Origin: Candidatus Woesearchaeota archaeon
Lineage (GTDB): Archaea; Nanobdellota; Nanobdellia; Woesearchaeales; ARS49
Direction: 5' to 3'
Length of the DNA stretch: 64,000 bases
Assembly (NCBI GenBank): GCA_030750765.1
Contig: JASMHM010000001.1
Coordinates: 220,541-284,540 of the forward strand
The translations under genes were made by a program, and so were the position numbers. This document shows, one piece after another, positions 1 to 64,000 of this stretch. The notes beneath the pieces are model-generated. The model saw nothing but the letters and a program-made list of their open reading frames with translations, ran no database searches and was not told where the DNA came from. The first letter of the stretch is position 1, and each line of letters opens with the position of its first letter.

Positions 1-1861
1 CCAAGTTCGCGTTGCAGTCTGCTAGCTTCTCCATCCGTTGGATGAATGGGTGGTTGACGTTGAACGTGACATAGGTCATTCTATGTTGATAGTTTGATTG
101 TAAGAGCCGGGTCTGGTCTGGCTCTCCTTCGAGAGTGGTAAAGTCGGCACCACACAATCTGAGGCGGTCGAAGCGGAAGGGGTTGTCAAAGCCCGTACTC
201 GTGTCAGACGTTGCCCAGCCTCCACCTCCGGAACTGGATCCGTACATCTTGCTTACAAATCCTTCGCGTAACAAGCCGGATATGTTGTTGAAGTCTATCC
301 CTCCAAATCGTGAGATTGATTCTCCGGTGAAGTAACCAATATCTAGGCTTTTCATTCCCTCAAAGAGGTGGTTCTCCACCAAGCTGTGTGGACTACGCAG
401 CACGGGCAGGCCTCGCTTCTTGAACGTGGACAACTCTGTAGGGCTCAGCCCTTTATTGGTGAAGTAGATCTGCTTCCCATCCTGGCTACACTCCCTTAGG
501 GCTTGTCTGCTTGTCCAGGTACGATCTGCTAGCTCATAGATGGGGAGATTGTCTACCATCTCACTTTGTTCTTCGGTGATTGCGTTGTAACCATAGTTGG
601 CTTGGACGTGGAAGTAGAAGCTTCTAGCATCCTTTGAGAGACGGGCCTGGCTCTTGGACTCCGCATGCTGCCTGAACACTTCAGTGAAGTGCTTGACGGT
701 TGCTTTTTTTACCACTCGGCAAACTCTTTCGTAGTTGCTGTTTTGTACAACTCCATTTCGTGAGATAGGGAAATCGAACTCCTTTGCGTCTATGAGGGAA
801 CTGAACAATCCTAGAACGTGTCCCTTTTCGTCATAGTCATAGAGTTCGGCACTAGGATCAAGCATGATACCTCCACGTACCAGCTCGCTCCTTCCGATGC
901 CCGTTAGGGCCACCACTGCCTCTAGTCCAGGTTCTGAGATGCGGAGTTTGTGGTCTCCAGAGATGTCAAAGGGCCGGTTTATGCTCTCTCCGTTCACATA
1001 GATGGGCGTCTTGACGTACTTGCACCACTGCTGGACGACTTCGAACAGTTTCTTGTTGAACGCTCTTGCTTTGTACCGCTTTAGCGGCAGCAAGAGCTCT
1101 ACATCAGTTCCTTGGTAGGGTTCGATCTCTGCAATCTCTCCACTGAGGTCGCTGTTGAAGGTAAGCTGGTGACCGCTCTCTCCGTCTCCAGTCGTCACTA
1201 TCTGGTTTTCTAAACCTAGTGCGTGGGCAAAAACTTTTCCTGCCCCCATGCACCCTATGGTGTCGATTTCTGTATCTTTGGTAGAATCGAATAGTGTCAG
1301 GTACACTCCGACGTTTTCTTTGCTCATTCCTGCTCCGTCATCCAAGACGTTGACTCGGAGAAGTTCTCTTTCGATATCGTAACCGGTCTCTATGTTGATA
1401 GCAGATGCTCCTGCATCTACGCTGTTCTGTACGAGTTCTCTGAAGCAGAGTAAGGGTTCTGCAAACTGGCCCATAAGCACTTCTGTGAGTCCTTGGGAAT
1501 CGGCTTCGAAAGCGAATCCGTAATCTCTTATGAGTTTGAGTGGTGATTGTCTGGCTTGTGCTATTCTTTCGGGTAGCGTTTCGATGTCCTCAAGGAGTAT
1601 TCCTTGGTCTGCAAACTGGCGTGCGGTGTCGGTGTTAGTGATGTAGAAGGTAGGTATGTCTACGTGAACCTGTCCCTCCATGCGTTCTGGCGCCCTCCAG
1701 GATGCAGATTCTCCCATTGCAGGAGTGAGGACGCACTCAACGCCATTTGCTGCGATGAGTTGTTTGAGTTGGCGAGAGTTTTCGGTGCGAACTATCTCCA
1801 CCGCGTCAATTGCTAGATCCGTAAGATCCTGATCTGGATCGTACAGGATGACTTTAGACAT
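1..1861 (-). CDS. GHKL (HSP90-like) ATPase with receiver-like N-terminus, partial
   Basis: This gene runs off the left edge; about 620 codons are visible. The start is ATG at 1861 with GGAGG just upstream. Residues 1-80 look like a receiver fold that has lost its acidic pocket. From about residue 140 comes a GHKL/HSP90-type ATPase: N box RELVQNSVDAGAS (141-153), G1 box LDDGAGMS (173-180) and a lid region GCMGAG (203-208). No HisKA dimerisation helix or phosphorylatable-His motif is seen, so it resembles HSP90/MORC-like ATPases more than a classical sensor kinase. It overlaps the upstream receiver gene by 8 bp and is the last visible gene of a receiver-rich operon. The role is inferred as an ATP-driven partner of those receivers; the true C-terminus is unknown. 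Confidence 0.85.
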   Translation of the reverse strand, partial: MSKVILYDPDQDLTDLAIDAVEIVRTENSRQLKQLIAANGVECVLTPAMGESASWRAPERMEGQVHVDIPTFYITNTDTARQFADQGILLEDIETLPERIAQARQSPLKLIRDYGFAFEADSQGLTEVLMGQFAEPLLCFRELVQNSVDAGASAINIETGYDIERELLRVNVLDDGAGMSKENVGVYLTLFDSTKDTEIDTIGCMGAGKVFAHALGLENQIVTTGDGESGHQLTFNSDLSGEIAEIEPYQGTDVELLLPLKRYKARAFNKKLFEVVQQWCKYVKTPIYVNGESINRPFDISGDHKLRISEPGLEAVVALTGIGRSELVRGGIMLDPSAELYDYDEKGHVLGLFSSLIDAKEFDFPISRNGVVQNSNYERVCRVVKKATVKHFTEVFRQHAESKSQARLSKDARSFYFHVQANYGYNAITEEQSEMVDNLPIYELADRTWTSRQALRECSQDGKQIYFTNKGLSPTELSTFKKRGLPVLRSPHSLVENHLFEGMKSLDIGYFTGESISRFGGIDFNNISGLLREGFVSKMYGSSSGGGGWATSDTSTGFDNPFRFDRLRLCGADFTTLEGEPDQTRLLQSNYQHRMTYVTFNVNHPFIQRMEKLADCNANL

Positions 1862-2603
1862 TGGGTCCTCCTAGGGTGGTTTGGATGAGCTGGTGGACGC
1901 GTTCTGCTTGCTCCCAAGGAATGCTATATTGCTTGTCTCGAACGGCTTGGAAAAGTTCTTGCACATCTTCGTCATCAGCAAGGCTTGCGTGCTCTGTTTG
2001 GAGTTGCTTGTAAAACTCGCTTACGGGTATTTCAACATCTTTCATGTCAAGAAGCGTGTGCCGCCCTTCAAGGTCCATAGATTTTTCTAGGGTAGCTTGG
2101 AACTCTGCGTTCTCCATAGCGGGTTCGCATAGGGGCAGGCCTTCAGCAACTCTCGAAAGCACAACGTATCCTTGTAGCAGGATATCTAATGCCACTAACT
2201 GCGTGGTACACTCGCTCGTTTCCTTGTACGTCTCCGGCACCTTGTGCGTAGGATCGAGCAAGCTCTTCACTACGTCAGACAATATCGGGTCAGCTTCACT
2301 TTTGGAGAGGCGTATTTTGAAGTAGTCCTTGTCGAAGTCTTGCGGCGTACCTCCAGTTATTCCTGCCATAGGCATACTGTACCCTATTCCTTTGGCGAAG
2401 TCGTTTCCTGTGCCGTCTGGCATGTCTTTGTCTACGATGGCACAGTCGTATCGAGTCCCGCTAGCTTTTTGCAAGCCGTCTTGGACGCTTCCTGCCGTGT
2501 GAATGATGAGTTCTAGATCAAGCCTCTCAGCTACAGCTTGAGCTGCTGCTGCGTACTTGTCTCTAGTGTCCTTAGTGTCGTCTACGATAAGGAGGCGTTT
2601 CAT
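1854..2603 (-). CDS. Response-regulator receiver protein with helical C-terminal domain
   Basis: The first 105 residues are a receiver domain with a full catalytic set: acidic pair D8/D9 (LLIVDD), phosphoacceptor D58 (IVDKDMPDG), T83 (GITGG) and K101 (SKSE). The remaining 140 residues are mostly helical and match no DNA-binding domain I recognise. It is the only protein of the cassette with an intact receiver active site, so it is the best candidate to be phosphorylated. It overlaps its neighbours by 4 and 8 bp, which implies co-translation with the GHKL ATPase. No histidine kinase is visible nearby. Confidence 0.85.
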   Translation of the reverse strand: MKRLLIVDDTKDTRDKYAAAAQAVAERLDLELIIHTAGSVQDGLQKASGTRYDCAIVDKDMPDGTGNDFAKGIGYSMPMAGITGGTPQDFDKDYFKIRLSKSEADPILSDVVKSLLDPTHKVPETYKETSECTTQLVALDILLQGYVVLSRVAEGLPLCEPAMENAEFQATLEKSMDLEGRHTLLDMKDVEIPVSEFYKQLQTEHASLADDEDVQELFQAVRDKQYSIPWEQAERVHQLIQTTLGGPNV

Positions 2604-2905
2604 GTTTCCCCCTTGTAGTCTCGGACGACGGTGAGTGCGTCCACGAGAAACGTTCCTACCTTACTGAATGTGTGTACTTCTGGAGGGTTCTCCATGTGCA
2701 TGTGGAGCAAGATGTTCTCCACGACCCCTATCGGGTTGTCTGCCTTGCCGATTGGCGTGACATCTAGGACAAGCCCGTAGTCCTTTCTCAACTCACCACG
2801 GATGTTTTGCTCCGCAGCGGTTACGTTAGGAACATAAGTCTCTATGACTTGCTTTGCCGCTCTGTTGGCTGGCTCGTCATCATGCACTAGGAGGATGTCC
2901 ATCAC
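2600..2905 (-). CDS. Compact receiver-like protein (101 aa)
   Basis: A short protein that begins like a receiver (MDILLVHDDEP, D9/D10) and has a candidate central acidic residue in LVLDVTPIG (D48). It is shorter than a standard 120-residue receiver and lacks a clear Thr/Lys switch pair, so it may be a degenerate or minimal receiver. It overlaps both flanking genes by 4 bp (ATGA), so translation is probably coupled. The function is unknown; membership of the receiver cassette is the main evidence that it is real. Confidence 0.7.
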   Translation of the reverse strand: MMDILLVHDDEPANRAAKQVIETYVPNVTAAEQNIRGELRKDYGLVLDVTPIGKADNPIGVVENILLHMHMENPPEVHTFSKVGTFLVDALTVVRDYKGET

Positions 2906-3498
2906 TCTTCTCCCGTCAACCTCTCTAGGGCGAGGCCCCAGTTCTTGACGCTCTCCATACCTCGTTCCTTGATCAGGTCAGAAACGTACTGGCCTTCTGG
3001 AACTTCCTCTTGTATGGTGTCGTAGTCCACACAAGTTCCTTCTTTGGTTAGAAACATTGAGGACAGGTCCCTTTGGTCGAAGAACATGACGGGCACACCG
3101 TTTACAAGTATTCCGCCAGCTTCTCTTCCTTGTTGCAGATGGTCAAAGGTGTACGCCATCGGATGGTCATGATGGTTCATGTCCGTCACCACAGCAGTCG
3201 GAATGCCTCGTAAGGCAGCGATGTACGCTAGTGGGAATCCGAATGCGAACTCTTCCTTGCCGAGGTATCTGTCCCTTTGACATTCTCCTCTTCCTTGCGT
3301 GTAGAACAGGTCTGTTAGCAAGGCGTCTACTGCTACTGGAGGTACTTCTACTCCACCATTATCGAAGCGGGACTTGCCTTTCAGCACATCCATTGCTTCG
3401 TCAAAGGTTGGCATGACGATTATGTCGTGCTCAACGAGCTGTATCTGTGCAGCTTTCTGATGCTTTTCTTTGTCTTCCACTACTAATATTTTTTTCAT
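2902..3498 (-). CDS. Receiver-like protein (198 aa)
   Basis: The N-terminus reads KKILVVEDKEKHQ, a typical receiver first strand, followed by DALLTDLFYTQG, which fits the phosphoacceptor strand, and TAVVTDMNHHDH, which fits the switch-Thr strand. Between strands there are insertions (residues 45-85), so the domain is longer than a normal receiver. The region after residue 125 is unassigned. It lies third from last in the co-directional cassette and overlaps the 101-aa gene by 4 bp. I call it receiver-like from motif order only. Confidence 0.7.
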   Translation of the reverse strand: MKKILVVEDKEKHQKAAQIQLVEHDIIVMPTFDEAMDVLKGKSRFDNGGVEVPPVAVDALLTDLFYTQGRGECQRDRYLGKEEFAFGFPLAYIAALRGIPTAVVTDMNHHDHPMAYTFDHLQQGREAGGILVNGVPVMFFDQRDLSSMFLTKEGTCVDYDTIQEEVPEGQYVSDLIKERGMESVKNWGLALERLTGEE

Positions 3499-3526
3499 TG
3501 TTTTTTCTCCTGCAGGGTTTGCCTAC

Positions 3527-4135
3527 TCATATTCGCACACCGAGCTCTTGGCTCAGTGTTTGAATGCGTTCTTTGTCAGCGTCAAGGCATGTTGCGAGAT
3601 ATCCCGTTTCGAGTACGCTAGCAGCATGCTCTCGGTTGAATCTTGCTAGACCTCTCACGATTGCTTCAGCATCCCTTTCGTGAAATGCCCCCATGAGCGC
3701 CGGGTCTTTGAGAAGGTTGACAACTACTGCCACTTTCTTCGGAATGTCTATCGAGTAACCCGTTTCCGCTGGCGAGTTTCCAGAGTAGGCACTGCATCCA
3801 CCGTGAAACTTGCTGAATCGTGCTACAGGGACGCTGAGGCGTTGTGCCAACATCCCTGCTTCTCGTTCGCTGTCTGGAGTGCTTCCAGTAATGATCAGAT
3901 CAAGGTCACCTATGCGTGCTAGATCGTTCACTACGGGATCGCGTACTCCTCCCTCTCGATATTCTGGCTTCACTAGATGGACAACATGTCTGTTGGCAGC
4001 GATGTCGCGTTCATCCTGCAGATTATGATCTTCTAGACCTGCATTTTCCTTCTGCCATTCTAGGTTATCATTCTTGAAAGCAGATTCACCCTCGGTCAGA
4101 TAGGGCGTGAGTATTGCTACCTTGTACGCTTTCAT
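3527..4135 (-). CDS. Uncharacterised cassette protein (202 aa)
   Basis: No family is recognised. The protein starts with a hydrophobic strand (YKVAILTPYLTEG), has an alpha/beta pattern with a second core strand DLDLIITGSTPDSEREAG, and ends in helices. A Rossmann-like or receiver-like fold is possible, but no catalytic residues stand out. It overlaps the preceding 77-aa gene by 4 bp (ATGA), and 28 bp separate it from the next receiver gene, so it belongs to the same operon. A role in the receiver cassette is inferred from position alone. Confidence 0.6.
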   Translation of the reverse strand: MKAYKVAILTPYLTEGESAFKNDNLEWQKENAGLEDHNLQDERDIAANRHVVHLVKPEYREGGVRDPVVNDLARIGDLDLIITGSTPDSEREAGMLAQRLSVPVARFSKFHGGCSAYSGNSPAETGYSIDIPKKVAVVVNLLKDPALMGAFHERDAEAIVRGLARFNREHAASVLETGYLATCLDADKERIQTLSQELGVRI

Positions 4136-4365
4136 GCCTTTCTCCTCTCTGAGTTTCTACTGTAGGCGCCTGTCGGCATGCAATGTTCGAAGCGTGCCTG
4201 CTTCCGGTCAGAATTCTCTCTTCCCCATCGATTGTATCCGGCGTCCCGCAAGATGTCGTCTGCCTCTTGCAATAGCTCTAGCGCTGAGCAGTTTAGCAGC
4301 AAATCTGCCTGGTCTGCCACATTGCTTACCCCTCTAACTAGTGTGTTTGTGTCCATCGTCTGCAC
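4132..4365 (-). CDS. Small leading protein of the receiver operon (77 aa)
   Basis: A small soluble protein, predicted mostly helical, with no recognised family. It is the first gene of the leftward operon; its stop overlaps the next start in an ATGA. A TATA-like element lies about 50 bp upstream, near 4411-4419 on the minus strand. An 18-bp palindrome at 4429-4446 sits just beyond that promoter. Confidence 0.55.
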   Translation of the reverse strand: MQTMDTNTLVRGVSNVADQADLLLNCSALELLQEADDILRDAGYNRWGRENSDRKQARFEHCMPTGAYSRNSERRKA

Positions 4366-4428
4366 TCCTCCAACCGCAGGGGTTGGTCTACCTTCCAGAA
4401 GAGAAGTGGCAATAAATATGCAATCGCT

Positions 4429-4446
4429 ATTAGGAATATTCCTAAT
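4429..4446. promoter_or_regulatory. 18-bp perfect palindrome between divergent promoters
   Basis: The sequence ATTAGGAATATTCCTAAT reads the same on both strands. It lies between the TATA-like element of the leftward receiver operon and the TATA-like element (about 4459-4466) of the rightward AbrB-PhoU gene. Position and symmetry fit an operator for a dimeric regulator. The SpoVT/AbrB-type protein encoded at 4490 is the obvious candidate; that link is inference. Confidence 0.6.
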
Positions 4447-4489
4447 ATTAATACGAAAGATTTAAGAAGGAAAGCTACCTAATAGGGTC

Positions 4490-5383
4490 ATGAAACGACG
4501 ACTTATCCGTCAAGGGAACAACTCCTACACCCTCACGCTCCCTATTGGTTGGGTGAGAGAACAACGCCTCAAAGAAGGAGATGAGATCGATATTGAGGAC
4601 GATGGTGGCGCCTTAATCCTACGTCAAGAATCCAACTCACGCGAGAAGTCTGTAGAGGTTGAGATAACACAAGAGTACAAGAAAAATGTAGGATACCTTT
4701 TGTATCAGTTATACAGACACGGATATGACAAAATCGTGGTCCATGCTTCAAAAGAAACAATCAGATTGATAGAACAAAAGGTAGAGAACCAGTTTATGGA
4801 GCTAGTAGTATTGAAAAAATCTGAAAAATCGTGCACCATAGGAATGGTTTCGCAGCCTAGTGCGGACAGCTATGAGGCCTTATTGAGAAAAATGTTTTTC
4901 ATCACCATAGAAAGTTTTGACATCGTAGGTCGTGCGATGAAAACAAATAATGTCGGGGAACTCAAAGATATAGAATTCCTGACTCTGAAGTATCGAAGAT
5001 ATGACAATTACTGCAGAAGATACGTGTATACTAGCACTACGAGAAGTAACGCTTACGAGTACAGCGCGTTGTTTTCCTTCATGATGGTCATCCAGACAGA
5101 CATTAGGAAGATTGCTTTGAAGTTAACAAAGAATTCAAAGGTAGATCTAGCGTTGTGGAAGCAAACAAGGGATTACTTTGAGCAAATCTACACGTCCTAC
5201 CTGAAGCAAGACATCAATGGGTTGTACAACGCGAATGAGGGAGTTCAGAAGCTTTTAGAAAAGCACTGGAAGGTGCAACCTAAGGGCGAGTTCTTGTTCA
5301 CGCACTATTGCTTGCTCTTGTTACGCATGGAATACTCAATGGTGGTCCCGATGCTTGGTCAGTTCTTGGATCCAGGTAGTTGA
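4490..5383 (+). CDS. AbrB/SpoVT N-terminal, PhoU-like C-terminal regulator
   Basis: Residues 1-45 form a SpoVT/AbrB DNA-binding swapped hairpin (RRLIRQGNNSYTLTLPIGWV, then LKEGDEIDIE). The remaining 250 residues are helical and fit a PhoU-like domain. This architecture is common in archaeal phosphate-type regulators, but no phosphate transporter lies near. The ATG lies about 27 bp after a TATA-like GATTTAAG, so the transcript is probably leaderless. It diverges from the receiver operon across a perfect palindrome, which suggests control of itself and that operon. Its 3' end overlaps the convergent 634-aa gene by 86 bp. Confidence 0.8.
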   Translation: MKRRLIRQGNNSYTLTLPIGWVREQRLKEGDEIDIEDDGGALILRQESNSREKSVEVEITQEYKKNVGYLLYQLYRHGYDKIVVHASKETIRLIEQKVENQFMELVVLKKSEKSCTIGMVSQPSADSYEALLRKMFFITIESFDIVGRAMKTNNVGELKDIEFLTLKYRRYDNYCRRYVYTSTTRSNAYEYSALFSFMMVIQTDIRKIALKLTKNSKVDLALWKQTRDYFEQIYTSYLKQDINGLYNANEGVQKLLEKHWKVQPKGEFLFTHYCLLLLRMEYSMVVPMLGQFLDPGS

Positions 5384-7202
5384 ACCATACGTCGGCTATC
5401 CGCAGGTGCGCCTCCATACGTCCTTGGTCGCCCAAAATAGCATTCCAGTTAGCAAGACGGAGGTTCTCAGTGAACATGGCTTCGTAGACACGATCTGAGA
5501 AGTCCTCTTCCGTGAAAGCATCATCCATGTTGGAACGGATGCTCTTGTAGTTTTCCACCTGCTCTGTGGTGAGCTCTACACTCAGAGCTATCTTGTTGTC
5601 GTCATGTCGGCACTCCATAGATCTAGCTACGTCCTTGTACTCTGCACCTACAGAAGCGTTGCTGTAGTCCCCTAACACTATTCCTTGGAACCAGTTGTCG
5701 TCCTTGGCATCGTTGTGGGATACTGTTTTTTTCTCGTGGTGAGCAGGATTGCTGGCGATCGCGATGTACAAATTTTCGTACTTCTCTATGCGATCGCCTA
5801 GCGTTTTCTTGAATACGTCCCATGCCAAAAAATGGGGCTGATTGGGAACGAATTCTGCTCTGTCCTTGTAAGGACGCATTATTTTGTGCCAGCCTGCCAA
5901 AACATACATTCTGCTTGAGTACAAACTAGGTTCGATGTCGAAATTATCACTCAAAATGGTGGACGCAGTAGTCCATCCTGTTCCTTCGTCAACGATTTTG
6001 GTCAGTACTACGTGTGTGTCTCCGTGAGAGGTTCCAACACCTGCCACTTCGATGGTGTAAGGGCGAAGGAATTCGTTTTGCTGGGCTATCTCGCTGAGTA
6101 GCACTTCTCTTTCAGAAGCTGGGCCCGCACACACTTTTGGGAAGACGTCCTTGGATTGGAGTATTGCTCCAAGATCACGGATCTCGCTTAGTTCTGCTTC
6201 TGTGAACACCCTTGGTTCGTGACCAGACTGATAGATGATAGGTATGGTTAACCCTGCAGTGTCTAGAGCTTCCCGCACCTGCCGTAATGTTTCTATACCC
6301 ATACCTAATGCAGTAGAATGGTTGAACCAATCGTTGTCCACGAATATTGCGGCGACCTTAGAGAGATCTTCCTCTGCAATCAAACTTTGTGCATCAGTAG
6401 GAAGGCGAACCTTTACTTTTTCATCTGCCACAGGTTCGTTGTCTAGAAGATTTTCCATTTCTCTGTGAGAAAGGACTAGGAAGTAGTTGTTCTGCAAGGT
6501 TTGTGTGTTTCCAGCTCGTAGAGAGACGTCTATGTATGGGAGATATCGATCTTTCCACATGTCGTTCTTGTAAGCGTGCGCTTTCTCAGAAAGCTTAGCT
6601 TGTCTGCGTCTGCCGGCCTCCACATTACCGTACAACGCATGGCATAGCTTGTGCATCAATGTTGGAAACTCTTCCCTATCTATGCCTTCGAGCATGGCAG
6701 CTAATTCCGGTCCGTTTGGTCCGGTAAATAAGGAAACCATACTGTGGTAGGTGTTCATCAACAAGCCTTCGGTAGCGCCAGGAACGTAGATCAACGCTTG
6801 GGAATCCGGATTATGAGCGCGAACCTGCTCCACCAGCCTGGCAGTGGCTATGAGATCTGCCAATTTCCAAGGGCTCGCTTCGTTAGGTATGGCCAGTACA
6901 AGATCGGTATTTGTGAAATCATGACCATATTCGCTTCCAGTTAATTTTTCTCGAACCCTCCAGTGTGCATGGTCAATTACGTGCACTCTGGATCCTTCTG
7001 CGTGGTCCAACGTAGAACGAAGGCAAGACCACCTACGTATCTCAGGGAACGAATCAATGGCTCCCTTATTGATTATGTGTTCACGGTATATTTCCCCTTG
7101 AACTTCTGTTTCATAGTCAATGCTGTCTTGTATGATCAAAATACCGGCGGAGCCTGCGGCTAGAATGCCCTCTAGAATGTCCTCTAAGCGTCCTTTACTC
7201 AT
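5298..7202 (-). CDS. Receiver-like / aminoglycoside-phosphotransferase-like fusion protein
   Basis: A 634-aa protein. Residues about 284-353 follow a receiver pattern: AAIFVDNDWF (D289 region), PIIYQSG (S326) and GAILQSKD (K351). Residues about 385-530 resemble the APH/choline-kinase fold: SHNDAKDDNWF (495-505) fits the catalytic HxDxxxxN loop and VLGDYSNASVG (509-519) fits the metal-binding Asp. The first 280 residues are alpha/beta and unassigned. A TATA-like CTTAAATA lies near 7238-7246. A small-molecule or protein kinase joined to a receiver is unusual; here it stands beside a receiver operon with no histidine kinase. The assignment rests on motifs. Confidence 0.7.
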   Translation of the reverse strand: MSKGRLEDILEGILAAGSAGILIIQDSIDYETEVQGEIYREHIINKGAIDSFPEIRRWSCLRSTLDHAEGSRVHVIDHAHWRVREKLTGSEYGHDFTNTDLVLAIPNEASPWKLADLIATARLVEQVRAHNPDSQALIYVPGATEGLLMNTYHSMVSLFTGPNGPELAAMLEGIDREEFPTLMHKLCHALYGNVEAGRRRQAKLSEKAHAYKNDMWKDRYLPYIDVSLRAGNTQTLQNNYFLVLSHREMENLLDNEPVADEKVKVRLPTDAQSLIAEEDLSKVAAIFVDNDWFNHSTALGMGIETLRQVREALDTAGLTIPIIYQSGHEPRVFTEAELSEIRDLGAILQSKDVFPKVCAGPASEREVLLSEIAQQNEFLRPYTIEVAGVGTSHGDTHVVLTKIVDEGTGWTTASTILSDNFDIEPSLYSSRMYVLAGWHKIMRPYKDRAEFVPNQPHFLAWDVFKKTLGDRIEKYENLYIAIASNPAHHEKKTVSHNDAKDDNWFQGIVLGDYSNASVGAEYKDVARSMECRHDDNKIALSVELTTEQVENYKSIRSNMDDAFTEEDFSDRVYEAMFTENLRLANWNAILGDQGRMEAHLRIADVWFNYLDPRTDQASGPPLSIPCVTRASNSA

Positions 7203-7287
7203 ATGTTGCCCCTTAGTCTTAAAATAGGTTTTTGGAGTATTTAAGGCTTTCGGTAGTTTGTTACTAAAAAGTAGTAATTTAGGCTGT

Positions 7288-9480
7288 TTATGCGCCCAAT
7301 TGTCCAGCAGTTAATCCCTTTCTTTCTACTATCTGGCGGATGACTTTGTTCTGGATTTCCATCGGCATGCGTTCAAACATTTGGTCTGACAAGGAGGATG
7401 TGCCTCTGCCTTCTGTTGCAGAACGTAAGTCCGAGCTCCACCCAAGCATCTCTGCCACAGGTAGTTTTGCTTTGACGATGGCAGCATTGCCTTCTTGGCC
7501 GAGGTCTAGGACTTGTCCTCGCTTGTTCATGACTAATTTGGTTAGCTCGCCTGTGTATTCTTGTGGTGCGTCTATCACGTGCACTTGGAATGGTTCGAAG
7601 AGTGTGGGTGATGCTTGCATCATGGCACCTTTAATGCCTTCGCGCATTGCTGGATATATCTGGGCTGGACCTCTATGGATGGCGTCTTCGTGTAGTTTTA
7701 GATCCGTAATGGTTACTTTCATGCCCATGCAGGGTTCTCTTGCGAGCGGGCCTTCGTCCATCACTTGGTGGAAGCCGTCTACTAGCAATTCCATGACTTC
7801 TCCTATTTGGACGATTCCTTTGGTTGCGTCAATGAAGATGTTGTTCTTGTAGACGTTTCGTACTGCTAGTGCTTGGTCGTTGGTGTAACCAACATCTACT
7901 AGCGTGTCTCGTACTGCCATATCCTTTTTCTTAATCTTGCCTTCTGCTAGATCTCCATTTTTGATGAGGTCTTGGACTGCAGGTTCTAGAGGTTCCACTT
8001 TAATGTAGATTCGATTGTGCTTGTTGGGTGTCTTGCCTTCTGTCTCTGGGCTTTCTTTGCCGCAAGTTTCTCTGTACACAACGATCGGAGTACCACTTTT
8101 GATCTCTAATCCTTTTTCTGTGATGATGCGGTTCTCGATAATCTCTAAGTGTAGTTCCCCCATACCGGAGATGAGGTTTTCCCCCGTCTCTTCGTTGATT
8201 TGTACAACTACAGATGGGTCTTCTTTGTTTACTTTCTTGAGCACTTCTACTAGCTTGCTTAAATCTTGTGGTTTTGCAGGACTGATGGACTTAGTGATGA
8301 CTGGCTCAAAGATGTGTTTCAATTCTTCGAAGGGTTGTTCTGCTTCGAAAGTTATGGTTTCGCCTGCATCTCCGCTGATCCCCATCAATGCTAGAACGTT
8401 TCCTGCGGGTACTTCGTTGACTATTTCCGGCTTCACTCCGTTGTACATGAGTACTTGTGCCACTCTTTGGTTTTGTTTCAGCCCATTAAGGTACACCTGG
8501 GTTCCGTCCTTGACTGTTCCGGAATACAATCTTCCTGCGCTGATCTCTCTTCCGGACTTTGGATCGATCAACACTCTTGTGATGATGAAGGCTAGCTTGC
8601 CGTCTTTGTTGCAGCTTTTTAGATCTTTTCCCAACTCACTATCCATCTCGCCTTTCCAGATTCTTGAGATTCGGTATTTTTGTGCTTCGATAGGGTTAGG
8701 TAAGTGCTTGGTGACCATGTCCAGCATGACTTCGAACAAGGGTGCCTTGTCCCAGAACCATTTTTCTCTTTCTTCCTTGTCTTTTTTGTAAGCATTCAGA
8801 ATGTCGGTGAAGGAAACTTTCTTTTTCTGCATGTACGGTATGCTTACAGCCCAGTTTTCTCTGGCGCTGCCAAAGGCTACTGATCCGTCTTGGATGTTGA
8901 CCTTCCATGCTTGTTTGAACTCGTCTTCTGCGATGGCTTCAACTAGTCGGTTGAATTCTAGGATTAGGTTTTGTATTCTTTCTTGGATCTTTTCAGAGGT
9001 GTATTGCATCTCTGTGATCAATCTATCTACTTTGTTGATGAATAGTACTGGCTTTACCCGTTCTCGTAGTGCTTGTTTGAGTACGGTTTCTGTTTGTGGC
9101 ATGATGCCTTCGCTTGCGCATACTAGGACTACAGTTCCGTCGATGGCTCTCATCGCTCTTGTTACGTTTCCGCCAAAGTCTACGTGGCCTGGTGTGTCAA
9201 TAAGATTGATTAGGTATTCTTTTTCTTGATACTCATGGACCATGGACACGTTTGCTGCGTCTACAGTCATCAAACGTTCTTGTTCGTCTGCGTGCTGCCA
9301 TGTTGCCATGCCTGCTTTCAAGTCACCTGCTGCTTCTTCAGACATGTGTCCTGAGGCTGCCAGCAAGTTGTCTGTTAGGGCTGTTTTACCGTGGTGGATG
9401 TGTGCAGAGGTAGCGATGTTTCTGATATTTTCTCTTTCCGTGCTCAGTCGCTTGAGTTTTTCTATCTTTGTTTCAGCCAT
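7288..9480 (-). CDS. fusA: Elongation factor 2 (aEF-2)
   Basis: Translocation GTPase of 730 aa, the normal archaeal length. G1 appears as AHIHHGKTAL, G3 as DTPGHVDFGG and G4 as NKVD. Domain IV carries LHEDAIHRGPAQ, in which the His before RGP is the site of diphthamide modification; diphthine synthase is encoded at 48221. It is the last gene of the rpl7ae operon and overlaps ndk by 8 bp. In many archaea the IF2/eIF5B gene follows ndk at this position, so EF-2 here is a local rearrangement. Confidence 0.97.
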   Translation of the reverse strand: MAETKIEKLKRLSTERENIRNIATSAHIHHGKTALTDNLLAASGHMSEEAAGDLKAGMATWQHADEQERLMTVDAANVSMVHEYQEKEYLINLIDTPGHVDFGGNVTRAMRAIDGTVVLVCASEGIMPQTETVLKQALRERVKPVLFINKVDRLITEMQYTSEKIQERIQNLILEFNRLVEAIAEDEFKQAWKVNIQDGSVAFGSARENWAVSIPYMQKKKVSFTDILNAYKKDKEEREKWFWDKAPLFEVMLDMVTKHLPNPIEAQKYRISRIWKGEMDSELGKDLKSCNKDGKLAFIITRVLIDPKSGREISAGRLYSGTVKDGTQVYLNGLKQNQRVAQVLMYNGVKPEIVNEVPAGNVLALMGISGDAGETITFEAEQPFEELKHIFEPVITKSISPAKPQDLSKLVEVLKKVNKEDPSVVVQINEETGENLISGMGELHLEIIENRIITEKGLEIKSGTPIVVYRETCGKESPETEGKTPNKHNRIYIKVEPLEPAVQDLIKNGDLAEGKIKKKDMAVRDTLVDVGYTNDQALAVRNVYKNNIFIDATKGIVQIGEVMELLVDGFHQVMDEGPLAREPCMGMKVTITDLKLHEDAIHRGPAQIYPAMREGIKGAMMQASPTLFEPFQVHVIDAPQEYTGELTKLVMNKRGQVLDLGQEGNAAIVKAKLPVAEMLGWSSDLRSATEGRGTSSLSDQMFERMPMEIQNKVIRQIVERKGLTAGQLGA

Positions 9481-9964
9481 GGAATAGGTCGTGTAGTGTT
9501 TTGTACTCTATGATTTCTTTGGGTGCGAACCAGATCTTTATTTCTTTTTCTGCTTCCTCTTTGTTGCCAGACGCGTGGCACATGTTTGCTAATGCCGCAT
9601 TTATGCTGTCTGCATAGTCTCTGCTGTAATGTCCGTAGTCTCCTCTGATGGTACCTGGCGGTGCGTCCTTAGGTTCTGTGCCGCCTACCATTTTTCTGAC
9701 TACTTCAATTGCGTGTACGCCAGAGATGACCATGGCTATGATGGGCTGGTCTGCGAAATCATTGATTAATTTTGCTCGAACATGGTCTCCGTTGCGTTCT
9801 GCAATTTCTGGACCGTAATGTTCATCGATGATTGCTTTGCTGGGTACGGTGAGTTTGAGGGCAACTAACTTTAGTCCGGCTTTTTCAAATCTTGTTATGA
9901 TCTCTCCGGAGAGCTGTCGCTTGACGGTGTCTGGCTTGAGCAATACTAGTGTGTGTTCGTTCAT
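9473..9964 (-). CDS. ndk: Nucleoside diphosphate kinase
   Basis: Transfers phosphate between nucleoside tri- and diphosphates. The N-terminus TLVLLKPDTVKR and the phosphate-binding GTIRGDYGHY are standard. The phosphohistidine lies in NMCHASGN, where the usual IHGSD reads CHASG, a mild variation. At 163 aa it is slightly longer than the classical 150. It overlaps rpl24e by 4 bp and fusA by 8 bp, in the conserved archaeal ribosomal cluster. Confidence 0.96.
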   Translation of the reverse strand: MNEHTLVLLKPDTVKRQLSGEIITRFEKAGLKLVALKLTVPSKAIIDEHYGPEIAERNGDHVRAKLINDFADQPIIAMVISGVHAIEVVRKMVGGTEPKDAPPGTIRGDYGHYSRDYADSINAALANMCHASGNKEEAEKEIKIWFAPKEIIEYKTLHDLFHG

Positions 9965-10227
9965 TTCTTTACCTTTACCGCAGCTTTTGGTGTTGCTTTA
10001 ACCGCGGCTTTGGGAGCCGCCTTTGCGGGTTTGGCTGCAGGTGCTGCTTCTGCCTTTTCTTTGCGAGCCGTTCTTGTCCACGTTGTGTGTCGTGGGGTTC
10101 GCTTCAACTTTTGTAAGTATTGTAGGCATTTTCGTGAGCAGAAGTTGAACATTCTTCCGTCATTCTTGACGAATAACGTTCCAGTACCTATGGGTATGGT
10201 GTTGCCGCAGAATGAGCATCGCGCCAT
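9961..10227 (-). CDS. rpl24e: Ribosomal protein L24e (eL24)
   Basis: A zinc-binding large-subunit protein. The zinc knuckle is CSFCG (residues 4-8) paired with CSRKC (30-34), and LFVKNDGRMFNFC is diagnostic. After about residue 55 there is an Ala/Lys/Pro-rich tail not found in standard archaeal L24e, similar in style to the extension on L7Ae here. Its start shares a base with the stop of rps28e. Confidence 0.95.
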   Translation of the reverse strand: MARCSFCGNTIPIGTGTLFVKNDGRMFNFCSRKCLQYLQKLKRTPRHTTWTRTARKEKAEAAPAAKPAKAAPKAAVKATPKAAVKVKK

Positions 10228-10532
10228 TATCCGCCACGTCCTCCCTTGTTGAGGGGTCGTGCTTCAAATTCTGTCTCTCTTAGGAGTAGGATGTCTTCTT
10301 TTTGTACGGGACCCTTAACGTTTCTTCGTAGGACTTTGTCCTTGTCTCTTCCGTCTAGCACTCTGCACCGTACTTGGGTAGCTTCGCCTCGTGCGCCGGT
10401 TCTTCCTATGATTTCTTCTACTCGGGCAGGGGTTGCTTGGGTAAATCGTACTGCGCCTGCTTCTTTTTGTTCAGGCTTGTCCCTTCTAGTCTTTTTGGGC
10501 TTGACCTCTTCTGGTTGTTCCTTTTCAGCCAT
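10227..10532 (-). CDS. rps28e: Ribosomal protein S28e (eS28)
   Basis: A small-subunit protein of the mRNA exit region. The core from about residue 30 has [20 protein letters not shown] and the conserved RNVKGPVQ; the C-terminus [13 protein letters not shown] is typical. The first 28 residues are a charged Lys/Glu extension lacking in most S28e. Start and stop overlap neighbours by single bases (TAATG), which implies coupled translation. Confidence 0.95.
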
Positions 10533-10993
10533 TATTCTTTCTTGTCTTCCTTAGGTTCTTCTTTCTTCTCTTCCTTTGGCTTCTCTTTCTTTTCTGCCTT
10601 AGGTTCTTCTTTCTTCTCTTCCTTTGGCTTCTCTTTCTTGTCAGCCTTAGGTTTTTCTTCCTTCTTTTCTTCTGCTTCAGGAATGCCTATCTGTGCGATC
10701 AATTTTTCTGCGTCGCCAGCTTCAGTTACGGCTACTGCGCTTGTTGGCACGCCTATGCCTGCTGCCACGCCTAGCTCTTCTTTGTTAACTAAGTTTACGA
10801 GAGGTACTTGTTTCTCTTTTGCTAGGGGACCAATGTGCATAACCACTTCTGGTGGGGATACATCGCTTGCGAGTACAACAAGTTTTGCCACGTCTCGCTC
10901 TAAAGCTTTGGTGACTTCGTTTACTCCTCGCTTGATCTTACCTGTATTTCTGGCTGTTTCAATTGCTTCCAATGCTGCGTCTTTTTGGTCCAT
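10532..10993 (-). CDS. rpl7ae: Ribosomal protein L7Ae with Lys/Glu-rich tail
   Basis: A K-turn-binding protein of the large subunit that also serves box C/D and H/ACA RNPs and RNase P. The core (1-115) has [12 protein letters not shown], the K-turn recognition helix, and [13 protein letters not shown]. The last 40 residues are tandem Lys/Glu/Pro repeats, an unusual extension. A GGAGG ribosome site lies before the ATG. It heads the rpl7ae-rps28e-rpl24e-ndk-fusA operon. The leader upstream carries a candidate K-turn, which suggests translational self-control. Confidence 0.96.
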
Positions 10994-11015
10994 AGCGTCC
11001 TCCTCGAGGATAGAA

Positions 11016-11053
11016 ACCCTCGCTCAGGGTGTTTACACCCTTCATCACTAGTA
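11016..11053 (-). promoter_or_regulatory. Candidate L7Ae-binding K-turn in the rpl7ae mRNA leader
   Basis: On the minus strand the leader reads GUGAUGAAGGGUGUAAACA then CCCUGAGCG. A 6-bp stem (11036-11041 with 11026-11031) capped by UAAA is flanked by tandem sheared G.A pairs (G11043.A11024, A11042.G11025) and a 3-nt bulge, which is the K-turn core. The outer stem is weak. The segment ACCCU (11030-11026) can instead pair with AGGGU (11020-11016), giving a mutually exclusive hairpin. L7Ae control of its own leader through K-turns is reported in other archaea; here it is a prediction. Confidence 0.5.
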
Positions 11054-11074
11054 AACTTTCATGCACGCGGCTCC

Positions 11075-11101
11075 TTTATAAACTTTTGCTTAGGTTTATA
11101 G
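11075..11101. promoter_or_regulatory. Divergent TATA boxes for rpl7ae operon and 11124 gene
   Basis: On the minus strand GTTTATAAA (11075-11083) is the TATA box of the ribosomal operon, predicting a start near 11053 and a leader of about 60 nt. On the plus strand TTTATA (11095-11100) is 26 bp before the ATG at 11124, so that gene is probably leaderless. Confidence 0.6.
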
Positions 11102-11123
11102 GTTACAAGCTTTTTTCAAAGTC

Positions 11124-11699
11124 ATGCCCGATCTTACGATTGCACGATTGAACGGAAACTCAAACGAGTTTAGTGATGTCCTCAAAGGTTTGGAAGGTCT
11201 GGATCATGCTATTGCATTCGTTTACCATCGAGGTAATTTTAAGGATTGGGAAACCTCTGACATGGTAAAACGTGTCGAATTGAATGCCTTGGTGGTTTGT
11301 GAGTATAGTGAGGAAAGTGGTTCGTGGACAGTCTATCAAGGCCAGGACGTTCAGGCAGGAACTAACTTGGAGGATCGAAGAAGGATCTCTAACGACTTTC
11401 CAGAAGTAGATATTGGCGCGTACACCCAACCTAATGACATGTTTGGGTCACTCAAAGGGGATGCAGTACCCGCTGTTGTAGCATTTCCCTCAGGCCCACG
11501 CCAGAGGATCTACCGGTTTGTGGGCAAAGCGGTCGAAACGTTTGGTCATCGTGAAGGTCAGAAAGTGGCAGTCGTTCCTGTAGGACGAAAAGACCCGATC
11601 AGCGTCTTGGAAAGACATGCTAACAACTATGGATTCTCGTATGCTGCAGACAGCAAACCTAACGGTGCGCGCATCGAGCATGTTTGGGAACTTGGATAA
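11124..11699 (+). CDS. Uncharacterised protein (191 aa)
   Basis: No family recognised. A soluble alpha/beta protein starting MPDLTIARLNG, with no membrane segment and no evident catalytic motif. The TATA box 26 bp upstream fits a leaderless transcript. It is followed after 32 bp by a gene with the same promoter layout and a vaguely similar opening and length, so the two could be diverged paralogs; a profile comparison would be needed to show that. Confidence 0.6.
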   Translation: MPDLTIARLNGNSNEFSDVLKGLEGLDHAIAFVYHRGNFKDWETSDMVKRVELNALVVCEYSEESGSWTVYQGQDVQAGTNLEDRRRISNDFPEVDIGAYTQPNDMFGSLKGDAVPAVVAFPSGPRQRIYRFVGKAVETFGHREGQKVAVVPVGRKDPISVLERHANNYGFSYAADSKPNGARIEHVWELG

Positions 11700-11731
11700 G
11701 GTTTATAGCTAAGGACTTTTTTCTGACGGGA

Positions 11732-12373
11732 ATGTCTTCCATTCACATTTCCAGGATTAGTTTTTCTTCCTTCAAACAAACTTCCTTTGATGAGCTTTCG
11801 CCTCAGTTGGATGCTATTGCTGAAGGTATTGTCTTTTTGGGCCCTGTAAAAATGGATTGCTATGAAGGTTGGAAGGAAGAACTTCAAGAAAGCGTGAAGG
11901 GCACAAGAAAGGGAGTTGTTACGTATGTGGAAAGGGGAACTGCTGAGCAATATTTCACGTTTACCACACCCCAAGCGAAGAATAGGGCTAAGGAGGAACG
12001 CCTCCCCGACAGAAGGTTCCACCAAAAGGGCACAGGTGATACCTCAGTTTGCATCGGGACCTTCACGTATCCACACATAATCATGCCTGTCCAATCTGAA
12101 AGACACCACCTGGTAGCATTTGGTCACGGTCCTAATCCTGAAATAAGCGGTAAGCTCGTGGAAGGCTTTTGCGACTATCCGTCGAGAAACGTGCTTGCCG
12201 TTTCCATGCAAGGAGACTTGCCTTTTTTGCACTTGCAGACCAGTCCTGAGACGCTTGAGGCCACAAACAGGCTGACTTCAACGTATGAAAAGGGGGGCCC
12301 TCGAACGCTTACCTTGGAGACCGTAGGTGAGACAAACGAAAGGGTAACAACCCTAGAATGGCGGCTCCAATAA
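11732..12373 (+). CDS. Uncharacterised protein (213 aa)
   Basis: No family recognised. I choose ATG 11732 (MSSIHISR) over an in-frame start 48 bp upstream because a TATA box (GTTTATAG, 11701-11708) lies about 27 bp before it. The protein is soluble and mixed alpha/beta, with a pair of His in ERHHLVAFGHG but no recognised site. It may be a distant relative of the preceding gene product. Confidence 0.6.
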   Translation: MSSIHISRISFSSFKQTSFDELSPQLDAIAEGIVFLGPVKMDCYEGWKEELQESVKGTRKGVVTYVERGTAEQYFTFTTPQAKNRAKEERLPDRRFHQKGTGDTSVCIGTFTYPHIIMPVQSERHHLVAFGHGPNPEISGKLVEGFCDYPSRNVLAVSMQGDLPFLHLQTSPETLEATNRLTSTYEKGGPRTLTLETVGETNERVTTLEWRLQ

Positions 12374-12503
12374 GCAAATTTATAAGCCACGCGGCCATTT
12401 TTTCAGTAATTATCAATGTTTGTCGTCATAATCGCCGAATTTTGGTAAGGTTTATATAGAATATTACTACTCTATGGAGAATACAATGTTGGGAGGAAAC
12501 ACG

Positions 12504-13916
12504 ATGAAGAAAATGTTAATAGCTCTGATGTGTTTGCTAGTTCTCGCGACGAGCGCAGCAGCACTTCAAGTACCAGAAGGAGGAACCGTAGCGTTCGGAA
12601 ATAACAATCAAGATAGAGATGTGAATGCCACAAGGACATTCACCGTCACAAATGAGGACGCCAACACCACTAGCGTCACGGTTACTAGCACCCTGGCAAG
12701 CAAGTTTAAAGCGCGATTTAGCCCTTCCAACTTTAGCTTGATCGCAGGCGCAAGCCAAGTAGTAACTGCAACAGTATTCGTACCTGTAGACTTTGATGCC
12801 GTCAATGATAACTTAGACGAAACCGCCTTTGCTATCGGCGCATTCCAAATTAAGGGTACCCTAGGTGCAGGAAACGACACAACCGTTTCAGCAACCTTGC
12901 AAGCAGAAAACAGATTACGATTTAGCGATGGAGATGTAAGAATCTCCGGAAGTTTCTCGAAGACTGAAAGCATTCGAGACAGAGACCGCGTTGATGACTT
13001 GAAGCCAGGCGACAGCCTAAAGATCGAAATCGAAGCAGAGAACACGTTCTCTGACAGACGAAGACGAACTGATGGCCCAAGAAACATCGACATTGACTTC
13101 GATGACGTGAGAATCGACATTGACGTTAGTGGCGCAGAAGACTTCGATATCGATGAGGAAGACGACAGCTTCTCCTTGCCAGCAGACGAGGAAGAATCCG
13201 CAAGCTTCACCATAGACATCGAAGACGACGCTAGAGATCGAAGCCATACAGTTACGGTACGAATTGACGGCCGTGATGATAACGGTGCTAGACACGGAGA
13301 GTTGATCACCTTCACTCTTGACGTGGAAAGAGACGCTCACGACCTAGTGTTGCGACAGATCAGCTTCACACCTTTGAGAGTGGCCTGTAACAGAAATGTT
13401 ATCGCCACAACTTCCTTACTAAACAGAGGAAGAATCGATGAGGACGAAGCAGGCATCCAAGTAGAAATTCCAGAACTTGGAGTTGTCGAACGAAGCTCAT
13501 TAGTGGACATTGATGAAAACGATGAGGCAAGCGCAAGCGTAACCTTCAGTATTGAAGACAGGGTTAAACCTGGAACTTACGCAGTGCGAGTGTTCAGCGT
13601 GTATGACGTCACAACCAAGAACAACTTCAAGGACTTGTCCTTCACGGTTGAAACTTGCGAAGACAACATAGCACCAACAACGCCAGTAGTTACACAACCA
13701 CCCGTGGTTACACAACCACCTGTGGTGACCGTACCTCCTGTTGTTGTGAGCCCGCCAACCACACCACCCGTAACAACCACGCCAGTGACACCTACCGTAC
13801 CAAACGTTGTAGGTACAAGCTCTAGCGCACCAAGTTACACCTGGGCATTGGTAGCAGGCATCATCGTTGTAGCCGCCTTGATAGTGTTCTTGGCTGTTCG
13901 CTTTGCTAAGCAATAA
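12504..13916 (+). CDS. Secreted, membrane-anchored surface protein with Thr/Pro stalk
   Basis: The start is ATG 12504 with GGGAGG at 12491; a TATA box (TTTATATAG) lies at 12451-12459. Residues 1-21 are a signal peptide (KKMLIALMCLLVLATSAAA). The ectodomain is beta-rich and resembles NPCBM/CARDB-like or COG1361 S-layer-type domains, with many Asp/Glu. About residues 390-440 form a Thr/Pro/Val stalk with repeated VVTQPP, a likely O-glycosylation zone. A single transmembrane helix (ALVAGIIVVAALIVFLAV) and short basic tail anchor it. The layout is that of an archaeal cell-envelope protein; the exact role is unknown. Confidence 0.8.
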   Translation: MKKMLIALMCLLVLATSAAALQVPEGGTVAFGNNNQDRDVNATRTFTVTNEDANTTSVTVTSTLASKFKARFSPSNFSLIAGASQVVTATVFVPVDFDAVNDNLDETAFAIGAFQIKGTLGAGNDTTVSATLQAENRLRFSDGDVRISGSFSKTESIRDRDRVDDLKPGDSLKIEIEAENTFSDRRRRTDGPRNIDIDFDDVRIDIDVSGAEDFDIDEEDDSFSLPADEEESASFTIDIEDDARDRSHTVTVRIDGRDDNGARHGELITFTLDVERDAHDLVLRQISFTPLRVACNRNVIATTSLLNRGRIDEDEAGIQVEIPELGVVERSSLVDIDENDEASASVTFSIEDRVKPGTYAVRVFSVYDVTTKNNFKDLSFTVETCEDNIAPTTPVVTQPPVVTQPPVVTVPPVVVSPPTTPPVTTTPVTPTVPNVVGTSSSAPSYTWALVAGIIVVAALIVFLAVRFAKQ

Positions 13917-13933
13917 ATTTTTATTTTTCCTTT
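13914..13933 (+). terminator. Poly-T terminator after the surface protein gene
   Basis: Two T-runs (TTTTTATTTTT) follow the stop codon directly, the usual form of an archaeal intrinsic terminator. Confidence 0.5.
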
Positions 13934-13972
13934 ACGGAAATATTTTTAAACTACTCGTAATTCTATAGTAAT

Positions 13973-14251
13973 ATGAAATGGTTTGAGGGTACGGTAATCG
14001 ACTATTATATGTCGTATAAGTTTACACCAGGATTCAAAGCAGTTTGTAAGAGTACACTCGCAAAGGTCCGCAAAAACAATCCAGATATACCTCTTGAAGA
14101 AGGAAGTCAACCTGACGATCCGTGTCTTGTCGTTTCCTTAACAGATATGGCAGAAAGAAGTCACTATCACAGTAACTACAAGAGTTCGATCGCGGTGCAT
14201 CCCGTATTTTTCCGCCCCGCAACCGGAAGACAAATAATGATCCAACCGTAA
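13973..14251 (+). CDS. Small uncharacterised protein (92 aa)
   Basis: No family recognised. A TATA-like TTTTTAAA (about 13943-13950) precedes the ATG by some 26 bp, fitting a leaderless transcript. The protein is short, basic to neutral and soluble, with Tyr/Phe-rich start (WFEGTVIDYYMSYKF). A T-run (14261-14266) follows the stop, so it is probably a single-gene unit. Confidence 0.55.
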   Translation: MKWFEGTVIDYYMSYKFTPGFKAVCKSTLAKVRKNNPDIPLEEGSQPDDPCLVVSLTDMAERSHYHSNYKSSIAVHPVFFRPATGRQIMIQP

Positions 14252-14307
14252 ATCCTCCGTTTTTTCTTGGGCAACGCATATAAAACAATTTTTGTGGCAA
14301 GAAAAGC

Positions 14308-15279
14308 ATGAAATATGTTTTCATGTTATTGCTGCTCGCCGTCCCTTGTAACGCGATAGTCATCTCGCATGTTTTGTACGACGCAGAAAGCGAGAGCACA
14401 GGCGAGTTTGTTAGTTTATATAACAACGACACCACCTTAATAAACCTCGATGGGTGGTACATCAGCACGCTCACAAGCGAGAAGGATGCTGTCCTAGGCG
14501 CGATTACGCTGTTTCCTGGCCAGTATTATACAATAGGAGATGTGAATACTAGTGCAGATCATATCGAGGCTATCACGCTCAAAAACAGCGATGCAGGCGT
14601 TCGATTAATGCATAATAACACTATAAAAGACGTCGTGGGATGGGGCTCTCCACCAAGTGGTTGGTTTGATGGGAATGCTGCAGAATCTGTTGAGGAGGGC
14701 AACATTCTTACGCGAACGAGCTACACTAACAACAATTTAGAAGATTTTTCTGTCAAAGAAGAATCTTTGAACCTCTCTGTGGAGATCGTGGTAGAGAACA
14801 GCGTGTTCATGACGGATGATCTACCAGAAGAAGGCTACCAAATACTTCCTCGTGCAGGGGAGACACGTATCGTCCAAGTGTTTTCTACCGCTCCGGTGGT
14901 TTTCTTGAACAAAACCTACCTGCCAGACAATGGTGTTGCACTACTCCCCTTAGCATACAGCTTGCCGCCAAAGAATTATTCTATCATCACCACCAAAACT
15001 TTAACCTTTGAGTACCTTCCCTTGAGGAGTGTGAGACTTCTAGACAGCAAACTCATCTTGAAGGGTCTAGCCGGAGCAACATTAGAAGGAAGTCTGCGTT
15101 TTCAGAACATCGGCAACATGCCTTTGACCATGAACATGCGGAGTACGCTAAACTTTAGCATGCAACTTCTTGACTCTGCAGTCAAAGTCGGAGATAATGC
15201 GAGTCTACGTATCCGAGCAACCTTACCCGTGAGCACGCAACCGCAAACATACAAAGGAGTGGTGAGTTTTAGTTACTAA
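14308..15279 (+). CDS. Secreted lamin-tail-domain (LTD) protein
   Basis: Residues 1-16 are a signal peptide (KYVFMLLLLAVPCNA). Residues about 17-130 fit the lamin-tail Ig-like fold: VISHVLYDA, EFVSLYNNDTTLINLDGWYI, and LFPGQYYTIGD. LTD domains occur in secreted bacterial and archaeal proteins and are thought to bind surfaces or nucleic acid. The rest is beta-rich with many Asn-X-Ser/Thr sequons and ends in an Ig-like module with no membrane anchor. The TATA box CATATAAAA lies 27 bp before the ATG. Confidence 0.75.
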   Translation: MKYVFMLLLLAVPCNAIVISHVLYDAESESTGEFVSLYNNDTTLINLDGWYISTLTSEKDAVLGAITLFPGQYYTIGDVNTSADHIEAITLKNSDAGVRLMHNNTIKDVVGWGSPPSGWFDGNAAESVEEGNILTRTSYTNNNLEDFSVKEESLNLSVEIVVENSVFMTDDLPEEGYQILPRAGETRIVQVFSTAPVVFLNKTYLPDNGVALLPLAYSLPPKNYSIITTKTLTFEYLPLRSVRLLDSKLILKGLAGATLEGSLRFQNIGNMPLTMNMRSTLNFSMQLLDSAVKVGDNASLRIRATLPVSTQPQTYKGVVSFSY

Positions 15280-15392
15280 TCTTTACGATTTCTAAAAGAA
15301 GCAAAGCAACTTTTCTTTAGCCAGCACTGTTCGCACTGGTCTATGCCTTCATGGTCCCTACCAAAGCAGGGATCTTCCTCAAGCTTTAACAT
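15276..15392 (-). CDS. Mini-protein with four cysteines (38 aa)
   Basis: A 38-codon frame begins MLKLEEDPCFG and has CEQCWLKKSC near its centre; four Cys (9, 20, 23, 29) suggest a metal site or disulfides. A minus-strand TATA box TTTTATATA (15432-15440) lies about 45 bp upstream, giving a short leader. It overlaps the convergent lamin-tail gene by 4 bp. It is real only if the promoter is; I rate it moderate. Confidence 0.45.
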   Translation of the reverse strand: MLKLEEDPCFGRDHEGIDQCEQCWLKKSCFASFRNRKD

Positions 15393-15456
15393 CTTAATAG
15401 GATTACTCACAAACATAGATAGTAGTGGAGAGTATATAAAATCTTCTCATAACCTT

Positions 15457-16251
15457 TTAAACCCGTAAAACGTCTTGCATGGCCTTTAGAAAGTCTATGG
15501 CGCGAGCTCGCAAGTCATCAAACTGCTTGCCAGACATTTTTGCTATGTTTCTGTGCGTGATATCCTTTTGTAACGCGTACAATTCATCCATGGTGTCTAC
15601 CACTTTTGCTTTGACCATGCCTTTCTTTACTAACGTATCTCTAAGCATTCTTCCCACCATGGCAGGGCTGGGCGGGAGCTGGCCGTGCTTCATCAGGGCA
15701 GCGTGTGCGATGTCAATACAGGCCCAGTACAAGTCAATGCACGCTTGTAAGATGTGCCAGTCCGCGTTCTGCATGGTAATGGGTGCGCGAGCAGCGTAAT
15801 TGTTCACACTCTCTCGCGAAGGACGGATCTTTCCTTCTTGCAACAACACTTGCAAAGGTTCAAACACGCCCACATCGTAGAAAACTACGCCATCTCTTAG
15901 CATGTTCATCAGTACGGGATCTCCTTGTCTCGCTTGCTCCCATAAGGTAGAAATTTTTAGGGTGTTTATGTGGAATCTTTTGCTGATCTCAGCCCCGACT
16001 CTTTCAACAATAATCCGGTAGGCTTCTACAACAGATGGGGTGACCACCCTAGTAAGGTCATCGATCACTAGCAATACATCAATATCGTGTTCGTGTTGTG
16101 GTTCTCCAGTGGAACTGCCAAACAACACGCAACATTTCAAGAATTCTCCTAGTTCTTTGGTGAGATCAGAAGATAGCTTACGAACGAGCTTGGCGTCATC
16201 AAGATTAAGCTTGTGTTGATGCACCTCCCGTTTAGGAATATTGAATTCCAT
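15457..16251 (-). CDS. MNT-type nucleotidyltransferase with HEPN-like C-terminus
   Basis: Residues 35-60 hold the nucleotidyltransferase signature CCVLFGSSTGEPQHEHDIDV, with the metal-binding Asp pair in DIDVLLV. Residues about 150-260 are helical and resemble a HEPN domain (ACIDLYWACIDIAHAAL). MNT/HEPN fusions or pairs act as toxin-antitoxin systems or as tRNA/protein nucleotidylyltransferases. No partner gene lies beside it, so it is probably a self-contained unit. The classic HEPN Rx4-6H is not evident, so RNase activity is doubtful. Confidence 0.75.
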   Translation of the reverse strand: MEFNIPKREVHQHKLNLDDAKLVRKLSSDLTKELGEFLKCCVLFGSSTGEPQHEHDIDVLLVIDDLTRVVTPSVVEAYRIIVERVGAEISKRFHINTLKISTLWEQARQGDPVLMNMLRDGVVFYDVGVFEPLQVLLQEGKIRPSRESVNNYAARAPITMQNADWHILQACIDLYWACIDIAHAALMKHGQLPPSPAMVGRMLRDTLVKKGMVKAKVVDTMDELYALQKDITHRNIAKMSGKQFDDLRARAIDFLKAMQDVLRV

Positions 16252-16377
16252 ACGAGTAGTGACAAGGACACCCCTTTTAATGGTTTAGCACTCTCCTTAG
16301 GTGGGCACACTAGATGTGTGGAGTGCCTGTTCGGTGATTACGATACTCATAAATAGCTAGTGTGTGTGAGGGAAGTA

Positions 16378-16788
16378 ATGCTTTCTGCTTATGCTGAAGA
16401 AATAAACGAAGCTCTCGAGACATTAGTCATGCCTGAGGAAGAAATAGAGAGCGTTGAAGCTACTGTAATGGAAGAGATTGAAGCTCCAGGATGGCAGTAC
16501 GAAAGCGTAGACATCACAGAGTATTGGGCCATGCCTGACGCTGTTGATGCCACTTTTTATTACGATCTTGAGGTGCCAGAAGATACTTACTCTGATGGTG
16601 GCAAGAGTTATACGGTCACCATGGAAGAAAAGATGGAGGTAGAGATAGAGGATGCCAAGATAGCCTACGCCCTCGGCTCTACGCCTGACACAAAAGGTTT
16701 TACTGTGCTAGAACAAGAGCATAGGAAGTGGTGGAAGAAAGTGAATCAGTTATGGATGTTTATGACGTATGACCTTCTAGGCTTGTGA
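16378..16788 (+). CDS. Acidic uncharacterised protein (136 aa)
   Basis: No family recognised. ATG 16378 is chosen because a TATA-like CATAAATAG (16346-16354) lies about 28 bp upstream; an in-frame alternative lies at 16360. The protein is strongly acidic in its first half (many Glu) and ends with a Trp-rich segment (KWWKKVNQLWMF). Its 3' end overlaps the convergent Nudix gene by 29 bp. Confidence 0.5.
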   Translation: MLSAYAEEINEALETLVMPEEEIESVEATVMEEIEAPGWQYESVDITEYWAMPDAVDATFYYDLEVPEDTYSDGGKSYTVTMEEKMEVEIEDAKIAYALGSTPDTKGFTVLEQEHRKWWKKVNQLWMFMTYDLLGL

Positions 16789-17245
16789 ACTCCGGAGTGT
16801 TGACAGTTTTTTCGTCTTCTTTGAAATGAAACACTCCTTTGAACTTTTCTCCAGCTAAGACTTTGGGCAGCCAATGCTTGTCTGCATCCCACATGCGATC
16901 AAAAGGAAGCGAGGGTAGAGGCAGCCATTCCCACAACATCTCTCCCGTATCCTTAACCTCTCCTTCCCAAGAATGGACACGGAACACTCTTACTACTTGG
17001 CTCCACTCCTTGTTGATAGGAAAATGAAAATGAAGTTCTGCGCACAACTCACAATCCTCTCTTCTTGCCGTAACCCCGTCAGTCTCCTCATGCAACTCTC
17101 TTAGTGCGCAAGCGAGAGCATCCTCATCAGACTCTTCTTCCATTCCACCAGGCATGTTGTAGTTTCCCTTACCAAGATTTCTTTGCTTCATGCCTAGAAG
17201 TATCTTATCATCTTTTGTAAGAACGCATAAGGTTGCTTGCTGCAT
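16760..17245 (-). CDS. Nudix hydrolase, MTH1-like (8-oxo-dGTP diphosphatase type)
   Basis: The Nudix box runs from about residue 33: GGMEEESDEDALACAL then RELHEETDGV, matching Gx5Ex7REUxEExGU. The preceding LGMKQRNLGKGNYNMPGG resembles MTH1 (NUDT1), which cleans oxidised purine dNTPs. Length 161 aa is normal. The substrate cannot be fixed from sequence alone. It overlaps the convergent gene at its 3' end and stands as a single gene. Confidence 0.88.
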   Translation of the reverse strand: MQQATLCVLTKDDKILLGMKQRNLGKGNYNMPGGMEEESDEDALACALRELHEETDGVTARREDCELCAELHFHFPINKEWSQVVRVFRVHSWEGEVKDTGEMLWEWLPLPSLPFDRMWDADKHWLPKVLAGEKFKGVFHFKEDEKTVNTPEFTSLEGHTS

Positions 17246-17267
17246 GACTCTCCCTAATCTGCCTCAT

Positions 17268-17792
17268 TTAAGTATGTTCGCCAAGAAGGAAGTCCACGTA
17301 GTTTAACAATGACTCTCGTTCCTTGCAGGGATCTGCGCCCGCGTACCAAAGCAGACTTTGGTTGCAGATCTTGCCAAATTCCTGGTGTACAACATGTTCT
17401 TGTTTCAGATGCTGCGTCATACGTAAAATAAAACCTGGCATGACAAAGTTAACGCCAAGAGTATACTTGTGGTCCCTTAGCTTTCCCTTAGAATTGTACC
17501 ATTCTCCTCTCGCGAGCCTCTCAATAGGTCCCTTGCCCACAATGAGCGTATCTGCAGTTACTGTGTCGTAAAGCATCAAACGTATGACAGGATCAGCATT
17601 CTTGGTTGAGTCTGCCACTAAAGAGTATGACCCGTTGGCTGAAACATCAACTTTGGAAGTGGCACCCGTTATCGTGAATTGGACCTCGTGACCCCGCTCG
17701 TAATCTTTGTTCGCACTGCGCTCAAGAAGCACCAAACGTGGAGAATCTGGTCTCCTTACTAGCCAATCCTTTAATAAGTCCTCCTGAAACAC
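17268..17792 (-). CDS. C-terminal part of a frameshifted secreted protein
   Basis: The frame opens with GTG (17792) with no good ribosome site. Reading upstream, it continues in phase only to a TAG, while the frame of the gene at 17803-18147 ends 10 bp before. Deleting one base in the run GGGGAAAA (17808-17815) joins both into one protein of about 290 aa with an N-terminal signal and an HExxH motif. I therefore read this as the 3' part of a broken or mis-sequenced gene. On its own it shows no recognised domain. Confidence 0.5.
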   Translation of the reverse strand: MFQEDLLKDWLVRRPDSPRLVLLERSANKDYERGHEVQFTITGATSKVDVSANGSYSLVADSTKNADPVIRLMLYDTVTADTLIVGKGPIERLARGEWYNSKGKLRDHKYTLGVNFVMPGFILRMTQHLKQEHVVHQEFGKICNQSLLWYAGADPCKERESLLNYVDFLLGEHT

Positions 17793-17802
17793 GAGTGTCC
17801 CT

Positions 17803-18147
17803 TCAAAGGTTTTCCCCTAGTTGTTCGCCACGCGCGTGGTGGGCGAGTTCATGGCTAGTAAAGGAAGACATGTGATCTGTCCAAGTGTCATAAATTATTA
17901 TTGCTAATCTACTAGGAAATATCTTGTCTACGGGAAGCGCTTTTCTTATGATGTCTTGTGATTTGCCAGATAATTCGTTAATGCTGTTCCATGTGGCCGT
18001 ATTGGCTTCTGTGTTCGTAGCTGGATTTCGGGCAGGAAGGGTCAACGTTCGGTCTGCTCCTTCAGCAGGAGAAAATATTGCAGAAGCTATCGCACAGCCA
18101 ATTCCTGTGATAAACAAATTTTTTAGATTATATCCCCATGCACGCAT
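17803..18147 (-). CDS. Signal-peptide protein ending at an HExxH motif (frameshifted)
   Basis: ATG 18147 (MRAWGYNLKN) is preferred because the TATA box GTTTATAAG (18188-18197) predicts transcription from about 18166 and a GAGG lies before it; ATG 18177 is the alternative. Residues 8-30 are a signal peptide or anchor. Near the end SFTSHELAHHARGEQ contains HELAHH, a zinc-metalloprotease HExxH. The frame stops 7 codons later, too soon for the third ligand, which supports a frameshift into the adjoining frame at 17268-17792. Confidence 0.5.
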   Translation of the reverse strand: MRAWGYNLKNLFITGIGCAIASAIFSPAEGADRTLTLPARNPATNTEANTATWNSINELSGKSQDIIRKALPVDKIFPSRLAIIIYDTWTDHMSSFTSHELAHHARGEQLGENL

Positions 18148-18258
18148 TATGTTGTCCTCACTCAGTAATATCTTCATAAGCAGGTCACTTATAAACCTGC
18201 TCTGGAAAATAGCGGCGTAACCGGCACATATAAATAACGGTTACTCTGCAAGAACGCT

Positions 18259-18837
18259 ATGAGCGACAATAAGTCGACAATGGCATTGTTTGTGGTAGCG
18301 CTTGTTGCCTTCGCAGCCGTTGCCATGAACACAGAACTTGCCAGCACCGGCATGTACCAAACCCCAAACATCTACTCTTCTCAGACCGCACCGATAAGCT
18401 CGTATAGAGGCGTTGCGTACGGTCCTCGATGGTCAGAACAAAGAGCTTTTACCACCACTAAAAGAAATGTAGTAGTGTCAAGACAAAACCAAGTTCCTAA
18501 CTCACAAGATTCAAGACGAGTGTTATCACAATACCCCGTAGGTGTTGAGGACGCCCTACAAGTGCCTGCGTACACTCCGAGAACGTATCCTTACTCAGGA
18601 TATGGAAATGAGGCTACGTATGGCTCGCGAACGTACAATAGCGTGGTTCAACGCACACCTTACCAGATAGAAAACGTACAAAGACCTTCTTACACCGGAA
18701 CAAACCCTGCAGTGTCTGGATACACACACAACTCCGGGCAAGCCAGATTCTACGCGAGCACCTTCCAAAGAGGCAATGATGTGAAAGGCAGCCAACACTT
18801 GAACACCGGTCAAGTTCCTACAACAAACTGGAGATAA
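18259..18837 (+). CDS. Tyr/Ser/Gln-rich secreted or anchored protein with STG motif
   Basis: Residues 8-24 form one hydrophobic helix (ALFVVALVAFAAVAMN) followed by ELASTGMYQTP; the remaining 160 residues are low-complexity, rich in Tyr, Ser, Thr, Gln, Asn and Arg, and probably unstructured outside the cell. The TATA box CATATAAAT (18226-18234) lies about 28 bp before the ATG. The N-terminus closely resembles that of the gene at 21414-21692 (short polar lead, hydrophobic helix, MN, then STG). Function unknown. Confidence 0.65.
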   Translation: MSDNKSTMALFVVALVAFAAVAMNTELASTGMYQTPNIYSSQTAPISSYRGVAYGPRWSEQRAFTTTKRNVVVSRQNQVPNSQDSRRVLSQYPVGVEDALQVPAYTPRTYPYSGYGNEATYGSRTYNSVVQRTPYQIENVQRPSYTGTNPAVSGYTHNSGQARFYASTFQRGNDVKGSQHLNTGQVPTTNWR

Positions 18838-18876
18838 CCCGTAAAAGTTTATAAACCTCCACCGCCTTTCTTTTTC

Positions 18877-19155
18877 ATGAGCAGAGCAACGTTCTTGTTG
18901 AATATTCAGGATAAGGTGACCGTAGAGGGAGACGCGACGTGTACACCACACCACCTCCCTCACAGGCTTCCTTATGGAGAACCTATTTCAGATGAATCTT
19001 GTCATTATCACCATGGCATGTTGAGAATGTCCCACCACGTTCCTTTCTGCATCCTTCTTAGGTGCCAACACTATCAAACAATGATGGACGCCTACAGGAA
19101 TAAAGAATTTAGTTCTAAAGAACCAACAGCCAAGGCAAGGGGTCGAGTGCAGTAG
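18877..19155 (+). CDS. Cys/His-rich small protein (92 aa)
   Basis: No family recognised. It has four Cys and eleven or so His arranged in clusters (CTPHHLPHRL, SCHYHHG, FCILLRCQH), which suggests metal binding. A TATA box GTTTATAAA lies at about 18847-18855, roughly 26 bp before the ATG. It stands alone just before the toxin-antitoxin array. Confidence 0.5.
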   Translation: MSRATFLLNIQDKVTVEGDATCTPHHLPHRLPYGEPISDESCHYHHGMLRMSHHVPFCILLRCQHYQTMMDAYRNKEFSSKEPTAKARGRVQ

Positions 19156-19180
19156 CAGGACACCAAGAACGCATCTACAA

Positions 19181-19195
19181 ATAGCCCCCCGCAGA
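19181..19195 (-). repeat. Degenerate copy of tRNA-Gln 3' end
   Basis: The plus strand reads ATAGCCCCCCGCAGA, a weak match to ATAGCCCCGCGCGGA at the 3' end of the tRNA-Gln at 21995. It has the same orientation and bounds the hicBA module on its far side. Alone it would be unconvincing; it counts as the third in a series with 19670 and 20212. Confidence 0.3.
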
Positions 19196-19199
19196 AAGA

Positions 19200-19427
19200 T
19201 CACTTCACAAGACGCATGAATTGATCGCGAGAGATTTTCAGGTCCTTCTTGACTATTTTAAGTAACAGTCCCGGACCGATGTCCTCACCAGAATGATGAG
19301 GTATGGTAGCTCTCCGGCCATCGGCATGCTTGTACACCATATGACTTCCGGTGGTGTGACTATACGCGAAGCCTAACTTGCCAACTATCTTTCCTACTTC
19401 TCTCCCAGTAAGTTTAGGTAGTTTCAC
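19200..19427 (-). CDS. hicA: HicA-type mRNA interferase toxin
   Basis: A 75-aa protein of the HicA/YcfA family with a double-stranded-RNA-binding-like fold. KLPKLTGREVGKIVGKLGF is the usual opening; the catalytic His lies in TTGSHMVYKH. The start overlaps the hicB stop by 4 bp (ATGA), which is the antitoxin-first order. It would cleave mRNA in a ribosome-independent way when free of HicB. Confidence 0.88.
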   Translation of the reverse strand: MKLPKLTGREVGKIVGKLGFAYSHTTGSHMVYKHADGRRATIPHHSGEDIGPGLLLKIVKKDLKISRDQFMRLVK

Positions 19428-19630
19428 ACTTCTATTTGTTTTACACCAACAAATTCGTGTAAGAGCTCTGGTTGGTCTTCAGACTCGAGATAGGCCTTAA
19501 TGGCTTCCTTAGTTCTTTGCATTAGCTCATCCATCGACTTAGCTTGCGTATGACAACCCGGCAAGCCAACCACTTCTGAAACAAGCCATCCTTCCTCGTC
19601 TTTTTCTACTAAGACCGTAAATTTTGCCAT
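19424..19630 (-). CDS. hicB: HicB-type antitoxin
   Basis: Residues 1-60 match the HicB partial RNase H fold: FTVLVEKDEEGWLVSEVVGL then PGCHTQAKSMDELM. The ATG at 19630 is chosen over an in-frame start 15 bp upstream because the TATA box TTTTATATAC (19651-19660) lies about 25 bp away. No DNA-binding C-terminal domain is seen, so autorepression may be weak. A tRNA-Gln-like repeat (19670-19687) sits directly behind the promoter. Confidence 0.85.
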   Translation of the reverse strand: MAKFTVLVEKDEEGWLVSEVVGLPGCHTQAKSMDELMQRTKEAIKAYLESEDQPELLHEFVGVKQIEV

Positions 19631-19669
19631 ACCCGTATGTAGCAAAGTAGGTATATAAAAGTTTGCAAG

Positions 19670-19687
19670 GATAGCTCCGCGCGGACT
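19670..19687 (-). repeat. tRNA-Gln 3'-end copy (attachment-site-like) between hicBA and relBE
   Basis: The 18 bp GATAGCTCCGCGCGGACT differ at one base from the copy at 20212-20229. Complemented, they match the last 14 nt of both tRNA-Gln genes in this window, with one mismatch. Orientation is the same as in the tRNA at 21995. This is what successive integrations into a tRNA 3' end would leave. Confidence 0.55.
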
Positions 19688-19770
19688 AGAATAGGCAGGT
19701 TAGAAAAAACAGGGCTAACAGGCAGAGAAAATGGCACAATCTTTATAAGGAAGAAAAGCATTACAATTAT

Positions 19771-19962
19771 ATGACAGAATTAACATTGAAAGGAGTCCAC
19801 AACGAAGTGGAAGAATTGAAGAAAGAAGTTAAAAAAATGAAGGTTCTTGTAGAAGAGGATTTCGAGCTTAGCGAGAACGCAAAAAAAGAACTAGCAGAAT
19901 CCAGAAATGAAGACGTTTCTACCTACGTAGATGAAGAAGAAGTCACCAAAGAATTCTCATGA
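19771..19962 (+). CDS. RelB-like antitoxin of a RelE/ParE pair
   Basis: A 63-aa acidic, helical protein rich in Glu and Lys that overlaps the toxin start by 4 bp. It lacks a clear DNA-binding domain. A TATA-like CTTTATAAGG (19740-19749) lies about 25 bp before the ATG. It is assigned as antitoxin from position and composition. Confidence 0.75.
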   Translation: MTELTLKGVHNEVEELKKEVKKMKVLVEEDFELSENAKKELAESRNEDVSTYVDEEEVTKEFS

Positions 19963-20216
19963 GTTACACCATAAAGTGGAGACCCCAAGCAGTAAAAGGT
20001 CTTAGAAAAATTCCTAAAGAAATCGCAAAAAAACTCGTTCGCAGAGTGAATGCTAGCAAAGAAAACCCCAAATCTGCATTAGAAAAAATGGAAGACTATG
20101 ATACCTACAAGTGTCGGCAAGGGGACTATCGAGCCATCATCGACATATTGGAAGATCAAAAAATAATTGCAGTCAAAGTAGTAGACCATCGTAGGAATAT
20201 TTACAAAAACAGATAG
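19959..20216 (+). CDS. RelE/ParE-superfamily toxin
   Basis: An 85-aa protein with the RelE pattern: YTIKWRPQAVKGLRKIPKEI, then YKCRQGDYRAIIDIL and the end VKVVDHRRNIYK. Arg in GDYRAI and the C-terminal HRRNIY fit ribosome-dependent mRNA cleavage. Its stop codon lies inside the tRNA-Gln-like repeat at 20212-20229. Confidence 0.88.
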   Translation: MSYTIKWRPQAVKGLRKIPKEIAKKLVRRVNASKENPKSALEKMEDYDTYKCRQGDYRAIIDILEDQKIIAVKVVDHRRNIYKNR

Positions 20217-20229
20217 CCCCGCGCGGACT
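20212..20229 (-). repeat. tRNA-Gln 3'-end copy (attachment-site-like) after relBE
   Basis: GATAGCCCCGCGCGGACT. Its complement contains TCCGCGCGGGGCTA, identical to the last 14 nt of the tRNA-Gln genes at 21995 and 44829. With the copy at 19670 it bounds a 524-bp unit holding only relBE. Confidence 0.6.
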
Positions 20230-20347
20230 CACGACACCAGGGGTTGATATCGAGGGCTAATAAGGCGCTCTGCGCATACAGCTTGAAACTGAGTCTACAC
20301 CCCCACCGAGTAATGTATATAGAAGATTCTTTTCCAAGATCTAATGG

Positions 20348-21433
20348 CTAAGTTACTACCTCAATCTCAGGATGAGGCTCAATAGGCCAATCACCAGGAT
20401 CAGCAGACGCCACTACCTCAATCTCAGGATGAGGCTCAATAGGCCAATCACCAGGATCAGCAGACGCCACTACCTCAATCTCAGCCCAAGGATTTGTTCC
20501 TCCAAAGAAATAACTACAGAACGAATCACACTTTCCAGGATTGACGCAGGTTTCTTCAATACCACAATCAGAGTTTGAAGAGCAAGAAACTCCCACACCT
20601 AGCGTAAGCGCAACGCTTTCATTACAATTGCAAATGTCTCTGCCTACTCGTGCAGGCATGTTTTGGCATGATGTTCCATCCACAACGCTAGCAATCGCCA
20701 AACGATTCATATCAAGCATCGCCTCCATATCACAGTTTGCCTTATCATTATTGTATGTCTTCATTGCACAAGAACAAATATCACGGCCTACTCGTGCAGG
20801 CATGTTTTGGCATGATGTTCCATCCAACCAGGGAGCAAGCTCAAACAAACGATTCATATCAAGCATCGCCCCCATATCACAGTTTGCCTTATCATTATTG
20901 TATGTCTTCATTGCACAAGAACAAATGGAGTCACTAGCTTGAGAGGCTTCAGCGGGACAATTTTCTGAGTTCTCAGCCATATCAATCATCGCCCCCATAT
21001 CCGAGCAGTCGCTAGGCGGTGAAATACATTTGCCGCCATCAATAGGCCAATCACCAGAATCGCAATTTCCGTCACCGCAGCCGCTGTCGCTGCAGAGATA
21101 TCCATATCCTTGGTCTCCTGTATAACTAGAATCGACTAACTGTTGATAATATAAACGGGGACTTTTAGAATAATCGCATTCTCTTAACCCTTTAATCTCT
21201 TTGTAAGTCTCAAGACCGTCGATAGTTACACATTTTAGGGCATCCCGGAGGGATTCATCCTCAAAATCATAAATTGCAAAATCTCCGCCTACACATCCAT
21301 GGTCGCTGTAGACCTGCTGCCCTGTTGGTGCGCCTTCGCCGACGAAGTCCATGATGAGCAACACGGCGAGCAACGCCATCACGATGATCACTATATCGGT
21401 AGAATTTCTGCCACTACTGAAACTCTTTGACAT
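20348..21433 (-). CDS. Secreted Cys-rich protein with tandem 49-aa modules
   Basis: Residues 13-30 are a hydrophobic anchor (DIVIIVMALLAVLLIMDF) followed by GAPTGQQVYS. The ectodomain holds two near-identical 49-aa modules (147-bp DNA period) and a partial third, each with CSCAMKTYNNDKANCDM and SCQNMPARVGRD; about 30 Cys in all suggest many disulfides or metal sites. The C-terminus repeats EIEVVASADPGDWPIEPHP, and GDWPI also occurs in the middle. It overlaps the upstream small STG-protein gene by 20 bp. No known family is recognised; an adhesin or envelope protein is a guess. Confidence 0.7.
   Translation of the reverse strand: MSKSFSSGRNSTDIVIIVMALLAVLLIMDFVGEGAPTGQQVYSDHGCVGGDFAIYDFEDESLRDALKCVTIDGLETYKEIKGLRECDYSKSPRLYYQQLVDSSYTGDQGYGYLCSDSGCGDGNCDSGDWPIDGGKCISPPSDCSDMGAMIDMAENSENCPAEASQASDSICSCAMKTYNNDKANCDMGAMLDMNRLFELAPWLDGTSCQNMPARVGRDICSCAMKTYNNDKANCDMEAMLDMNRLAIASVVDGTSCQNMPARVGRDICNCNESVALTLGVGVSCSSNSDCGIEETCVNPGKCDSFCSYFFGGTNPWAEIEVVASADPGDWPIEPHPEIEVVASADPGDWPIEPHPEIEVVT
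20355..20484. repeat. 57-bp tandem repeat, 2.3 copies
   Basis: Units start at 20355, 20412 and 20469 and each begins ACTACCTCAATCTCAG. The first two are identical; the third breaks off after about 16 bp. They encode the repeated C-terminal peptide of the Cys-rich protein and stay in frame (19 aa per unit). Confidence 0.85.
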
Positions 21434-21692
21434 ATTCGCCCACCCCTATTTGAGCATAATCGCGCGGTGAAAAATCTTCCCAGTCAGAAGCTGAGGCGCA
21501 TGACGCTTCCGCGAGTGGAGCGACTATTCCTCGGCTAGTAGTATTCGCGAAACATTCTGCATAGCTAGAAAAGTGTTTTAAGGTACTAACTTCTACAAAG
21601 TTGCCCGTACTGGAACTGTTCATTTGAAGAGTCAATGTGGCTATTGCTACCAAGGCAACAATTGAAGAATGTGTGTTGTGATTATTGCTCAT
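21414..21692 (-). CDS. Small anchored protein with STG motif (92 aa)
   Basis: A short polar lead, a hydrophobic segment (SIVALVAIATLTLQMN) and then SSSTGNFVEV, followed by a Ser/Ala-rich region with two Cys. The TATA box TTTTTATAG (21713-21721) predicts a leaderless start at 21692. It overlaps the Cys-rich protein gene by 20 bp, so the two probably form one unit. Its N-terminus resembles that of the 18259 product. Function unknown. Confidence 0.6.
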   Translation of the reverse strand: MSNNHNTHSSIVALVAIATLTLQMNSSSTGNFVEVSTLKHFSSYAECFANTTSRGIVAPLAEASCASASDWEDFSPRDYAQIGVGEYVKEFQ

Positions 21693-21721
21693 TAGAACCT
21701 CTCATCCCTCATACTATAAAA

Positions 21722-21994
21722 ATGTGTGGATGTACTGGCCACGCCCTAAGAGTCAGTAAATGAGTTTGAACGGGTTGTAGCAGGCTATTTTGGTTTACAC
21801 GTCAGGGGATGGTTCGTACTTTTTTGCTTACTACACTTCCTCCGCAGCATTGTTTAGTGATGCCTATGCCCAATTCGATGGTTTGTCTGCAGTTGTAGGT
21901 TTTGGTGCGGCAGTGTTTGGCTCACCCCATAGGCGCTAGGTTTTGAGCTAGAACTAGTTTAATGTTCCCTTTCTTTCCCTGCGCGCTATTACTA
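21722..21994. other. Gap downstream of tRNA-Gln with an ORF remnant
   Basis: No intact gene. On the minus strand a frame runs from just after the tRNA to 21802 and is cut by one in-frame TGA (21922-21924). Downstream of it the frame would give KHCRTKTYNCRQTIELG and then GIGITKQCCGGSVVSKK, a Cys-containing sequence that looks coding. No start codon follows the TGA. I read it as a possible gene remnant, with low certainty. Confidence 0.3.
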
Positions 21995-22067
21995 TAGCCC
22001 CGCGCGGAATCGAACCGCGGTCTGCCGGTCCAGAGCCGGCTGTACTTGGCCGCTATACTACGGGGCT
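21995..22067 (-). tRNA. tRNA-Gln (anticodon CUG)
   Basis: A full cloverleaf of 73 nt: acceptor AGCCCCG/CGGGGCT with discriminator A, anticodon stem GCCGG/CCGGC with loop CTCTGGA (anticodon CTG, codon CAG) and T arm GCGGTTCGATTCCGC. CCA is not encoded. Fragments of its 3' end recur downstream at 20212, 19670 and 19181. Confidence 0.95.
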
Positions 22068-22096
22068 AGGTTAAGAAAAAGGAGTGTGGGCGGCTT

Positions 22097-22459
22097 TTAA
22101 AGGTTTTTGAACATGGTGGGAGCTTTGTCCATGAAGGCAATCACATTCGTGTCTATCATTCTAGAAACCAGCAAGTACGGCTCCATCTTTTTTCGTACTT
22201 GTTCGTACCATTTTTGACCTTTGGGTGTTAGTGTTAAGTGCTTGTTAGCGTACACGATGAATTTGCGCTCTTCAAGGTTCTGCATGTTCTTGTACAACGC
22301 TCTTTCTTGTTTTTTTGCAACCCCTGAACGTAGGGCTAGTTGGATGAAAGCTTGTTTGGACAGCCTCACGCTTATGGGGGCGGCAGCATACTTTCTTTCC
22401 AATGCCTCTTGGCTGCTGCCAATCACGTACAGAATGAATTCCTGTTCTGGCGTTGCCAC
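22097..22459 (-). CDS. Winged-helix-like protein (120 aa)
   Basis: Starts with GTG at 22459, about 25 bp after a TATA-like CTTAATATATTC. Helices in the first 70 residues, a wing-like strand pair (RKFIVYANKHLTLTPKGQKWY) and a C-terminal helix fit a winged helix of the MarR/PadR type. No ligand site is evident. It could regulate the neighbouring PAP2 gene, but nothing shows this. Confidence 0.6.
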   Translation of the reverse strand: MATPEQEFILYVIGSSQEALERKYAAAPISVRLSKQAFIQLALRSGVAKKQERALYKNMQNLEERKFIVYANKHLTLTPKGQKWYEQVRKKMEPYLLVSRMIDTNVIAFMDKAPTMFKNL

Positions 22460-22490
22460 GAGGTGTGTGAGGGTTTAGAATATATTAAGG

Positions 22491-22940
22491 TTAACCCGTC
22501 GGGAGCATTAGGATTACTGCCATACCTACTGCAGCTCCCAAGATGATCCCAAACACTGCATCAACAATATCGTGTTTGTTTTGCTTTATTCTTGCTCCAG
22601 CCACAGCAAGAATGAGTAGTCCGCTGACCACTAAGAAGTTTGGTGCGCTCAAAAAGTTGCCCACAACGATAAATAATGACGTTGCTCTGGACGCGTGACC
22701 TGAAGGAAAGCTTCCTGCTTGTATCTTTTCCATCCAATCCTTGTGGGCTGCCTTGTCTGGACGTTGCTTGAAATGTAATAATCGAGTTATAACCGTGAGT
22801 GCACAAACCACAACATACGCAACCAATAGCTGCTTTGCCACGAAAATGTTGCCAGCAAGATAGCACAATAGTGTTGAGCCCAAGAAAAGCGTGTGGGTGC
22901 CTAGCGCACCGATATCTTCAAGCCATAACTGCCATTTCAT
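22491..22940 (-). CDS. PAP2-family membrane phosphatase
   Basis: All three PAP2 signatures are present: KQRPDK (residues 57-62) in the KxxxxxxRP motif, SFPSGHASR (77-85), and GARIKQNKHDIVD (115-127) with the catalytic His. The protein has about five membrane segments. Such enzymes release phosphate from prenyl or phosphatidyl phosphates; archaeal members may recycle the polyprenyl-phosphate glycan carrier. At 149 aa it is a minimal member. Confidence 0.88.
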   Translation of the reverse strand: MKWQLWLEDIGALGTHTLFLGSTLLCYLAGNIFVAKQLLVAYVVVCALTVITRLLHFKQRPDKAAHKDWMEKIQAGSFPSGHASRATSLFIVVGNFLSAPNFLVVSGLLILAVAGARIKQNKHDIVDAVFGIILGAAVGMAVILMLPTG

Positions 22941-22963
22941 ACGTTAAGGCAACGGCTTGCGTA

Positions 22964-23629
22964 TTAAAAGCTTACGTGTTGGATTCCAAAAGTACTCTTA
23001 CTCTTGGGAAGCGTAGGCTCTGCTTGGATCATGAATTGCTCGCCTCCAGAAGTGCCCAGGGCGACACCACAGACGGAGTCTTGGGGTGGAACGTAGAGGG
23101 TAATACGCGGATTTTTTTGTGGATCAAAATAGTGCAAAGTTTTCATCAATTTTGGATCTCGCACTCCTACTAGCTGTTCGAATAATGTGGCGGTGTTCGG
23201 AGAGGCATACACGTCCGTACCAAGGAAGACGGTGTTGAAACCATGCGTGTACTTGCTGTTGACGATAGCCCACTCATGTTGTGTTGGTGGGTGGTACATG
23301 CGCGCGTGAGATACGCGATGTTTGTTGGCTTGTCTTTCTATCGTTGTTGCTAGTGGAACGATATTGTTTAGTGATGCCCTAACAAACAAGTCACAGTCCT
23401 CTGCTGCAGTATTTTTCTTCTCTCGCGGGGCTCGCAGGGCTCTGAGTATTGCATAGAAGTCTCGCATGTTAGGTACGTGGACTCTGCCCTCTTCAGGTCG
23501 TGAGTCATCGAAATCAATTAGAGGATCATCGGGTGTGAAGAGTTCGTTTAGCAATCCTAAAGACCTCCCTTTGTGTCCGGGAAGATCCTCAAAGATAAAA
23601 TAGCCCTTGTCAGCAGTAATAGTCGTCAC
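22964..23629 (-). CDS. Uncharacterised protein (221 aa)
   Basis: No family recognised. The start is GTG 23629, about 27 bp after a TATA box (CTTATAAG, 23652-23660). The protein is soluble alpha/beta with no membrane segment. Neighbours (PAP2, endonuclease IV) give no functional hint. Confidence 0.55.
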   Translation of the reverse strand: MTTITADKGYFIFEDLPGHKGRSLGLLNELFTPDDPLIDFDDSRPEEGRVHVPNMRDFYAILRALRAPREKKNTAAEDCDLFVRASLNNIVPLATTIERQANKHRVSHARMYHPPTQHEWAIVNSKYTHGFNTVFLGTDVYASPNTATLFEQLVGVRDPKLMKTLHYFDPQKNPRITLYVPPQDSVCGVALGTSGGEQFMIQAEPTLPKSKSTFGIQHVSF

Positions 23630-23653
23630 TCGTTTTCCCTTTTTACGTTTTGC

Positions 23654-24493
23654 TTATAAGGTTTTCCAATGTTTTTGCAACAACATTGCATCCTTTTCTA
23701 TGTTTGGGCTCTCGCAGGTGACTTGCCCTTTGAGTTTGAAATCGTGCCAGGCTTGGAGTACGTCCTTCCACTTAGCATCGCTATCTTTCAGATTAAGATG
23801 GTTTAACTCACCTTTTTCAGAATATCTAATGCCATTATAGTGGATGTGCATGTTTTGGAGTGCTTCCTTCCCCAGTTTCTTCTCAACGAGCGTGAGAACG
23901 TCCAACACTTCTTGCTTGGTGTTGTACTTTCCGTTGCTTCTAGCATGTAAGTGTGCGAAATCAATGCAGGGAAGAACTCCTTCTACCTCTGCAGCCATGT
24001 TGATGAGCTCGTTAATCTCCCCAAACTGGCTTCCTTTGCCTGTTGTCTCGGGTCGTAACCATATATCTACGCCTTCTTTCTTTAGCGTCTTTGCAATGTC
24101 CTTCACTTCTGCAGTGATGGTCTTGTATACTTTCTTAGGATCTTGTTTTTGATAAAATCCTGGATGGAAGCAGCAACTCCACGCTCCACAGAGCGCGCTT
24201 ATCCTTGCGCTATTGAGTATTCGGTCCTTGCTTGCCTTGAGCTTTTTCTTGTCATCCGAGTTAAGGTTGATAAAGTAGGGAGCGTGGCAGGTTAACGCCA
24301 CATCATGTTCTTCTGAAGTTTTCTTCACTGCCGGTGCTTTTTCTTTTGTGACAAAGATGCTTCGAACAAACTCTAACTCCATGCCCTCCAATCCTAGCTT
24401 GCGCACGGTGGCAATACCGTTATGCGTATCCCTTGGTTTTGTACAAAGAGGAATGCCTGCACTGCCAAAGCGTAGGGTGGTGGGCTTTCTCAT
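23654..24493 (-). CDS. nfo: Endonuclease IV (AP endonuclease)
   Basis: A TIM-barrel metal-dependent enzyme that cuts DNA 5' of abasic sites in base-excision repair. The zinc-ligand strands are visible: CHAPYFINL, CCFHPGFY, LRPETTGKGSQFG, PCIDFAHLHAR, MHIHYNG and a final CESPN. Length 279 aa matches the family. It appears to be a single gene. Confidence 0.92.
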   Translation of the reverse strand: MRKPTTLRFGSAGIPLCTKPRDTHNGIATVRKLGLEGMELEFVRSIFVTKEKAPAVKKTSEEHDVALTCHAPYFINLNSDDKKKLKASKDRILNSARISALCGAWSCCFHPGFYQKQDPKKVYKTITAEVKDIAKTLKKEGVDIWLRPETTGKGSQFGEINELINMAAEVEGVLPCIDFAHLHARSNGKYNTKQEVLDVLTLVEKKLGKEALQNMHIHYNGIRYSEKGELNHLNLKDSDAKWKDVLQAWHDFKLKGQVTCESPNIEKDAMLLQKHWKTL

Positions 24494-24530
24494 GAAAAAA
24501 TCGTGGTGCTGCCACTTTAAAAAACTGCCT

Positions 24531-24559
24531 GTAAAAAGAAGAAGCCTCAGGGTTAGGCT
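24531..24559 (-). terminator. Hairpin and T-rich tract after the 24553 gene
   Basis: AGCCT (24543-24547) pairs with AGGCT (24555-24559). On the minus strand a T-rich stretch (CTTCTTCTTTTT) follows. It overlaps the stop codon of the small membrane protein gene. Confidence 0.4.
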
Positions 24560-24846
24560 CCTTCCTGATTTTGGTACGCCTGTATCGCATAACCCACTGC
24601 AGCCACTGCCGCTAGAGCAACCGCACCCTGAACTATGTACGTGGTGCCAAGAGTAATATTGAGATCAGTGTTCACAATGTTGTACACTTGATCCGGCGTT
24701 AGCTCGATGGGAACATGGGGCTCTTTGGGCATGGGAAACACGTTTGCTTGGACGTCACTAGCTGCTATGGTGGCGGCAACTATTGCGGTCAGTCCCACAT
24801 TCTGGACGTTATTATACGCCCCCTGTAATGTTTCGATTATTGTCAT
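24553..24846 (-). CDS. Small membrane protein (97 aa)
   Basis: Two hydrophobic segments, about residues 17-33 (GLTAIVAATIAASDVQA) and 68-90 (YIVQGAVALAAVAAVGYAI), enclose a short Pro-rich loop (PMPKEPHVPIELTPDQV). GGAGGAAAACA precedes the ATG, one of the few clear ribosome sites here. No family is recognised. Confidence 0.6.
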   Translation of the reverse strand: MTIIETLQGAYNNVQNVGLTAIVAATIAASDVQANVFPMPKEPHVPIELTPDQVYNIVNTDLNITLGTTYIVQGAVALAAVAAVGYAIQAYQNQEGA

Positions 24847-24987
24847 TGTTTTCCTCCTAAGGTTTTACCCTATCTTGTACAAAGCAAGACGAAGTATTAT
24901 GTGCTGCGACCCGTACAGAACAGAAATACACTAAACTGTCTTATTTCGAACAAATAAGTATATAAAGGAGTTAAGGAAACCACACTC

Positions 24988-25623
24988 ATGGAAGCCTCGA
25001 CGGCAGAAAGCACCGAACAGTACGTGAACGAGCACCCAGATATCAAAAGATGTCTGAGAAAGGGCCTCATCAACTACTCATCCTTAGCTAGACTTGTCGT
25101 GAAGGATCTAGGCATACAAAAAAAGACCTCCAAGGAGGCAGTATTGATTGCGGCTCGAAGAATGCAAGATAGACTACAAAAGCAGGCAGTGTCTGACAAG
25201 GACGTTGTTGACATTCTCAAACGCTCAGAATTAGAAATCCACACAAAGGTAGCAGTTTTTACGGTAGAGAAAGCAGCAATCGCCACAGTGCTAAAATCAG
25301 AAGCTAGCGTAAGAAGGAAAGGCGCCATGTTTTACTTAGTAGAGGGAAGCAAAAGCTACACACTCATCGTGCAAGAAGAAGATGCAACCAGCATTCGCAA
25401 ATCAGTAGGCAACTCCTTAATCAACCAGCACAAAGAATGTGCGTTAATCAACGTAAAATCACCAAAAGACATCGAAAACGTGGTAGGTGCCTTAGCATAC
25501 CTTACAGGATTGTTCGCAGAGCACGGCGTTAACATCGTTGAAATGATGTCATGCTGGACGGACAACATATTCGTCGTCAAAGAGAAGGACGTGAATAAAG
25601 CGTTTGGCTTCTTGAGAATGTAA
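24988..25623 (+). CDS. Double ACT-domain protein
   Basis: The first 75 residues are helical (HPDIKRCLRKGLINYSSLAR), followed by two ACT-like modules, residues about 78-140 and 145-211, the second with LTGLFAEHGVNIVEM, the typical ligand-interface helix. ACT domains bind amino acids or other small ligands; no enzyme is attached, so a regulatory role is likely. The TATA box GTATATAAA (24956-24964) makes it leaderless. Similar stand-alone proteins are widespread in archaea with unknown function. Confidence 0.75.
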   Translation: MEASTAESTEQYVNEHPDIKRCLRKGLINYSSLARLVVKDLGIQKKTSKEAVLIAARRMQDRLQKQAVSDKDVVDILKRSELEIHTKVAVFTVEKAAIATVLKSEASVRRKGAMFYLVEGSKSYTLIVQEEDATSIRKSVGNSLINQHKECALINVKSPKDIENVVGALAYLTGLFAEHGVNIVEMMSCWTDNIFVVKEKDVNKAFGFLRM

Positions 25624-27417
25624 TCACAACTGCTTAACGATGTCTAACAACTCGTTATGATCATTTATCTTATGGTCTGCTTTTCCTGTTGCGCCGCCAA
25701 ATTCCACAGTAAGCGCGCCATCTTGGTGGGGTAAAGAAAGATCCTTTTCGTAGTTATCCCCTACAACGATGCATTCTCGAGGTGTGACGCCCAGTTGCTT
25801 GCATATCGTATCAAAATACGCTTTGTCGGGCTTCATCTTCCCTATCTGATCAGAAGTAATGATAAGATCAAAGTGGTTGGTCAATCCTAACTTCAAGAGC
25901 TTTGCTTTGGTTGTCTCCTCTGGATCCTCGGTCATGACTGCTAGCTTGAAGTCTTTCAGCTGCGGTAGGACTTCTTGGACTCCTGGTGCGGGCCGTAAGA
26001 GATCGGTGAGTTTTTGCATGAATGCTTTGTACGCTCCCTCAACGTTTGGGATGTTGTGCCGCATGGCTAGTAACCGTAAACTATGGAAGCGGTGTCTTTT
26101 CTTGGGATCCATGCTTGTTTGTAGCTCTTTGACAAACACGTCTCGCCATTCTTGGTGGAGGTCTTCTGCAGAATGATCGCACTGCTTTGCTAGGTATTGC
26201 ATGGCAGCCATGTCAGAATCTTTGACTACCAAGCCAGTAAGGTACAACGTGTCGTCCGCATCAAAGACTACCGCACGAAGTATCCTGTCCTTGTCAACGT
26301 GTTCTTTGATGTTTCTTCCAGGATACACCACTTTTGCAGGTTTTGAATGCAAGTTGGAATGGATGACCACATCTTTGCCTGTCATGAGTCCTAGTTTTTC
26401 TAGTGGTGGTGCTTCATCTTTGTCTTTAACAAAGACTTTTTCGTCTTTGACGTTGTCCTTTGTCTCGAACTCATCTCCTATCTTGTTGTTCTCACCAATA
26501 ACACTGTTTGCGATGACGCATCGTAGTCCTACTTGGCTGTCTTTCATGATGACGCTGCCTTCTACTAAGGTTCCGTCTCTAACAACACCTTCTACGCTGG
26601 AATAGTTCGTGATAACAACATTCTTTCCTATGATCGCGTTCTTTCCTACATAGCTGGTTTCGTCCACTTTTGCTGTTTGGTCTACGGTTCCTTCTACTTT
26701 GCCCCCAAAGCGATCCAACAACAAGCGATTGGTGAGCAAAACATCCCATGGCTTGCCGAGATCTGTTCTTTTTCCATCGTACACCCAGTGCGTTAGCTTT
26801 CCTCCTTCTCTGAGTACGTATTCTTGTGGCACGACTTCTTTCTTCCCTTTGAACAACTTATCCTTTGCTAGCCCTGCTAGGAATTTTTCTGTGCGTAGTA
26901 TCCCTATCCCCACAACAGCTAGGTTGGATGGCGGGTCTTGTGGTTTTTCTACGATTTCTATCACCCGATCGTTTTGCAAGCGCGCGATCCCATACCTGGA
27001 GGGGTCCTCCACCTCACGCAAGGTTAGGACGCCATCGGAGTCATCCTCAAACACGTCCAACGTTGGCTGTACCAAATCTTTTTCGTGCATGCTGTCTGCG
27101 TACTTAAACAGTACAAACTCTTCGTCTTTGAGTAATCGTTCTGCGGTTTGGATGGCGTTGCTCGGCCCTAATTGCTCATCTTGGATGGCTATTGCTATTT
27201 TCATGTCAGGATACGCTTTTTTGGTGGATTCTGCGATCTCCATAGAATTGTCCTTGCTACAAACGATCACCACATCGGTAAGATCGTTGTGTTTGAACTC
27301 GTCCAAATGGTAGAAGAGCAAGGGCTTGCCTAGGAAGGGTGTTAAGATTTTGGATTTTGTTAAGGAGTATGGTTTGAACCGTGTTCCAGAACCTGCTGCA
27401 ACGAGCACTGCTTTCAT
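25624..27417 (-). CDS. Sugar nucleotidyltransferase / left-handed beta-helix / HAD phosphatase fusion
   Basis: A 597-aa fusion. Residues 1-235 are a nucleotidyltransferase (VLVAAGSGTRFKPYSLTKSK, with FKYADSMHEKDLV and VEIVEKP). Residues about 240-365 are hexapeptide repeats forming a left-handed beta-helix (VGKNAIIGKNVVITNYSSV). Residues about 378-597 are a HAD hydrolase: VVFDADDTLYL (motif I), VMTEDPEE (II), GKMKPDKAYF (III) and VVGDNYEKDL (IV). The parts together suggest dephosphorylation and activation steps in one sugar pathway, by analogy with GlmU-like enzymes. The specific sugar cannot be told. It is transcribed opposite to the archease gene. Confidence 0.85.
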   Translation of the reverse strand: MKAVLVAAGSGTRFKPYSLTKSKILTPFLGKPLLFYHLDEFKHNDLTDVVIVCSKDNSMEIAESTKKAYPDMKIAIAIQDEQLGPSNAIQTAERLLKDEEFVLFKYADSMHEKDLVQPTLDVFEDDSDGVLTLREVEDPSRYGIARLQNDRVIEIVEKPQDPPSNLAVVGIGILRTEKFLAGLAKDKLFKGKKEVVPQEYVLREGGKLTHWVYDGKRTDLGKPWDVLLTNRLLLDRFGGKVEGTVDQTAKVDETSYVGKNAIIGKNVVITNYSSVEGVVRDGTLVEGSVIMKDSQVGLRCVIANSVIGENNKIGDEFETKDNVKDEKVFVKDKDEAPPLEKLGLMTGKDVVIHSNLHSKPAKVVYPGRNIKEHVDKDRILRAVVFDADDTLYLTGLVVKDSDMAAMQYLAKQCDHSAEDLHQEWRDVFVKELQTSMDPKKRHRFHSLRLLAMRHNIPNVEGAYKAFMQKLTDLLRPAPGVQEVLPQLKDFKLAVMTEDPEETTKAKLLKLGLTNHFDLIITSDQIGKMKPDKAYFDTICKQLGVTPRECIVVGDNYEKDLSLPHQDGALTVEFGGATGKADHKINDHNELLDIVKQL

Positions 27418-27469
27418 AGGCTGAGATCTTGTGCTTAAGCTTATAAGTATTGCGCACTTCTAGTAGACC

Positions 27470-27874
27470 ATGCAATTTGAGTTCCTAGAGCACACTGCAG
27501 ACGTCAAGTTCAAGTGTTATGGAAAGACGCTAGCAGAAGTGTTTGAGAATGTTGTACGAGCGCTAAGCCACCACATGAATAGAGGGGAAGCTGTCAAAAC
27601 GACAAAAACCAAGGAACTCAAGGTAGAAGGCACAGATCACCAAAATCTTTTGTATAACTTCATCGATGAAGTATTGTACTTGTTAGACGCAGAAAACTTC
27701 TTGGTAGCAGAAGCAACAGTAACCATTGAAGGAAACAAGCTCAAAGCAACCATCAAAGGCGATGACAGCAAAGTATATGACAATCTAGACCACATCAAAG
27801 CAGCAACATACGCAGAGATGTACGTGAAAGAAACAAGCGAAGGCTGGGAAGCCCGAGCAGTGGTGGATGTATGA
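27470..27874 (+). CDS. Archease
   Basis: Small activator of the RNA ligase RtcB; it promotes guanylylation and allows multiple turnover. FLEHTADVKFKCYGKTL is the family signature, with metal-binding acidic residues; the C-terminus ends EGWEARAVVDV. It overlaps rtcB by 4 bp (ATGA), a fusion of expression that matches their joint work. Confidence 0.93.
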   Translation: MQFEFLEHTADVKFKCYGKTLAEVFENVVRALSHHMNRGEAVKTTKTKELKVEGTDHQNLLYNFIDEVLYLLDAENFLVAEATVTIEGNKLKATIKGDDSKVYDNLDHIKAATYAEMYVKETSEGWEARAVVDV

Positions 27875-29283
27875 AAAAGCTCAAAGAAAACGTCTGGGAG
27901 ATACCCAAAGACAAGGACATGCACGTTCCAGGAATCATCTTTGCTAGCGACAAGCTCATGGAACAAATAGCCGGAGACGACAAAACAATAGGGCAAGTTA
28001 GAAACGTAGCTCAACTTAAAGGTATCAAGAAGCAAAGCATCGCCATGAGTGACTGCCATTGCGGATATGGTTTTCCCATAGGAGGCGTTGCAGGCTTTGA
28101 CACCAAAGAAGGCATTATCTCTCCTGGAGGAGTAGGGTACGACATCAACTGTGGAGTAAGGTTACTCGCGACCACCATCCCTAAAGAAGCACTAATGGGT
28201 AAGCGAGAGGAACTCATCAACGAACTCAACAAAGCAGTACCTTCAGGCGTAGGAAGAGGTGGAGAATTTGTTCTAACACCCGAAGACATGCAAGACGTGC
28301 TCAACAAGGGAAGCCACTGGGCAAAGCAAAAAGGATACGCAACAGATGCGGACCTCGACAAAACCGAAGATACAGGCATCATCCAAGGAGCTGATGCGCA
28401 AGACGTGTCAGACAAAGCCAAAAAACGAGGCAGAAACCAATTAGGAACCCTCGGAAGCGGCAACCACTTCATAGAAATCCAAGAAGTAGAAACAGTGTAC
28501 GATGAAAACGTTGCAAACGTGTTCGGACTAACAAAAGGACAACTTTGCATCATGATCCACACCGGAAGCAGAGGCACAGGCCACCAAACCTGCTCAGACT
28601 ACATCCACAAAATGGAAGACAAGTACGGCTGGGAACATCTACCTGACAGAGAACTCACCTGTGCGCCCATCAAAAGCGAGCTAGGCACACAATACCGCAA
28701 AGCCATGGCAGGAGCAGCCAACTTCGCCTTCGCCAACCGCCAAATCATCACGCACCAAATCAGAAACGTGCTCAAAGAAAACTTTCCAGAAGCAGACGTC
28801 AAGGTAGTGTACGATATCGCGCACAACATCGCAAAGTTTGAAAAGCACGTTGTTGATGGCAAGGAAGTAGAGCTCTGCGTCCACAGAAAGGGCGCAACAC
28901 GAAGTTTCGGGCCTGGCAGGAAGGAAATTCCAGCAGACTACCGCGATGTAGGCTGCCCCATCTTCATCCCTGGAAGCATGGGAACCTACAGTTATGTGTT
29001 GGTAGGAACTAAAGAAGCAGAGGAAATCAGCCTAGCCAGCACAGCACACGGTGCTGGCAGAGTAATGTCTCGTTCCCAAGCCAAAAGAGAGATAACACCC
29101 GAACACGTCAAGCAAGAATTGGCAGCTCATGGAGTGGCCATCAAAGCAGGAAGTGTCAAGGGCATGGTAGAAGAAGCTCCCGAAGCCTACAAAGACGTTA
29201 ATGAAGTTGTTCGCGTATCTGATGAGCTAGGCATTGGCAAGATGGTTGTTCGATTAAAACCTATAGCTGTCGTGAAAGGTTAG
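27871..29283 (+). CDS. rtcB: RNA-splicing ligase RtcB
   Basis: Joins 2',3'-cyclic phosphate and 5'-OH ends in tRNA splicing and RNA repair, using GTP and Mn2+. The metal-binding set is seen: SDCHCGYGFPIGGVAGFD, GVGYDINCGVR with the catalytic Cys region, GSGNHFIEIQ, HTGSRGTGHQ, and the guanylylated His in LASTAHGAGR. Length 470 aa without intein. It follows archease with a 4-bp overlap. Confidence 0.96.
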   Translation: MKKLKENVWEIPKDKDMHVPGIIFASDKLMEQIAGDDKTIGQVRNVAQLKGIKKQSIAMSDCHCGYGFPIGGVAGFDTKEGIISPGGVGYDINCGVRLLATTIPKEALMGKREELINELNKAVPSGVGRGGEFVLTPEDMQDVLNKGSHWAKQKGYATDADLDKTEDTGIIQGADAQDVSDKAKKRGRNQLGTLGSGNHFIEIQEVETVYDENVANVFGLTKGQLCIMIHTGSRGTGHQTCSDYIHKMEDKYGWEHLPDRELTCAPIKSELGTQYRKAMAGAANFAFANRQIITHQIRNVLKENFPEADVKVVYDIAHNIAKFEKHVVDGKEVELCVHRKGATRSFGPGRKEIPADYRDVGCPIFIPGSMGTYSYVLVGTKEAEEISLASTAHGAGRVMSRSQAKREITPEHVKQELAAHGVAIKAGSVKGMVEEAPEAYKDVNEVVRVSDELGIGKMVVRLKPIAVVKG

Positions 29284-29313
29284 GTTTAAAACCGATAAGG
29301 GACATATAATACT

Positions 29314-29662
29314 ATGAGCACTTCTATCTACGCAGTCGAAAGTATCGACCATAGAGTCCACGTACCGACTGCAGCAATGGAGCACGCAGAAGAGATAGTA
29401 GACACTGTAGTAACCTTGGAAATGTCAGGCGTTGCAGCAGCACATCAAATATACCCCCGAGATATTCGGAAATGCAGCAATTTGGAATTTGGCACAAAAA
29501 GTAGCCCGCGACTCCAGAAACACACTCTTGACGGACGAGCTCTACCTTAGAGTTTGCCAAAGATTAAACAACCAAAACCGAGGTTGGGTTGGCGAAGCCT
29601 GGCAAGAAGTTGATAGTGAATTGGTGACCGCAATAGAAAGCGTCCAAAGTTCCCAAGATTAA
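29314..29662 (+). CDS. Small protein split by a frameshift in a C5 run
   Basis: Two overlapping frames (29314-29550 and 29432-29662) each end or start oddly. Dropping one C from the run at 29454-29458 joins them into one protein of about 115 aa, starting MSTSIYAVESIDHRVHV and passing through HQIYPEIFGNAAIWNL. The TATA-like GTTTAAAA near 29285 lies about 27 bp before the ATG. No family is recognised. Either an assembly error or a recent mutation is possible. Confidence 0.5.
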
Positions 29663-29683
29663 CTAAAACTCTTCCCGCAACCA

Positions 29684-30301
29684 CTATCGGCGGTGTTCGG
29701 CATCCCACAAAGCCATGCTTGTCTCTCTAGGTAGTCGATGACTATACCCTGCTAAACTCGACGCGTGCACAGCAATGTCGGGCTCCATAAATCCAGGATG
29801 TGCTGCTACCTCAACAGGATAAGCATACAGTATGTGACCACCCAAGGACATCATACTCTGGGAACCTCTGTGTACAGGAACGCAATCTTTCTCATCAACT
29901 CCTCCAAAAATCTTCCCATAGTCCTTTCCTGATCCCCAAGAAAGAACGCTTTTCAGCACCAAAATTGGTCCGGGAACACAACCCTCATCTGCTGGTTCGT
30001 ACGTGACCACAGGAACCCATGCAGAGGTGGAGCGGGATGATTGAATATATAATGGCACACCCATGCGAGCGAACTCCGCATCAATTTTTGGGCGGACAAG
30101 ATCGTGAGCTTCCTTCATAGCAGTATCTTTATGAGGGTCGCTGTCAATTTTTGTGCATAGTATCTTGGCCTCGCCCCTTGCAAAGCTTCTACCAGAACCA
30201 TCTCCCAGGGACCATTCATAGAATTTCTCCCAACTTTTCCCCATAGAACTTACGGACGTCATCATCGTTGTCAGCGGAGTCATGAGAAGCTCTTCCCACA
30301 T
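29684..30301 (-). CDS. Uncharacterised protein (about 205 aa)
   Basis: No family recognised. The start is uncertain: ATG 30301 or TTG 30307, both inside the end of the upstream Fe-S carrier gene, which suggests co-transcription with it. The protein is soluble and of mixed composition, with a helical start and beta-rich centre; no motif stands out. Confidence 0.5.
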   Translation of the reverse strand: MWEELLMTPLTTMMTSVSSMGKSWEKFYEWSLGDGSGRSFARGEAKILCTKIDSDPHKDTAMKEAHDLVRPKIDAEFARMGVPLYIQSSRSTSAWVPVVTYEPADEGCVPGPILVLKSVLSWGSGKDYGKIFGGVDEKDCVPVHRGSQSMMSLGGHILYAYPVEVAAHPGFMEPDIAVHASSLAGYSHRLPRETSMALWDAEHRR

Positions 30302-30825
30302 CCACAACCTTTGTTGTTGGGGTTTGTTATCCTAAAACCTGCTTCTTGCAAGTCATCACGATAGTCAATGGTGCTGCCTTTGATGAGATCTTTATCTTGC
30401 TTGTTGATGAATATCTTCACACCATGCTCTTCTAGCACTAATGCATCTCCAGCGTCTTCTGTAAGTTCTAACGCATAACTACTGCCGCTGCATCCTCCTT
30501 GGACGATGTCTACACGCAAGCCTGCGTTTGGCTTTCCTTCTGCCTTGAGTATGCCTTTCAGTTTTGCAGCAGCTTTCTCAGTTACCGTGATGGCTTTGTC
30601 AGCATTTTCAGAATCTGCAGCCGCCATCTTGTTAAGATCAGTAACAACGTTCTCTATTTCTGTATCACTCATGCCGTGGCTCTTGAAACCTTGCTCTATG
30701 CTTTCATGGCTTGCCCCTTGACAACCCACACATTGTACGCCTGCGGCCATAAGAACTTCTACAGAACTTGGATATTTTTGGATGACATCCCCTATAAGCA
30801 TGTCTTTCTTAACCAAGGCTTCCAT
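30280..30825 (-). CDS. DUF1858 plus A-type Fe-S carrier (HesB/IscA-like)
   Basis: Residues 1-60 are a DUF1858 module (LIGDVIQKYPSSVEVLMAAG with VGCQG). Residues about 78-181 are an A-type carrier with the three Cys of the family: GGCSGSSYAL and the terminal GCGCG. Such carriers deliver Fe-S clusters to targets and would work with the suf products encoded at 35782-40601. The start is ATG 30825 because the TATA box GCATATAAACC (30848-30857) lies 25 bp upstream; ATG 30837 is the alternative. Confidence 0.85.
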   Translation of the reverse strand: MEALVKKDMLIGDVIQKYPSSVEVLMAAGVQCVGCQGASHESIEQGFKSHGMSDTEIENVVTDLNKMAAADSENADKAITVTEKAAAKLKGILKAEGKPNAGLRVDIVQGGCSGSSYALELTEDAGDALVLEEHGVKIFINKQDKDLIKGSTIDYRDDLQEAGFRITNPNNKGCGCGKSFS

Positions 30826-30913
30826 AGGTGAGTACATTCAAGGAGGGTTTATATGCATTTCGGATGGACCCAGGATACTGAAGGTTTTTAAGTCATCAAG
30901 TCGCAATCCTCGT

Positions 30914-31351
30914 ATGAGTTATTTACGAGCAGCGGGAGTTTTAGTAGCCGCCGCATTTTTTTCAGCCTCAGACTGCATCCCAGTTATTGTCCAGCGTCGC
31001 GACTACCAATGGCGTGGCGTTTGCAAAGTAAACAGAATGGGTGAGCAACATCCCGTTCTTATGGGTGAAGAGATTCCCGGATCAGCCACGGAAAGTCAGG
31101 AAGACGTTGATGAGGATGGTGACATGGATGGCGTTCGCACCTCAAAAGTACCTTACAAAGTAATCAGAGGTGGAAACATGCATCTTACCATGCACGACGG
31201 CGTTGCCACCGTTCGCCACGTTAGGAAAAACCGATTTGGCAGACTCGGCAAGCAAAAACATCTGGACACGGATCTTAACCTGCCGCTCTGGGTAGACCCA
31301 AAAGACATTCATCTCGTTAAGAAGGATCCAAGAAAATGGAAGCGCTGGTAA
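30914..31351 (+). CDS. Secreted small protein (145 aa)
   Basis: Residues 5-22 form a signal peptide or lipid-type leader (AAGVLVAAAFFSASDCIP), the Cys being a possible acylation or disulfide site. The rest is basic at the end, acidic in the middle (EDVDEDGDMDG, an EF-hand-like Asp cluster). TATA-like TTTTTAAG lies about 26 bp upstream. It overlaps the next gene by 16 bp. No family recognised. Confidence 0.55.
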   Translation: MSYLRAAGVLVAAAFFSASDCIPVIVQRRDYQWRGVCKVNRMGEQHPVLMGEEIPGSATESQEDVDEDGDMDGVRTSKVPYKVIRGGNMHLTMHDGVATVRHVRKNRFGRLGKQKHLDTDLNLPLWVDPKDIHLVKKDPRKWKRW

Positions 31352-32268
31352 CAGGCGGAGCAGGGTTCTTAGGCTCCCACTTGGTGAGGCGATTGCTCAA
31401 GGACGGTCACACTGTACATATTTTGGACAATCTTCAAACAGGAAGCTTGCACAACTTACAACCACTCATTGACGAGTTTAAAGACAAGATAAAGTATCAA
31501 CAACACGACGTCATCCAATCCTTTCCAGAATTTGAGAATCTAGACCAAATATTTCACTTAGCCTGTCCTGCATCACCCATCCACTACCAAAAGGATGAGC
31601 TGAACACGCTCCGCGTAAACGTTATTGGAACATTAAACGCCATTGCGTGTGCCAAGAAAACTGGCGCAAGACTCCTTATAACTTCTACATCAGAAGTGTA
31701 CGGCGATCCTTTGGAAAGCCCACAAAAAGAGACCTATCGAGGTAATGTTTCAACAACAGGCATTCGCGCTGTGTATGACGTTGGCAAGATGGGTGCAGAA
31801 GCTGCAGTGGCTGCGGCAACAAGACAAGAAGGCGTCACGGGAAGGATTGTAAGAATTTTCAACACCTACGGGCCGGGCATGTCCCCAAAAGACGGTAGAG
31901 TCATTCCTAACTTTTTCCAAGCAGCACTCAAAGGGGAGGCCTTAGAAATCTACGGCGATGGTTCCCAAACGAGAAGTCTCTGCTACGTGGATGACATGGT
32001 TGAAGGATTGCTCAAAGCGGCAGCGAGCGATTACGAACAACCCATAAACTTGGGAAATCCAGACGAGCGTACGATAAAAGACCTCGCCCTGCTCATCATC
32101 AAGATTACTAACTCCAAAAGCGAGTTAGTGGAAAAGCCCCTACCGCAGGACGATCCAAAGCAAAGATGCCCAAACATCGACCGCGCAAAGGAAATATTGG
32201 AATGGCAGCCCTCCGTCTCTTTAGAAGACGGACTCAAGGCCACCCTCCCCTATTTTGAAGGTTTGTAG
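31336..32268 (+). CDS. UDP-glucuronate decarboxylase (UXS-type SDR)
   Basis: Converts UDP-glucuronate to UDP-xylose, an extended SDR enzyme. The NAD site is TGGAGFLGSHL (residues 6-16). LACPASPIHYQ (about 73-83) and STSEVYGDP are the UXS signature, and YDVGK holds the catalytic Tyr/Lys (the usual form is YDEGK). Length 310 aa is normal. It may feed glycosylation of surface proteins. Its end overlaps the convergent M20 gene by 19 bp. Confidence 0.88.
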   Translation: MEALVTGGAGFLGSHLVRRLLKDGHTVHILDNLQTGSLHNLQPLIDEFKDKIKYQQHDVIQSFPEFENLDQIFHLACPASPIHYQKDELNTLRVNVIGTLNAIACAKKTGARLLITSTSEVYGDPLESPQKETYRGNVSTTGIRAVYDVGKMGAEAAVAAATRQEGVTGRIVRIFNTYGPGMSPKDGRVIPNFFQAALKGEALEIYGDGSQTRSLCYVDDMVEGLLKAAASDYEQPINLGNPDERTIKDLALLIIKITNSKSELVEKPLPQDDPKQRCPNIDRAKEILEWQPSVSLEDGLKATLPYFEGL

Positions 32269-33281
32269 CTTCCCATCTTCTTCAACACATCCAGATAGAA
32301 CGATGTTCCTTTTTGGAGATCGTCAAGAAGAATGTTCTCATCATCTGTGTGTTCAGACGAGTCATCGCCAGGACCTATCACCACAGTTGGAGCTACCTTT
32401 GACCAGAAATACATCTCTGTAAATCCTGGCTTGGCTATAGCTTCCACATCTGCGTAAGGCTGTAACACTTTCCCCAAGCGATCAAGAAGCGCCGCGTCCT
32501 CTACGATACATGACCCGTAGTCACAGATCACCCTCATCCTGACGTTGGCCGGCAGGATTTTCATGATCTGGGTCCTTATGTCCCGATCCTTGGGTCCGTA
32601 CCTGAGTGAGAACGTAGCTGAGGCGTTGGCCGCAACCATGTTCACCGCGCTTCCCCCCTTGAGAGTACCAATGGATACGGTTGACTTCCCTAACAGTACA
32701 TCAGTGCTTAAAGGCAGTCGCTGTATGGAACGCAAGACATCCATCAGCGTGGTGATGGCGCACGAACCTCGCCCGGGTGTGGCGGCGTGGGCAGACCTAC
32801 CCTTGGCAAGCAACTCACACTCCAAGATTCCCTTTTGGGCGGTGCGCAATCGTAAGCATGTGGGCTCACCGACTAGCACGCATCCGGGCTTGATAGTGTC
32901 GACTATCTTAGTGATGCCTGCGAAGTCCGTCTCCTCTCCAACGTTAAACGCCAGGGCAAAGTCAGTGATTCCTTGTTGGACTGCCCTCTCTGCGGCAGCG
33001 ATCATACAAGCCATCGGACCTTTAGCGTCTACTGCTCCTCGACCATAGAGCCTTCCGTTGCGTACTTCTACCGGAAGATCGCCAGGTACCGTATCCATGT
33101 GTATCGTGAGCAAAACATTTGGTTTGCCAGATCTTGCGACGACGTTGTACCTTCCCTTGGCGACGAACTGCTTTTCTACCTCAAAGTTTTTCGACAGTCT
33201 CTTCACTAGATACTCTCCAAGATCTCCCTCTGTGCCCGACACAGAAGGGATTCTCAGTAATTCCTTTGCTAGTTCTATCAT
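32250..33281 (-). CDS. M20-family metallopeptidase / deacylase
   Basis: Zinc hydrolase of the ArgE/DapE/carboxypeptidase G2 type. Seen are LLTIHMDTVPG (first ligand), GRGAVDAKGPMAC (bridging Asp), NVGEETDF (catalytic Glu pair), VGEPT, and the final EHTDDE. ATG 33281 is used because it overlaps the stop of the upstream gene (ATGA); a longer start at 33320 exists. It pairs with a GCS2-like ligase gene, so its substrate may be a gamma-glutamyl or related peptide bond; that is inference. Confidence 0.85.
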   Translation of the reverse strand: MIELAKELLRIPSVSGTEGDLGEYLVKRLSKNFEVEKQFVAKGRYNVVARSGKPNVLLTIHMDTVPGDLPVEVRNGRLYGRGAVDAKGPMACMIAAAERAVQQGITDFALAFNVGEETDFAGITKIVDTIKPGCVLVGEPTCLRLRTAQKGILECELLAKGRSAHAATPGRGSCAITTLMDVLRSIQRLPLSTDVLLGKSTVSIGTLKGGSAVNMVAANASATFSLRYGPKDRDIRTQIMKILPANVRMRVICDYGSCIVEDAALLDRLGKVLQPYADVEAIAKPGFTEMYFWSKVAPTVVIGPGDDSSEHTDDENILLDDLQKGTSFYLDVLKKMGSYKPSK

Positions 33282-34462
33282 AGTTCCACTTCCCGGATGA
33301 GTTTGTTTTCTGCTAGACACCGTGCTAGCAAGACAACCATATCTTCGCCTTGCAGCACCAGCTCGCGCATCATGCGTGCTGGAGGATCCACCAGCCGGTC
33401 TCTGAACAACAGATCATATTCTGTGGCGGCAGGAATTGCATCTGCCAGCTGTCTAGCGTACTGTTGTACAGGTATCTGCTGTCCGTCCACCTCAAAGATT
33501 GCCTGATCACCGTAGAACATCGCTTGGTAGCAATTTTCCTTGATCTCCCTCTCGGTTGTGGGAAGTGGTACCTCCCCTATGTCCGCAAGTGCGGACAGAG
33601 CTGCGGTTGCACGAACACACTCTTGGGCATCGATGCATCTGGTTTCGACAAACCAATCATCCGTTCCCCTATTGATTCGGACCACCTGATCTGTGGCCAA
33701 CTTGTCAAAGCCCCACAACGATCCACGGTACTCAGACACCGTCTTTCTTGGATTCGTACCAAAGAACGAAGGATTCCGCTCAGTGAGCGCCTTTGCGATG
33801 CGCTCTCGTTGGTTCTCTAGACAACCCATATACTGATCCAGGCTTCGCAAGGGGTAGGAACCTGGCAGCACCGTGCCTGACCGCCATCCTTTGGAGTACA
33901 CAATGGCTTGTCTTCGGTTCCATTGTGGTACTGCAACGCCGTTGATTGTTGGCGAGGTGGAGAACGCGTAAATCAGCAGAGGTGCTAGTCCAACCATTTG
34001 GTTGTAGGTGTCCACCAGGTCTTTCCCACTTAGATTAAGCTGGTCTGCGGCGGTGTAGCGTGTGCTTACGTCTGCAGGGAAGACCAGATTAAACTCGGAC
34101 CAAAAAACGTTTGGTGCCTTTACGCTTACTCCCAGATCTAAGCGAGGTTCGTCAGTTCCTTGATACGTGCCACCGGACAACAGCAAGGCATCTGGAACTA
34201 GTTCTTGCAACGTTGCCAGGCGATTCTGCAGTCCTTGCTCTGCTTTTGAAATATCGTACTCTTCCTCAGGCAGCGTGCGTAGTTCAAATTGGTTCCACGC
34301 ATACTCCCATTCACCCCCTAGCGCAGCAAGTTGCGTGGCAAACGCGACATTGTTTCTTAGGTCATACCATCTGTAGGGTGCGTCTTTAGTGACGCCGAAG
34401 AACTCGGACTCTATGCCTCTGCGTGTGAAGACGACCAGCACCGCTAGGCGCCTTAGCCTCAA
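33278..34462 (-). CDS. GCS2-like glutamate-cysteine ligase family protein
   Basis: GIESEFFGV near the start corresponds to the GxExEFF opening of GCS2 enzymes, and LLSGGTYQGTDE and APLLIYAFSTSPTINGVAV match later conserved segments. The family forms gamma-glutamyl amide bonds with ATP. The start is a problem: the frame opens at TTG 34462 with no ribosome site, a TAG lies three codons upstream, and a perfect GGAGGT-ATG (34490) starts a different frame that runs on top. A frameshift near the 5' end would explain this. It overlaps the M20 gene by 4 bp. Confidence 0.7.
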   Translation of the reverse strand: MRLRRLAVLVVFTRRGIESEFFGVTKDAPYRWYDLRNNVAFATQLAALGGEWEYAWNQFELRTLPEEEYDISKAEQGLQNRLATLQELVPDALLLSGGTYQGTDEPRLDLGVSVKAPNVFWSEFNLVFPADVSTRYTAADQLNLSGKDLVDTYNQMVGLAPLLIYAFSTSPTINGVAVPQWNRRQAIVYSKGWRSGTVLPGSYPLRSLDQYMGCLENQRERIAKALTERNPSFFGTNPRKTVSEYRGSLWGFDKLATDQVVRINRGTDDWFVETRCIDAQECVRATAALSALADIGEVPLPTTEREIKENCYQAMFYGDQAIFEVDGQQIPVQQYARQLADAIPAATEYDLLFRDRLVDPPARMMRELVLQGEDMVVLLARCLAENKLIREVEL

Positions 34463-34503
34463 ACGTATCTACTGTACTTTGTTTTTTCATGTTTCATACC
34501 TCC
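34389..34503 (-). other. Ribosome site and ATG in the wrong frame before the GCS2-like gene
   Basis: GGAGGT (34498-34503) is 7 nt before ATG 34490, which opens a 34-codon frame MKKQSTVDTFEAKAPSGAG. That frame overlaps the 5' end of the GCS2-like gene in another phase. It is either the true N-terminus displaced by an indel or an upstream reading frame. Confidence 0.45.
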
Positions 34504-34665
34504 GTCTCGAAAGACTATCAATGTTAGAAAATGTATAGCTACAACTAATGAAGACAACCAGTGATTTGCACTTGAGCCTCTATAGTCATAGAATATAGTA
34601 TCACTCGTGAGTTAATAAATGTTTCGGTGAGAAAGACTTAAATCTGCAACGGAGTTTTCACCACT

Positions 34666-35040
34666 ATGCGTATCGCTTCCTTCAAGAACTATGATGATTG
34701 GTTCTGCTTTGGTGTACAAAAAGAACAGCAAGTTTTAGCCAGACTGCAGATGTTTTTGGACTCTCTAGGGGAGAACCTAATGAAGCACGACTACAAGAAA
34801 GAAGTAAAGATTCGCGGGACGAAGAGAACAGAACACACCAATGAAGACGACACGGTTAACGCCATCGTGGATTATGTAGATCATTACGAGTTTGGCACAA
34901 CAAAAGTAATCATTTTCTGGGGAGAGAACAAGGTGTACATCACCGCACACTTCACCAAAAGGAATAGAAAAAAAGTGTTAGACAAGTTCTACAACGCGAT
35001 GAAAGCAAAGAAAGTGGTACCTAGAACTGCTGGACCGTGA
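34666..35040 (+). CDS. Uncharacterised basic protein (124 aa)
   Basis: No family recognised. Rich in Lys, Phe and Tyr, with strands such as TKVIIFWGENKVYITAHFTK and a helical end. A TATA-like ACTTAAAT (34638-34645) lies about 25 bp upstream. It stands alone, convergent with a zinc-ribbon mini-gene. Confidence 0.55.
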   Translation: MRIASFKNYDDWFCFGVQKEQQVLARLQMFLDSLGENLMKHDYKKEVKIRGTKRTEHTNEDDTVNAIVDYVDHYEFGTTKVIIFWGENKVYITAHFTKRNRKKVLDKFYNAMKAKKVVPRTAGP

Positions 35041-35043
35041 GTG

Positions 35044-35148
35044 CTACTTCTTAGAGCATGCCGGGCACTTGTAGACGCGATTATGTTGATCTTCATAGGT
35101 AATAATCACCCCACATTCCTTACACTTCGTTTGAAACCGATACTTCAC
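35044..35148 (-). CDS. Zinc-ribbon mini-protein (34 aa)
   Basis: A 34-codon frame starts with GTG 35148 and holds CKECG (residues 9-13) and CPACS (28-32), a complete CxxC...CxxC zinc ribbon with 15 residues between. The TATA box TTTATATAG (35171-35179) lies 27 bp upstream, exactly where leaderless genes of this genome start. It is below usual length limits for gene callers. Rubredoxin-like or ribosomal-type zinc ribbons are alternatives. Confidence 0.65.
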   Translation of the reverse strand: MKYRFQTKCKECGVIITYEDQHNRVYKCPACSKK

Positions 35149-35242
35149 AAGACATACTAGTAGCGCACACTATATAAACCCCCTAGTTCCTTCTTCGGGC
35201 ATATCCCAACGTAGAGTTAATCGTTCCGCAGTGGTGACGGTA

Positions 35243-35272
35243 TTGGTTACCAACATTGGAAATGTTTATAAG
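35243..35272 (+). promoter_or_regulatory. suf operon promoter with short inverted repeat
   Basis: TTGGTTACCAA (35243-35253) has 5-bp arms around one base and lies just before the TATA box GTTTATAAG (35264-35272). The ATG of the operon is 26 bp after the TATA centre. The repeat could be the site of the operon's own winged-helix regulator. Confidence 0.45.
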
Positions 35273-35293
35273 AGTGCGTAAGCTTACAATACT

Positions 35294-35785
35294 ATGAGTG
35301 TTGAGGGGAATGCGCTCGATTTTATCCGAGAAGCAGCACAAGGTGCGACCTTGCAAGAGGTTTGCACCCATTGCGGGCTAGAACGCCACACCATGACCAA
35401 GTACTTGGAAAGCTTACGAAGCCAAGGACTGGTCACTTTCAAACAAGTAGGCATGTCTAAAGTGTGGTGGCCCACCAAACACCCCCTAATCGAGGTGTTG
35501 AAGAACGACAGCATCGCCCTAGGCATCAAAAGCATAGCTGATGATGGCGAAGTAGCCATCGTGAACAAAGATTTCAAAGTAGAGTGGAGCAACAAAGGCA
35601 AGACAGAGAAGGCCTGCCACGAAGTCATGGGCCACAGCCCTGAAATGTGCAAGAACTGCCCCGCACACAAAGCATTCTCCACCGGCAAAAGCCAGTCAGT
35701 CACTATCAAAGGCCAAAAAGTGGTCACTCACCCCTTGAAAGACGAAGAAGGCAAGGTCGTGAGCATTGTTGAAGTGCGCAAATGA
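35294..35785 (+). CDS. Winged-helix / PAS-type regulator of the suf operon
   Basis: Residues 1-60 are a winged helix (GLERHTMTKYLESLRSQGLV). Residues about 75-160 fit a PAS domain with ACHEVMGHSPEMCKNCPAHK, a Cys cluster found in PAS domains of the KxCYExLxGxxxxCxxCP type. With CTHCG in the N-terminal helix, six Cys are available. It is translated in an ATGA overlap with sufB. A role as Fe-S or redox sensor for the operon (like SufR or IscR in bacteria) is inferred; no direct homology to those is claimed. Confidence 0.75.
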   Translation: MSVEGNALDFIREAAQGATLQEVCTHCGLERHTMTKYLESLRSQGLVTFKQVGMSKVWWPTKHPLIEVLKNDSIALGIKSIADDGEVAIVNKDFKVEWSNKGKTEKACHEVMGHSPEMCKNCPAHKAFSTGKSQSVTIKGQKVVTHPLKDEEGKVVSIVEVRK

Positions 35786-37176
35786 GTGAAGTCCTAACCA
35801 TAAACAGGGACAAGTATGATGTGGCGGCTCCAGACACGAGTGTCAAGCTACCCGAAGGGTTGTCAGAAGACATCATACGGAAGATTTCCAAAGACAAGAA
35901 CGAACCCGCATGGATGTTACAACACCGACTACACTGTTTCAAGCTCTTCCAAAAATTCGCCATGCCAACATGGGGCCCGGACCTCAGCAAACTCGATCTC
36001 AACAAAATAACCTTCTACGCAAAGCCAGACGCCAAACCCAACAGCAGAAGCTGGGATGATGTTCCCGAAGACATCAAAAAAACCTTTGACAGATTAGGCA
36101 TTCCAGAAGCAGAACGAAATTCGCTCGCAGGCGTTGGAGCACAATACGAAAGTCAAGTCGTCTACCACAAGCTAAAGAAAGAACTAGAAGACCAAGGCGT
36201 CATCTTCCTAGACATGGATGTGGCTTTGCACAAACACCCAAAACTCGTCAAAGAACACTTCATGAAATGCGTACCCCCATCCTTGCACAAGTTCGCAGCC
36301 CTACACGGCGCAGTATGGTCAGGCGGAACCTTCCTATACATCCCAAAAGGCGTGAAAGTAGAAGCACCCCTACAAGCATACTTCCGGATGAACGCAGCAC
36401 GCATGGGACAGTTCGAACACACGTTAATTATCGTTGAAGAAGGAGCACAAGTACACTACCTAGAAGGATGTTCTGCCCCTGTCTATGAAGAAGCAAGCCT
36501 CCACGCAGGCTGCGTGGAAGTGTTTGTCAAAGCAGGAGCAAGAGCAAGATACAGTTCTGTGGAGAACTGGAGCAAGAACACGTATAATCTCAACACAAAA
36601 AGAGCCATCGTAGACGAAAACGCCATCATGGAATGGGTGAATGGCAACTTAGGCAGCGGAATCACCATGCTCTACCCCTGCACAGTATTGAAAGGAGACA
36701 ACAGCAAGTGTGAAAATCTGGGCATAGCGTTTGCCAACAAAGACCAAAACCAAGACACAGGCATGAAGATCTACCATCTCGGCAAGAACACCAAAAGCAC
36801 GATCGTTAGTAAGAGCATTAGTAAAGAAGGAGGCATCACAAGCTACAGAGGACTAATCAAAATAGCGCCCGGTGCCAAGAACGCCAAGGCAAACGTGCAG
36901 TGTGACGCATTAATGGCAGACAACAAAAGCCAAAGCATCACCCTACCACACATGGAAATATTAGAACCACAAAGCGAGACAGAACATGAAGCAACCGTGA
37001 GCAGAATCCAAGACGACCAAGTGTACTACCTAATGAGTCGCGGATTAAGCAAACAACACGCCACCCAACTCATCGTCTCAGGATTTATTGAGCCAATAGT
37101 CAAGAATCTGCCTGTAGAATACGCAGTAGAACTCAACCGACTCATAGAAATGGAGATGGAGGACACATTAGGATGA
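35782..37176 (+). CDS. sufB: Fe-S assembly protein SufB
   Basis: Scaffold subunit of the SufBC2D complex. LHKFAALHGAVWSGGTFLYI and PLQAYFRMNAARMGQFEHTL are family signatures; later ARYSSVENWSKNTYNLNTKR and GGITSYRGLIKIAPGAKNAK follow. Length 464 aa is normal. It overlaps the regulator and sufD by 4 bp each. Confidence 0.95.
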   Translation: MSEVLTINRDKYDVAAPDTSVKLPEGLSEDIIRKISKDKNEPAWMLQHRLHCFKLFQKFAMPTWGPDLSKLDLNKITFYAKPDAKPNSRSWDDVPEDIKKTFDRLGIPEAERNSLAGVGAQYESQVVYHKLKKELEDQGVIFLDMDVALHKHPKLVKEHFMKCVPPSLHKFAALHGAVWSGGTFLYIPKGVKVEAPLQAYFRMNAARMGQFEHTLIIVEEGAQVHYLEGCSAPVYEEASLHAGCVEVFVKAGARARYSSVENWSKNTYNLNTKRAIVDENAIMEWVNGNLGSGITMLYPCTVLKGDNSKCENLGIAFANKDQNQDTGMKIYHLGKNTKSTIVSKSISKEGGITSYRGLIKIAPGAKNAKANVQCDALMADNKSQSITLPHMEILEPQSETEHEATVSRIQDDQVYYLMSRGLSKQHATQLIVSGFIEPIVKNLPVEYAVELNRLIEMEMEDTLG

Positions 37177-38141
37177 GTTGGCAAACCCTCCCTATGCCCA
37201 ACTTGAAGTATGGCATCACCGTACGATTAAAGGCGGAAGAAGCAGACTTCATGCTGCCACCCAAAAAAGTAGACACCACCCCCTTCACGGTTAGCCAAGA
37301 ATTACCCACCAGCACGCTTCCAAAAACAACACCACAAGACAGACTTGAGGCTGCGCACCAAGAATTCCTAGGAAAAACCCTCACGATAACCGTGCCAGAA
37401 AACTTTACCAATGAAAAACCCATCATTATCACCAACCATGCTAACGGAGCAAGCTTTGATCACATCCACATCGTAGCCCAACCACACAGCAAGACCGTGT
37501 TTGTTGAGGAATCCGGCGCTAACCCACGATTCACCAAAGTAACCATAGAGGTGAAAGAAAATGCAGACATCACCTTTGGCAGCAAACACCAAGGAGGCGT
37601 GTTGTGGGCCAAACGAGAAGCAACCGTACATAAAGGCGGGAACATGCGATGGTGCGACGTCATCAAAGACACCGAGCTAGCCTACAGCCGCACCAAGACC
37701 ATACTTCAAGGAGATCACTCCCAAACTTCCTACGCAGGCGTGTTTGTCGGAGAGCACGGCCAGTACGACATTGACGCAGTCAACGAACACGTAGGCAAGA
37801 ACACCAAAAGCGACTTAGTCAGCAAGGGCGTGCTAGAAGGTACTGCCAAAGCCATCAACCAGGGCACCATAACCATCCAAGAAAACGCTAGCGGCAGTGA
37901 CGGCTACCAAAAAGAAGACATACTTTTACTCAGCGAAGGGGCAGAAGCAGACGCGATCCCAAAACTCTTCATCCGCAACCATGACGTGAAGTGCAGCCAC
38001 GGAGCAAGCGTCGCACCCGTCAACCCACAACATCTGTACTACCTCCAAAGTCGAGGAGTAGGCGAAAGAAAAGCCAAAGACCTCATCATCCAAGGATTCC
38101 TCAACACAGCCCTACAAACCATGCCAAAGGAGCTCCAATGA
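37173..38141 (+). CDS. sufD: Fe-S assembly protein SufD
   Basis: SufB paralog that completes the SufBC2D scaffold and helps iron entry. The beta-helix core is seen in VKENADITFGSKHQGG and LQGDHSQTSYAGVFVGEHGQ, and the C-terminal helical part HGASVAPVNPQHLYYLQSRG is diagnostic. At 322 aa it is short, lacking much of the N-terminal domain of bacterial SufD. It overlaps sufS by 4 bp. Confidence 0.93.
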   Translation: MSWQTLPMPNLKYGITVRLKAEEADFMLPPKKVDTTPFTVSQELPTSTLPKTTPQDRLEAAHQEFLGKTLTITVPENFTNEKPIIITNHANGASFDHIHIVAQPHSKTVFVEESGANPRFTKVTIEVKENADITFGSKHQGGVLWAKREATVHKGGNMRWCDVIKDTELAYSRTKTILQGDHSQTSYAGVFVGEHGQYDIDAVNEHVGKNTKSDLVSKGVLEGTAKAINQGTITIQENASGSDGYQKEDILLLSEGAEADAIPKLFIRNHDVKCSHGASVAPVNPQHLYYLQSRGVGERKAKDLIIQGFLNTALQTMPKELQ

Positions 38142-39274
38142 AAGAAGACTTTCCGTTGCTGAAGAAGACCATCTACCTAGACAGTGCTTCCACCACCCAA
38201 AAACCCAACCAAGTGATGCAAGCCATGCAAACCTATTACGAAGAGTACAACGCAAACGTCCACCGAGGCATCTACACGTTAAGCGAAGAGAGCACTAAGC
38301 TTTACGAAAACGGAAGAAAAGCCGTGGCCAGGTTCATAAACGCACCAGCAAACAAGATCGTTTTCACCAAAGGAGCAACTGAAAGCTTGAGCTTGGTAGC
38401 TCACGGCCTACAACTCACAGAAAAAGATGAGGTCATCGTCAGCATCATGGAACACCATTCCAACATGGTGCCATGGCAGCAAACCAAAGCCAATGTCAAG
38501 TACGCACCGATGAAGGACGGAAAACTAGATATGGAAGCTCTAGAAAAACTAATCACTCCTGCCACCAAAGTCATCAGCGTCGGACACATCTCCAACGCCA
38601 TCGGCGTCGAGAACCCTATCAAAGAGATAGCACAACTAGCACACTCCAACAACACTCTACTCGTGGTGGATGCCGCACAAAGCGTTGGCCACCAAAAGGT
38701 GGACGTACAAGAACTAGAGGCAGACTTTGTAGCTTTCTCTGCCCACAAAATGTTCGGACCCATGGGAGTAGGAGTGTTGTACGGCAAGATAGAGCTGCTC
38801 AAACCACTCGTGACAGGAGGAGGAAGCATCCTTACCGTAACCACCAAAGGAACCACCTTCATGGAAGGACCTCACGGATTTGAAGCCGGCACACCAAACG
38901 TCGCGGGCGTTGTAGGATTAACTGCTGCGATCACGTATCTCGAACAACTAGGCATGGACAACGTGGCCAACCATATCCAAGAGATGACCACCTACGCCAC
39001 AAGCAAAGTGGTAGATCTTCCTCACATAAAACTTATCGGACAAGGAAAAGGCATACTAAGCTTCACAGTAGACAACGTGCACTCTCATGATGTCACGAGC
39101 ATCCTTAGCGAACAAGGAGTGTGCGTACGAGCAGGACACCATTGCGCCATGCCGTTGATGGAAGTGCTAGGAATAAACGACTGTGTACGAGCTAGTTTTC
39201 ATGCATACACTACCAAAGATGACATTGACGCGCTCGTCAAAGGACTTGCCCAAGTCAAAGAGGTGTTCGCATGA
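38138..39274 (+). CDS. sufS: Cysteine desulfurase SufS
   Basis: PLP enzyme that releases sulfur from cysteine as a persulfide. The PLP Lys lies in FSAHKMFGPMGVGVLYG and the catalytic Cys in RAGHHCAMPLM. YLDSASTTQKPN and NVHRGIYTLSE are family signatures. ATG 38138 is chosen for its 4-bp overlap with sufD; a longer upstream start is possible but runs over sufD. Confidence 0.95.
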   Translation: MKEDFPLLKKTIYLDSASTTQKPNQVMQAMQTYYEEYNANVHRGIYTLSEESTKLYENGRKAVARFINAPANKIVFTKGATESLSLVAHGLQLTEKDEVIVSIMEHHSNMVPWQQTKANVKYAPMKDGKLDMEALEKLITPATKVISVGHISNAIGVENPIKEIAQLAHSNNTLLVVDAAQSVGHQKVDVQELEADFVAFSAHKMFGPMGVGVLYGKIELLKPLVTGGGSILTVTTKGTTFMEGPHGFEAGTPNVAGVVGLTAAITYLEQLGMDNVANHIQEMTTYATSKVVDLPHIKLIGQGKGILSFTVDNVHSHDVTSILSEQGVCVRAGHHCAMPLMEVLGINDCVRASFHAYTTKDDIDALVKGLAQVKEVFA

Positions 39275-39648
39275 ACATGTACCAACAACACATCATGGAA
39301 CACTACGGTAATCCGTGCAATTATGGCACTGTGCAAGATTGTACGCATCAGCATACAGACTTCAACCCGCTCTGCGGAGATGAAGTCACCATCCAAGTAA
39401 AGGTCGAGGATGACAAAGTGGTAAACGTAGGCTTCACATGCAAAGGATGTGCCATCAGCAAGGCCAGCACAAGCATGCTCACCGAACACGTAGAAGGAAA
39501 AGGCGTGGAAATAGTAAAAAACATAAAAAATGAGGACATGATGCAAATGTTAAACATCCCAATCAGTCCCTCGCGGGTCAACTGCGTACTATTAGGATTG
39601 GTGGCTATCAAAAAAGCATTATACGGGGTAGAGCATGCTGAACATTAA
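39271..39648 (+). CDS. sufU: Fe-S scaffold / sulfur acceptor SufU-IscU type
   Basis: NifU_N/IscU fold. Three Cys are in place: FNPLCGDEVT, TCKGCAISKAS and RVNCVLLG. The opening YQQHIMEHYGNPCNYG is typical. In Suf systems it takes sulfur from SufS. It overlaps sufS by 4 bp and sufC by 14 bp. Confidence 0.93.
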   Translation: MNMYQQHIMEHYGNPCNYGTVQDCTHQHTDFNPLCGDEVTIQVKVEDDKVVNVGFTCKGCAISKASTSMLTEHVEGKGVEIVKNIKNEDMMQMLNIPISPSRVNCVLLGLVAIKKALYGVEHAEH

Positions 39649-40363
39649 CCATCTCACGGTAAGCGTTGAAGGAAAAATCATCATCAAAGACCTCACACTA
39701 GCCATACCTCTTGATAAAGTCACAACTTTACTAGGACCTAACGGTGCTGGAAAGTCAACCTTAGCACACGCCATCATGGGCAGTCCCACCTGCAAGATTG
39801 AACAAGGAACAATACTACTTAACGAAGAAGACATCACACACAAAGATACTAGCGAACGAGCGAGAAAAGGACTATTCCTCAGCTTTCAATACCCACTAGA
39901 GGTTCCAGGGGTGAATCTGGCCAACTTTCTACGCCAAGCATACATCGCGACCCATGGAAAGATAGGAATATTTGATTTCAAGCAATTGCTGGAAGAAAAG
40001 ATGAAAGTGTTGGGCATCGATGCCAGTTTTGCAGACCGTAACCTCAACGAAGGGTTTAGTGGAGGAGAAAAAAAGCGCGTAGAACTACTCCAACTCGCAG
40101 TACTCCAGCCAAAGCTGGCCATCCTTGATGAGACAGACTCAGGACTGGACACAGACGCCCTCGCACTAAGCGCGAAGGGTATCAATCTTCTCAAAGAACA
40201 AGGGATGGGCGTGCTTTTGATTACACATTATGACCGAATGCTTGACCAAATACACCCAGAGGTTGTACATGTGCTTGTTAATGGGAAGATTGTTAAAACA
40301 GGCGATATTTCTCTTGCTAAAGATGTCACCCAACAAGGATTCCAACAGCTCCAAGAAGTATAA
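39635..40363 (+). CDS. sufC: Suf ATPase SufC
   Basis: ABC-type ATPase of the SufBC2D complex. Walker A GPNGAGKSTLAHAIMG, signature FSGGEKKRVELLQLA, Walker B LAILDETDSGLD. Placing sufC after sufU, at the end rather than before sufB, is unlike the usual sufC-B-D order. It overlaps the ferredoxin gene by 41 bp. Confidence 0.95.
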   Translation: MLNINHLTVSVEGKIIIKDLTLAIPLDKVTTLLGPNGAGKSTLAHAIMGSPTCKIEQGTILLNEEDITHKDTSERARKGLFLSFQYPLEVPGVNLANFLRQAYIATHGKIGIFDFKQLLEEKMKVLGIDASFADRNLNEGFSGGEKKRVELLQLAVLQPKLAILDETDSGLDTDALALSAKGINLLKEQGMGVLLITHYDRMLDQIHPEVVHVLVNGKIVKTGDISLAKDVTQQGFQQLQEV

Positions 40364-40601
40364 AGTTATTTTTGACAAAGAAGGCTGCATTGGGGCGGCA
40401 GCATGCGTTGCCTCAGACCCTAACAACTGGAAATTACAGGACGATGGCAAGAGTTCTCTCAAAGACAGCACCGAAATCAAAGACCAGTTTGAGCGCGAGA
40501 TTACTGAAGAAGAATTACAAGCATTCAAAGACGCTGCAGAAAGCTGTCCTGTCAATGTTATTCACATTACTGAGATCGCTACCGGTAAGAAGATCATCTA
40601 A
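40323..40601 (+). CDS. Ferredoxin, one-cluster type
   Basis: A 92-aa ferredoxin with GCIGAAACVASDP and SCPVNVIHITE. The motif CxxxxxC...CP leaves three Cys because the second position of CxxCxxC reads Ala, so a 3Fe-4S or a 4Fe-4S with a non-Cys ligand is expected. ATG 40323 lies inside sufC. As the last gene of the suf operon it may be the electron donor for cluster assembly. Confidence 0.85.
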   Translation: MSPNKDSNSSKKYKVIFDKEGCIGAAACVASDPNNWKLQDDGKSSLKDSTEIKDQFEREITEEELQAFKDAAESCPVNVIHITEIATGKKII

Positions 40602-41356
40602 GGCATGATTAACTTGAGCTTCTTGAAAGTCACGTCAATGTACTCAGACGACATCATAATGCATGCCTTTTTGATGTCCTTGGCTTCTCCGTTACCCGCC
40701 TTAACTTTGACCGCTGTCCTGACAGACTCTTCACACAAGCTTGCGATTTGGTCTGCCGACGCAAACCGTAACTCCTCTCTCCCTATAGACGTGAGGCCAT
40801 AGCTTGTCAGGCCCTGGCCGGAAACGATCCTGCAGGACAATGACCCTTTGGGATGCAGTTCTCGATGAATCAAGGAATATGTCATCATACCCCCCAAGTC
40901 TTGTTCCGAGGGCAGCGCGTTGTTGCGAAAGACTCTACCCATTATGTTCTCGGTTGAAGTAGCGTGGATAGTAACGGGCGTCAAGTCTGAAAAAACATCC
41001 AGTATTGACCACGGATGCGTATGATAGATCCTAACGTGTTCATGCTTTTTGAGCAGATTTTTCACGTAACTAAGATTGGCAGACACCGTCTTCTGTCCAT
41101 GTTTTGTGACGGAGGTCTCTTGTATACCTATCTCTATGAACCCTTTTTTTGGAGCAAAAAACCATGCTTCTTCATATTCTTTGTTAATGCAAAGAAGCTC
41201 CATGTCCTGGACACCCTTCTCTTCAGAAATCTCAGCATACGTACGAACCTGGTTAGCAGTATTAATGCGCAGATGATCAACCTTCTTCATGGGCGCCTCA
41301 GCAGCCAATCCTTCCACACCCATCAAAAACCAAAATAAGCCGTGGAGTAAACGCAT
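40598..41356 (-). CDS. Secreted JAB/MPN-like protein
   Basis: ATG 41356 is used because the TATA box CTTATAAG (41379-41386) lies about 26 bp upstream. Residues 1-20 are a signal peptide (LLHGLFWFLMGVEGLAA). IYHTHPW (about 110) followed by LPSEQDLGGM (about 146) fits the H-x-H-P...S-x-x-D metal site of JAB proteases, but the gap between them is about 35 residues where 7-10 is usual, so an insertion must be assumed. Secretion of a JAB-like enzyme is rare. Confidence in function is low. Confidence 0.55.
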   Translation of the reverse strand: MRLLHGLFWFLMGVEGLAAEAPMKKVDHLRINTANQVRTYAEISEEKGVQDMELLCINKEYEEAWFFAPKKGFIEIGIQETSVTKHGQKTVSANLSYVKNLLKKHEHVRIYHTHPWSILDVFSDLTPVTIHATSTENIMGRVFRNNALPSEQDLGGMMTYSLIHRELHPKGSLSCRIVSGQGLTSYGLTSIGREELRFASADQIASLCEESVRTAVKVKAGNGEAKDIKKACIMMSSEYIDVTFKKLKLIMP

Positions 41357-41444
41357 TAGTAAGAAAAACAATCCCGACTTATAAGGATTCTGCGGTTAGA
41401 GATTTCTACAACGTTTTATATATCCCAAACACTGCTTTTAAATT

Positions 41445-42122
41445 ATGAGTGTCATCGTCATCTCAGTAGGCGGGTCTTTAATCGTTCCAGACAAGATCAA
41501 CACTTCCTGGATTCGCAAGTTTGCTTCTTTAGTCAGAAAGCAAGTGCGCAAGGGTAACAAGATAATCTTGGTCACTGGAGGAGGAAGGACTGCTCGCTTG
41601 TACCAAAATGCAGCCAGAAAGACCGGCAATCTCGTGCGTGACGATCTTGACTGGCTAGGCATACACACCACAAGACTTAACGCGCACTTGTTCAGAGCAA
41701 TCTTTCGAGACATAGCACACCCAAACATCATCAAAGACCCTACAAAGGCCATACCTTGGAAAAAGAAAGTTCTCATAGCTGCAGGATGGAAACCTGGTTG
41801 GAGCACGGACTACATTTCTGCCTTGCTCGCCAAGAAATTCGGTGCTAAAGAGGTGCTAAACCTGTCCAACATTGATTACGTGTACGATAAGGATCCAAAA
41901 CTTAAGGGAGCAAAAAAACTTCCTCTCATGTCCTGGAAGGAATTCCGGAAAATGGTTGGCAACACATGGGATCCTGGACTCCACAGCCCCTTTGACCCGG
42001 TTGCATCACGGATCGCACAAAAGGCAAAGCTCAAAGTGGTTATTATGGATGGTACAGACCTCCCTAACGTGGAAAAATACTTGGTTGGTCAGAAATTTAA
42101 AGGAACAAAAATAGAAAAATAA
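41445..42122 (+). CDS. pyrH: Uridylate kinase, archaeal type
   Basis: Amino-acid-kinase fold enzyme that phosphorylates UMP. Opening VIVISVGGSLIVPDKI, the nucleotide loop LVTGGGRTARLYQ, and GWKPGWSTDYISALLAKKFG are typical; NLSNIDYVYDKDP binds ATP. The length (225 aa) matches the archaeal, short form rather than bacterial PyrH. It appears as a single gene. Confidence 0.92.
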   Translation: MSVIVISVGGSLIVPDKINTSWIRKFASLVRKQVRKGNKIILVTGGGRTARLYQNAARKTGNLVRDDLDWLGIHTTRLNAHLFRAIFRDIAHPNIIKDPTKAIPWKKKVLIAAGWKPGWSTDYISALLAKKFGAKEVLNLSNIDYVYDKDPKLKGAKKLPLMSWKEFRKMVGNTWDPGLHSPFDPVASRIAQKAKLKVVIMDGTDLPNVEKYLVGQKFKGTKIEK

Positions 42123-42138
42123 CCGGGATTGCTCCCGG
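42108..42138 (-). terminator. Hairpin plus T-tract after the cold-shock gene
   Basis: CCGGGA-TTGC-TCCCGG (42123-42138). On the minus strand the stem is followed by TTATTTTTCTATTTTT, so it should end the cold-shock transcript; it also overlaps the end of pyrH. Confidence 0.55.
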
Positions 42139-42160
42139 CGACTATCCAAAAGAAACCTGC

Positions 42161-42439
42161 TTACGCAGCTTCTTGTTGGTCGTCTTCGCCTGAGTCGTCG
42201 CTTGATTCATCGCTTGAATCATCGCCAGCGTCTCCGCTTGCATCGCCATCAGCTTTGCTCACGTTAACAGCCTTTAGTCCTTTGTCGCCTTTTTCTCCGT
42301 CAAAGGTCACAGCGTCGCCTTCTTTAATGGTTGCGCCATCGTTGATTGCAGTCTGGTGTACGAAGTACTCCTGACCGTCATCGCCGACTATAAAACCGAA
42401 GTGTTTATCGTCGAAAAATGCTTTTACATTACCGTTCAT
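42161..42439 (-). CDS. Cold-shock-domain protein with acidic tail
   Basis: An OB-fold RNA/DNA-binding protein. RNP1 appears as KHFGFIVG and RNP2 as EYFVHQTAI. Residues about 62-92 are a low-complexity Asp/Ser/Glu tail (DSSDESSDDSGEDD), unusual for CspA. A GGAGGT ribosome site lies before the ATG. CspA-like proteins are scarce in archaea, so acquisition from bacteria is possible. Confidence 0.88.
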   Translation of the reverse strand: MNGNVKAFFDDKHFGFIVGDDGQEYFVHQTAINDGATIKEGDAVTFDGEKGDKGLKAVNVSKADGDASGDAGDDSSDESSDDSGEDDQQEAA

Positions 42440-42573
42440 CTTGTCTACCTCCTTTGTCTTATATCCATGTTGGATTGTTATTTCCCAAAAACCTAAATAG
42501 TTAGTTTAGAACTTTTAGTCTAGAGCACGTATAGAGTGATCGCTTTTAAAGTCATCGCTTCTGGGTGCCAAAA

Positions 42574-42587
42574 TAGCCCGCGCGGCT
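42574..42587 (-). repeat. tRNA-Gln 3'-end-like fragment
   Basis: TAGCCCGCGCGGCT, complement AGCCGCGCGGGCTA, close to the tRNA-Gln 3' end (one G fewer, one base changed). It lies in the same orientation downstream of the tRNA-Gln at 44829, with the split metalloprotease gene between them. Confidence 0.35.
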
Positions 42588-42648
42588 CTCTACACATAGG
42601 GAGAAAAAAGGGGCAAAAAGAACCAGATTCGAAAAATCCTCCAAACTA

Positions 42649-43902
42649 TCACGCTGCGCTGCGGTTCTTGAATGCCTTGTTGTAGGTTTTTATGGATTCC
42701 AGGATTATCTTTCCTATTACGTCGTCCCCAAGGGCGCATTCAATACCCAGATCTTCACATGCTTGTTGGTAATCCTTGAACAATTGCATTTCTCCTATGC
42801 TCATTCTTTTTGCCATTAATTTCACGATTCGCTTGTCAAATCTGTACACCGTAAAGTTATGCCCTTCGTGGTACTTTTTTGCAAAATTCTTCTGTGTAAC
42901 TGGTTTTATGCCGGCTTCTTCCAAAAGACCTTTGAGTTTGGCAGGATCTCTTCTTGCTTTGAAAACTTCTTTGTCCATGCTTTCTTGTCTTAGTTCTTTT
43001 GGAAGCGTGTAGCCGTATTTGATTCCTGAAAGATACTTTTGGGAGATCGGGAAGCTTTCCTGGCCTTTTTCAATTAAATCGTTTTTTGTAATGATAAGAG
43101 GGTCTTTACCATTCTTGAAAAGCCAGTTAATTGCAACAACCATGCTCATAAGGTATCCAAACTCGTAGGCAAAATGATGCATGCCTTCAGACCCTCCCAA
43201 ACGTTCCCTCACTGATCCAACAATAAGTTCGGTGAGATTAGCTGCAAGCATCCTGAAGTGTTGGAGGATGTCCTGGGTTACTTGTTTCAAAGGCAATGTT
43301 ACCATGAAGTCTCCGTAGTATTCTCCGTCTTTTTCTACGAAAAACTCAGTAAACACCGTTATGGCTTCTGCTCTTGATCTTACGAAAAGGTCGCTTAGGG
43401 ATTGTATTTCGTCAGGAGGGAGTATTAGAAAGTTCCCGAAGATTTCATTCATCGTTTTGGGAAGGATTTGGAACAAAATCCCTCCTTTTTGGTCTAATCG
43501 CAATGCAGCAGGATCTATTGAATGCGTAAACTCGTGATATAGAGTATGGTAGAAAACGCGATCTCTGTACAGTCCTTCTTTGTAAATTTGTGTAGGCTGG
43601 AGTTGGAGCGAGAACAGTTCTCTAACTAACCTTCCGGTTTGCTGATTTAGTATTTGGGAAATCATCTCCTTGTCAATTGCGGAGTATAGGTCCTGTGCAA
43701 AAAAGAGGGGCAGGTAGAGGAATGTGCATCCTACGTCAATTACTTTGTAATTGTCTCCTAGGCATTTTCCTGGATTGCAAGCAGCGTCGAAAGTAAAATT
43801 TCCCTTGGCAGATCCAAAAATGTTAATAACAAATGTCATCGAGGGCATGATGAAAAGCTCAGGATTTTGTTGAAGAAGCATGACCATTGCTTGGTACGTC
43901 AT
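42649..43902 (-). CDS. HExxH metalloprotease-like protein (3' part of a split gene)
   Basis: TLYHEFTHSIDPAA (about residue 120) contains HEFTH, a zinc-protease motif; third-ligand candidates lie downstream (NEIFGNF). No signal peptide. ATG 43902 is the first start, but the frame stays open another 35 codons up to TAA 44008-44010 and those codons look coding (ENYKLIRAHAEKFQDV). The upstream gene 44008-44772 ends in the same frame at that TAA. One 707-aa protein with an in-frame stop is a likely reading. Confidence 0.65.
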   Translation of the reverse strand: MTYQAMVMLLQQNPELFIMPSMTFVINIFGSAKGNFTFDAACNPGKCLGDNYKVIDVGCTFLYLPLFFAQDLYSAIDKEMISQILNQQTGRLVRELFSLQLQPTQIYKEGLYRDRVFYHTLYHEFTHSIDPAALRLDQKGGILFQILPKTMNEIFGNFLILPPDEIQSLSDLFVRSRAEAITVFTEFFVEKDGEYYGDFMVTLPLKQVTQDILQHFRMLAANLTELIVGSVRERLGGSEGMHHFAYEFGYLMSMVVAINWLFKNGKDPLIITKNDLIEKGQESFPISQKYLSGIKYGYTLPKELRQESMDKEVFKARRDPAKLKGLLEEAGIKPVTQKNFAKKYHEGHNFTVYRFDKRIVKLMAKRMSIGEMQLFKDYQQACEDLGIECALGDDVIGKIILESIKTYNKAFKNRSAA

Positions 43903-44007
43903 CTTCAGGCCGTACTCTTGAAAAGTCCTAACGTCCTGGAACTTTTCGGCATGGGCACGTATTAACTTGTAGTTTTCTGTATTTTCGTCGAGCTGAGACG
44001 CAGTGCT

Positions 44008-44772
44008 TTAGAATTCTTCTAGTATTTGAAGGGTTTCTTGAGGGTCAAAAGGTGCTTCGTATCTCACAATTATTCTTGCTTTGTTGCTTCCGAACTCTAC
44101 TTTCTCATCGATCGGTTTTGGCACGTGCTTGCTAGGCCTTAGCTTGACTTCATATGCAGGTATCCACTTTAGCACGGCACCTACCTTTTTTTCCGCCTGC
44201 AAATAGTCTGTAAGTAATGCTTGCAACCAGGTTTCAAAGTCTTCCGCTGCGTCCATAAGCTTGCGTAGGGAATCTTTTTGATCCTCTCCTGCAAGAATCA
44301 GTCGCTGAGTTTCTTGGAGACCATCTCGTATGTTTTTTTCAAAGTTGGCGCAAATGCTCTCATTTTTTGCATGTAGTTTATCAATGCTGTCCATGAACTC
44401 ATTTACAACTCTTTCTTCCTCTACCGAGGTCGCTCTATCATACGGTTGCCCAGAGATCTTCCTTCGGATTGTTTCCTTCATGCGGGAATAGGTGCCTTTT
44501 AATTTTGAATTTTGTAGGGTTTTCTGGATCAGCGCATTTATCTCATACTTTATTGTTGAAACATGCATGGCCTCTAAATGGGATCTTTCTTTTAGAAACT
44601 CTAATTGATGCATTACTTGTTGTAAGTCTTCCAAGGATTCTGCTTGTAAGGCATTCTGACAGTCTTCAACAAGTTTCCTTATGCTTCTCTTCAAAACTTG
44701 AAAGTACTCGAACTCTTTTGATACTTCTGTTACCGCAGCATGAACCTCTGCTTTTAAGGCTTTCATTTCCAA
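44008..44772 (-). CDS. Coiled-coil protein (5' part of a split gene)
   Basis: A long helical protein, with heptad-like Leu/Glu/Lys (DLQQVMHQLEFLKERSHLE) over about 190 residues, then a beta-type C-terminal part ending ETLQILEEF and TAA. The same frame continues without another stop into the metalloprotease gene. The 5' end is 57 bp from a tRNA-Gln gene. No family is recognised for this part. Confidence 0.6.
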   Translation of the reverse strand: MEMKALKAEVHAAVTEVSKEFEYFQVLKRSIRKLVEDCQNALQAESLEDLQQVMHQLEFLKERSHLEAMHVSTIKYEINALIQKTLQNSKLKGTYSRMKETIRRKISGQPYDRATSVEEERVVNEFMDSIDKLHAKNESICANFEKNIRDGLQETQRLILAGEDQKDSLRKLMDAAEDFETWLQALLTDYLQAEKKVGAVLKWIPAYEVKLRPSKHVPKPIDEKVEFGSNKARIIVRYEAPFDPQETLQILEEF

Positions 44773-44828
44773 AGTTTGGCGTTAAGGGTATTTAAGATTT
44801 TCCGGATGTGACACGGAAGAGATGTGTA

Positions 44829-44901
44829 TAGCCCCGCGCGGATTCGAACCGCGGTCTCAAGGTCCAAAGCCTCGCATACTTGGCCACTATACTACGGGGC
44901 T
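44829..44901 (-). tRNA. tRNA-Gln (anticodon UUG)
   Basis: Cloverleaf of 73 nt: acceptor AGCCCCG/CGGGGCT with discriminator A, anticodon stem CGAGG/CCTTG with one G.U pair, loop CTTTGGA (anticodon TTG, codon CAA), T arm GCGGTTCGAATCCGC. CCA is not encoded. It shares most of its sequence with the tRNA-Gln at 21995. Confidence 0.95.
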
Positions 44902-44942
44902 GCAGTATGCGTTGAAGGTTGCGGGCGGCCTTTTAAAGGTTG

Positions 44943-45713
44943 CTAATGCGTTCCTACCTTAGTCCACTCTACCTTGCCTTGAGAGGCTTTGAGAAGTTGC
45001 TCTTTCGTCATCTTGTACACACCCGCATCATCATGGTTTAGGGCGTACAAAGCAGCGTTTGGTCCGCTAAGAGTTGAACGAAGCACCATCCTACCATTGA
45101 TAAGGTGTTTGGGCTCGTGGACGTGGGCACCAGCAACATGAACGTCGCTTTGTTGTATCATGGTGCACAATCCTTGATGATTGGGATCATCAGAGAAGGC
45201 AGGGTCAGGGATTTTGTGCATGAGCACCATGTCCGCATCACGAAGCGCTTCCTTGGTGAAGGTCATGTTTGCTTCAAGGGAAGCATACTCATCTTCGTCA
45301 GGATCATGAAAGTTATGGCTCGTGTGGTACACTCCTGCAATCTGCATACCATTCACGTTTGCAGTTTTGAAACCAATCATGTTGATGTTTTGCAAACTTT
45401 TTCTCGCAGCAGGAAGGTCATGGTTGCCCAGAATGCCATGCGGGGTGTGTTTGTGGGTGGCAAACGTGCGATCTATGCCTTCGTAGGAACGCATTCCGCT
45501 ATTCCACAAAGAAAACACCCTCTTTTTCAAGTGCTCTCGAACCTTACTGTGCGGGCTGGAACCTAATGCCTGACGGGCGTACGCCAATTCCTCATTATCG
45601 CCCATATCTCCCAAATCAAGATACGTACCATCAACAGCGTGCGTGAGGTCAGCAATAGCTTGCATGACCTTTCGGTTAGCATGCACATCTCCAGCTAGAA
45701 GTGTTACCGGCAT
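44943..45713 (-). CDS. Calcineurin-like metallophosphoesterase
   Basis: The metal-site motifs occur in order: LLAGDVHANRK (residues 5-15), LDLGDMGDNEE (32-42), ILGNHDLP (93-100), LMHKIPD and GAHVHEPKH. Substrate unknown; the family includes phosphodiesterases and protein phosphatases. TATA box CTTTAAATA (45736-45744) lies 27 bp upstream, so it should be leaderless. Confidence 0.85.
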   Translation of the reverse strand: MPVTLLAGDVHANRKVMQAIADLTHAVDGTYLDLGDMGDNEELAYARQALGSSPHSKVREHLKKRVFSLWNSGMRSYEGIDRTFATHKHTPHGILGNHDLPAARKSLQNINMIGFKTANVNGMQIAGVYHTSHNFHDPDEDEYASLEANMTFTKEALRDADMVLMHKIPDPAFSDDPNHQGLCTMIQQSDVHVAGAHVHEPKHLINGRMVLRSTLSGPNAALYALNHDDAGVYKMTKEQLLKASQGKVEWTKVGTH

Positions 45714-45829
45714 AGTTTGGGCTCGAAAAATATGTATTTAAAGACTTGTAGAAAATCGTTCTACACTGAATGTTTCGCGTATTTAAACCGAAAGCACAAC
45801 TTAATAAGTAACTTTCCAACGAAACCTTC

Positions 45830-46870
45830 GTGAAAAAGGCACTCATCACCGGCATCACCGGCCAGGATGGATCGTATCTTGCAGAATTCTTGCTCAGTAA
45901 AGGGTATGAGGTTCATGGCATCGTAAGACGTGCGGCACTGGAAAGCCCAGAAGCTAGAATGAGTCGAATCAACCATATCAAAGACAAAATCACCTTACAT
46001 GGAGGCTCTATGGAGAGCTTTGCACGCATCTTGCAAATCGTGGATGAGGTACAACCGGATGAAGTGTACCATCTCGCAGCCCAGAGCTTTGTCCACGAAA
46101 GCTTTGATGACAGCTTTACCACCTTCAACACCAATATTGGGGGCACTCACCACATGCTCGCTGCTCTACACACAAGAGCGCCAAAATCAAAGTTTTACTT
46201 TGCAGGAAGCTCAGAGATGTTCGGCAAAGTAGACCAAACCCCACAAAACGAACACACAAAGTTCCATCCTCGGTCACCTTATGGCATCACTAAATGTGTT
46301 GGCTTTGAGCTTACCAGAAATTACCGGGAAGCACACGGCATGTTTGCCTGCAGTGGACTACTTTTCAACCATGAAAGCCCAAGAAGGGGATACGAGTTTG
46401 TCACGAGAAAAATCACACAACAGATAGCACGCATCAAGAAAGGTCAAGATAATGTTTTGGTTATCGGGAATATGGAAGCAAGACGCGATTGGGGCTTTGC
46501 TGGAGATTACGTAGAGGCCATGTGGCTAATGCTGCAGCAAGCCGCACCAGAAGATTATGTGGCTGCAACAGGAGTTGCGCACTCTGTACGAGAATTTGTC
46601 CAGGCAGCTTTCAAAGGTGTTGATCTTTCCTTTGAAGAGTTAGACTTGCACCACATGAGCGAAGAGTTAGCAGATGCTAAAGTGGCTGAGCTCAAACAAG
46701 AACGTGGAAAGATTTACGTGGTACAACACCCAAGATTCTTTAGACCTGCAGAGGTAAACTTGTTACAAGGTGATGCAACCCGAGCAAAGCAAGTGCTTGG
46801 ATGGCAACCTAAAGTGACATTTGAAGAATTAGTAAAGATGATGGTAGAAAAAGATCTTCAAGAAGTTTAG
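45830..46870 (+). CDS. gmd: GDP-mannose 4,6-dehydratase
   Basis: SDR enzyme that starts synthesis of GDP-deoxyhexoses. NAD site TGITGQDGSYLAEFL (residues 6-20), IVRRAALESPEARMSRI, and the catalytic YGITKCVGFELTRNYREAHG with Tyr/Lys; LLFNHESPRRGYEFVTRKI is diagnostic. The start is GTG 45830. With the decarboxylase and nucleotidyltransferase it suggests surface glycan synthesis. Confidence 0.93.
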   Translation: MKKALITGITGQDGSYLAEFLLSKGYEVHGIVRRAALESPEARMSRINHIKDKITLHGGSMESFARILQIVDEVQPDEVYHLAAQSFVHESFDDSFTTFNTNIGGTHHMLAALHTRAPKSKFYFAGSSEMFGKVDQTPQNEHTKFHPRSPYGITKCVGFELTRNYREAHGMFACSGLLFNHESPRRGYEFVTRKITQQIARIKKGQDNVLVIGNMEARRDWGFAGDYVEAMWLMLQQAAPEDYVAATGVAHSVREFVQAAFKGVDLSFEELDLHHMSEELADAKVAELKQERGKIYVVQHPRFFRPAEVNLLQGDATRAKQVLGWQPKVTFEELVKMMVEKDLQEV

Positions 46871-46923
46871 TTTGTATCCGAAACTGTTTCTTGTTGTCTC
46901 AATTGACTTCTTACTTCAGCAGC

Positions 46924-47688
46924 CTAGGCATACTCGGCCATAGGAACTCTCCATCGTGGTCCCGGCATCATGCCTAACTCCACGTTAACTAAACGCTTTT
47001 CATCTCTCCGAGATTGGTAGTCCTCTCGCGCTCCACCTATAATGCCTGGGCTTGCCAATTCCAATTGTTCCGCAGCTTCAAACCACAGCCAACCAGGACT
47101 GAAAAAATAGGAAGAACACCTAGGCGCATGCATTGCCGACACATCAAGGATGTTTAGACCTCGCAGATTCTGCGCAGCCCGTAACCTCGTAGGTTCACCC
47201 CCATTATCCGTGATTTCAATCGCGCCATCCCACAGGAGATGCGACGGATCGGACCAATTGTAGTTCCAGATCTCCCGAGCAAATGATATGGAGTCATCAT
47301 GGACCTCTGTCTTGAAAACATCATCAGGCATGTCACGTTTCTGAATGGGACTCATAGTAAACGTTCCCTCCCAGTGCGGCTTGCCTTCGTAATCAACAGG
47401 AGAGAAAATTCCTGAGTAATGTTCTGGTCCGCTAGCTAAGAAATGAACACCATTTCTGGCCCCCCCATTTTTGCAAGCTTGTGGACCGAATTGTTTAACC
47501 ATAAAGATTTCGGAAGGATTATCCTCGTCGCCTCTAGTAAGAGCAACTATCTCTGCAAGACCATATCGGTCCTTCATCACGCCTTTGCCATCATCACCGA
47601 GCCACAAATAAAAGCGCGCAGAATCATCACTGAGGGGCACTCCGTCATGAGATTGATACTTTCCCTTAAATATTTGTAACATACTCAT
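46924..47688 (-). CDS. Uncharacterised protein (254 aa)
   Basis: No family recognised. Soluble, rich in Asp, Gly and Trp (YFFSPGWLWFEAAEQ). The TATA box TTTTTATATC (47707-47716) lies about 24 bp before ATG 47688. It stands alone between gmd and a small gene on the same strand. Confidence 0.55.
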   Translation of the reverse strand: MSMLQIFKGKYQSHDGVPLSDDSARFYLWLGDDGKGVMKDRYGLAEIVALTRGDEDNPSEIFMVKQFGPQACKNGGARNGVHFLASGPEHYSGIFSPVDYEGKPHWEGTFTMSPIQKRDMPDDVFKTEVHDDSISFAREIWNYNWSDPSHLLWDGAIEITDNGGEPTRLRAAQNLRGLNILDVSAMHAPRCSSYFFSPGWLWFEAAEQLELASPGIIGGAREDYQSRRDEKRLVNVELGMMPGPRWRVPMAEYA

Positions 47689-47809
47689 TAGTTCTGCAGC
47701 AGATATAAAAAGATGAGCCCTGATTTCTAACGTGGCCAGAACCGTATTGCATATTGTATGCGATCACGTTGAGAGACATTCTCTAGCATGGAAAGCACAA
47801 CATAAAAAG

Positions 47810-48169
47810 CTACCTGATCGGTACAAAATTGCGAAAAGTTCCGGTCATGGCTAGCCCTTGCTTTTTCTGGGTGGCGTTTTGAAAGGTAACCCAGATAAGA
47901 TTCAAGTCTGGTGATGGTGCAAAGAGCACGTTTTTACCCATGATGGAACCTATGGTTTGGAATGCGCTTACAGACTCAATCCCACCAGTACGTACCGCCT
48001 TTTCAAACTCGGCCCCATCAGTAATACACTTTGCAAGGTCTATCTTGGTGGGATCAAAAATTGCGAAAGGATAGTACCAAGTATCATTACTGTTGATACT
48101 CCAGACTTTGTTTTGGTTGTAGAAGAGCCAGTTACGGTTGTTTGTTTTTGCTAGCCAATAGCTTCCCAT
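47810..48169 (-). CDS. Uncharacterised protein (119 aa)
   Basis: No family recognised. Rich in Asn, Trp, Tyr and Phe at the start (RNWLFYNQNKVWSIN), and beta-like throughout. No signal peptide. Divergent from dphB, whose TATA box is about 25 bp away. Confidence 0.5.
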   Translation of the reverse strand: MGSYWLAKTNNRNWLFYNQNKVWSINSNDTWYYPFAIFDPTKIDLAKCITDGAEFEKAVRTGGIESVSAFQTIGSIMGKNVLFAPSPDLNLIWVTFQNATQKKQGLAMTGTFRNFVPIR

Positions 48170-48220
48170 GTCCGCATGTCAGTGCTTGACATTTATAAAT
48201 CCCACGTCACTCTTAGTAGT

Positions 48221-48937
48221 ATGTTGTATCTTATAGGCTGGGGAGCGAATGACCTCACGGTAGCAGGAAAGGATGTTGCTAGCTCTTGTGCACACGTATA
48301 CCTAGAGAACTACACTGGAAAAGCAGAGATTGCGCTGTTAGAAGAACAAATAGGTAAGAAAGTGATCGCTCTTGAACGAGAGGACGTTGAACAAAAGCCT
48401 GAAATTTTTCTCGAGCAGTCAAAAGAGGAAGAGGTTGCCATCATCTTCACCGGAGATCCTTTGGTTGCTACGACCCATACTGATCTCTTACTCAGAGCAA
48501 AAAAGGAAGGCATTGAAACAAAGGTAATACCAAACGCGAGCGTTCTTACTTTGGTTGCGGCTAGTGGCTTGCAATTGTACAAGTTCGGCAAGACAGCAAG
48601 CATCCCCCGACCTACTGAAGAATACCATCCAGAGACACCTTATGACATACTCAAGCAGAATCAAAGCATAGATGCACATACCCTATTCTTGCTAGATACT
48701 AACAATCACCTTACAGTCAAGGAAGCTATTGAGTATTTGCTGAAAATAGAAGAAAAAAGGAAGCAAAAGCTCTTCACACCAGACACGTTATGCATTGGAT
48801 GCGCTCGACTGGGTACCGATACTCTGATAAAGCCAGGCAAGGTTACCGACCTTATGAAACAAGATTTCGGACCTCCACCACACTGTTTGATTGTTCCATC
48901 CAAACTGCACTTCATGGAGGAGGAGTTCCTTGCGTGA
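48221..48937 (+). CDS. dphB: Diphthine synthase
   Basis: SAM-dependent methyltransferase that trimethylates the EF-2 histidine on the way to diphthamide; it acts on the fusA product encoded here. MLYLIGWGANDLTV, FTGDPLVATTHTDLLL and VIPNASVLTLVAASGLQLYK match the family. ATG 48221 is chosen because the TATA box TTTATAAAT (48191-48199) lies about 26 bp upstream; the frame is open further upstream. Length 238 aa is normal. Confidence 0.93.
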   Translation: MLYLIGWGANDLTVAGKDVASSCAHVYLENYTGKAEIALLEEQIGKKVIALEREDVEQKPEIFLEQSKEEEVAIIFTGDPLVATTHTDLLLRAKKEGIETKVIPNASVLTLVAASGLQLYKFGKTASIPRPTEEYHPETPYDILKQNQSIDAHTLFLLDTNNHLTVKEAIEYLLKIEEKRKQKLFTPDTLCIGCARLGTDTLIKPGKVTDLMKQDFGPPPHCLIVPSKLHFMEEEFLA

Positions 48938-49289
48938 GCAAGTGACACCCCAAGATGCATTCCGCCATATTATGTCCACATACCACCCCGAAATTGTATC
49001 CATCCTGCCCCGCACATACGAGAACATACTAGCTGCGTCGGACAAGGATCGCGAGAAGTGGGCGTTTGTGGCAGGCGTTGCAGCGAAAACCGTGGTCACT
49101 TATCCTGCAGCAATACAGGACCCTATATTCCGAGTAGTGGAGGAAGCGTATCCATCTTGGTTAGACGACTTTGTCGGCTCCACAAATAGAATGGCAGAAA
49201 CTCTCGAGAAGGTCATGCAGTGTACTAAAGAAGGAACACTCGCTGCAGCAGTGCGAGACGTTCTAACAATGAATTCTAAAGATAACTAA
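48930..49289 (+). CDS. Small protein coupled to dphB (about 119 aa)
   Basis: No family recognised. TTG 48930 is the likely start: GGAGGAGGAG (48917-48926) lies just before it, inside the end of dphB, and the frame overlaps dphB by 8 bp. The protein is helical, with no membrane segment. A TTG start with a strong ribosome site is unusual in this mostly leaderless genome. Confidence 0.55.
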   Translation: MREQVTPQDAFRHIMSTYHPEIVSILPRTYENILAASDKDREKWAFVAGVAAKTVVTYPAAIQDPIFRVVEEAYPSWLDDFVGSTNRMAETLEKVMQCTKEGTLAAAVRDVLTMNSKDN

Positions 49290-49319
49290 AAAAAAGAAAA
49301 AAAACCCGGCTAGGCCGGG
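49288..49319 (-). terminator. Strong hairpin terminator downstream of ftsZ
   Basis: CCCGGC-TAG-GCCGGG (49305-49319). On the minus strand it is followed by about 16 nt of almost pure T. It ends the ftsZ transcript and also marks the end of the convergent dphB unit. Confidence 0.7.
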
Positions 49320-49356
49320 CAGCCCTGGACCGTAGTTGGGGGGCGTGTCCAGAGCT

Positions 49357-50415
49357 CTAATGTAAGAGCTCGATTCCTAACTCGTCATCAAACTGGACGT
49401 TTGGTGCGCTCGTACTTGCAGATTGCACATCCTTTCCAGTGATCCACGGGCTTTGGACTCCAGTGATGATGCTCATCACGGTGAGCTTGCCTTTCATGTC
49501 TTCCGAGACGCGAGCGCCCCAGATAACATTGGCATCCTCATCCAAAGCTTCAGTGATCATCTCACCAGCTTGGTTGATCTCGTCCAAAGTCAAGTCATCT
49601 CCGCCGCATATCTGAATCAGAGCGCCAGTGGCACCTTGATAGTTGATATCCAGCAAGGGATTCTCTAGGGCTCCCTTGACAGCTTCGGTGACTCGATTGT
49701 TCGTGTCGCTTGTTCCTACGCCGATGCAAGCTACTCCACCATTTGTCATGATGGTCTTGACATCTGCGAAGTCTAGGTTTACCAGACTTGGTATGCTGAT
49801 GGTTTCAACAATACCTCGGATCATGGTCGCGATGAGTTCGTTTGCTACAGCAAAGGCTTGTTGGATAGGCAGGTTTCCTGCTACCTTGACAAGTCGATTG
49901 TTGTCAATCACGATGACCGTGTCGCACGCTTTGCGTAACTGGTCAAGTCCAAAGTGTGCTTTGTCTATCCTTGCTCTTTCAATGTTGAAAGGCATGGTAA
50001 CAACACCAATAACGATGCCGCCCATGTCTGAGGCCAGTTGCGCAACAACAGGCGCTGCACCTGTTCCTGTTCCGCCACCCATGCCTGCGCACACAAACGT
50101 CATGTCTGTGGCCTTGAGCAAGTTCTTGAACTCAGACATACTTTCCTGAGCTGCTTCAGTCCCCTTACTTGGAAATCCTCCGCATCCTAGGCCACGTGTG
50201 ACCTGCTTGCCGATCAAGAACTTTTTGTCTGCCTCGGTGATCTTCAAGTGTTGGTGATCCGTGTTTGCTGCAATAATCTCAGCACCTCTTATGCCTTGCT
50301 TATACAGCCAGGTCACCATATTGTTGCCGCCGCCGCCTATGCCGATAACTTTAATGTTGGCATGGCCGATTGGCGTCTCAAAACTTTCTGTTGCATTAAC
50401 TTCGTTTTCGTTCAT
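49357..50415 (-). CDS. ftsZ: Cell-division GTPase FtsZ
   Basis: Tubulin-fold GTPase that forms the division ring. IKVIGIGGGGNNMVTWLY, FVCAGMGGGTGTGAAPVVAQ (tubulin signature) and NLDFADVKTIM are present. ATG 50415 (MNENEV) is preferred; an earlier start at 50445 exists. A hairpin with T-tract follows the gene. The C-terminus is short, ending DELGIELLH, as in archaeal FtsZ1-type proteins. Confidence 0.94.
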   Translation of the reverse strand: MNENEVNATESFETPIGHANIKVIGIGGGGNNMVTWLYKQGIRGAEIIAANTDHQHLKITEADKKFLIGKQVTRGLGCGGFPSKGTEAAQESMSEFKNLLKATDMTFVCAGMGGGTGTGAAPVVAQLASDMGGIVIGVVTMPFNIERARIDKAHFGLDQLRKACDTVIVIDNNRLVKVAGNLPIQQAFAVANELIATMIRGIVETISIPSLVNLDFADVKTIMTNGGVACIGVGTSDTNNRVTEAVKGALENPLLDINYQGATGALIQICGGDDLTLDEINQAGEMITEALDEDANVIWGARVSEDMKGKLTVMSIITGVQSPWITGKDVQSASTSAPNVQFDDELGIELLH

Positions 50416-50509
50416 TTCCCCATTTCCCCCCTTCCGAAATAGCATCTAGGCTACCGAAAAGCTTATTAGGAAGTTCATACTCCCCTATCTTAGAAAGTCG
50501 TTCGATGCT

Positions 50510-50578
50510 TTTGCGCCAACAAAAGTATCTGACCAATGCGACTGGAATTACATTCAACCAATGGTTTGCGCCAACAAA
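50510..50578. promoter_or_regulatory. 14-bp direct repeat upstream of ftsZ
   Basis: TTTGCGCCAACAAA occurs at 50510-50523 and at 50565-50578, identical and 55 bp apart. Both lie between the ftsZ start and a TATA-like element (TTTATATAA, 50613-50622), so they are in the leader or beside a nearer TATA-like element (CTAATAAG, about 50461-50469). They may bind a regulator of division. Confidence 0.5.
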
Positions 50579-50740
50579 CCCCATTTTTAATTATCTTCTG
50601 GCAAACAATGTTCTTATATAAATACTACCAATGTGTAACCTAACTGTTACAGAAGTAGGGGTACTTTTCTCGTGGAGGCGTCACTCTGGATGGATGAAAC
50701 AAGAGCAAGTTATTTATACCAGTGATGCGCCCAGGATTGC

Positions 50741-51049
50741 ATGGGAGAATTTGAAGCAGAACTTGAGGAGTACATTTCTCAGAGGAGAAAAGGTAGTTTG
50801 ATGAGCTTCATAGCCTCGAAGAAGATAGAGAAAGAGCAGCCTCCTGAAGAAGAGAAAAAAGGTATTTTTTCTAAAATGTTCGGCGAAAAGCCAAAGCCAC
50901 AAGATCTCAAAGCAGACCTAAAAGATGTGGCGAAGATAGCGTTCAACGCCATGCAACGCCTGCCACCCGCCGAGGTGGAAGAGTTCAAACGAAGCGCAGA
51001 CTATGCGTACTTTAAGGAAATACTAGCCAAGCACGATCTCATAAAGTAG
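50741..51049 (+). CDS. Uncharacterised helical protein (102 aa)
   Basis: No family recognised. Charged, helical, no membrane segment; a Lys/Glu/Pro linker (KEQPPEEEKKG) joins two helical parts. The TATA box (about 50709-50717, TTATTTATA) makes it leaderless. It faces away from ftsZ. Confidence 0.6.
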   Translation: MGEFEAELEEYISQRRKGSLMSFIASKKIEKEQPPEEEKKGIFSKMFGEKPKPQDLKADLKDVAKIAFNAMQRLPPAEVEEFKRSADYAYFKEILAKHDLIK

Positions 51050-51083
51050 TCATCTATATATACCCGCAATCTCTTTGTAGGAT

Positions 51084-51389
51084 ATGAAAAAGCTCGTTTG
51101 CTTGTTGTTATTCTTGGCAGCATGCCAAGCCCAGCCACCATTAGGAGGCGGGCAAGGAGACTGTATCTGCATAGCACAATACGATCCAGTGTGTGGCCAG
51201 GACGGTAACACGTACGAGAATAGCTGTCGAGCAGACTGTATTGGAGTCACGCACACCCCGAGGGCTTGTGCTAACGGAGTCTGTCCAAGAATTTTCGACC
51301 CAGTATGCGGAGAGGATGGAAAGACCTACGACAATGGCTGTGAAGCAGACGCTGCTAAGGTAAGTTATGTTCCTAACGAATGCCAGTAA
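51084..51389 (+). CDS. Lipoprotein with two Kazal-type inhibitor domains
   Basis: Residues 1-15 are a lipoprotein leader (VCLLLFLAAC, lipid Cys 14). Two Kazal-like domains follow: IAQYDPVCGQDGNTYENSC (about 31-49) and RIFDPVCGEDGKTYDNGC (about 72-89), each with the PVCG-DG-TY-N-C core. Kazal domains inhibit serine proteases. In archaea they are rare. With the secreted S16 protease and other extracellular enzymes nearby it may protect the cell surface. Confidence 0.85.
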   Translation: MKKLVCLLLFLAACQAQPPLGGGQGDCICIAQYDPVCGQDGNTYENSCRADCIGVTHTPRACANGVCPRIFDPVCGEDGKTYDNGCEADAAKVSYVPNECQ

Positions 51390-52201
51390 TCTACCTCTTC
51401 AACGTACTTCTTTGCTAGATCCGGATGGTGGATGATTATCACATTCTCATCATTCTTTCTATACCCTGCCTTGCTTGGGTTGGCACTCCCTGCGATGACC
51501 CATTCGTTATCCACCACGAAGAATTTGTGGTGAATTTTCTTTCTCACACTATTAGGTAGACGGTCTGCCTTGCTTGCCCTCCCACCCCACTCTCCAACAA
51601 CCCCATGAACGTCAAGCGTCTCTGCTTTCTCCTCTAGCATGGCTGCAATATCTTCATCGGTGATGAGGTTCAAAGCGTACAAGATGGATGAGTTCGCCTG
51701 TTGGAGAACCTCTAGGATTGCTTGCTTGCATTTGTCTTCTGGACAGAAACGAATCCTTAAGGTATGATTGTTGAGCATGATGACAGGGTTTTGGACAGGA
51801 AATCCTTTGCCGAACGTTCCTGCAACCAACTCTCCCAACTCAGCTTCGTAAAGTCTGCTGACGTAAGAGGAATGGAGTACTAGGAGATTGTTTGCTTGTT
51901 TCATGTTACTCGTTGTAGGGTTCATGCTTCCTGTAGCCACCATGTTGTTTACCACGCAAAACTTGTTGTGCATCAAGCCAGATGTTCGAGCATCCTTCGT
52001 GACTAAGATTCGTGGCTGGAACTTTGGTGAGTTATAGATTGCACAACTTCCGTTGTTGAACTTTTGGAGTTGTCCGAGGCAATCATCCCTAGGACAGAAG
52101 TATGCCTCCATGGGAAGGTTCTCTTCAACAGGGATGAAGGGTTCTGTCACGTTTCCGGTCAACGTACAACCGAACAGGCACAAAAACAGCCAGATTTTCA
52201 T
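51365..52201 (-). CDS. Secreted phospholipase-D-superfamily protein
   Basis: Residues 1-14 form a lipoprotein-type leader ending FGCTLTGNV. Two HKD motifs are present: MHNKFCVVNNMVATGSMNP (about 77-95) and IHHKFFVVDNEWVIAGSANP (about 224-243), which form one active site. It could be a nuclease, as in PLD-type secreted nucleases (Nuc), or a lipid-acting enzyme. A signal peptide puts it outside the cell. It overlaps the Kazal gene end by 25 bp. Confidence 0.85.
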   Translation of the reverse strand: MKIWLFLCLFGCTLTGNVTEPFIPVEENLPMEAYFCPRDDCLGQLQKFNNGSCAIYNSPKFQPRILVTKDARTSGLMHNKFCVVNNMVATGSMNPTTSNMKQANNLLVLHSSYVSRLYEAELGELVAGTFGKGFPVQNPVIMLNNHTLRIRFCPEDKCKQAILEVLQQANSSILYALNLITDEDIAAMLEEKAETLDVHGVVGEWGGRASKADRLPNSVRKKIHHKFFVVDNEWVIAGSANPSKAGYRKNDENVIIIHHPDLAKKYVEEVDYWHSLGT

Positions 52202-52353
52202 GATTTCGGGCCCCAGAACTTTCTTTAAAAGTGTTGCTACTCCAGACTCGAAATCTTTTTATGCTAAACACCATCCTGGAGTAGTTACGGGGTAGGACAA
52301 AATCCTATCACCTCTTTTTCCCGCGCAGGCTTCCTCGGAGGCCTGCGAGGGTT

Positions 52354-53163
52354 TTATCTTTGCGCCTGGCGGACTAGCTCTCTCCAGTGTGAGAATTTTT
52401 CTGGCTCGTGTTCGTTAAGATATGCCTCTATGCCCTTAAAGTTTGGACATCGTTGGACCTCAATCAGGTAGGGGGTAGAGCCCTGTGCTGCGGCCAAGTC
52501 AATGGTAAAGATACGCGAAGTCCAGACGATTTTTTCTTGGGTGACCACACCCGCGTTAACAAGAGTTTCTGCACACCTTCCTACTATATCTGTTTGGTAC
52601 GCGAGGTAGTTCACATCGGCACCCACCTCTGCTAACACTTCCTTGCAAGGCAATCTTGTGCCCACGTTCCTCACGGTGCCAAAATGAGGATTTACCCCCA
52701 CCTTTGCGTAGGAAGCGAGGTACTCAAGCCTGTCCGCAAAGACAAAAACGTTTCTTATCTCCCAGGTGTTTCCGCGATAAGAAGGGATACCCATGTCTGC
52801 GTCTACAACAATCTTATCTCGAGTGCTCAGACGGTAGATTTTCATGACCTCAGACACTCTTTCCTTGTCTGCAGGAAGGGAGGTTGCAGGGAGATCGTTC
52901 GCACCTGCCTCATCAAGCAAGAGTTGTATGTCGTTATCAGGTGTGTGAAATCTCACACCCTCTCCGTTCCTCGCAATCTTTAGCAGCCCTCTTCCACCCC
53001 CTTGCGCGGTAGGCTTGAGATACACTGCGCCATGTTGATCTAGAAAGGCCATCACACCGTTTATGGCTTTCTGCTGTTCCTGACTACCAACCTTCCAGAC
53101 AAACCAAGAGGGTCGTTTTGCTACACCACGTAGTGCGTTATAAAATTCTAGTTTATCAGGCAT
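52354..53163 (-). CDS. ATP-grasp-like ligase 1
   Basis: Lysine-bearing strand VYLKPTAQGGGRGLLKI (about 48-64), then GNTWEIRNVFVF and FTIDLA, and ending with YLIEVQRCPNFKGIEAY, the metal-binding end motif of ATP-grasp enzymes. ATG 53163 (MPDKLEFYNALRG) shares a base with the upstream stop (TAATG). Length 269 aa. It is paralogous to the gene at 53351. Substrates unknown; peptide or amino-acid ligases are the commonest relatives. Confidence 0.75.
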   Translation of the reverse strand: MPDKLEFYNALRGVAKRPSWFVWKVGSQEQQKAINGVMAFLDQHGAVYLKPTAQGGGRGLLKIARNGEGVRFHTPDNDIQLLLDEAGANDLPATSLPADKERVSEVMKIYRLSTRDKIVVDADMGIPSYRGNTWEIRNVFVFADRLEYLASYAKVGVNPHFGTVRNVGTRLPCKEVLAEVGADVNYLAYQTDIVGRCAETLVNAGVVTQEKIVWTSRIFTIDLAAAQGSTPYLIEVQRCPNFKGIEAYLNEHEPEKFSHWRELVRQAQR

Positions 53164-53354
53164 TACATATTCCTCACGTAGGCTACACCACCGATTAGGA
53201 TGAAAAGAATTGCTAGCCAGCGAGCGTGCCATCGCAAAAGAAGGTAGGTTGCTGGTGACTGAAGGAACCCCATTTCCACTCCGAAAATGCTTGGGCTACA
53301 CAGTCTTGGAACAACACTTGCTAGTGCTTCGCATATTTTTTTCTTTTTTCTCAT
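53163..53354 (-). CDS. Small membrane protein resembling the S16 protease C-terminus (63 aa)
   Basis: Starts MRKKKKICEAL in a 4-bp overlap with the upstream gene and ends with a membrane helix AILFILIGGVAYVRNM. The end closely matches VFILIGGIVWVRNI of the protease at 54220, which also stands directly before an ATP-grasp gene. A partial duplication of protease tail plus ATP-grasp is the simplest reading. Function unknown. Confidence 0.6.
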   Translation of the reverse strand: MRKKKKICEALASVVPRLCSPSIFGVEMGFLQSPATYLLLRWHARWLAILFILIGGVAYVRNM

Positions 53355-54223
53355 CGTAACTCGAACCGTGTTGGATCTCTCTCTGCAACCCACTGGAAAG
53401 CGTCCCTCGTACGGTCTAACGCTTCAGCATCAAAATGGTTGAACGCATCAACTGCCCCTTCGTAACTAGGACCGTATTGCACTTCTACGAGAGAGGGAAC
53501 ATCCTCATCGGGAGCAAGATCAATAGAAAAAAGCCTCGTGTGTATATCTCGATCGCAACGTTCTCGAAGCAACGAATACACGGGATTCGCGCAGCTCGCG
53601 GCAATGGCTAACTGCTCGACCTCGTACCATTGTGCTATGCCCCCCATGGTCGCTTCGAGAACTTTTTGTGGAAGCTCTCTGTGCCCCCCCTGTTCTACAG
53701 TGGCAAAGTGTTCATCATCCCCCACCTTGACATAACTTCCAAGCCATTGCAATCCCTCCCCCATAAAAAAGATATTGCGAATCTCCCACGCGCACCCTTC
53801 ATACAAAGGTATCCTCAATCCCGCCTGTACCGTGGCAGGGAGATACCTACAATTCTTGTAGGCATCGACTATCTTTTGAACTGCGTGCAGCGAATCCGTA
53901 AATTCTAGAAATGGCTCGCCCTCTTTCAGCTCGAGCTCTCGGCATAGATCATGCAATTCCAGAGAGGGAGCACACAGTTCGATTTGGTTTGTGTGCTTTA
54001 TCGCTTTCGCTAGCCCAAAACCTCCACAGGTTACAGCACCAATAGGTTTGAAGTAGATTGCTCCACGTTCGTTTAGCCAGGAATTCACTTTGCAGATTTG
54101 TTCAGGCGCAGTCTTCAATCCGTCATAGACCATGTCGATGCTGGGAGGTTTGTTCACGAACCCGTCTACCGCAATCTCCAGATCTTTTTTTGCGAGCCTA
54201 GGTTCGGAGGGCGAGGAAATCAT
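53351..54223 (-). CDS. ATP-grasp-like ligase 2
   Basis: Same layout as ligase 1: IYFKPIGAVTCGGFGLAKAI (about 55-74), CAWEIRNIFFMG, LFSIDLAPDEDVPSLVEVQ and YGPSYEGAVDAF at the end. Length 290 aa. Its start overlaps the protease stop by 4 bp (ATGA), so it is translated with the protease. The pair may modify the same substrate or act as a heteromer; both are guesses. Confidence 0.75.
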   Translation of the reverse strand: MISSPSEPRLAKKDLEIAVDGFVNKPPSIDMVYDGLKTAPEQICKVNSWLNERGAIYFKPIGAVTCGGFGLAKAIKHTNQIELCAPSLELHDLCRELELKEGEPFLEFTDSLHAVQKIVDAYKNCRYLPATVQAGLRIPLYEGCAWEIRNIFFMGEGLQWLGSYVKVGDDEHFATVEQGGHRELPQKVLEATMGGIAQWYEVEQLAIAASCANPVYSLLRERCDRDIHTRLFSIDLAPDEDVPSLVEVQYGPSYEGAVDAFNHFDAEALDRTRDAFQWVAERDPTRFELR

Positions 54224-55752
54224 ATATTTCTCACCCAGACTATGCCACCGATGAGGATGAACACGCTTCCTAGCCCAAAGAGAACGTATTGGTAGGTTTC
54301 GTGATCTGGGAAGGTGTCAGTGTGGGCGTTCAATGTTGCAAACTCTAGTGCGTACTCTGCAAAGAGCAGGCTGGTGGTGGGCGTGTCTTCAGAAAGGCTT
54401 TCTGCCAGTTCATAGTAGCTGTAGCCGATGATAGGGAAGACACCTTTTGTCTGTCCTCTTGCTATCTCCTGGTTCACCACGTCTAGTTTTGTGCGTAGCA
54501 CTCTAGGTAGGGCTTCCTCTCGGATGCCTATGACGCCCATGATTGCGTTTGCTTCTGCTTTTGCTTTGGATGCAGAGTAGAGACAGTCGATGTAGTTTTC
54601 ATCAGCATGGAAGGCATATGCTTGGTCTAGGGTTATGCGGACTGCGGTTGCTAGTGGTGGAGTTATGGAGACCACATAACTGTAGCGTTCTTCTGCTTCA
54701 GCTATTTTATGCTGGCACCCTTCTTTTAATCGTAGTATTTGTGGCGGACTTTCTGTACCTAGAAAGGTGGACCATAGCTGTGCGGAGTACAATCTTTCTT
54801 TTGCGTACGCTAGATTGCCCTTGCTCCCGTTGAGTATTGCTTCTTTGGTCTCCCTTAGACGTTCGTTGACCATCATGATGGTCTGGACGTCAGTTAGAGA
54901 TAGTATTTCGTGTTGTTTGAGCTCTTGCTCAAAGGTTTTGAGCTCTTTTTGGAGAGTTACAGAACTTTCTTCGGTAGGATTTTCTCGGGCGTTGTTGACT
55001 CGGCTCCTGAAGCAGGCAGAGGCTGCTGCGTAGTACTTTCCGTTGTCATACTCGTCTGTTTGCGTGGAGCAGAGCCCTTCTGCTATGCGTTTCATCCTGT
55101 CTGCGTAGGTTGCATCCAGCGTTAGTGTCGTGTGGGGTCTTGGTTCGTAGTTGGGCAGGAAGTGAGGTAGTGCCTCTTCGATGGTTGACACCTCAATGAT
55201 GGTTAGTCCGAGTTCTTTGCCGTACGGTATGGGATCGATATCGATACCTTCCACTTGCATTTTCGTACCTGGAGGGATGAGGACGGTGGTGATACCCTTC
55301 TTTTGGGCTGCTTGGATCTTCTCTAACGTTCCACCTACAGGACCAATACTTCCTCCGCTGTTGATGGTGCCAGTCATGGCTACGTGTTCTTTGACTGGCT
55401 TGCCTTGTAGGGAGGCTACCGTAAGTATGGTAGCTACTCCACCAGCACTTGGTCCGCCGATTATGCCCGGGGGTGCGCGTATGGTGAAGAAGAAGTCTGT
55501 CTTCTTGCATTCTTTCTCAAGGACACTGCATGCCACTTGTTGTGCAAATCGCATGCTGGTCTGGGTGGTGACTCTCGTAAGGGGAAAGGTGTCTAGGAAC
55601 ACTCTTCCAGTACCCCTTCTGGTTTCTAGGGAGAGTTCTGCAACAATGCCATCTCTTATCTCTCCTTGCTCAGTTAGGGCTAGCAAGGGTATGGTCTCCG
55701 CTAGTACGGGTGTGGCTAGCAATACAAGTCCCAATAGTAAGAATAGTTTCAT
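54220..55752 (-). CDS. Secreted, membrane-anchored S16 (Lon-type) protease without ATPase
   Basis: ATG 55752 (MKLFLLLGLVLL) overlaps the topA stop by 4 bp. Residues 1-20 are a signal peptide. The S16 Ser lies in GIIGGPSAGGVATIL (about 110-124) and the Lys in GPVGGTLEKIQAAQKKG (about 146-162), forming the Lon Ser/Lys dyad, but there is no AAA domain. After it come helical regions and a C-terminal helix VFILIGGIVWVRN. Such archaeal proteins have been noted as secreted S16 serine proteases (COG1750 type). Its place in one operon with two ATP-grasp genes is unusual. Confidence 0.85.
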   Translation of the reverse strand: MKLFLLLGLVLLATPVLAETIPLLALTEQGEIRDGIVAELSLETRRGTGRVFLDTFPLTRVTTQTSMRFAQQVACSVLEKECKKTDFFFTIRAPPGIIGGPSAGGVATILTVASLQGKPVKEHVAMTGTINSGGSIGPVGGTLEKIQAAQKKGITTVLIPPGTKMQVEGIDIDPIPYGKELGLTIIEVSTIEEALPHFLPNYEPRPHTTLTLDATYADRMKRIAEGLCSTQTDEYDNGKYYAAASACFRSRVNNARENPTEESSVTLQKELKTFEQELKQHEILSLTDVQTIMMVNERLRETKEAILNGSKGNLAYAKERLYSAQLWSTFLGTESPPQILRLKEGCQHKIAEAEERYSYVVSITPPLATAVRITLDQAYAFHADENYIDCLYSASKAKAEANAIMGVIGIREEALPRVLRTKLDVVNQEIARGQTKGVFPIIGYSYYELAESLSEDTPTTSLLFAEYALEFATLNAHTDTFPDHETYQYVLFGLGSVFILIGGIVWVRNI

Positions 55753-57884
55753 TCTGGTAGTTTTGCGGTGAAAAAGCATTTGGGGAATCTGTCACACGCG
55801 ATGAACGCTCCGTACATGCTTTTTCTGAGCATTTGGTTGCCCTCTTTGCATTTGGGGCATTTGCCTTTGATTTCTACGTCTGCTCCTTTGGTTGGGCAGT
55901 CGGAGTTCATGCATAGCTCTTGTGGTCTTTTTCTTTTCTTGATTACCTTCACAAAAGGATACTTGCAGGCCTCACATACTTTGTCTAGGGCTTGGATGAG
56001 TCCGTTGGCAGGTAGTTTTGCTGTTGTCTCGCAGTCTGGGTACTTGTTACAGGCTGCGAACCTTCCAAACTTTCCTTTGCGGATCATTAGTACGCCATCA
56101 CATTGTGGGCAAGGACCTAGGGTGTTCATCTCGTCGCGAGTGTTGGCAAAGGTGTGCTTGAGTTGTTCGCCTATGTCTGCTTCTTTGTCGCCAAACGCTT
56201 TGAGGAGTTCTATGATCGCGCCTTGCGCTTCATCAAGAACCTCTTCTTCTTTTTTCTTTTCTGCGCGTATGTGTTCCATCTGCTCTTCAAAGTGTCGTGT
56301 TAAATCCTCGTCCACCATAGGGGGACAGTACTTGTCGAGGATATTGCACACCTTGACACCTAGTTCTGTCGCTTCGAGATGTTCGCCTTTAACGTAGCTT
56401 CTTTGTACTAATCGGTCGACAATATCTGCTCGTGTTGCTTTGGTGCCTAGATTTCTTTTTTCTAGTTCTTTGATGATGCTGCTTGGCGTGTATCGCTTGG
56501 GTGGAGAGGTTTCCAGATCGTGCTTTTTTATTTTCTTTATTTTTACTTCATCCTTTTCTTTGAGTGAAGGCAATTCTACTTCTTCTTGCTTGACGTAGGG
56601 TGCGTAGATGGCGTGCCATCCTTGTTCTATCGTTCTTGTTCCTTTGGCGACGAATTTTTCTTCGTTGACGTTGAGTGTTAAGGTGACTGTTTCTCGTTTT
56701 GCGATCTGGCCAAAGGTTGCCAAGAATCTTTTGACGATAAGATCATACACTTTGTAGTCGCGGCCGTCTAGTGATCGGGGCATGCTTCCTGTAGGATAGA
56801 TGGCGGGATGCGCAGGATCTGTTTTCTTTCCGTTGTTAGGTGTGGGACCGGTGAGCTTTACTAAATCACCATACTTTTTCTCTAACTTTTTCTTAATGCT
56901 TGCAAACCCTATTGCAGGCGGTAGTTGCTGCGAGCTCGTTCGTGGGTAGGAGATGTATCCAGAAGTGTAGAGGTCTTGTGCTATACTCAAGGTTGCCTTA
57001 GGATTGATGCCAAAACAACGATAGCTTTCTGTTTGAAGCGTGGTAAGATCGAACGGAACAGGTGGTTGTTGGGTGTACTGTCGTTGTGCTACCTTGTCCA
57101 CGATGGCGGTTTTCGCTCCTTTCGTGTTGGCGATGATATCTTTAGCTTTGGGCTCTTCCCATATCTTGTCATCCTCATGCCAGGCAACAAATTCTTTGGT
57201 GGTTAATTCTATCTTCCAGAAGGGTGTGGGGGTGAAGTCTTGGATGCTCTTTTCTCGATCTACCAAGATTTTTAGGGCAGGCCCTTGTACTCTTCCTGCA
57301 CTGAGGATCTTGAACATGCCTGCTTTCTTTATTGCGTTGGTTAGTGCTCTAGACATGTTGATCCCGTAATAGTAATCTAAAAAGTGTCGGGTCTCTCCTG
57401 CTAGTGCGAGCCCCCAATCTAGGGTAGGGGAAACGTCATCGTAAGCTTTTCGTAGGTCCTCTGTTGTTAATGTTGAGAAGCGCATTCTTTTAGCGTCTTT
57501 TCTTTTGCACACGTACCGAACGATGTTCAGCCCTATTACCTCTCCTTCGGTATCTAGGTCTGTTCCTACGATGACGTCATCAGCATCCTTTGCTAGTTTT
57601 TTTAGCACTTTTAGGTACTTGTCTGAGAAGGCGCTTTTTTTGGATACGTCTTTGAGTTCTGTCCATTGGATGTCAAAGACAGGGAATTGCATGCCTTTTT
57701 TCTTTTTTTGCGCTAGCCCATAGAGGTGGCCGGCGCTGCATCCTACCACAATATCCTTGTCATCTTTGGTTATTTTGTAGTAGGCTATCTTGTTGATCAT
57801 TCCCTTTACGGGTTTGCCGTCTGCGAGCGCCTCTGCTATTTTTTTTGCTGCAGCTGGCTTCTCACTCACCACAAGCGTGTACAT
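55749..57884 (-). CDS. topA: DNA topoisomerase I (type IA)
   Basis: Relaxes negative supercoils. TOPRIM: VVSEKPAAAKKIAEAL and the acidic VIVGTDLDTEGEVIG; the catalytic Tyr lies in SGYISYPRTSSQQLP. Three C-terminal zinc ribbons follow: CPQCDGVLMIRKGKFGRF, CEACKYPFVK and CPKCKEGNQMLRKSMYG. Length 711 aa. No ribosome site is seen and the TATA-like TTTTAAAC (57907-57914) fits a leaderless start. It heads the operon with the S16 protease and ATP-grasp genes. Confidence 0.95.
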   Translation of the reverse strand: MYTLVVSEKPAAAKKIAEALADGKPVKGMINKIAYYKITKDDKDIVVGCSAGHLYGLAQKKKKGMQFPVFDIQWTELKDVSKKSAFSDKYLKVLKKLAKDADDVIVGTDLDTEGEVIGLNIVRYVCKRKDAKRMRFSTLTTEDLRKAYDDVSPTLDWGLALAGETRHFLDYYYGINMSRALTNAIKKAGMFKILSAGRVQGPALKILVDREKSIQDFTPTPFWKIELTTKEFVAWHEDDKIWEEPKAKDIIANTKGAKTAIVDKVAQRQYTQQPPVPFDLTTLQTESYRCFGINPKATLSIAQDLYTSGYISYPRTSSQQLPPAIGFASIKKKLEKKYGDLVKLTGPTPNNGKKTDPAHPAIYPTGSMPRSLDGRDYKVYDLIVKRFLATFGQIAKRETVTLTLNVNEEKFVAKGTRTIEQGWHAIYAPYVKQEEVELPSLKEKDEVKIKKIKKHDLETSPPKRYTPSSIIKELEKRNLGTKATRADIVDRLVQRSYVKGEHLEATELGVKVCNILDKYCPPMVDEDLTRHFEEQMEHIRAEKKKEEEVLDEAQGAIIELLKAFGDKEADIGEQLKHTFANTRDEMNTLGPCPQCDGVLMIRKGKFGRFAACNKYPDCETTAKLPANGLIQALDKVCEACKYPFVKVIKKRKRPQELCMNSDCPTKGADVEIKGKCPKCKEGNQMLRKSMYGAFIACDRFPKCFFTAKLPE

Positions 57885-57947
57885 GTTTATAAATATTCGA
57901 AGTGGGTTTAAAAGTCTGCTCGACGCGCCCCATAAAGACTATGACTT

Positions 57948-57999
57948 AAAAGTCACACTTTAAGAGAACCTTTATATATGATGTGGAAATCACACTTTA
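57948..57999 (+). promoter_or_regulatory. Repeated TCACACTTTA around the 58001 promoter
   Basis: AAGTCACACTTTA (about 57949-57961) and AAATCACACTTTA (57987-57999) lie 38 bp apart, one before and one after the TATA box TTTATATA (57971-57978). A regulator bound to both would cover the promoter. Confidence 0.45.
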
Positions 58000-58000
58000 C

Positions 58001-58720
58001 ATGATAACAAGAACGAAGAAACGCGACCCCTATATGCTAATGGATCGACATCCAAAAGGATTAGGAAGTCGCGAAGAAGGAATAACATATGATCACAAGG
58101 CCGTAGGCCTTGCTGAAGACGCAAGAGAGTTCGCAGACGCGTTCATCTCTTGGTATAACCGAGACGGGAAGACGTTTGATGGATACATGCAAGATCATGG
58201 CTACCAGAACACAACTTTACAACGGTTTGGCTCTGCAGATTTGGGCGAACGCGCCCTTGCAGGTCTTGAAAGAGACGACGAAAACAGCAATCTATACAGC
58301 AATGGAAACATTCCCTTTGAAGAAAAAGTACAACTCATGCAATCTCAGTACAGCGTGAACGTTGAGGGTGAAGAAGTAACCCCTAGTGCGAGAGCTGTGA
58401 GAGATTACCTAGTAATGCATGAATGGCACCACAAATGGCAAAAGATTGATCCTTCAGACAGTGAGGAAAGCATTGAGCTGCAGAATGAAAGAGGCATCAT
58501 GGAAGCTGCACAATACCTGATGGAGATGAACGACGATCCTGAGGCACAGTCGCATTATGCAGAAGTGATTGGGATTGCAGAGAAGCGCGAGTACGAGATC
58601 ATCCACGGTCAGTCCGCCTACAGTCCTGATTCGATTGATGGCGTTGTCTCACCACATACTGCGTACGAAAGAGATTCTGCACCGCTGCCTGGGCCAAGCT
58701 GGGCAGCGTACAGTAACTAG
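58001..58720 (+). CDS. HExxH-motif protein (239 aa)
   Basis: ATG 58001 is chosen from the TATA box 26 bp upstream; an in-frame start lies 18 bp before. VMHEWHHKWQK (about 140) has HEWHH, a zinc-protease-type motif, followed some 30 residues later by acidic residues (NERGIMEAAQ) that could supply the third ligand. No signal peptide. No closer family is recognised. Its end overlaps the convergent ligase gene by 4 bp. Confidence 0.65.
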   Translation: MITRTKKRDPYMLMDRHPKGLGSREEGITYDHKAVGLAEDAREFADAFISWYNRDGKTFDGYMQDHGYQNTTLQRFGSADLGERALAGLERDDENSNLYSNGNIPFEEKVQLMQSQYSVNVEGEEVTPSARAVRDYLVMHEWHHKWQKIDPSDSEESIELQNERGIMEAAQYLMEMNDDPEAQSHYAEVIGIAEKREYEIIHGQSAYSPDSIDGVVSPHTAYERDSAPLPGPSWAAYSN

Positions 58721-60438
58721 CGACCTCGCTGGCCTTTGTATAGGTTTTCGACTTCTTTGAGGTCGGCGACGTCATTAGGTCCTCGATCTTCTCGAAGACG
58801 AACTAATCTGGGGAAGCGTAGAGCATACCCTGAAGCGTACGTGGGACTTTTTTGTATCTCTTCGTAGTTTATCTCTACAACAATCTTTGGTTTTGTTTTT
58901 ACTCCCTTTCCCTTTTCTTCTATGACTAAAGGTTTTAGCATTTCTGTCATCTCACCAAAGCTTAATCCCTCTTCTGGCTTTTCTTTGATACCTGTACCCA
59001 TCTTTCCTATTTCCAAGAATTCATCACCATCCTTGATGGCAAGGGTGAAGCTTGCTAACCATTTGCTTCGTTTCCCTTCGCCCCATTCTGCGCCAACAAT
59101 AACACAATCAAGTGTTTCCATGACGGGTTTCACTTTAACACCAAATCCTACACGAGACCCCGGTTTGTAGACGCTGTCTAGCCGTTTCATCATGACTCCT
59201 TCGTTGCCTGCTTTCAAGCTTTTTTCGTAGAATGCTGTTGCTTCCTTCTCATCGTCAGTGATGAGTTGTTCGGCTGGCTTGATGTATGTTGTTACGTTTA
59301 TTGTTTGTTCAATAATCTTGTGACGTTCTTGGAACGGCGTTTGGACGAGTGGCTCCCCATCTTTTTCGAGGATATCAAACACACACACACAGACGGGGAG
59401 TTCTTTTGCTGTCTTCTCAATGTCGTATTTTCTTTTGATCCTTTGGCTCATCTGTTGGAAGGGAAGATACTTGCCGTCTTTGGTCAATCCTACCGCTTCT
59501 GCGTCAAGTATGCATTCTTTTGCCTTAACATTGTCTTGTACGAGCTTGACCACATCTGGAAACTGGCGCGTGACGTTTTCCATCCGTCTCGTGAATATTT
59601 GTACGTCCTTTTTTTTGTGGATTTGCATCCTGAACCCATCATACTTGTACTCTACTGCTGCGGGCTTGCCTACGGTCTTGAAGGCGTCTGCTACACCTTT
59701 TGATTTTTGGTAGAGCATGACCTTCAATGGCGTGCCCACGGTCATTTTTGTTTTTTCCAGCCCTTTGAGTCCTTGTTTTTTGAGGAGTTCTGCCACGCTT
59801 CCAAAGTCGTTGCTTACATCGAGTGCGGCTTGGACTTGCTCTACCACTTCGTTGTATTTTTCCCTGTCAACATCGATCTTCTTCCCATCGTATTTTGGAT
59901 CAAGAACGTACGCCCATACCAATGCATCCCGCAGGGTGCTGTTCCCTACGCCCGCGCGTAGGTCTTGCAAGACCGTTCTAATCACATACCTTGCTTCTAC
60001 GGGTGATGCTTGGCTTAGCAATTCTGCAATGAACTTGACTTTTCTGTCTACTGTTCCTTGTCCTTCCATGCTTGCTAGTTTCTGTAACGTATCAAACACT
60101 TTTTGGACGGTGAGATGGCTACTAACAAGTGTTGCTTGAGATTTTTTTTGTAACACTTCTGCTGCCGCCTTACCCAAATCTCCTGTTTTCTTCCATGACG
60201 TCTCTACTTGGGTTTTTGTTCTTCCGCTTGCAACAACAATAGCCTTTACTGCTAGTTGTGAGGCTACCCCTATCTCTCGTTCATCCCCGGGCATGAACAC
60301 TCTTCCTTGTAAGAGTAGTAGCACGCGTGGTAGATCGTCCACTTTTTGGAGAAAGTCTGCCAACTGTTTAGTCTTTTCTAGTCGTGAACTGACAGATTCT
60401 AGCTGTTCATAAGCCTCAGCAAGGGTTTGGTAGCGCAC
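58717..60438 (-). CDS. lig: ATP-dependent DNA ligase
   Basis: Joins nicks in DNA at replication and repair. The adenylated Lys lies in AVEYKYDGFRMQIH (about residue 259); RRMENVTRQFPDV, ILDAEAVG, GVMMKRLDS and VKVKPVMETLDCVIVGAEWG follow as nucleotidyltransferase motifs. An N-terminal DNA-binding domain and C-terminal OB fold are in place. Length 573 aa is normal for archaea. The TATA-like TTTTTAAAGG (60459-60468) makes it leaderless. Confidence 0.95.
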   Translation of the reverse strand: MRYQTLAEAYEQLESVSSRLEKTKQLADFLQKVDDLPRVLLLLQGRVFMPGDEREIGVASQLAVKAIVVASGRTKTQVETSWKKTGDLGKAAAEVLQKKSQATLVSSHLTVQKVFDTLQKLASMEGQGTVDRKVKFIAELLSQASPVEARYVIRTVLQDLRAGVGNSTLRDALVWAYVLDPKYDGKKIDVDREKYNEVVEQVQAALDVSNDFGSVAELLKKQGLKGLEKTKMTVGTPLKVMLYQKSKGVADAFKTVGKPAAVEYKYDGFRMQIHKKKDVQIFTRRMENVTRQFPDVVKLVQDNVKAKECILDAEAVGLTKDGKYLPFQQMSQRIKRKYDIEKTAKELPVCVCVFDILEKDGEPLVQTPFQERHKIIEQTINVTTYIKPAEQLITDDEKEATAFYEKSLKAGNEGVMMKRLDSVYKPGSRVGFGVKVKPVMETLDCVIVGAEWGEGKRSKWLASFTLAIKDGDEFLEIGKMGTGIKEKPEEGLSFGEMTEMLKPLVIEEKGKGVKTKPKIVVEINYEEIQKSPTYASGYALRFPRLVRLREDRGPNDVADLKEVENLYKGQRGR

Positions 60439-60470
60439 ACGCGTACTAGCAATTCTTCCTTTAAAAACCT

Positions 60471-60800
60471 ATGGAGCTCGTAGAGTACGTACTCAAAAGT
60501 TATATCGCCACCCGTGGAAAGCAGGGTATGTCAGACCTCATTGACACGTATGTTAGATTGTGTGATGAATACAGAGAGAATGAAATCCCTGTACTCACCC
60601 AAGAAGACATTCCTACTCATGCAGAATGGGAGCATGCCGAGCCTGTGAGGAGTATGTGTAAGCACACAAAGAAAATGCACGTTCTTGACTCGCTTAAGAA
60701 CCGCTTTTCGATAGCGCATGTTCCCGTCCTGCAGCATAAACACGAACCGCAGAATAAAGACGTGGTTATTCATCTTCTTAAAAACCAGTTTCGTGTATGA
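60471..60800 (+). CDS. Uncharacterised protein (109 aa)
   Basis: No family recognised. Helical N-terminus (VEYVLKSYIATRGKQGMSDL), Glu/His-rich middle. The TATA-like sequence immediately upstream better fits the divergent ligase gene, so its promoter is unclear. It may be real from its coding-like start but the evidence is thin. Confidence 0.4.
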   Translation: MELVEYVLKSYIATRGKQGMSDLIDTYVRLCDEYRENEIPVLTQEDIPTHAEWEHAEPVRSMCKHTKKMHVLDSLKNRFSIAHVPVLQHKHEPQNKDVVIHLLKNQFRV

Positions 60801-60854
60801 TGCACTAGCGAGATACGAGCATCTCAAAGGACGCGTTGATAAAACTGCTAAAGC

Positions 60855-60990
60855 ATAACTGTGACTTCCTCCACAGACTAATCTGAGGATGCCAGCAAAT
60901 AACAACTGGCACGGTTCCTGCTTCACAAACCGACTTGCCCAAAAGGGTAGAGGTCCTGTCTCCGCAAGCGTGAATTCGGGCAAGTCCTGC
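60855..60990. ncRNA. Candidate structured RNA (consecutive stem-loops)
   Basis: Stems follow one another with little spacing: CTGTG/CACAG (60859-60876), GCCAG/CTGGC (60891-60910), CGGTT/AACCG (60912-60932) and ACTTGCCC/GGGCAAGT (60933-60985). Such closely packed helices are unlikely by chance. The strand is not clear. It matches no RNA family I can name; the sequence GGAGGAAGTC on the minus strand is near but not equal to an RNase P motif. Confidence 0.4.
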
Positions 60991-61265
60991 CCTACTTATT
61001 AACTTATGCGCATTACGTTGGGAGCAATTTCAGCTTCCCGTTCATTTTCTTTTTGGCCATTGCTTTCTTCATCTGTTCATGCCTCACATGTTTCTTCACC
61101 TCTGATCAAGTATAAGAGTTACATCCTAATAAGCTTCACGCGCACATGTCCAGTGTCCAGTGGCCCGACGAGAAAAACCGGAAAATCTCCGGGAACGGCC
61201 ATTCATCCCGTGCCTGCGCCAACGATGAGCACCCTCCTACTCTCTGGCCACTCGTCGGCCTATTT

Positions 61266-61316
61266 AAGACTTATTTCTTCCTATCGCAATATTTAAATAG
61301 ACTTAGTCTTAAGTCT
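61266..61316 (+). promoter_or_regulatory. minD promoter with repeated AGACTTA sites
   Basis: The TATA box ATATTTAAATAG (61289-61300) lies about 27 bp before the ATG. AGACTTAGTCTTAAGTCT (61299-61316) is an inverted repeat with 7-bp arms over the expected transcription start, and another AAGACTTA lies at 61266-61273. A dimeric repressor site is likely. Confidence 0.5.
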
Positions 61317-61323
61317 AAATTAC

Positions 61324-62118
61324 ATGGCACACACTATTGGGGTTATCTCTATCAAAGGCGGTTGCGGGAAGACTACCGTTGTTTCGAACATCGCCGCTGT
61401 CATGGCTAACGAGTTCAACAAGAAGGTTCTAGCCGTCGATGCTAACTTCAGCAGTCCTAATTTAGGCCTACACTTAGGCATTATTAATCCAAAAAAGACC
61501 ATTAATGATGTACTAAATGACAAGTGCAGTCCTTTCGACCCCATCATCGAACACGACTTCGGTTTTGATCTTTTACCTGCAAGTTTGGGAGCAAAAAAGA
61601 CAAGTCCTAATCGCTTGAAGAACAAACTCCACATTCTCAAAGACAACTATGACTACATTCTGGTTGATTCTAGCCCAAACTTGAATGATGAGATGCTCGC
61701 CACCATGATGGCAGCAGACAAGCTACTTGTGGTGTCAAGCCCAGACTATCCTACACTAAGTTGTACGATGCACGCAACAAAGATTGCTGTTGGCAAGAAG
61801 ACACCCATCGCAGGCATTGTGTTGAACAAAATGTACAACAAAGCTTTTGAGCTCACCATAGATGACGTGGAGGACGCCACCAAAGTTCCTGTATTGGCAG
61901 CTCTACCACACGATGTTAACGTCATGCACGCACTATCACAAACAGCACCTGCCTCCATATACTATCCCAAAAAAGAGTTAGGAGTCGAGTACCGCAAGCT
62001 CGTGAGTGCGCTAGTGAATGAAGACTATAAAGATCCTAGACTTCTAAAGCGATTGTTCTCTAAACCCAACAAAGTTGATGAAAATAGAGAGCTCTTGAGG
62101 GGATCATGGAAACCCTAG
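61324..62118 (+). CDS. minD: MinD/ParA-family ATPase
   Basis: Deviant Walker A ISIKGGCGKTTVVSNIA (residues 8-24), Walker A' VLAVDANFSSPNLGLHLG and DYILVDSSPNLNDEML. It may position division or segregation proteins, or act in another ParA-like role. No membrane-binding amphipathic helix of the bacterial MinD kind is plain at the C-terminus. It overlaps the nitroreductase gene by 13 bp. Confidence 0.85.
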   Translation: MAHTIGVISIKGGCGKTTVVSNIAAVMANEFNKKVLAVDANFSSPNLGLHLGIINPKKTINDVLNDKCSPFDPIIEHDFGFDLLPASLGAKKTSPNRLKNKLHILKDNYDYILVDSSPNLNDEMLATMMAADKLLVVSSPDYPTLSCTMHATKIAVGKKTPIAGIVLNKMYNKAFELTIDDVEDATKVPVLAALPHDVNVMHALSQTAPASIYYPKKELGVEYRKLVSALVNEDYKDPRLLKRLFSKPNKVDENRELLRGSWKP

Positions 62119-62729
62119 AGTGTATTAGGACAAGAAGAAGCATACGATCTTACACCGACCAACAAGTAGAGATGGAAAAGATCGGCAACATCTTAGATGC
62201 GGGAAGGTTAGCACCCAGTGCGGGCAACCTCCAAGCATGGAAATTTATCTTAGTGACGAACGATGGCTCACGAAAAACCATTGCAGAAGCATGCATGCAA
62301 CAATTCTGGATGGAAGAAGCACCCATCCACATCATTGTCTGCAGTGAGAGAGCAAAGGTAGAGCGAATGTACGACAAGAAGGAAGTGCTGTACTCCACAC
62401 AAAACTGTGCTGTGGCAGCAGAAAACATGCTCTTGGCAGCGCACGATCAAGGTCTTGGAGCGTGCATGGTGTGCGCCATTGAAGAGGCAGCCATAAGGCG
62501 TTTAATGAAGCTTCCTGATGGCGTTGTGCCAGAAGCCATCATCACGGTAGGGTATGCAGATGAGCTTCCAGAACCTGTACCCAAATACTACATAGACAAC
62601 GTTACGTTCTTAGAAAAATGGGGCAACCGAGTGGCAGACATGGCAGACTTCCTAGGCTATCATTCTCACAAGATACCCGAAACGATCAAGCAAGTCAAGA
62701 AAGCCATCAAGAAGCGACTTAAGAAATAA
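62106..62729 (+). CDS. Nitroreductase-family flavoprotein
   Basis: FMN-binding NAD(P)H oxidoreductase fold. CIRTRRSIRSYTDQQVEM (opening), RLAPSAGNLQAWKFILV (FMN site) and the acceptor region AAENMLLAAHDQGLGACMV fit the family. Substrate unknown. A Lys/Arg-rich tail (KQVKKAIKKRLKK) is unusual and may bind membrane or nucleic acid. It overlaps minD. Confidence 0.88.
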   Translation: METLECIRTRRSIRSYTDQQVEMEKIGNILDAGRLAPSAGNLQAWKFILVTNDGSRKTIAEACMQQFWMEEAPIHIIVCSERAKVERMYDKKEVLYSTQNCAVAAENMLLAAHDQGLGACMVCAIEEAAIRRLMKLPDGVVPEAIITVGYADELPEPVPKYYIDNVTFLEKWGNRVADMADFLGYHSHKIPETIKQVKKAIKKRLKK

Positions 62730-62734
62730 TTAAC

Positions 62735-63124
62735 TTAATCACGAGTCATAGACTTAGCCTGACCTTTTTGGCCCGACAATACTGACTGCGGCGGTTTTGC
62801 TTGTTTGAACGTGAAGTTTGAACGCTCCATTTCCATCAGCTCAATATAAGATGTTACTGCGTCATCAACGGCTTCTTGGCACGACTGAGAACTGAAAGCC
62901 AGCCGTACAAACGCACTATCTTCTCGAGGGCCACCAACATGAACGGTACACCCTTCATACCAGTAACCGAACGGTATTTGGTCCCATCCTTGATCACGCA
63001 AACACGGTAAGGGTCAGGCGTTGTTATTCATCGTGTCTAGAACCTGATTAAAGAGCTCATACACCTTGTGCGAGGCCTCGTTATGAACAATAATTCTTCC
63101 GTATACTGTATCTTGTGGAGCCAT
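62735..63124 (-). CDS. Small protein interrupted by an in-frame TGA
   Basis: ATG 63124 follows the DoxX gene stop after one base (TAACATG) and opens MAPQDTVYGRIIVHNEASHK. At codon 37 (63014-63016) TGA occurs; the frame then runs on for 92 codons without a stop, including a stretch from TTG 63001 (RDQGWDQIPFGYWYEG). Both parts are in phase, so this is one 129-aa gene with an internal stop, or two small genes. No family recognised. TGA is a normal stop elsewhere in the window. Confidence 0.5.
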
Positions 63125-63125
63125 G

Positions 63126-63533
63126 TTAGTCTAACAAGAAATGTTCATCCAGGCTGGGGCGCTTTGCTCCAGAAAAGATAAGCGTGATTAGGCCACCCAA
63201 TACGGTTAGCAACATGAAAAAGTTCATGCGTGTTGCAGGCACTAGCAACTGCTTCCAGCCTACCAAAGCCAGAGCAACGATCATGATGATCGTTAACCAC
63301 ACGCTAGCGTGGCGGGTGAACAATCCCAAAAGTAGACATATTCCGCCTACGATCTCTAAGATCATCACGATAAACGCAAACACCATAGGGATAGGCATGC
63401 CCATTCCGCTGAACATTTGTGCAGTAGCGCTCAAGCTGAGTGCTTTGTTAATTCCTGCGAATAAGAAGATTGCTGCTAACACCAGGCGCAAAGGAATCAT
63501 AGCGTAATCCTCGTACCGGTGTAGGTGCATCAT
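63126..63533 (-). CDS. DoxX-family membrane protein
   Basis: Four membrane helices; IPLRLVLAAIFLFAGINKAL and IVGGICLLLGLFTRHAS match DoxX (small subunit of thiosulfate:quinone oxidoreductase) and related proteins. It may relate to redox or thiol homeostasis. TATA box GTTTTTAAG (63558-63566) predicts a leaderless start. It is followed by the interrupted small gene. Confidence 0.85.
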   Translation of the reverse strand: MMHLHRYEDYAMIPLRLVLAAIFLFAGINKALSLSATAQMFSGMGMPIPMVFAFIVMILEIVGGICLLLGLFTRHASVWLTIIMIVALALVGWKQLLVPATRMNFFMLLTVLGGLITLIFSGAKRPSLDEHFLLD

Positions 63534-63598
63534 AGAGTAGTTACAAACGGTCCCTGCTTAAAAACCTTTCGGCAAGCTTTTTATAGGTGGATTAGACT

Positions 63599-64000
63599 AT
63601 GCGCAAGATGCCCAGCGCGAGAACATCCGAATTGTTGAGACCTTCAGAAAGATTAAGCCAGTTCAACTCAGACTACTTTTGGGTGGCGTATACTGACCGA
63701 ATTGAGATTGTGAGAAAGTATGTAGAGATCGTGAATGGGAAGAAAAAAAGGAAAAGAGAGCTTCAAAGCAGAATGCATCTTTGTAAGCCAAGAACACGAA
63801 ACCAGTACAGCCCAGATGAATCACGCATGGCCCCTGTCACAGATGCGCAAAAGGACTTAATCAAGCGTGACAGCTACAAGGCACTCATGGCCCTACGCTC
63901 CAACCCTATTGGTTGGGCTCACCAAAACATATGGCATATCGCGCATGGCCCGTACGTCACGTTCTTTTCTCTAGAAAGCATGATCTCCACAGGCCAGGGA
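63599..64000 (+). CDS. Uncharacterised protein, partial (right edge)
   Basis: An open frame from ATG 63599 (or ATG 63608, better placed after the TATA-like TTTTATAGG at 63578-63586) that runs off the window end after 134 codons. The visible part is basic (GKKKRKRELQSRMHLC) and has no recognised domain or membrane segment. Confidence 0.5.
   Translation, partial: MRKMPSARTSELLRPSERLSQFNSDYFWVAYTDRIEIVRKYVEIVNGKKKRKRELQSRMHLCKPRTRNQYSPDESRMAPVTDAQKDLIKRDSYKALMALRSNPIGWAHQNIWHIAHGPYVTFFSLESMISTGQG

Follow-up and report, generated by a model that had tools for sequence, protein, structure and literature searches.

A conserved K-turn leader with a competing hairpin upstream of rpl7ae in Woesearchaeota, a candidate L7Ae-responsive switch

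Autoregulation of L7Ae through a K-turn in the leader of its own mRNA has already been published. The survey of Daume et al. (2017; PMC5539422) covered 121 species and, in the portions of the paper available, reports high leader conservation in Sulfolobales only and names Nanoarchaeum equitans as lacking a Shine-Dalgarno sequence (SD). The leaders described there, from S. acidocaldarius and other archaea, have a K-turn in the l7ae leader with a GAU bulge and tandem G.A pairs, a nearby SD and a TATA-defined leader, all of which recur in the present case. As far as those portions go, the published leaders have a single K-turn, which the SD adjoins or overlaps, whereas in Woesearchaeota an order-wide element stands at the predicted mRNA 5' end and usually comprises two nested K-turns plus a conserved competing UUCU hairpin. 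Our starting point was a single leader in the window, by which we mean the whole 64,000-nucleotide stretch of DNA analyzed, from contig JASMHM010000001.1; coordinates refer to the window, and all features given lie on its minus strand. The accessible part of Huang, Ashraf and Lilley (2019; PMC6298567) describes an L7Ae-operated conformational OFF switch in A. fulgidus, which is also what is predicted here, and the K-turn of the window resembles the A. fulgidus K-turn in its GAU bulge and in an A:U pair at position 3b:3n. The A. fulgidus RNA is described as unstructured without protein, with the SD inside the C-helix; in the window, by contrast, a defined alternative hairpin is predicted for the protein-free RNA, and the K-turn does not include the SD. 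A reading of the window made earlier from its letters alone (the sequence-only reading) had presented a switch with a competing stem as a new detail. On the same partial account, an L7Ae leader K-turn switch had been shown in 2019, so the claim of novelty holds only in part; the free state of the A. fulgidus RNA is unstructured.

Other described RNAs resemble parts of the element. In the available accounts of k-junctions (PMC10573300, PMC4005666) an extra helix is placed on the non-bulged strand, as hairpin 2 of the present leader together with a helix between the 5' strand and the region before the SD would give. Those that have been tested (PMC10573300) are folded by ions and do not respond to L7Ae, whereas the extra helix here competes with the C-helix. 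An engineered duplex containing two K-turns was crystallized with L7Ae (PMC5058347, as described in the accessible text), but that duplex was designed and its K-turns are inverted, whereas the present K-turns are natural, share one orientation, are nested 2 bp apart and belong to an mRNA leader. Pyrococcus abyssi sRkB is described in the available part of PMC3124441 with two L7Ae-bound K-turns in separate stems, not in tandem. A search of the literature on leaders of L7Ae genes, K-turns in tandem or double form, k-junctions and the L7Ae of DPANN archaea, with most subscription journals outside its coverage, returned no natural tandem K-turn, and the combination of a tandem K-turn with a competing hairpin looks new.

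The window comes from a 1.14-Mb archaeal genome. Its rpl7ae gene (L7Ae/eL8; 10993-10532) encodes a 153-residue protein that matches PF01248 (E 1.1e-26) and the group containing A. fulgidus L7Ae, including entry 6q8u (E 1.8e-23). The closest named relative of the window is a Candidatus Woesearchaeota MAG contig, NYZT01000049 (94% identity in L7Ae). The string N-E-x-x-K-x-x-x-R of K-turn-binding residues is present, the residues named in the accessible part of Huang et al. (2019; PMC6298567) being N33, E34, K37 and R41. By open reading frames and Pfam matches, rpl7ae is followed by rps28e (10532-10227), rpl24e (10227-9961), ndk (9964-9473) and aEF-2 (fusA; 9480-7288), the last gene of the series. 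Because stop/start overlaps join all five genes from rpl7ae to the end of aEF-2 at 7288, control by the leader over the whole rpl7ae-fusA operon is plausible on this gene arrangement. The C-terminal end of the window L7Ae (10532-10660) forms a long, repetitive tail rich in K, E and P, and a like stretch matches another open reading frame of the same genome (L002).

The leader of rpl7ae reads UUUACUAGUGAUGAAGGGUGUAAACACCCUGAGCGAGGGUUUCUAUCCUCGAGGAGGACGCU-AUG and is preceded by a TATA box, TTTATAAA, at 11075-11082. The TTTATA motif of this promoter (at 11082) lies 31 nt 5' of the first K-turn helix. Exact TTTATA occurs within 70 nt in 74 of the 107 related leaders with a tandem K-turn described below, and in 62 of those 74 it lies 31-33 nt from the outer C-helix. 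From the usual archaeal TATA-to-start distance, the transcript is predicted to start at about 11052 (11050-11054), and the mRNA would thus begin about at the C-helix. This placement fits the absence of covariation beyond C-helix pair -4, and it sets the predicted start upstream of 11024; a start downstream of that position would, according to the sequence-only reading, have refuted its proposal. A second TATA-like site, TATAAA (11100-11095), lies upstream of the predicted promoter and has a counterpart in the genus mate L016; an earlier transcript start from it is possible.

The K-turn core occupies 11051-11019 and has the standard layout, with a 3-nt bulge followed by tandem G.A/A.G pairs between a C-helix and an NC-helix; it sits in the 5' leader of the gene for L7Ae itself. 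The 5' strand of the C-helix, CUAGU (11047-11051), pairs with GCGAG (11023-11019) through U.G, G-C, an A.G mismatch, U-A and C-G, and the latter strand is also common to hairpin 2. The outer helix of relatives, with its covarying pairs -3 and -4, has this same register. The bulge GAU (L1-L3; 11046-11044) recurs as the inner bulge of 52 of the 107 tandem relatives and as the bulge of the six published l7ae leaders in the accessible part of PMC6298567. The tandem sheared pairs are formed by GA on the bulged strand (11043-11042) and GA on the non-bulged strand (11025-11024), both of which are invariant columns in the alignment A1 described below. Between them lies the NC hairpin AGGGUG-UAAA-CACCCU (11041-11026), with a 6-bp stem (11041-11036/11031-11026), a 3b:3n pair that is A:U, and NC pairs that covary in relatives.

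When the 62-nt window leader was shuffled 5000 times with its dinucleotides preserved, 170 of the shuffles contained a core of this kind (GA, a stem of at least 6 bp, GA); the core is therefore only mildly unusual alone, and conservation must carry the K-turn claim. The window C-helix is weak, with its single mismatch and a probability of 0.01 without protein; in the free leader hairpin 1 and hairpin 2 have probabilities of 0.99 and 0.95, and the K-turn-enforced state lies 2.5 kcal/mol above the minimum free energy (MFE). An A:U pair at 3b:3n, which is also the A. fulgidus type, characterizes K-turns that fold only with protein according to the available text of PMC6298567. The affinity of L7Ae for K-turns is quoted in the literature as pM, and a cost of 2.5 kcal/mol would be little against such binding.

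Conservation was assessed in a sample of 143 rpl7ae leaders from Woesearchaeota MAGs that share the GTDB family or order of the window. Scanning covered 142 leaders; L037 and L039, which start inside the gene, and L137 (73 nt) were dropped. The locator looked for 5' CC-NNU-GA-spacer-N(A/G)U-GA-hairpin-GA-NN-GAGG and also scored variants of this pattern; it identified a tandem K-turn in 107 of the 142 leaders and in 0 of 2840 dinucleotide shuffles; a stricter tandem pattern was present in 93/142 leaders and 96/2840 shuffles. Tandem K-turns occur in 43 of the 50 GTDB families sampled. The outer K-turn, K2, has a CC/GG C-helix and a bulge that is mostly AAU, UGU or UAU. Two spacer pairs, U.U followed by U-A, separate it from the inner K-turn, K1, whose bulge is GAU, AAU or UAU and which is followed by the stem-loop. 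The 35 leaders that fail the locator include the window and the single-K-turn forms.

The locator requires CC, GAGG and an NC stem of at least 3 bp, which biases pairs -1 and -2 of the C-helix as well as NC pairs 4-6; pairs -3 and -4, the spacer pairing and hairpin 2 are outside its selection. Outer C-helix pair -3 is formed in 72 of 107 leaders against 50.1 in permuted rows and pair -4 in 68 against 50.9 (both 0/2000), and pair -5 shows no covariation in the same 107 leaders (47 against 47.3 permuted). The spacer pair adjoining K1 is formed in 105/107 (86.9 permuted, 0/2000). With only one leader per family (43 families), pairs -3 and -4, the spacer pair and hairpin 2 all keep their signals. 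In the 40-row alignment A1, eight of nine pairs vary on both sides, and the covariation score of 0.503 compares with 0.206 for shuffled alignments and at most 0.141 for slid controls; A1 holds 40 of 47 eligible rows, L056, L115, L117, L123, L134, L150 and L155 having been omitted for cleanness. The outer C-helix, the spacer pair and the inner stem covary, and thus the leader is conserved by base-pair covariation across the order, which is the comparison with related leaders that the sequence-only reading had proposed. The K-turn core with 3-nt bulge and 6-bp stem that it had described in the rpl7ae leader is likewise borne out, in the letters themselves and in their order-wide conservation, and conservation across the order indicates that the core is real.

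The window itself appears to be a reduced form. In the window leader, its genus mate L016 and L030, the few close relatives with which this form was compared, GUGAUGA replaces the tandem strand and the 3' strand still reads GA-NC-GAG. These three sequences suggest that the single K-turn of the window is a derived state, in which the outer bulge would have been lost and the old K2 region would continue the C-helix. The competing hairpin is kept in the window. In L021 and L034, of the window's family, one K-turn is gone from both strands together, and in L018, L025 and L032 the spacer between the K-turns appears, by eye, to be 3 or 4 bp and to be lengthened on both strands.

The sequence-only reading had proposed that the K-turn is opposed by a hairpin that pairs ACCCU (11030-11026) with AGGGU (11020-11016). 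That hairpin was rejected: it has a probability of 5e-5 and an energy of -17.7 against an MFE of -24.6, 6.9 kcal/mol above it, and it is unconserved, with at least 4 bp in 44/107 leaders against 50.0 in permuted ones. A competing stem of this general kind does exist, formed by a different and conserved pairing of 11022-11016 with 11011-11005. In this structure, hairpin 2 (11022-11005), CGAGGGU (11022-11016) and AUCCUCG (11011-11005) enclose the loop UUCU (11015-11012) with a probability of 0.95; the CGAGGGU arm lies just 3' of the K-turn and the AUCCUCG arm directly 5' of the SD. Across relatives, pairing with a leader's own downstream segment averages -8.72 kcal/mol against -6.16 for permuted segments (0/2000), and the central GG is paired in the MFE structure of 104 of 107 tandem leaders. 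Since this GG(UA) also supplies the 3' side of the K2 C-helix, that helix and hairpin 2 exclude each other. Of the 107 tandem leaders, 93 have a UUCU, in or near the loop of hairpin 2, at most 32 nt 3' of GAGG, compared with 22% in shuffles; in the window these four nucleotides form precisely that loop. Comparison of the leaders thus shows a K-turn at the predicted mRNA 5' end and a C-helix and a hairpin 2 that compete for the GAGG segment.

We propose that the leader acts as an L7Ae-responsive OFF switch for rpl7ae, a reading to which we assign a probability of roughly 0.66. When L7Ae is scarce, the mRNA would keep hairpin 2 and the SD would be open; L7Ae in excess would capture the K-turn, fix the C-helix and displace hairpin 2. 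In the window, the only leader for which this step is predicted, the freed 3' arm of hairpin 2, UCCUC, would then fold onto the SD (GAGGA) and block initiation, and the coupled genes as far as aEF-2 would be translated less as well. The autoregulation by L7Ae that the sequence-only reading envisaged finds good support in the identity of the gene, the anatomy of the K-turn, its conservation and the precedent published. As a more tentative extension, held at somewhat below even odds, two L7Ae molecules may dock cooperatively on the nested K-turns of most relatives, which the first nucleotides of the mRNA would form, and drive out the conserved UUCU-loop hairpin, giving an OFF switch with a sharp concentration threshold, of which the window with its one K-turn would be a derived version.

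Predicted access to the SD was compared between the two states. The window SD, AGGAGG (11004-10999), is predicted to be sequestered in the K-turn state by a hairpin (11010-10998) that pairs UCCUC (11010-11006) with GAGGA (11002-10998), with a probability of 0.99 when the K-turn is enforced. The unpaired probability of the SD falls from 0.70 in the free leader to 0.34 with the K-turn enforced, and over the coding lengths included it ranges from 0.70 to 0.97 free and from 0.24 to 0.34 enforced. Closure of the SD is predicted in the K-turn state, so the predicted direction in the window is OFF on L7Ae binding. The SD tests in relatives used 106, then 105, of the 107 tandem leaders. In the 105, the drop in access from the free to the K-turn state was 0.151, compared with 0.109 for permuted tails (7/400), a modest effect for which the free state accounts (7/400; 167/400 for the bound state); more than 0.1 of access is lost in 53 leaders and gained in 17. 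In the 24 leaders whose SD is near hairpin 2, the drop of 0.098 was inside the 12 permuted values. The 3' arm of hairpin 2 pairs about equally well with the SD of its own leader (-4.58) and with the SDs of other genomes (-4.56; 2372/5000), a result that gives no specific co-adaptation between arm and SD. The distance from GAGG to the SD ranges from 16 to 95 nt, with one outlier of 0, and is too variable for one simple steric model. An order-wide anti-SD role for the hairpin-2 3' arm was set aside on the SD-region permutation; because co-adaptation of arm and SD is absent and the spacing is variable, SD capture is retained as a prediction for the window only.

These results bear on a simpler possibility, which is that autoregulation is of the plain published type, the bound K-turn itself occluding the ribosome as a roadblock or by SD burial, with hairpin 2 serving some other purpose and sharing nucleotides with the C-helix only incidentally. 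Repression by a K-turn near the SD without a competing hairpin is shown in the accessible parts of Daume et al. (2017) and Huang et al. (2019), no more than about 20 nt separate the window K-turn from the SD, and covariation between the hairpin-2 arm and the SD is absent. However, the central GAGG segment covaries with both its 5' and its 3' partners, an overlap that is unlikely to be incidental across 43 families, and in many relatives the SD lies 40-95 nt 3' of the K-turn, beyond direct occlusion. We therefore regard plain occlusion as rather unlikely, if still a serious candidate. Less probable again is a free state in the form of a three-way junction with k-junction topology, in which the 5' strand CCNRUGAUU pairs around the SD, K1 and hairpin 2 form the arms, and L7Ae breaks the junction. 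At least 5 Watson-Crick pairs between the 5' strand and the segment from the end of hairpin 2 to the start codon are available in 42 of 105 leaders against 27.8 permuted (0/2000; reversed controls negative), the MFE structure of the window pairs UAGUG (11050-11046) with CGCUA (10997-10993), and k-junctions are reported as unresponsive to L7Ae in the available text of PMC10573300. The excess nevertheless amounts to about 14 of 105 leaders, the position of the pairing varies and some matches are merely UACC with an SD-like GGUA; the junction also predicts an SD closed without L7Ae, hence activation, opposite to precedent. The complementarity between the 5' strand and the pre-SD region suggests, at the level of sequence, a third helix in some species.

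Two readings without a cis-acting RNA switch fare worse. The strings RUGAUUNAUGA and CUGA look like the consensus boxes C and D, as if a box C/D-like sRNA lay within the leader or were processed from it. A search of seven relative loci against Rfam 15 at E values up to 1 gave two matches, both far below gathering. Weak C/D matches below threshold were to sR1 (11.2 bits, gathering score 45) and sno_ncR3 (20.9, gathering score 88). Yet what lies between the boxes is a hairpin with covarying pairs instead of a guide, and the element occurs only upstream of rpl7ae in the loci examined, at a fixed distance from the promoter. The box C/D candidate, very improbable in our estimation, was rejected since guide stretches between C, D', C' and D were not found and Rfam 15 at gathering score yields tRNAs alone in the window, with no C/D family among its matches. 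That same fixed spacing from the TATA box could suggest that the conserved letters are a promoter or initiator signal in DNA instead of an RNA structure. Compensatory changes on both strands of three helices led us to reject this reading, which we consider the least credible of all, and it also runs against the matched-looking length changes in L018, L025 and L032 and the matched loss of a K-turn in L021 and L034.

Should the proposed OFF switch be correct, L7Ae feedback would reach deep into the DPANN archaea in a form more elaborate than the published one and would govern L7Ae together with the translation genes coupled to rpl7ae. The leader would be a compact natural protein-controlled riboswitch with clear mutant predictions and a candidate for a new Rfam family, and it would offer a natural case for whether two L7Ae molecules fit on K-turns 2 bp apart.

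The spread of the element was followed with R1, a covariance model of the tandem form, at a threshold of E 0.01 or better. R1 matches 97 of 279 genomes of the phylum, 95 of them within the window's order. Thirty R1 loci were taken, 29 of which are directly upstream of rpl7ae; the remaining one is at a contig edge and has a twin match on another contig of the same genome (G045:C69). At one of the 29 (L161, genome G076) an intact tandem leader precedes an rpl7ae that is missing part of its N-terminal half through an internal deletion, which is either an assembly artefact or real. A search of the window genome gave no R1 match, the window leader included, because R1 models the tandem form; this search is uninformative on other K-turns there. 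The matches outside the order are in two genomes of the same class, G338 and, weakly, G315. G338 has two rpl7ae genes, on contigs C32 and C16, and the leader of the C32 copy (L170, L191) is of the tandem kind usual in the order of the window. This leader may reflect a mis-binned contig or a transfer, mis-binning being suspected because one genome holds two rpl7ae genes. In the order to which G338 belongs, leaders generally have another appearance; 6 of 31 leaders have a single outer-type K-turn followed by GG (2/1550 shuffles) and the other 25 do not fit; all six contain UUCU inside the 24 nt shown, that of L206 lying in coding sequence.

Follow-up and report, generated by a model that had tools for sequence, protein, structure and literature searches.

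Background

Cargo held between attachment sites, with no recombinase of its own, is known from CIMEs, and tRNA anchoring together with arrays is known from tycheposons. The units described here share these features, but CIMEs and tycheposons are bacterial and range from kilobases to tens of kilobases.

In terms of archaeal elements that target tRNA genes, the cryptic integrated elements of Thaumarchaeota have attachment sites with a median of 17 bp, and the smallest one reported, at 2.6 kb, encodes an integrase (PMC6563490). These elements resemble our units in integrating at tRNA 3' ends, in their short sites and in forming arrays through re-use of a site. They differ from our units, which are mostly 0.5-0.8 kb long and lack an integrase.

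Next, the dif/pdif modules of Acinetobacter plasmids (PMC6449649) are small toxin-antitoxin or adaptive units, with short tyrosine-recombinase sites and an enzyme acting in trans. Here, on the contrary, the units are archaeal and chromosomal, lie at tRNAs and are bounded by direct repeats of tRNA sequence. No dif-like site was seen, and the repeats are direct and tRNA-derived, not of the inverse XerC/D type.

Finally, integron gene cassettes include toxin-antitoxin cassettes and archaeal integrons/CALINs (PMC9668308). They share with our units the tandem order, a size below 1 kb, one gene or toxin-antitoxin pair each, a recombination site directly at the gene end and no enzyme. However, the site here plainly repeats the end of the local tRNA gene and, by appearance, does not look like an attC. 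The anchors are tRNAs instead of attI, there are many of them per genome, and no IntI was identified. A literature search of papers available without subscription found no earlier description of such swappable cassettes in these archaea.

Results

Repeats and units at tRNA-Gln(CTG)

The window, meaning the whole stretch of 64,000 nucleotides analysed, belongs to a genome of 1.14 Mb (G000) and was compared with that of a sister species (G006); all compared genomes are MAGs. The host is a tiny marine archaeon. Coordinates of the features are collected in Table 1.

Table 1. Features of the two tRNA-Gln loci, in window coordinates.
Feature	Position	Strand	Remarks
tRNA-Gln(CTG), anchor of the array	21994..22068	-	ARAGORN; array repeat is its 3' end
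Unit 1, 92-aa ORF	21414..21692	-	hydrophobic N-terminal segment
Unit 1, Cys-rich secreted protein, 361 aa	20348..21433	-	57-bp and 81-bp internal repeats
Repeat copy 1	20213..20230	-	17/18 of tRNA 3' end
Unit 2, RelE/ParE toxin	19959..20216	+	PF05016, 2.1e-11; stop codon lies within copy 1
Unit 2, antitoxin partner of RelE (RelB position)	19771..19962	+	
Repeat copy 2	19671..19688	-	14/15 of core; one mismatch over 19671-19685
Unit 3, HicB antitoxin	19424..19645	-	PF15919, 2e-6
Unit 3, HicA toxin	19200..19427	-	PF07927, 2e-14
Repeat copy 3, degenerate	19181..19195	-	13/15; 5 bp past HicA stop
Probable unit 4 (~18849-19180), 92-aa Cys/His ORF	18877..19155	+	tentative
Possible fourth repeat copy, decayed, ATAACCCGTAAAAG	18835..18848	-	tentative; at stop of flanking gene
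Conserved flanking gene	18259..18837	+	ortholog in G006 ends its array
tRNA-Gln (TTG), anchor of second variable unit	44829..44901	-	ARAGORN
TTG unit, 254-aa ORF	44008..44772	-	
TTG unit, 417-aa ORF	42649..43902	-	no Pfam family
One-base-deleted copy of tRNA-Gln 3' end, ATAGCCCGCGCGG	42573..42585	-	closes 2.24-kb unit

The original prediction placed three pieces of the tRNA-Gln 3' end downstream of the gene in the same orientation, and this placement and orientation are confirmed; the second tRNA-Gln unit and the probable unit 4 are additions to it. Two of the pieces are clear and share, as had been stated, 17 of 18 positions (20212-20229 and 19670-19687). Copy 1 carries the 15-mer core TCCGCGCGGGGCTAT without mismatch (15/15, 20213-20227) and contains the TAG stop codon of RelE (20214-20216). 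As for the third piece, its two mismatches in 15 leave it weak by sequence and not significant alone, since by our estimate a genome should contain about two matches of this quality. Its position at a unit boundary, near the HicA stop, supports it.

A search of the whole of G000 for the 15-mer, allowing up to two mismatches, returned the window copies, the second tRNA-Gln (44828) and one site with two mismatches (C8:121868); the reversed-pattern control gave 2 matches. Near-exact copies are thus confined to the tRNA-Gln(CTG) array and the second tRNA-Gln, and random scatter across intergenic regions, which would have spoken against the prediction, is not seen in this genome.

The repeats bound the Cys-rich secreted genes, then RelBE and then HicBA, in the order predicted, and Pfam confirms the HicA, HicB-like and ParE/RelE calls. 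In both pairs (RelBE/ParDE and HicBA), a toxin domain above the curated cut-off lies next to an antitoxin gene, as in type II toxin-antitoxin systems. No Pfam family was assigned to the RelB-position protein or to either protein of unit 1. The probable unit 4 has a TATA-like box just past the decayed copy. The locus holds no integrase by Pfam, as predicted, and no integron integrase lies beside the array; both PF00589 matches of G000 are on other contigs.

Comparison with the sister species

A shared arrangement in relatives, the other outcome that would have spoken against the prediction, is not seen either: in the sister species the array (locus L061) has other units bounded by the same repeat. 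The Cys-rich unit 1 is common to both genomes, and copy 1 is conserved at L061:196-213. After this first unit the cargo differs: repeats at 199, 809, 1497 and 2052 bound RHH-Doc, HAD and AbrB-RelE. An intact copy is found in G006 where the window shows the possible decayed one. In the window the repeats are more decayed the farther they lie from the tRNA; G006 shows no such polarity, and the trend was left unused.

At the second tRNA-Gln (TTG), G006 has RelBE and another ORF in the position of the 254-aa ORF, and synteny resumes at the repeat that closes the unit.

No empty site for tRNA-Gln(CTG) was found within the genus. Matching empty sites exist in the same two species at other tRNAs. The tRNA-Ile site is filled in G006 and empty in G000, the tRNA-Trp and tRNA-Ala sites are filled in G000 and empty in G006, and all three have clean junctions. 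At tRNA-Ile and tRNA-Trp the far repeat and its flank equal the tRNA end and flank of the empty allele, and at tRNA-Ala only about 10 bp are shared. As in tRNA-targeting elements, the insert has the tRNA on one side and a direct copy of the tRNA 3' end on the other, with a clean empty site in the relative.

Pattern at tRNA genes

Across three genomes, 18 of 104 tRNAs have their own 3' end repeated downstream. The corresponding figures are 5 of 2890 for permuted tRNA pairs (0.17%) and 2 of 104 for the opposite strand. The repeats vary from about 10 to 25 bp. They bound units that are mostly 0.5-0.8 kb long and mostly contain toxin-antitoxin pairs, and runs of three or four units in tandem occur. 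At tRNA-Glu, Leu, Trp, Arg and Ile the units carry RelBE, MazEF, VapBC, HicBA or a toxin-antitoxin-like pair, with the same toxin families recurring at tRNAs that differ in sequence. In most units inspected, the stop codon falls inside the repeat or tRNA end, or within about 10 bp of it. All Pfam-detected ParE (4) and HicA (2) genes of both species are inside such units. Repeated integration at one tRNA, as first proposed for this locus, is supported, but its frame was too narrow for a pattern that is genome-wide.

Two broader readings were dropped. A link between toxin-antitoxin genes and tRNAs throughout the family was rejected beyond the present genus and its sister; ParE genes in more distant genera are not near tRNAs. 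The frequency of synteny breaks was also discarded as proof: synteny differs by at least 400 bp at 15 of 25 downstream sides of tRNAs and at 8 of 16 upstream sides, so variability beside tRNAs is non-specific, and only the repeats and junctions are specific.

Discussion

Our preferred reading, to which we give a probability of roughly 0.55, is that these units are integrase-less, toxin-antitoxin-rich cassettes that entered the 3' ends of tRNAs through site-specific recombination, with a tyrosine recombinase supplied in trans as the probable enzyme. It builds on the repeats and their match to the local tRNA, the differing cargo of the sister species, the empty sites, the packed gene ends and the concentration of toxins. 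An intact-looking tyrosine recombinase of 444 aa, directly after tRNA-Glu on contig C1 of G000, also speaks for it. Weighing against it are the varying repeat length, the clean empty sites being at tRNAs other than tRNA-Gln(CTG), the presence of unit 1 in both species, the variable synteny upstream of tRNAs and the position of ParE genes away from tRNAs in more distant genera; moreover, Pfam gave no integrase or recombinase for the unit genes that it covered. In its workings such a system would resemble integron cassettes or dif modules, while probably falling into neither group.

A cassette would consist of a tRNA 3'-end copy, a short promoter, antitoxin, toxin, stop codon and a further 3'-end copy. 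The recombinase would join a circular form, bearing a site like a tRNA 3' end, with the tRNA gene. Such integration would restore the tRNA and shift the old 3' end downstream, and repeated rounds would give tandem arrays. The toxin-antitoxin cargo would resist loss through addiction, and the cassettes may be mobile at present. A single fixed attP would not suit all of them, because one cassette family can sit beside tRNAs whose ends differ; local re-templating or more than one specificity would be required. More tentatively, and with doubt prevailing, this could be a cassette system of its own, unrelated to integrons, in which nearly any tRNA 3' end serves as entry site, the repeat is always local-tRNA sequence and the cassettes are single promoter-to-stop units, mainly of toxin-antitoxin type.

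Among other explanations, the strongest, though we hold it unlikely, is that the units are fossils of larger integrase-bearing elements at tRNAs, deleted down to the addictive toxin-antitoxin pair and its attachment site. Of 30 integrase loci retrieved for the family, about 15 indeed have an integrase of about 330-476 aa close to a tRNA. The tRNA-Glu of G000 occurs both with a RelBE unit (C14) and with the integrase of C1, of which a truncated copy is present at the tRNA-Glu of G006. However, random deletion should leave ragged ends and other debris. What recurs is a tight layout of 0.5-0.8 kb, with whole promoter, pair and a stop in or beside the repeat, and deletion should not produce runs of three or four such units.

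In IMG/VR, the C1 integrase has no viral relative and an exact tRNA-Glu site is absent; one contig carries the 18-mer, inside a coding gene of an apparent GC-rich phage, which was taken as chance. For RelE, phages gave only distant Streptococcus phage matches. Contig C43 of G006 was rejected as the model of a full element; it is possibly chimeric, since 4.2 kb are 99.95% identical to G000 and the rest about 80%.

It is improbable that strains simply swap toxin-antitoxin genes by homologous or illegitimate recombination, for which repeats and tRNAs are natural anchors. Beside copy 1, 213 bp are 97% identical between the species while the flanks are at about 80-85%, which suggests recent exchange. 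This process leaves unexplained how a first repeat arose with an exact junction at the empty tRNA-Trp and tRNA-Ile sites.

We give very little credence to insertion by an enzyme of transposase type, for example a casposase (Cas1), that would duplicate its target site at the 3' end of the tRNA. Duplication of the target would also leave a far repeat with the ancestral flank, and would account for repeats that always match the local tRNA, but repeat lengths vary, conserved terminal inverted repeats were not noticed in the units read, and Cas1 is absent from G000, G006 and G012. Lastly, it is just as far-fetched that the repeats serve as RNA or DNA signals (promoter elements, terminators or processing sites) and not as recombination sites, as their supply of stop codons, an antisense T-loop (TCGAA) at the BRE position in a few units and gene-free short-range copies 30-140 bp past tRNAs could hint, given that alleles without repeats exist and that cargo between repeats differs between sister species.

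The cassette reading can be tested at junctions, with a predicted site at every tRNA and both filled and empty alleles available. The coincidence of toxin end and repeat bears on how cassettes form, a question for integrons too. If true, this reading would establish cassette-type gene exchange in reduced-genome DPANN archaea, whose mobile elements are poorly known, and would explain the origin and spread of toxin-antitoxin genes in these archaea.

The tRNA-Gln(CTG) locus

The window lies on contig C8 of G000, a MAG of 1.14 Mb; all genomes compared are MAGs. The original prediction, that copies of the tRNA-Gln(CTG) 3' end delimit two toxin-antitoxin modules and a Cys-rich island, was borne out. 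Two copies and a weak third match recur (table), and the cargo bounded by them comprises a pair of Cys-rich/secreted ORFs, a predicted RelE/ParE toxin and its partner, and HicBA. The 15-mer of this 3' end, searched over the whole of G000 with at most 2 mismatches, is confined to this locus, the other tRNA-Gln and one further place. The Cys-rich secreted gene contains exact tandem repeats of 57 bp.

Features at tRNA-anchored units (bare coordinates, window; C, contig; L, fetched locus; L061, tRNA-Gln locus of G006)
Feature	Genome	Position	Strand	Remark
tRNA-Gln(CTG)	G000	21994-22068	minus	ARAGORN
Copy 1	G000	20213		
Copy 2	G000	19671		
Copy 3	G000	19181		weak match
Cys-rich secreted gene	G000	20348-21433		
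tRNA-Gln(TTG)	G000	44829-44901	minus	ARAGORN
Copy of tRNA-Gln(TTG) end	G000	42573		one base deleted
Repeats of tRNA-Gln(CTG) end	G006	L061:199, 809, 1497, 2052		bound ribbon-helix-helix/Doc pair, HAD hydrolase, AbrB/RelE pair
Short-range tRNA-Gln 3'-end copies		L062:6453, L121:8600, L123:2248/2314/10013, L125:17979, L126:7608, L131:388, L147:1619		
Antisense T-loop or near variant		L061:2030-2070, L118:2580-2600, L061:790-815		abuts AAAGGTTTATAA
SET-domain or SET-like genes		L185:256-819 (G006:C5:1755-2318), L061:2660-3268, L121 after 8620		
tRNA-Glu unit	G000			RelBE
tRNA-Leu(TAA) unit	G000			RelBE
tRNA-Trp unit	G000			antitoxin/toxin-like pair
tRNA-Ile units	G006			two
tRNA-Arg(TCG) units	G006			RelBE/MazEF/RelBE and SET protein
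tRNA-Arg(GCG) units	G006			pentapeptide-repeat-like protein, then HicBA
tRNA-Ile unit	G012			VapBC

The same locus was found in relatives through the conserved genes flanking both sides. The sister species G006, of the same genus, shares the first unit (the DNA between the tRNA and the next repeat of its 3' end) and copy 1, beyond which it carries other units, followed by an ortholog of the window gene 18259-18837. Two G006 contigs both terminate within the same 57-bp repeat of the first unit (C1:1-100; C49:1-100), and from this shared gene we infer that they form one locus. The 213 bp adjoining copy 1 are 97% identical between the window and G006, the flanks of the two species being at about 80-85%.

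No empty allele of this locus was found within the genus. G012, from another genus, is without cassettes at the same tRNA and has only a 78-bp tandem copy of the tRNA end. Intervals with genes bounded by tRNA-Gln copies also occur in two more families of the order (G027, G236). In several genera a gene-less gap of about 60-140 bp separates tRNA-Gln from a copy of its 3' end, and all these copies agree with the tRNA of their own genome.

As for tRNA-Gln(TTG), a 2.24-kb unit follows it in the window, ending at the one-base-deleted copy at 42573. G006 has there a RelBE pair and another ORF, with the RelE stop within the tRNA end, and synteny between the two genomes picks up again at the repeat.

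Filled and empty sites at other tRNAs

Empty sites were seen at three other tRNAs. G000 lacks both tRNA-Ile units of G006, and the far copy and flank in G006, TGTTCGAATCACCGCGGGACCATTCCTATTTTTATACTAG, equal the tRNA end and flank of G000. The tRNA-Trp unit of G000 is absent in G006, with a junction of the same kind. At tRNA-Ala(GGC), a 0.94-kb unit of G000 is missing in G006, and the shared core is 10 bp. The far end at tRNA-Arg(GCG) keeps just a few tRNA bases.

We surveyed three genomes, taking tRNA positions from an Rfam search and retrieving the downstream regions. An exact same-strand copy of at least 12 nt of the tRNA's own 3' end was found downstream of 18 of 104 tRNAs, against 2 of 104 on the opposite strand and 5 of 2890 permuted tRNA/region pairs. 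Units with genes are fewer than 18, since some copies are lone weak 12-nt matches or gene-less, very short-range duplications. The sequence upstream of tRNAs is likewise variable.

Beside RelBE, the tRNA-Leu unit holds an asparaginyl/aspartyl-tRNA-synthetase-like protein (PF00152, 3e-72; G000:C8:37662-38936, L158). SET-domain or SET-like genes repeatedly adjoin tRNA units, the call past L121:8620 being made from the start of translation only.

Anatomy of a unit

The repeat ATAGCCCC supplies the stop codon TAG of the window RelE, the G006 RHH and RelE, and the tRNA-Gln(TTG) RelE. Other stops fall a few bases from the tRNA end or repeat (RelE at Glu and Leu, the antitoxin at Trp, SET at Arg). 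At the opposite side, archaeal TATA-like boxes (TTTATAA, TTTAAA) lie about 10-60 bp inside. A unit therefore runs from promoter to stop, with little besides. An antisense T-loop (TCGAA) or near variant directly abuts AAAGGTTTATAA; the next unit may thus owe part of its archaeal BRE/TATA promoter to the repeat.

Candidate enzyme and known systems

Contig C1 of G000 starts with a tRNA-Glu followed by a 444-aa predicted tyrosine recombinase, with weak matches to Pfam Phage_integrase and NCBIfam XerA; its sequence shows putative R, HxxR and Y motifs. This tRNA-Glu equals that of C14 over 77 bp, and the C14 copy bears the RelBE unit. C1 and C14 thus appear to extend a single tRNA in two different ways, through strain variation or two loci. 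The only relative of the recombinase found in the family is a truncated one in G006. Other integrases of the family adjoin tRNAs, and Cas1 was not found in G000, G006 or G012.

A 4.2-kb stretch including tRNA-Ala is 99.95% identical between G006:C43:10126-14288 and G000:C8:175185-179347, in species otherwise at about 80%; this would be explained by chimerism of the contig, by contamination or by a transfer in the very recent past.

Integration-derived tRNA fragments are common (PMC9897764). In Thaumarchaeota, elements insert into tRNA 3' ends at short sites (median 17 bp), and tandem re-use of such sites is known; the smallest of the cryptic elements described there measures 2.6 kb and has an integrase (PMC6563490). 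The units resemble dif modules (PMC6449649) and integron cassettes (PMC9668308) in their enzyme-less logic, but the defining sites of neither were seen in them. In the literature searched, no archaeal tRNA is described as carrying sub-kb units made up of toxin-antitoxin genes alone, which is weak evidence of novelty.

Toxin distribution and shared cargo

Pfam ParE has 1 match in G000 and 3 in G006, and HicA 1 in each; all 6 lie in tRNA-anchored units. One further ParE, in G012, adjoins tRNA-Leu. Among 26 ParE loci fetched from other genera of the family, none has an ARAGORN tRNA within 1.5 kb. The toxin-tRNA link is thus strong in the genus and the neighbour genus, but not family-wide. A tRNA-Lys-like gene apparently broken in the T loop (possibly by an intron) lies near two RelBE pairs at G012:C50:11854-11911.

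Lastly, homologous cargo sits at different tRNAs: DUF2683-RelE pairs at Arg, Leu and Glu are related (35-54% identity), Gln and Arg have HicBA in common, and Ile shares a two-gene pair with another tRNA. Every repeat still fits its own tRNA, so a single fixed attachment sequence is insufficient. Either recombinases of several specificities are needed, or the local tRNA end must be copied.

Follow-up and report, generated by a model that had tools for sequence, protein, structure and literature searches.

A conserved woesearchaeal locus for an exported S16 protease, and a lineage-restricted pair of ATP-grasp genes placed behind it

Tight overlaps of 1-4 bp between the genes of one operon are often a sign of related function. 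On the minus strand of the window analysed here, a stretch of 64,000 nucleotides (contig JASMHM010000001.1, positions 220,541-284,540 of the forward strand, assembly GCA_030750765.1), genes encoding a DNA topoisomerase, an exported protease and two ATP-grasp proteins overlap in this way, and an initial sequence-only reading saw in them a hint of a pathway for the modification and processing of peptides. The locus thus raises the question of whether ligases and protease act together, or are neighbours only. Its components, in window coordinates and in the order of the minus strand, are the following.

55749..57884, minus strand: topA, archaeal DNA topoisomerase I, 711 aa, first gene of the cluster (TIGR01057, 706 bits; PF01131)
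54220..55779, minus strand: exported S16 (Lon-type) protease (PF05362, conservation of the catalytic dyad, AlphaFold model, superposition on Lon)
53351..54223, minus strand: ATP-grasp 2 (AG2), YheC/D-type by paralogy to AG1 and residue alignment, 290 aa, no signal peptide, overlapping the protease stop by 4 bp (PF14398 at E=0.0013, below cut-off)
53163..53354, minus strand: small ORF of 63 codons from the ATG at 53354, located between AG2 and AG1 and overlapping both (alignment to the protease 3' end, weak codon usage)
52354..53163, minus strand: ATP-grasp 1 (AG1), YheC/D-type, 269 aa from MPDK, overlapping the small ORF stop by 1 bp (TAATG; PF14398, residue alignment)
51365..52201, minus strand: exported phospholipase-D-like (PLD) protein (PF13091)

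From topA to AG1 the junctions read ATGA, ATGA, ATGA and TAATG, which correspond to overlaps of 4, 4, 4 and 1 bp, as had been claimed. The identities assigned to the genes are likewise borne out by Pfam for topA, the S16 protease and the YheC/D-type ATP-grasp proteins, AG2 scoring below the cut-off. Codon usage is gene-like in AG1 and AG2, and weakly so in the small ORF. The divergent neighbour of topA (57983-58720) encodes a 245-aa protein lacking Pfam matches, 59-64% identical in the sibling species described below and less conserved than its neighbours. The PLD gene is adjoined by a convergent gene (51084-51389) whose small, lipoprotein-like product contains two Kazal-type serine protease inhibitor domains (PF00050); Kazal-like genes are found near the protease also at loci L036, L039 and L049.

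The protease probably starts at MKLF (position 55752, 510 aa), or alternatively at MLFH (55779, 519 aa), and ends at 54220. In the 519-aa numbering, a signal helix is followed by the S16 domain (residues ~28-207; PF05362, 60.2 bits), by an all-helical domain (223-487) and by a C-terminal TM helix (493-518). An AlphaFold model built from an alignment of 57 sequences has a pLDDT of 90.5, and the catalytic dyad Ser111/Lys154 is invariant in all 57. The S16 domain superposes on the proteolytic domain of E. coli Lon over 174 residues with an rmsd of 2.2 A (Z 23.4). No AAA+ ATPase domain is found among the Pfam matches of the protein, and NCBIfam Lon models match it only through their S16 end; lacking the ATPase domain, the protein is not a Lon. 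The predicted topology implies an extracellular, membrane-anchored peptidase. Weak matches to the BrxL and CARF-Lon families in PADLOC are due to the shared S16 domain. At the C-terminus, the proteases of most other genera (loci L075-L154) carry past the TM helix a basic cytosolic tail, often RRLRGKKR-like; those of the window species and of its sibling stop right after the helix, with VRNI or VRNL. No literature was found that names COG1750 together with archaea.

All of the 57 genomes searched gave an S16 match, in most cases a clear orthologue and in the remainder a hit no better than that of other S16-domain proteins; the protease is nearly universal in the order, and conserved across Woesearchaeota. 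Its neighbours recur as well. Of 80 named loci, 64 extend far enough upstream, and in 27 of these topA is the immediate upstream neighbour, in the same orientation; a PLD-like gene follows downstream, on the same strand and within 1.6 kb, at 41 of 68. One typical woesearchaeal S16 locus (L112, JAFCCF010000013.1) is carried by a contig titled Candidatus Aminicenantes bacterium, probably mislabelled or mis-binned. The slot behind the protease is variable, and is occupied across genera by unrelated genes. A Ham1-family gene overlaps the protease by 4 bp at L040, related CxxC proteins are found at L037 (6766-7263), L042 (4344-4874), L043 (2750-3262) and L050 (4518-5066), and elsewhere the PLD gene follows directly. 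The CxxC proteins, which follow the S16 gene in several genera, are 165-182 aa long and share N-terminal CxxC pairs and the motif EKR(I/V)(R/K)K; the L042 protein, the one member scanned, has no clear Pfam match.

The distribution of the ATP-grasp genes is quite different from that of the protease. Only one genome holds AG1 and AG2. Relatives are absent from a set of 56 other genomes and, in a wider search of the order, from 352 genomes besides this one; neither gene is found at any of 80 named protease loci. In the phylum sample the best foreign match is fragmentary, with E=0.005 and nothing lower, and scans of genome contigs, viral contigs, phages and plasmids yielded no relative. PF14398 proteins do occur in about one-fifth of the sampled genomes of the order, on contigs other than that of the protease wherever both searches saw them. 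No literature linking ATP-grasp proteins with Woesearchaeota was found.

AG1 and AG2 are 30% identical over 254 aa (E=3e-28), and by this measure are paralogues. Against PF14398 (cut-off 26.8 bits) AG1 scores 28.4 bits, above the threshold, and AG2 18.5 bits, below it, so that AG2 is classed as a YheC/D-like protein only via its paralogy to AG1. Both were aligned with seven PF14398 proteins of the same order. In AG1 the linker lysine lies in DKLEFYNAL and the K-P strand lysine is K50; the Gly-rich loop (55-59), E135-x-R137, D222 and E235 are present as well. The core lysine, Gly loop, E-x-R, Asp and Glu are retained in both in spite of their low identity, and the usual E-x-N reads E-x-Q in both (Q237 in AG1). 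E-x-R is the mark of an ATP-grasp assemblage forming peptide-like bonds, and other polar residues occasionally stand in for the Asn of E-x-N (PMC4431377). Neither protein contains a signal peptide or a TM-like stretch. The AF2 model of AG1, resting on an alignment of two sequences, has a pLDDT of 34, and its ATP-grasp fold is inferred from the sequence; a ligase role is the best inference for both proteins. R2K (CDC123-like) Pfam models did not match either protein at E ≤ 1, RimK/GshB models gave nothing above cut-off, and no graspetide or RimK-type model is found among the Pfam and NCBIfam matches at E ≤ 1. PDB searches with AG2 and with a profile of the pair returned chance matches only, as did PHROGs for AG2 (E=0.25), and PADLOC had nothing for either ligase.

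The sole trace of the ligases in a relative is found in Candidatus Woesearchaeota archaeon ARS49 (NYZT01000001.1), whose protease is 87% identical. The two genomes are syntenic from ftsZ through Kazal, PLD, S16 and topA to a DNA ligase gene, with 59-92% protein identity, the topA, S16, PLD, Kazal, ftsZ and ligase genes being 78-92% identical. ARS49 lacks AG1 and AG2. Its protease is directly followed by a 13-codon ORF, MPDKIAFYRAQR plus stop, and by a terminator-like hairpin. The start of this ORF matches the start of AG1 (TAATGCCTGA.AAA), and its end matches that of AG1 (CAAAGATAAAACCC). Its DKxxFYxA tract aligns with the linker motif of YheC/D-type proteins (DKWQSYSVL, DKWDTYLAL), and the ORF is therefore read as a ligase remnant. 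Since the N-terminal codons shared with AG1 are a native linker motif, an in-frame deletion of ~770 bp of AG1 in ARS49 is the simplest reading; the converse, that AG1 had been inserted into a mini-ORF already in place, was rejected on the same ground. Most likely AG1 was located behind the protease already in the ancestor of the genus, and was deleted in ARS49. The scar indicates that AG1 can be lost while the protease is kept. A chimeric assembly of the window was also considered and rejected: nothing in base composition or codon usage is out of keeping, the flanks on either side have their orthologues in ARS49, and the scar in that genome agrees.

The window species bears a footprint of another kind. 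Over ~160 nt, the region of the small ORF aligns to the 3' end of the protease gene with a score of 70; the scores of 500 shuffles averaged 25 (sd 4.3) and peaked at 44. The TM-like tail FILIGGVAYVRNM is identical at 10 of 17 residues to the protease tail FILIGGIVWVRNI. The two sequences are in frame only near the end, indels being found further up, and the ORF is open for 63 codons. This alignment identifies the small ORF as a decayed copy of the 3' end of the protease gene. The repeat of the C-terminal helix noticed at the outset is thus beyond chance, and longer than first thought. The accompanying proposal that a unit of protease tail plus ATP-grasp gene had been duplicated, the first copy decaying to a tail, holds in part: the unit is present twice, but the decayed tail is the second, downstream one, the first being the intact protease.

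The tail copy itself bears on how the second ligase arose. In a three-way alignment the copy shares 15 sites with the protease of its own species and 12, clustered towards the 3' end, with that of the sibling. Before roughly column 168 the copy has more sites in common with its own protease, while its last ~20 nt and the start of AG1 are closer to ARS49. A simple tandem duplication within the species, in which tail and AG1 were copied and one ligase copy diverged fast, would account for the position of the copy exactly before the second ligase and for its upstream part, but not for the sibling-like end. Moreover, at 30% identity, against 78-92% for most flanking genes between the two species, the ligases appear to predate the species split by far. 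As the ligases have diverged while the tails resemble each other and that of the sibling, a plain recent duplication does not fit, and we regard it as unlikely. Two other origins would fit better: an allele of protease tail plus ATP-grasp imported through recombination within the 3' end of the protease gene, or an ancient duplication after which sequence was exchanged between the tails. Neither of the two is favoured by the site count.

What the pair may do is best judged against the pathway initially proposed. In its most explicit form, the ligases would build or crosslink a graspetide-like peptide, which the exported S16 protease would trim at the cell surface. The operon with its 1-4 bp overlaps agrees with this view, and many RiPP clusters likewise combine an ATP-grasp protein with a protease. 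However, no precursor peptide stood out, and the lone small ORF inside the operon is a protease remnant; neither ligase matches graspetide or RimK-type models; the protease is found everywhere without the ligases, linkage in relatives is essentially nil, and ARS49 kept the protease after losing AG1. Compartments differ too: the protease is exported and membrane-anchored and the ligases have no export signal, so the predicted topology separates them. The proposal is not upheld by these data, and we deem it very improbable. Slightly less credit still is given to a variant in which two successive ligases would tag an envelope protein or peptide before export, the tag being removed or matured by the surface protease; if true, such a pathway of ligases and protease would be restricted to a single woesearchaeal genus. 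At the opposite end, AG1 and AG2 could be inactive or decaying genes. The Asn to Gln change in the E-x-N motif of both could impair Mg binding, and the deletion in the sibling and the absence elsewhere point the same way. Yet both frames are intact with gene-like codon usage, and the K, E-x-R, D and E positions are held in both proteins at 30% identity; inactivity is improbable, about to the same degree as the tandem duplication.

We consider it probable, with a fair margin of doubt, that AG1 and AG2 are active yet dispensable, a cargo restricted to this lineage and translated together with the protease operon rather than part of a protease-ligase pathway. The conserved order topA - exported S16 protease - PLD would have gained, in this genus, two ATP-grasp genes at the junction between protease and PLD gene. 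Both products would be active soluble cytosolic ligases, holding ATP via the K-P strand lysine and the glycine-rich loop, and Mg via D222 and E235 with Q237 in place of the Asn. By analogy with E-x-R peptide ligases, a carboxylate would be converted to an acyl-phosphate and joined to an amine, possibly in two successive steps. Translation would probably be coupled to that of the protease operon, and the substrate would be unrelated to the outward-facing protease. The second protease tail would be a by-product of the recombination that placed the second ATP-grasp gene beside the first, kept open perhaps only as a translational link from AG2 to AG1. Against the cargo interpretation, the pair may be too lineage-restricted for co-occurrence to reveal a shared function. 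The locus shows how ligase genes come and go in a woesearchaeal operon, at a single position after a conserved surface protease, and the footprints are still readable: one species retains a decayed copy of the protease end, and its sibling a scar of 13 codons left by deletion. It also cautions that close overlaps between genes do not have to denote a shared pathway in genomes as small as these. The exported, near-universal protease would be a better target for functional work than the ligases.

Among known systems, the ATP-grasp pair is most akin to the YheC/D-like family (PF14398), with which the linker lysine of AG1, the K-P strand, the Gly-rich loop, D/E-x-R and the Mg-site Asp and Glu all align. 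AG1 and AG2 differ from the aligned members in being single-domain proteins of 269-290 aa, devoid of the N-terminal part and with E-x-Q for E-x-N, and are only 16% identical to PF14398 relatives of the same order in the profile alignment. The E-x-R motif is shared with the peptide-ligase assemblage including GshB, LysX, RimK and CDC123/R2K (PMC4431377). The protease has in common with Lon (S16) proteolytic domains, among which those of E. coli Lon and A. fulgidus LonB, the fold and the Ser/Lys dyad; in place of the AAA+ module of Lon, it features a signal peptide, a predicted extracellular helical domain and a C-terminal TM anchor.
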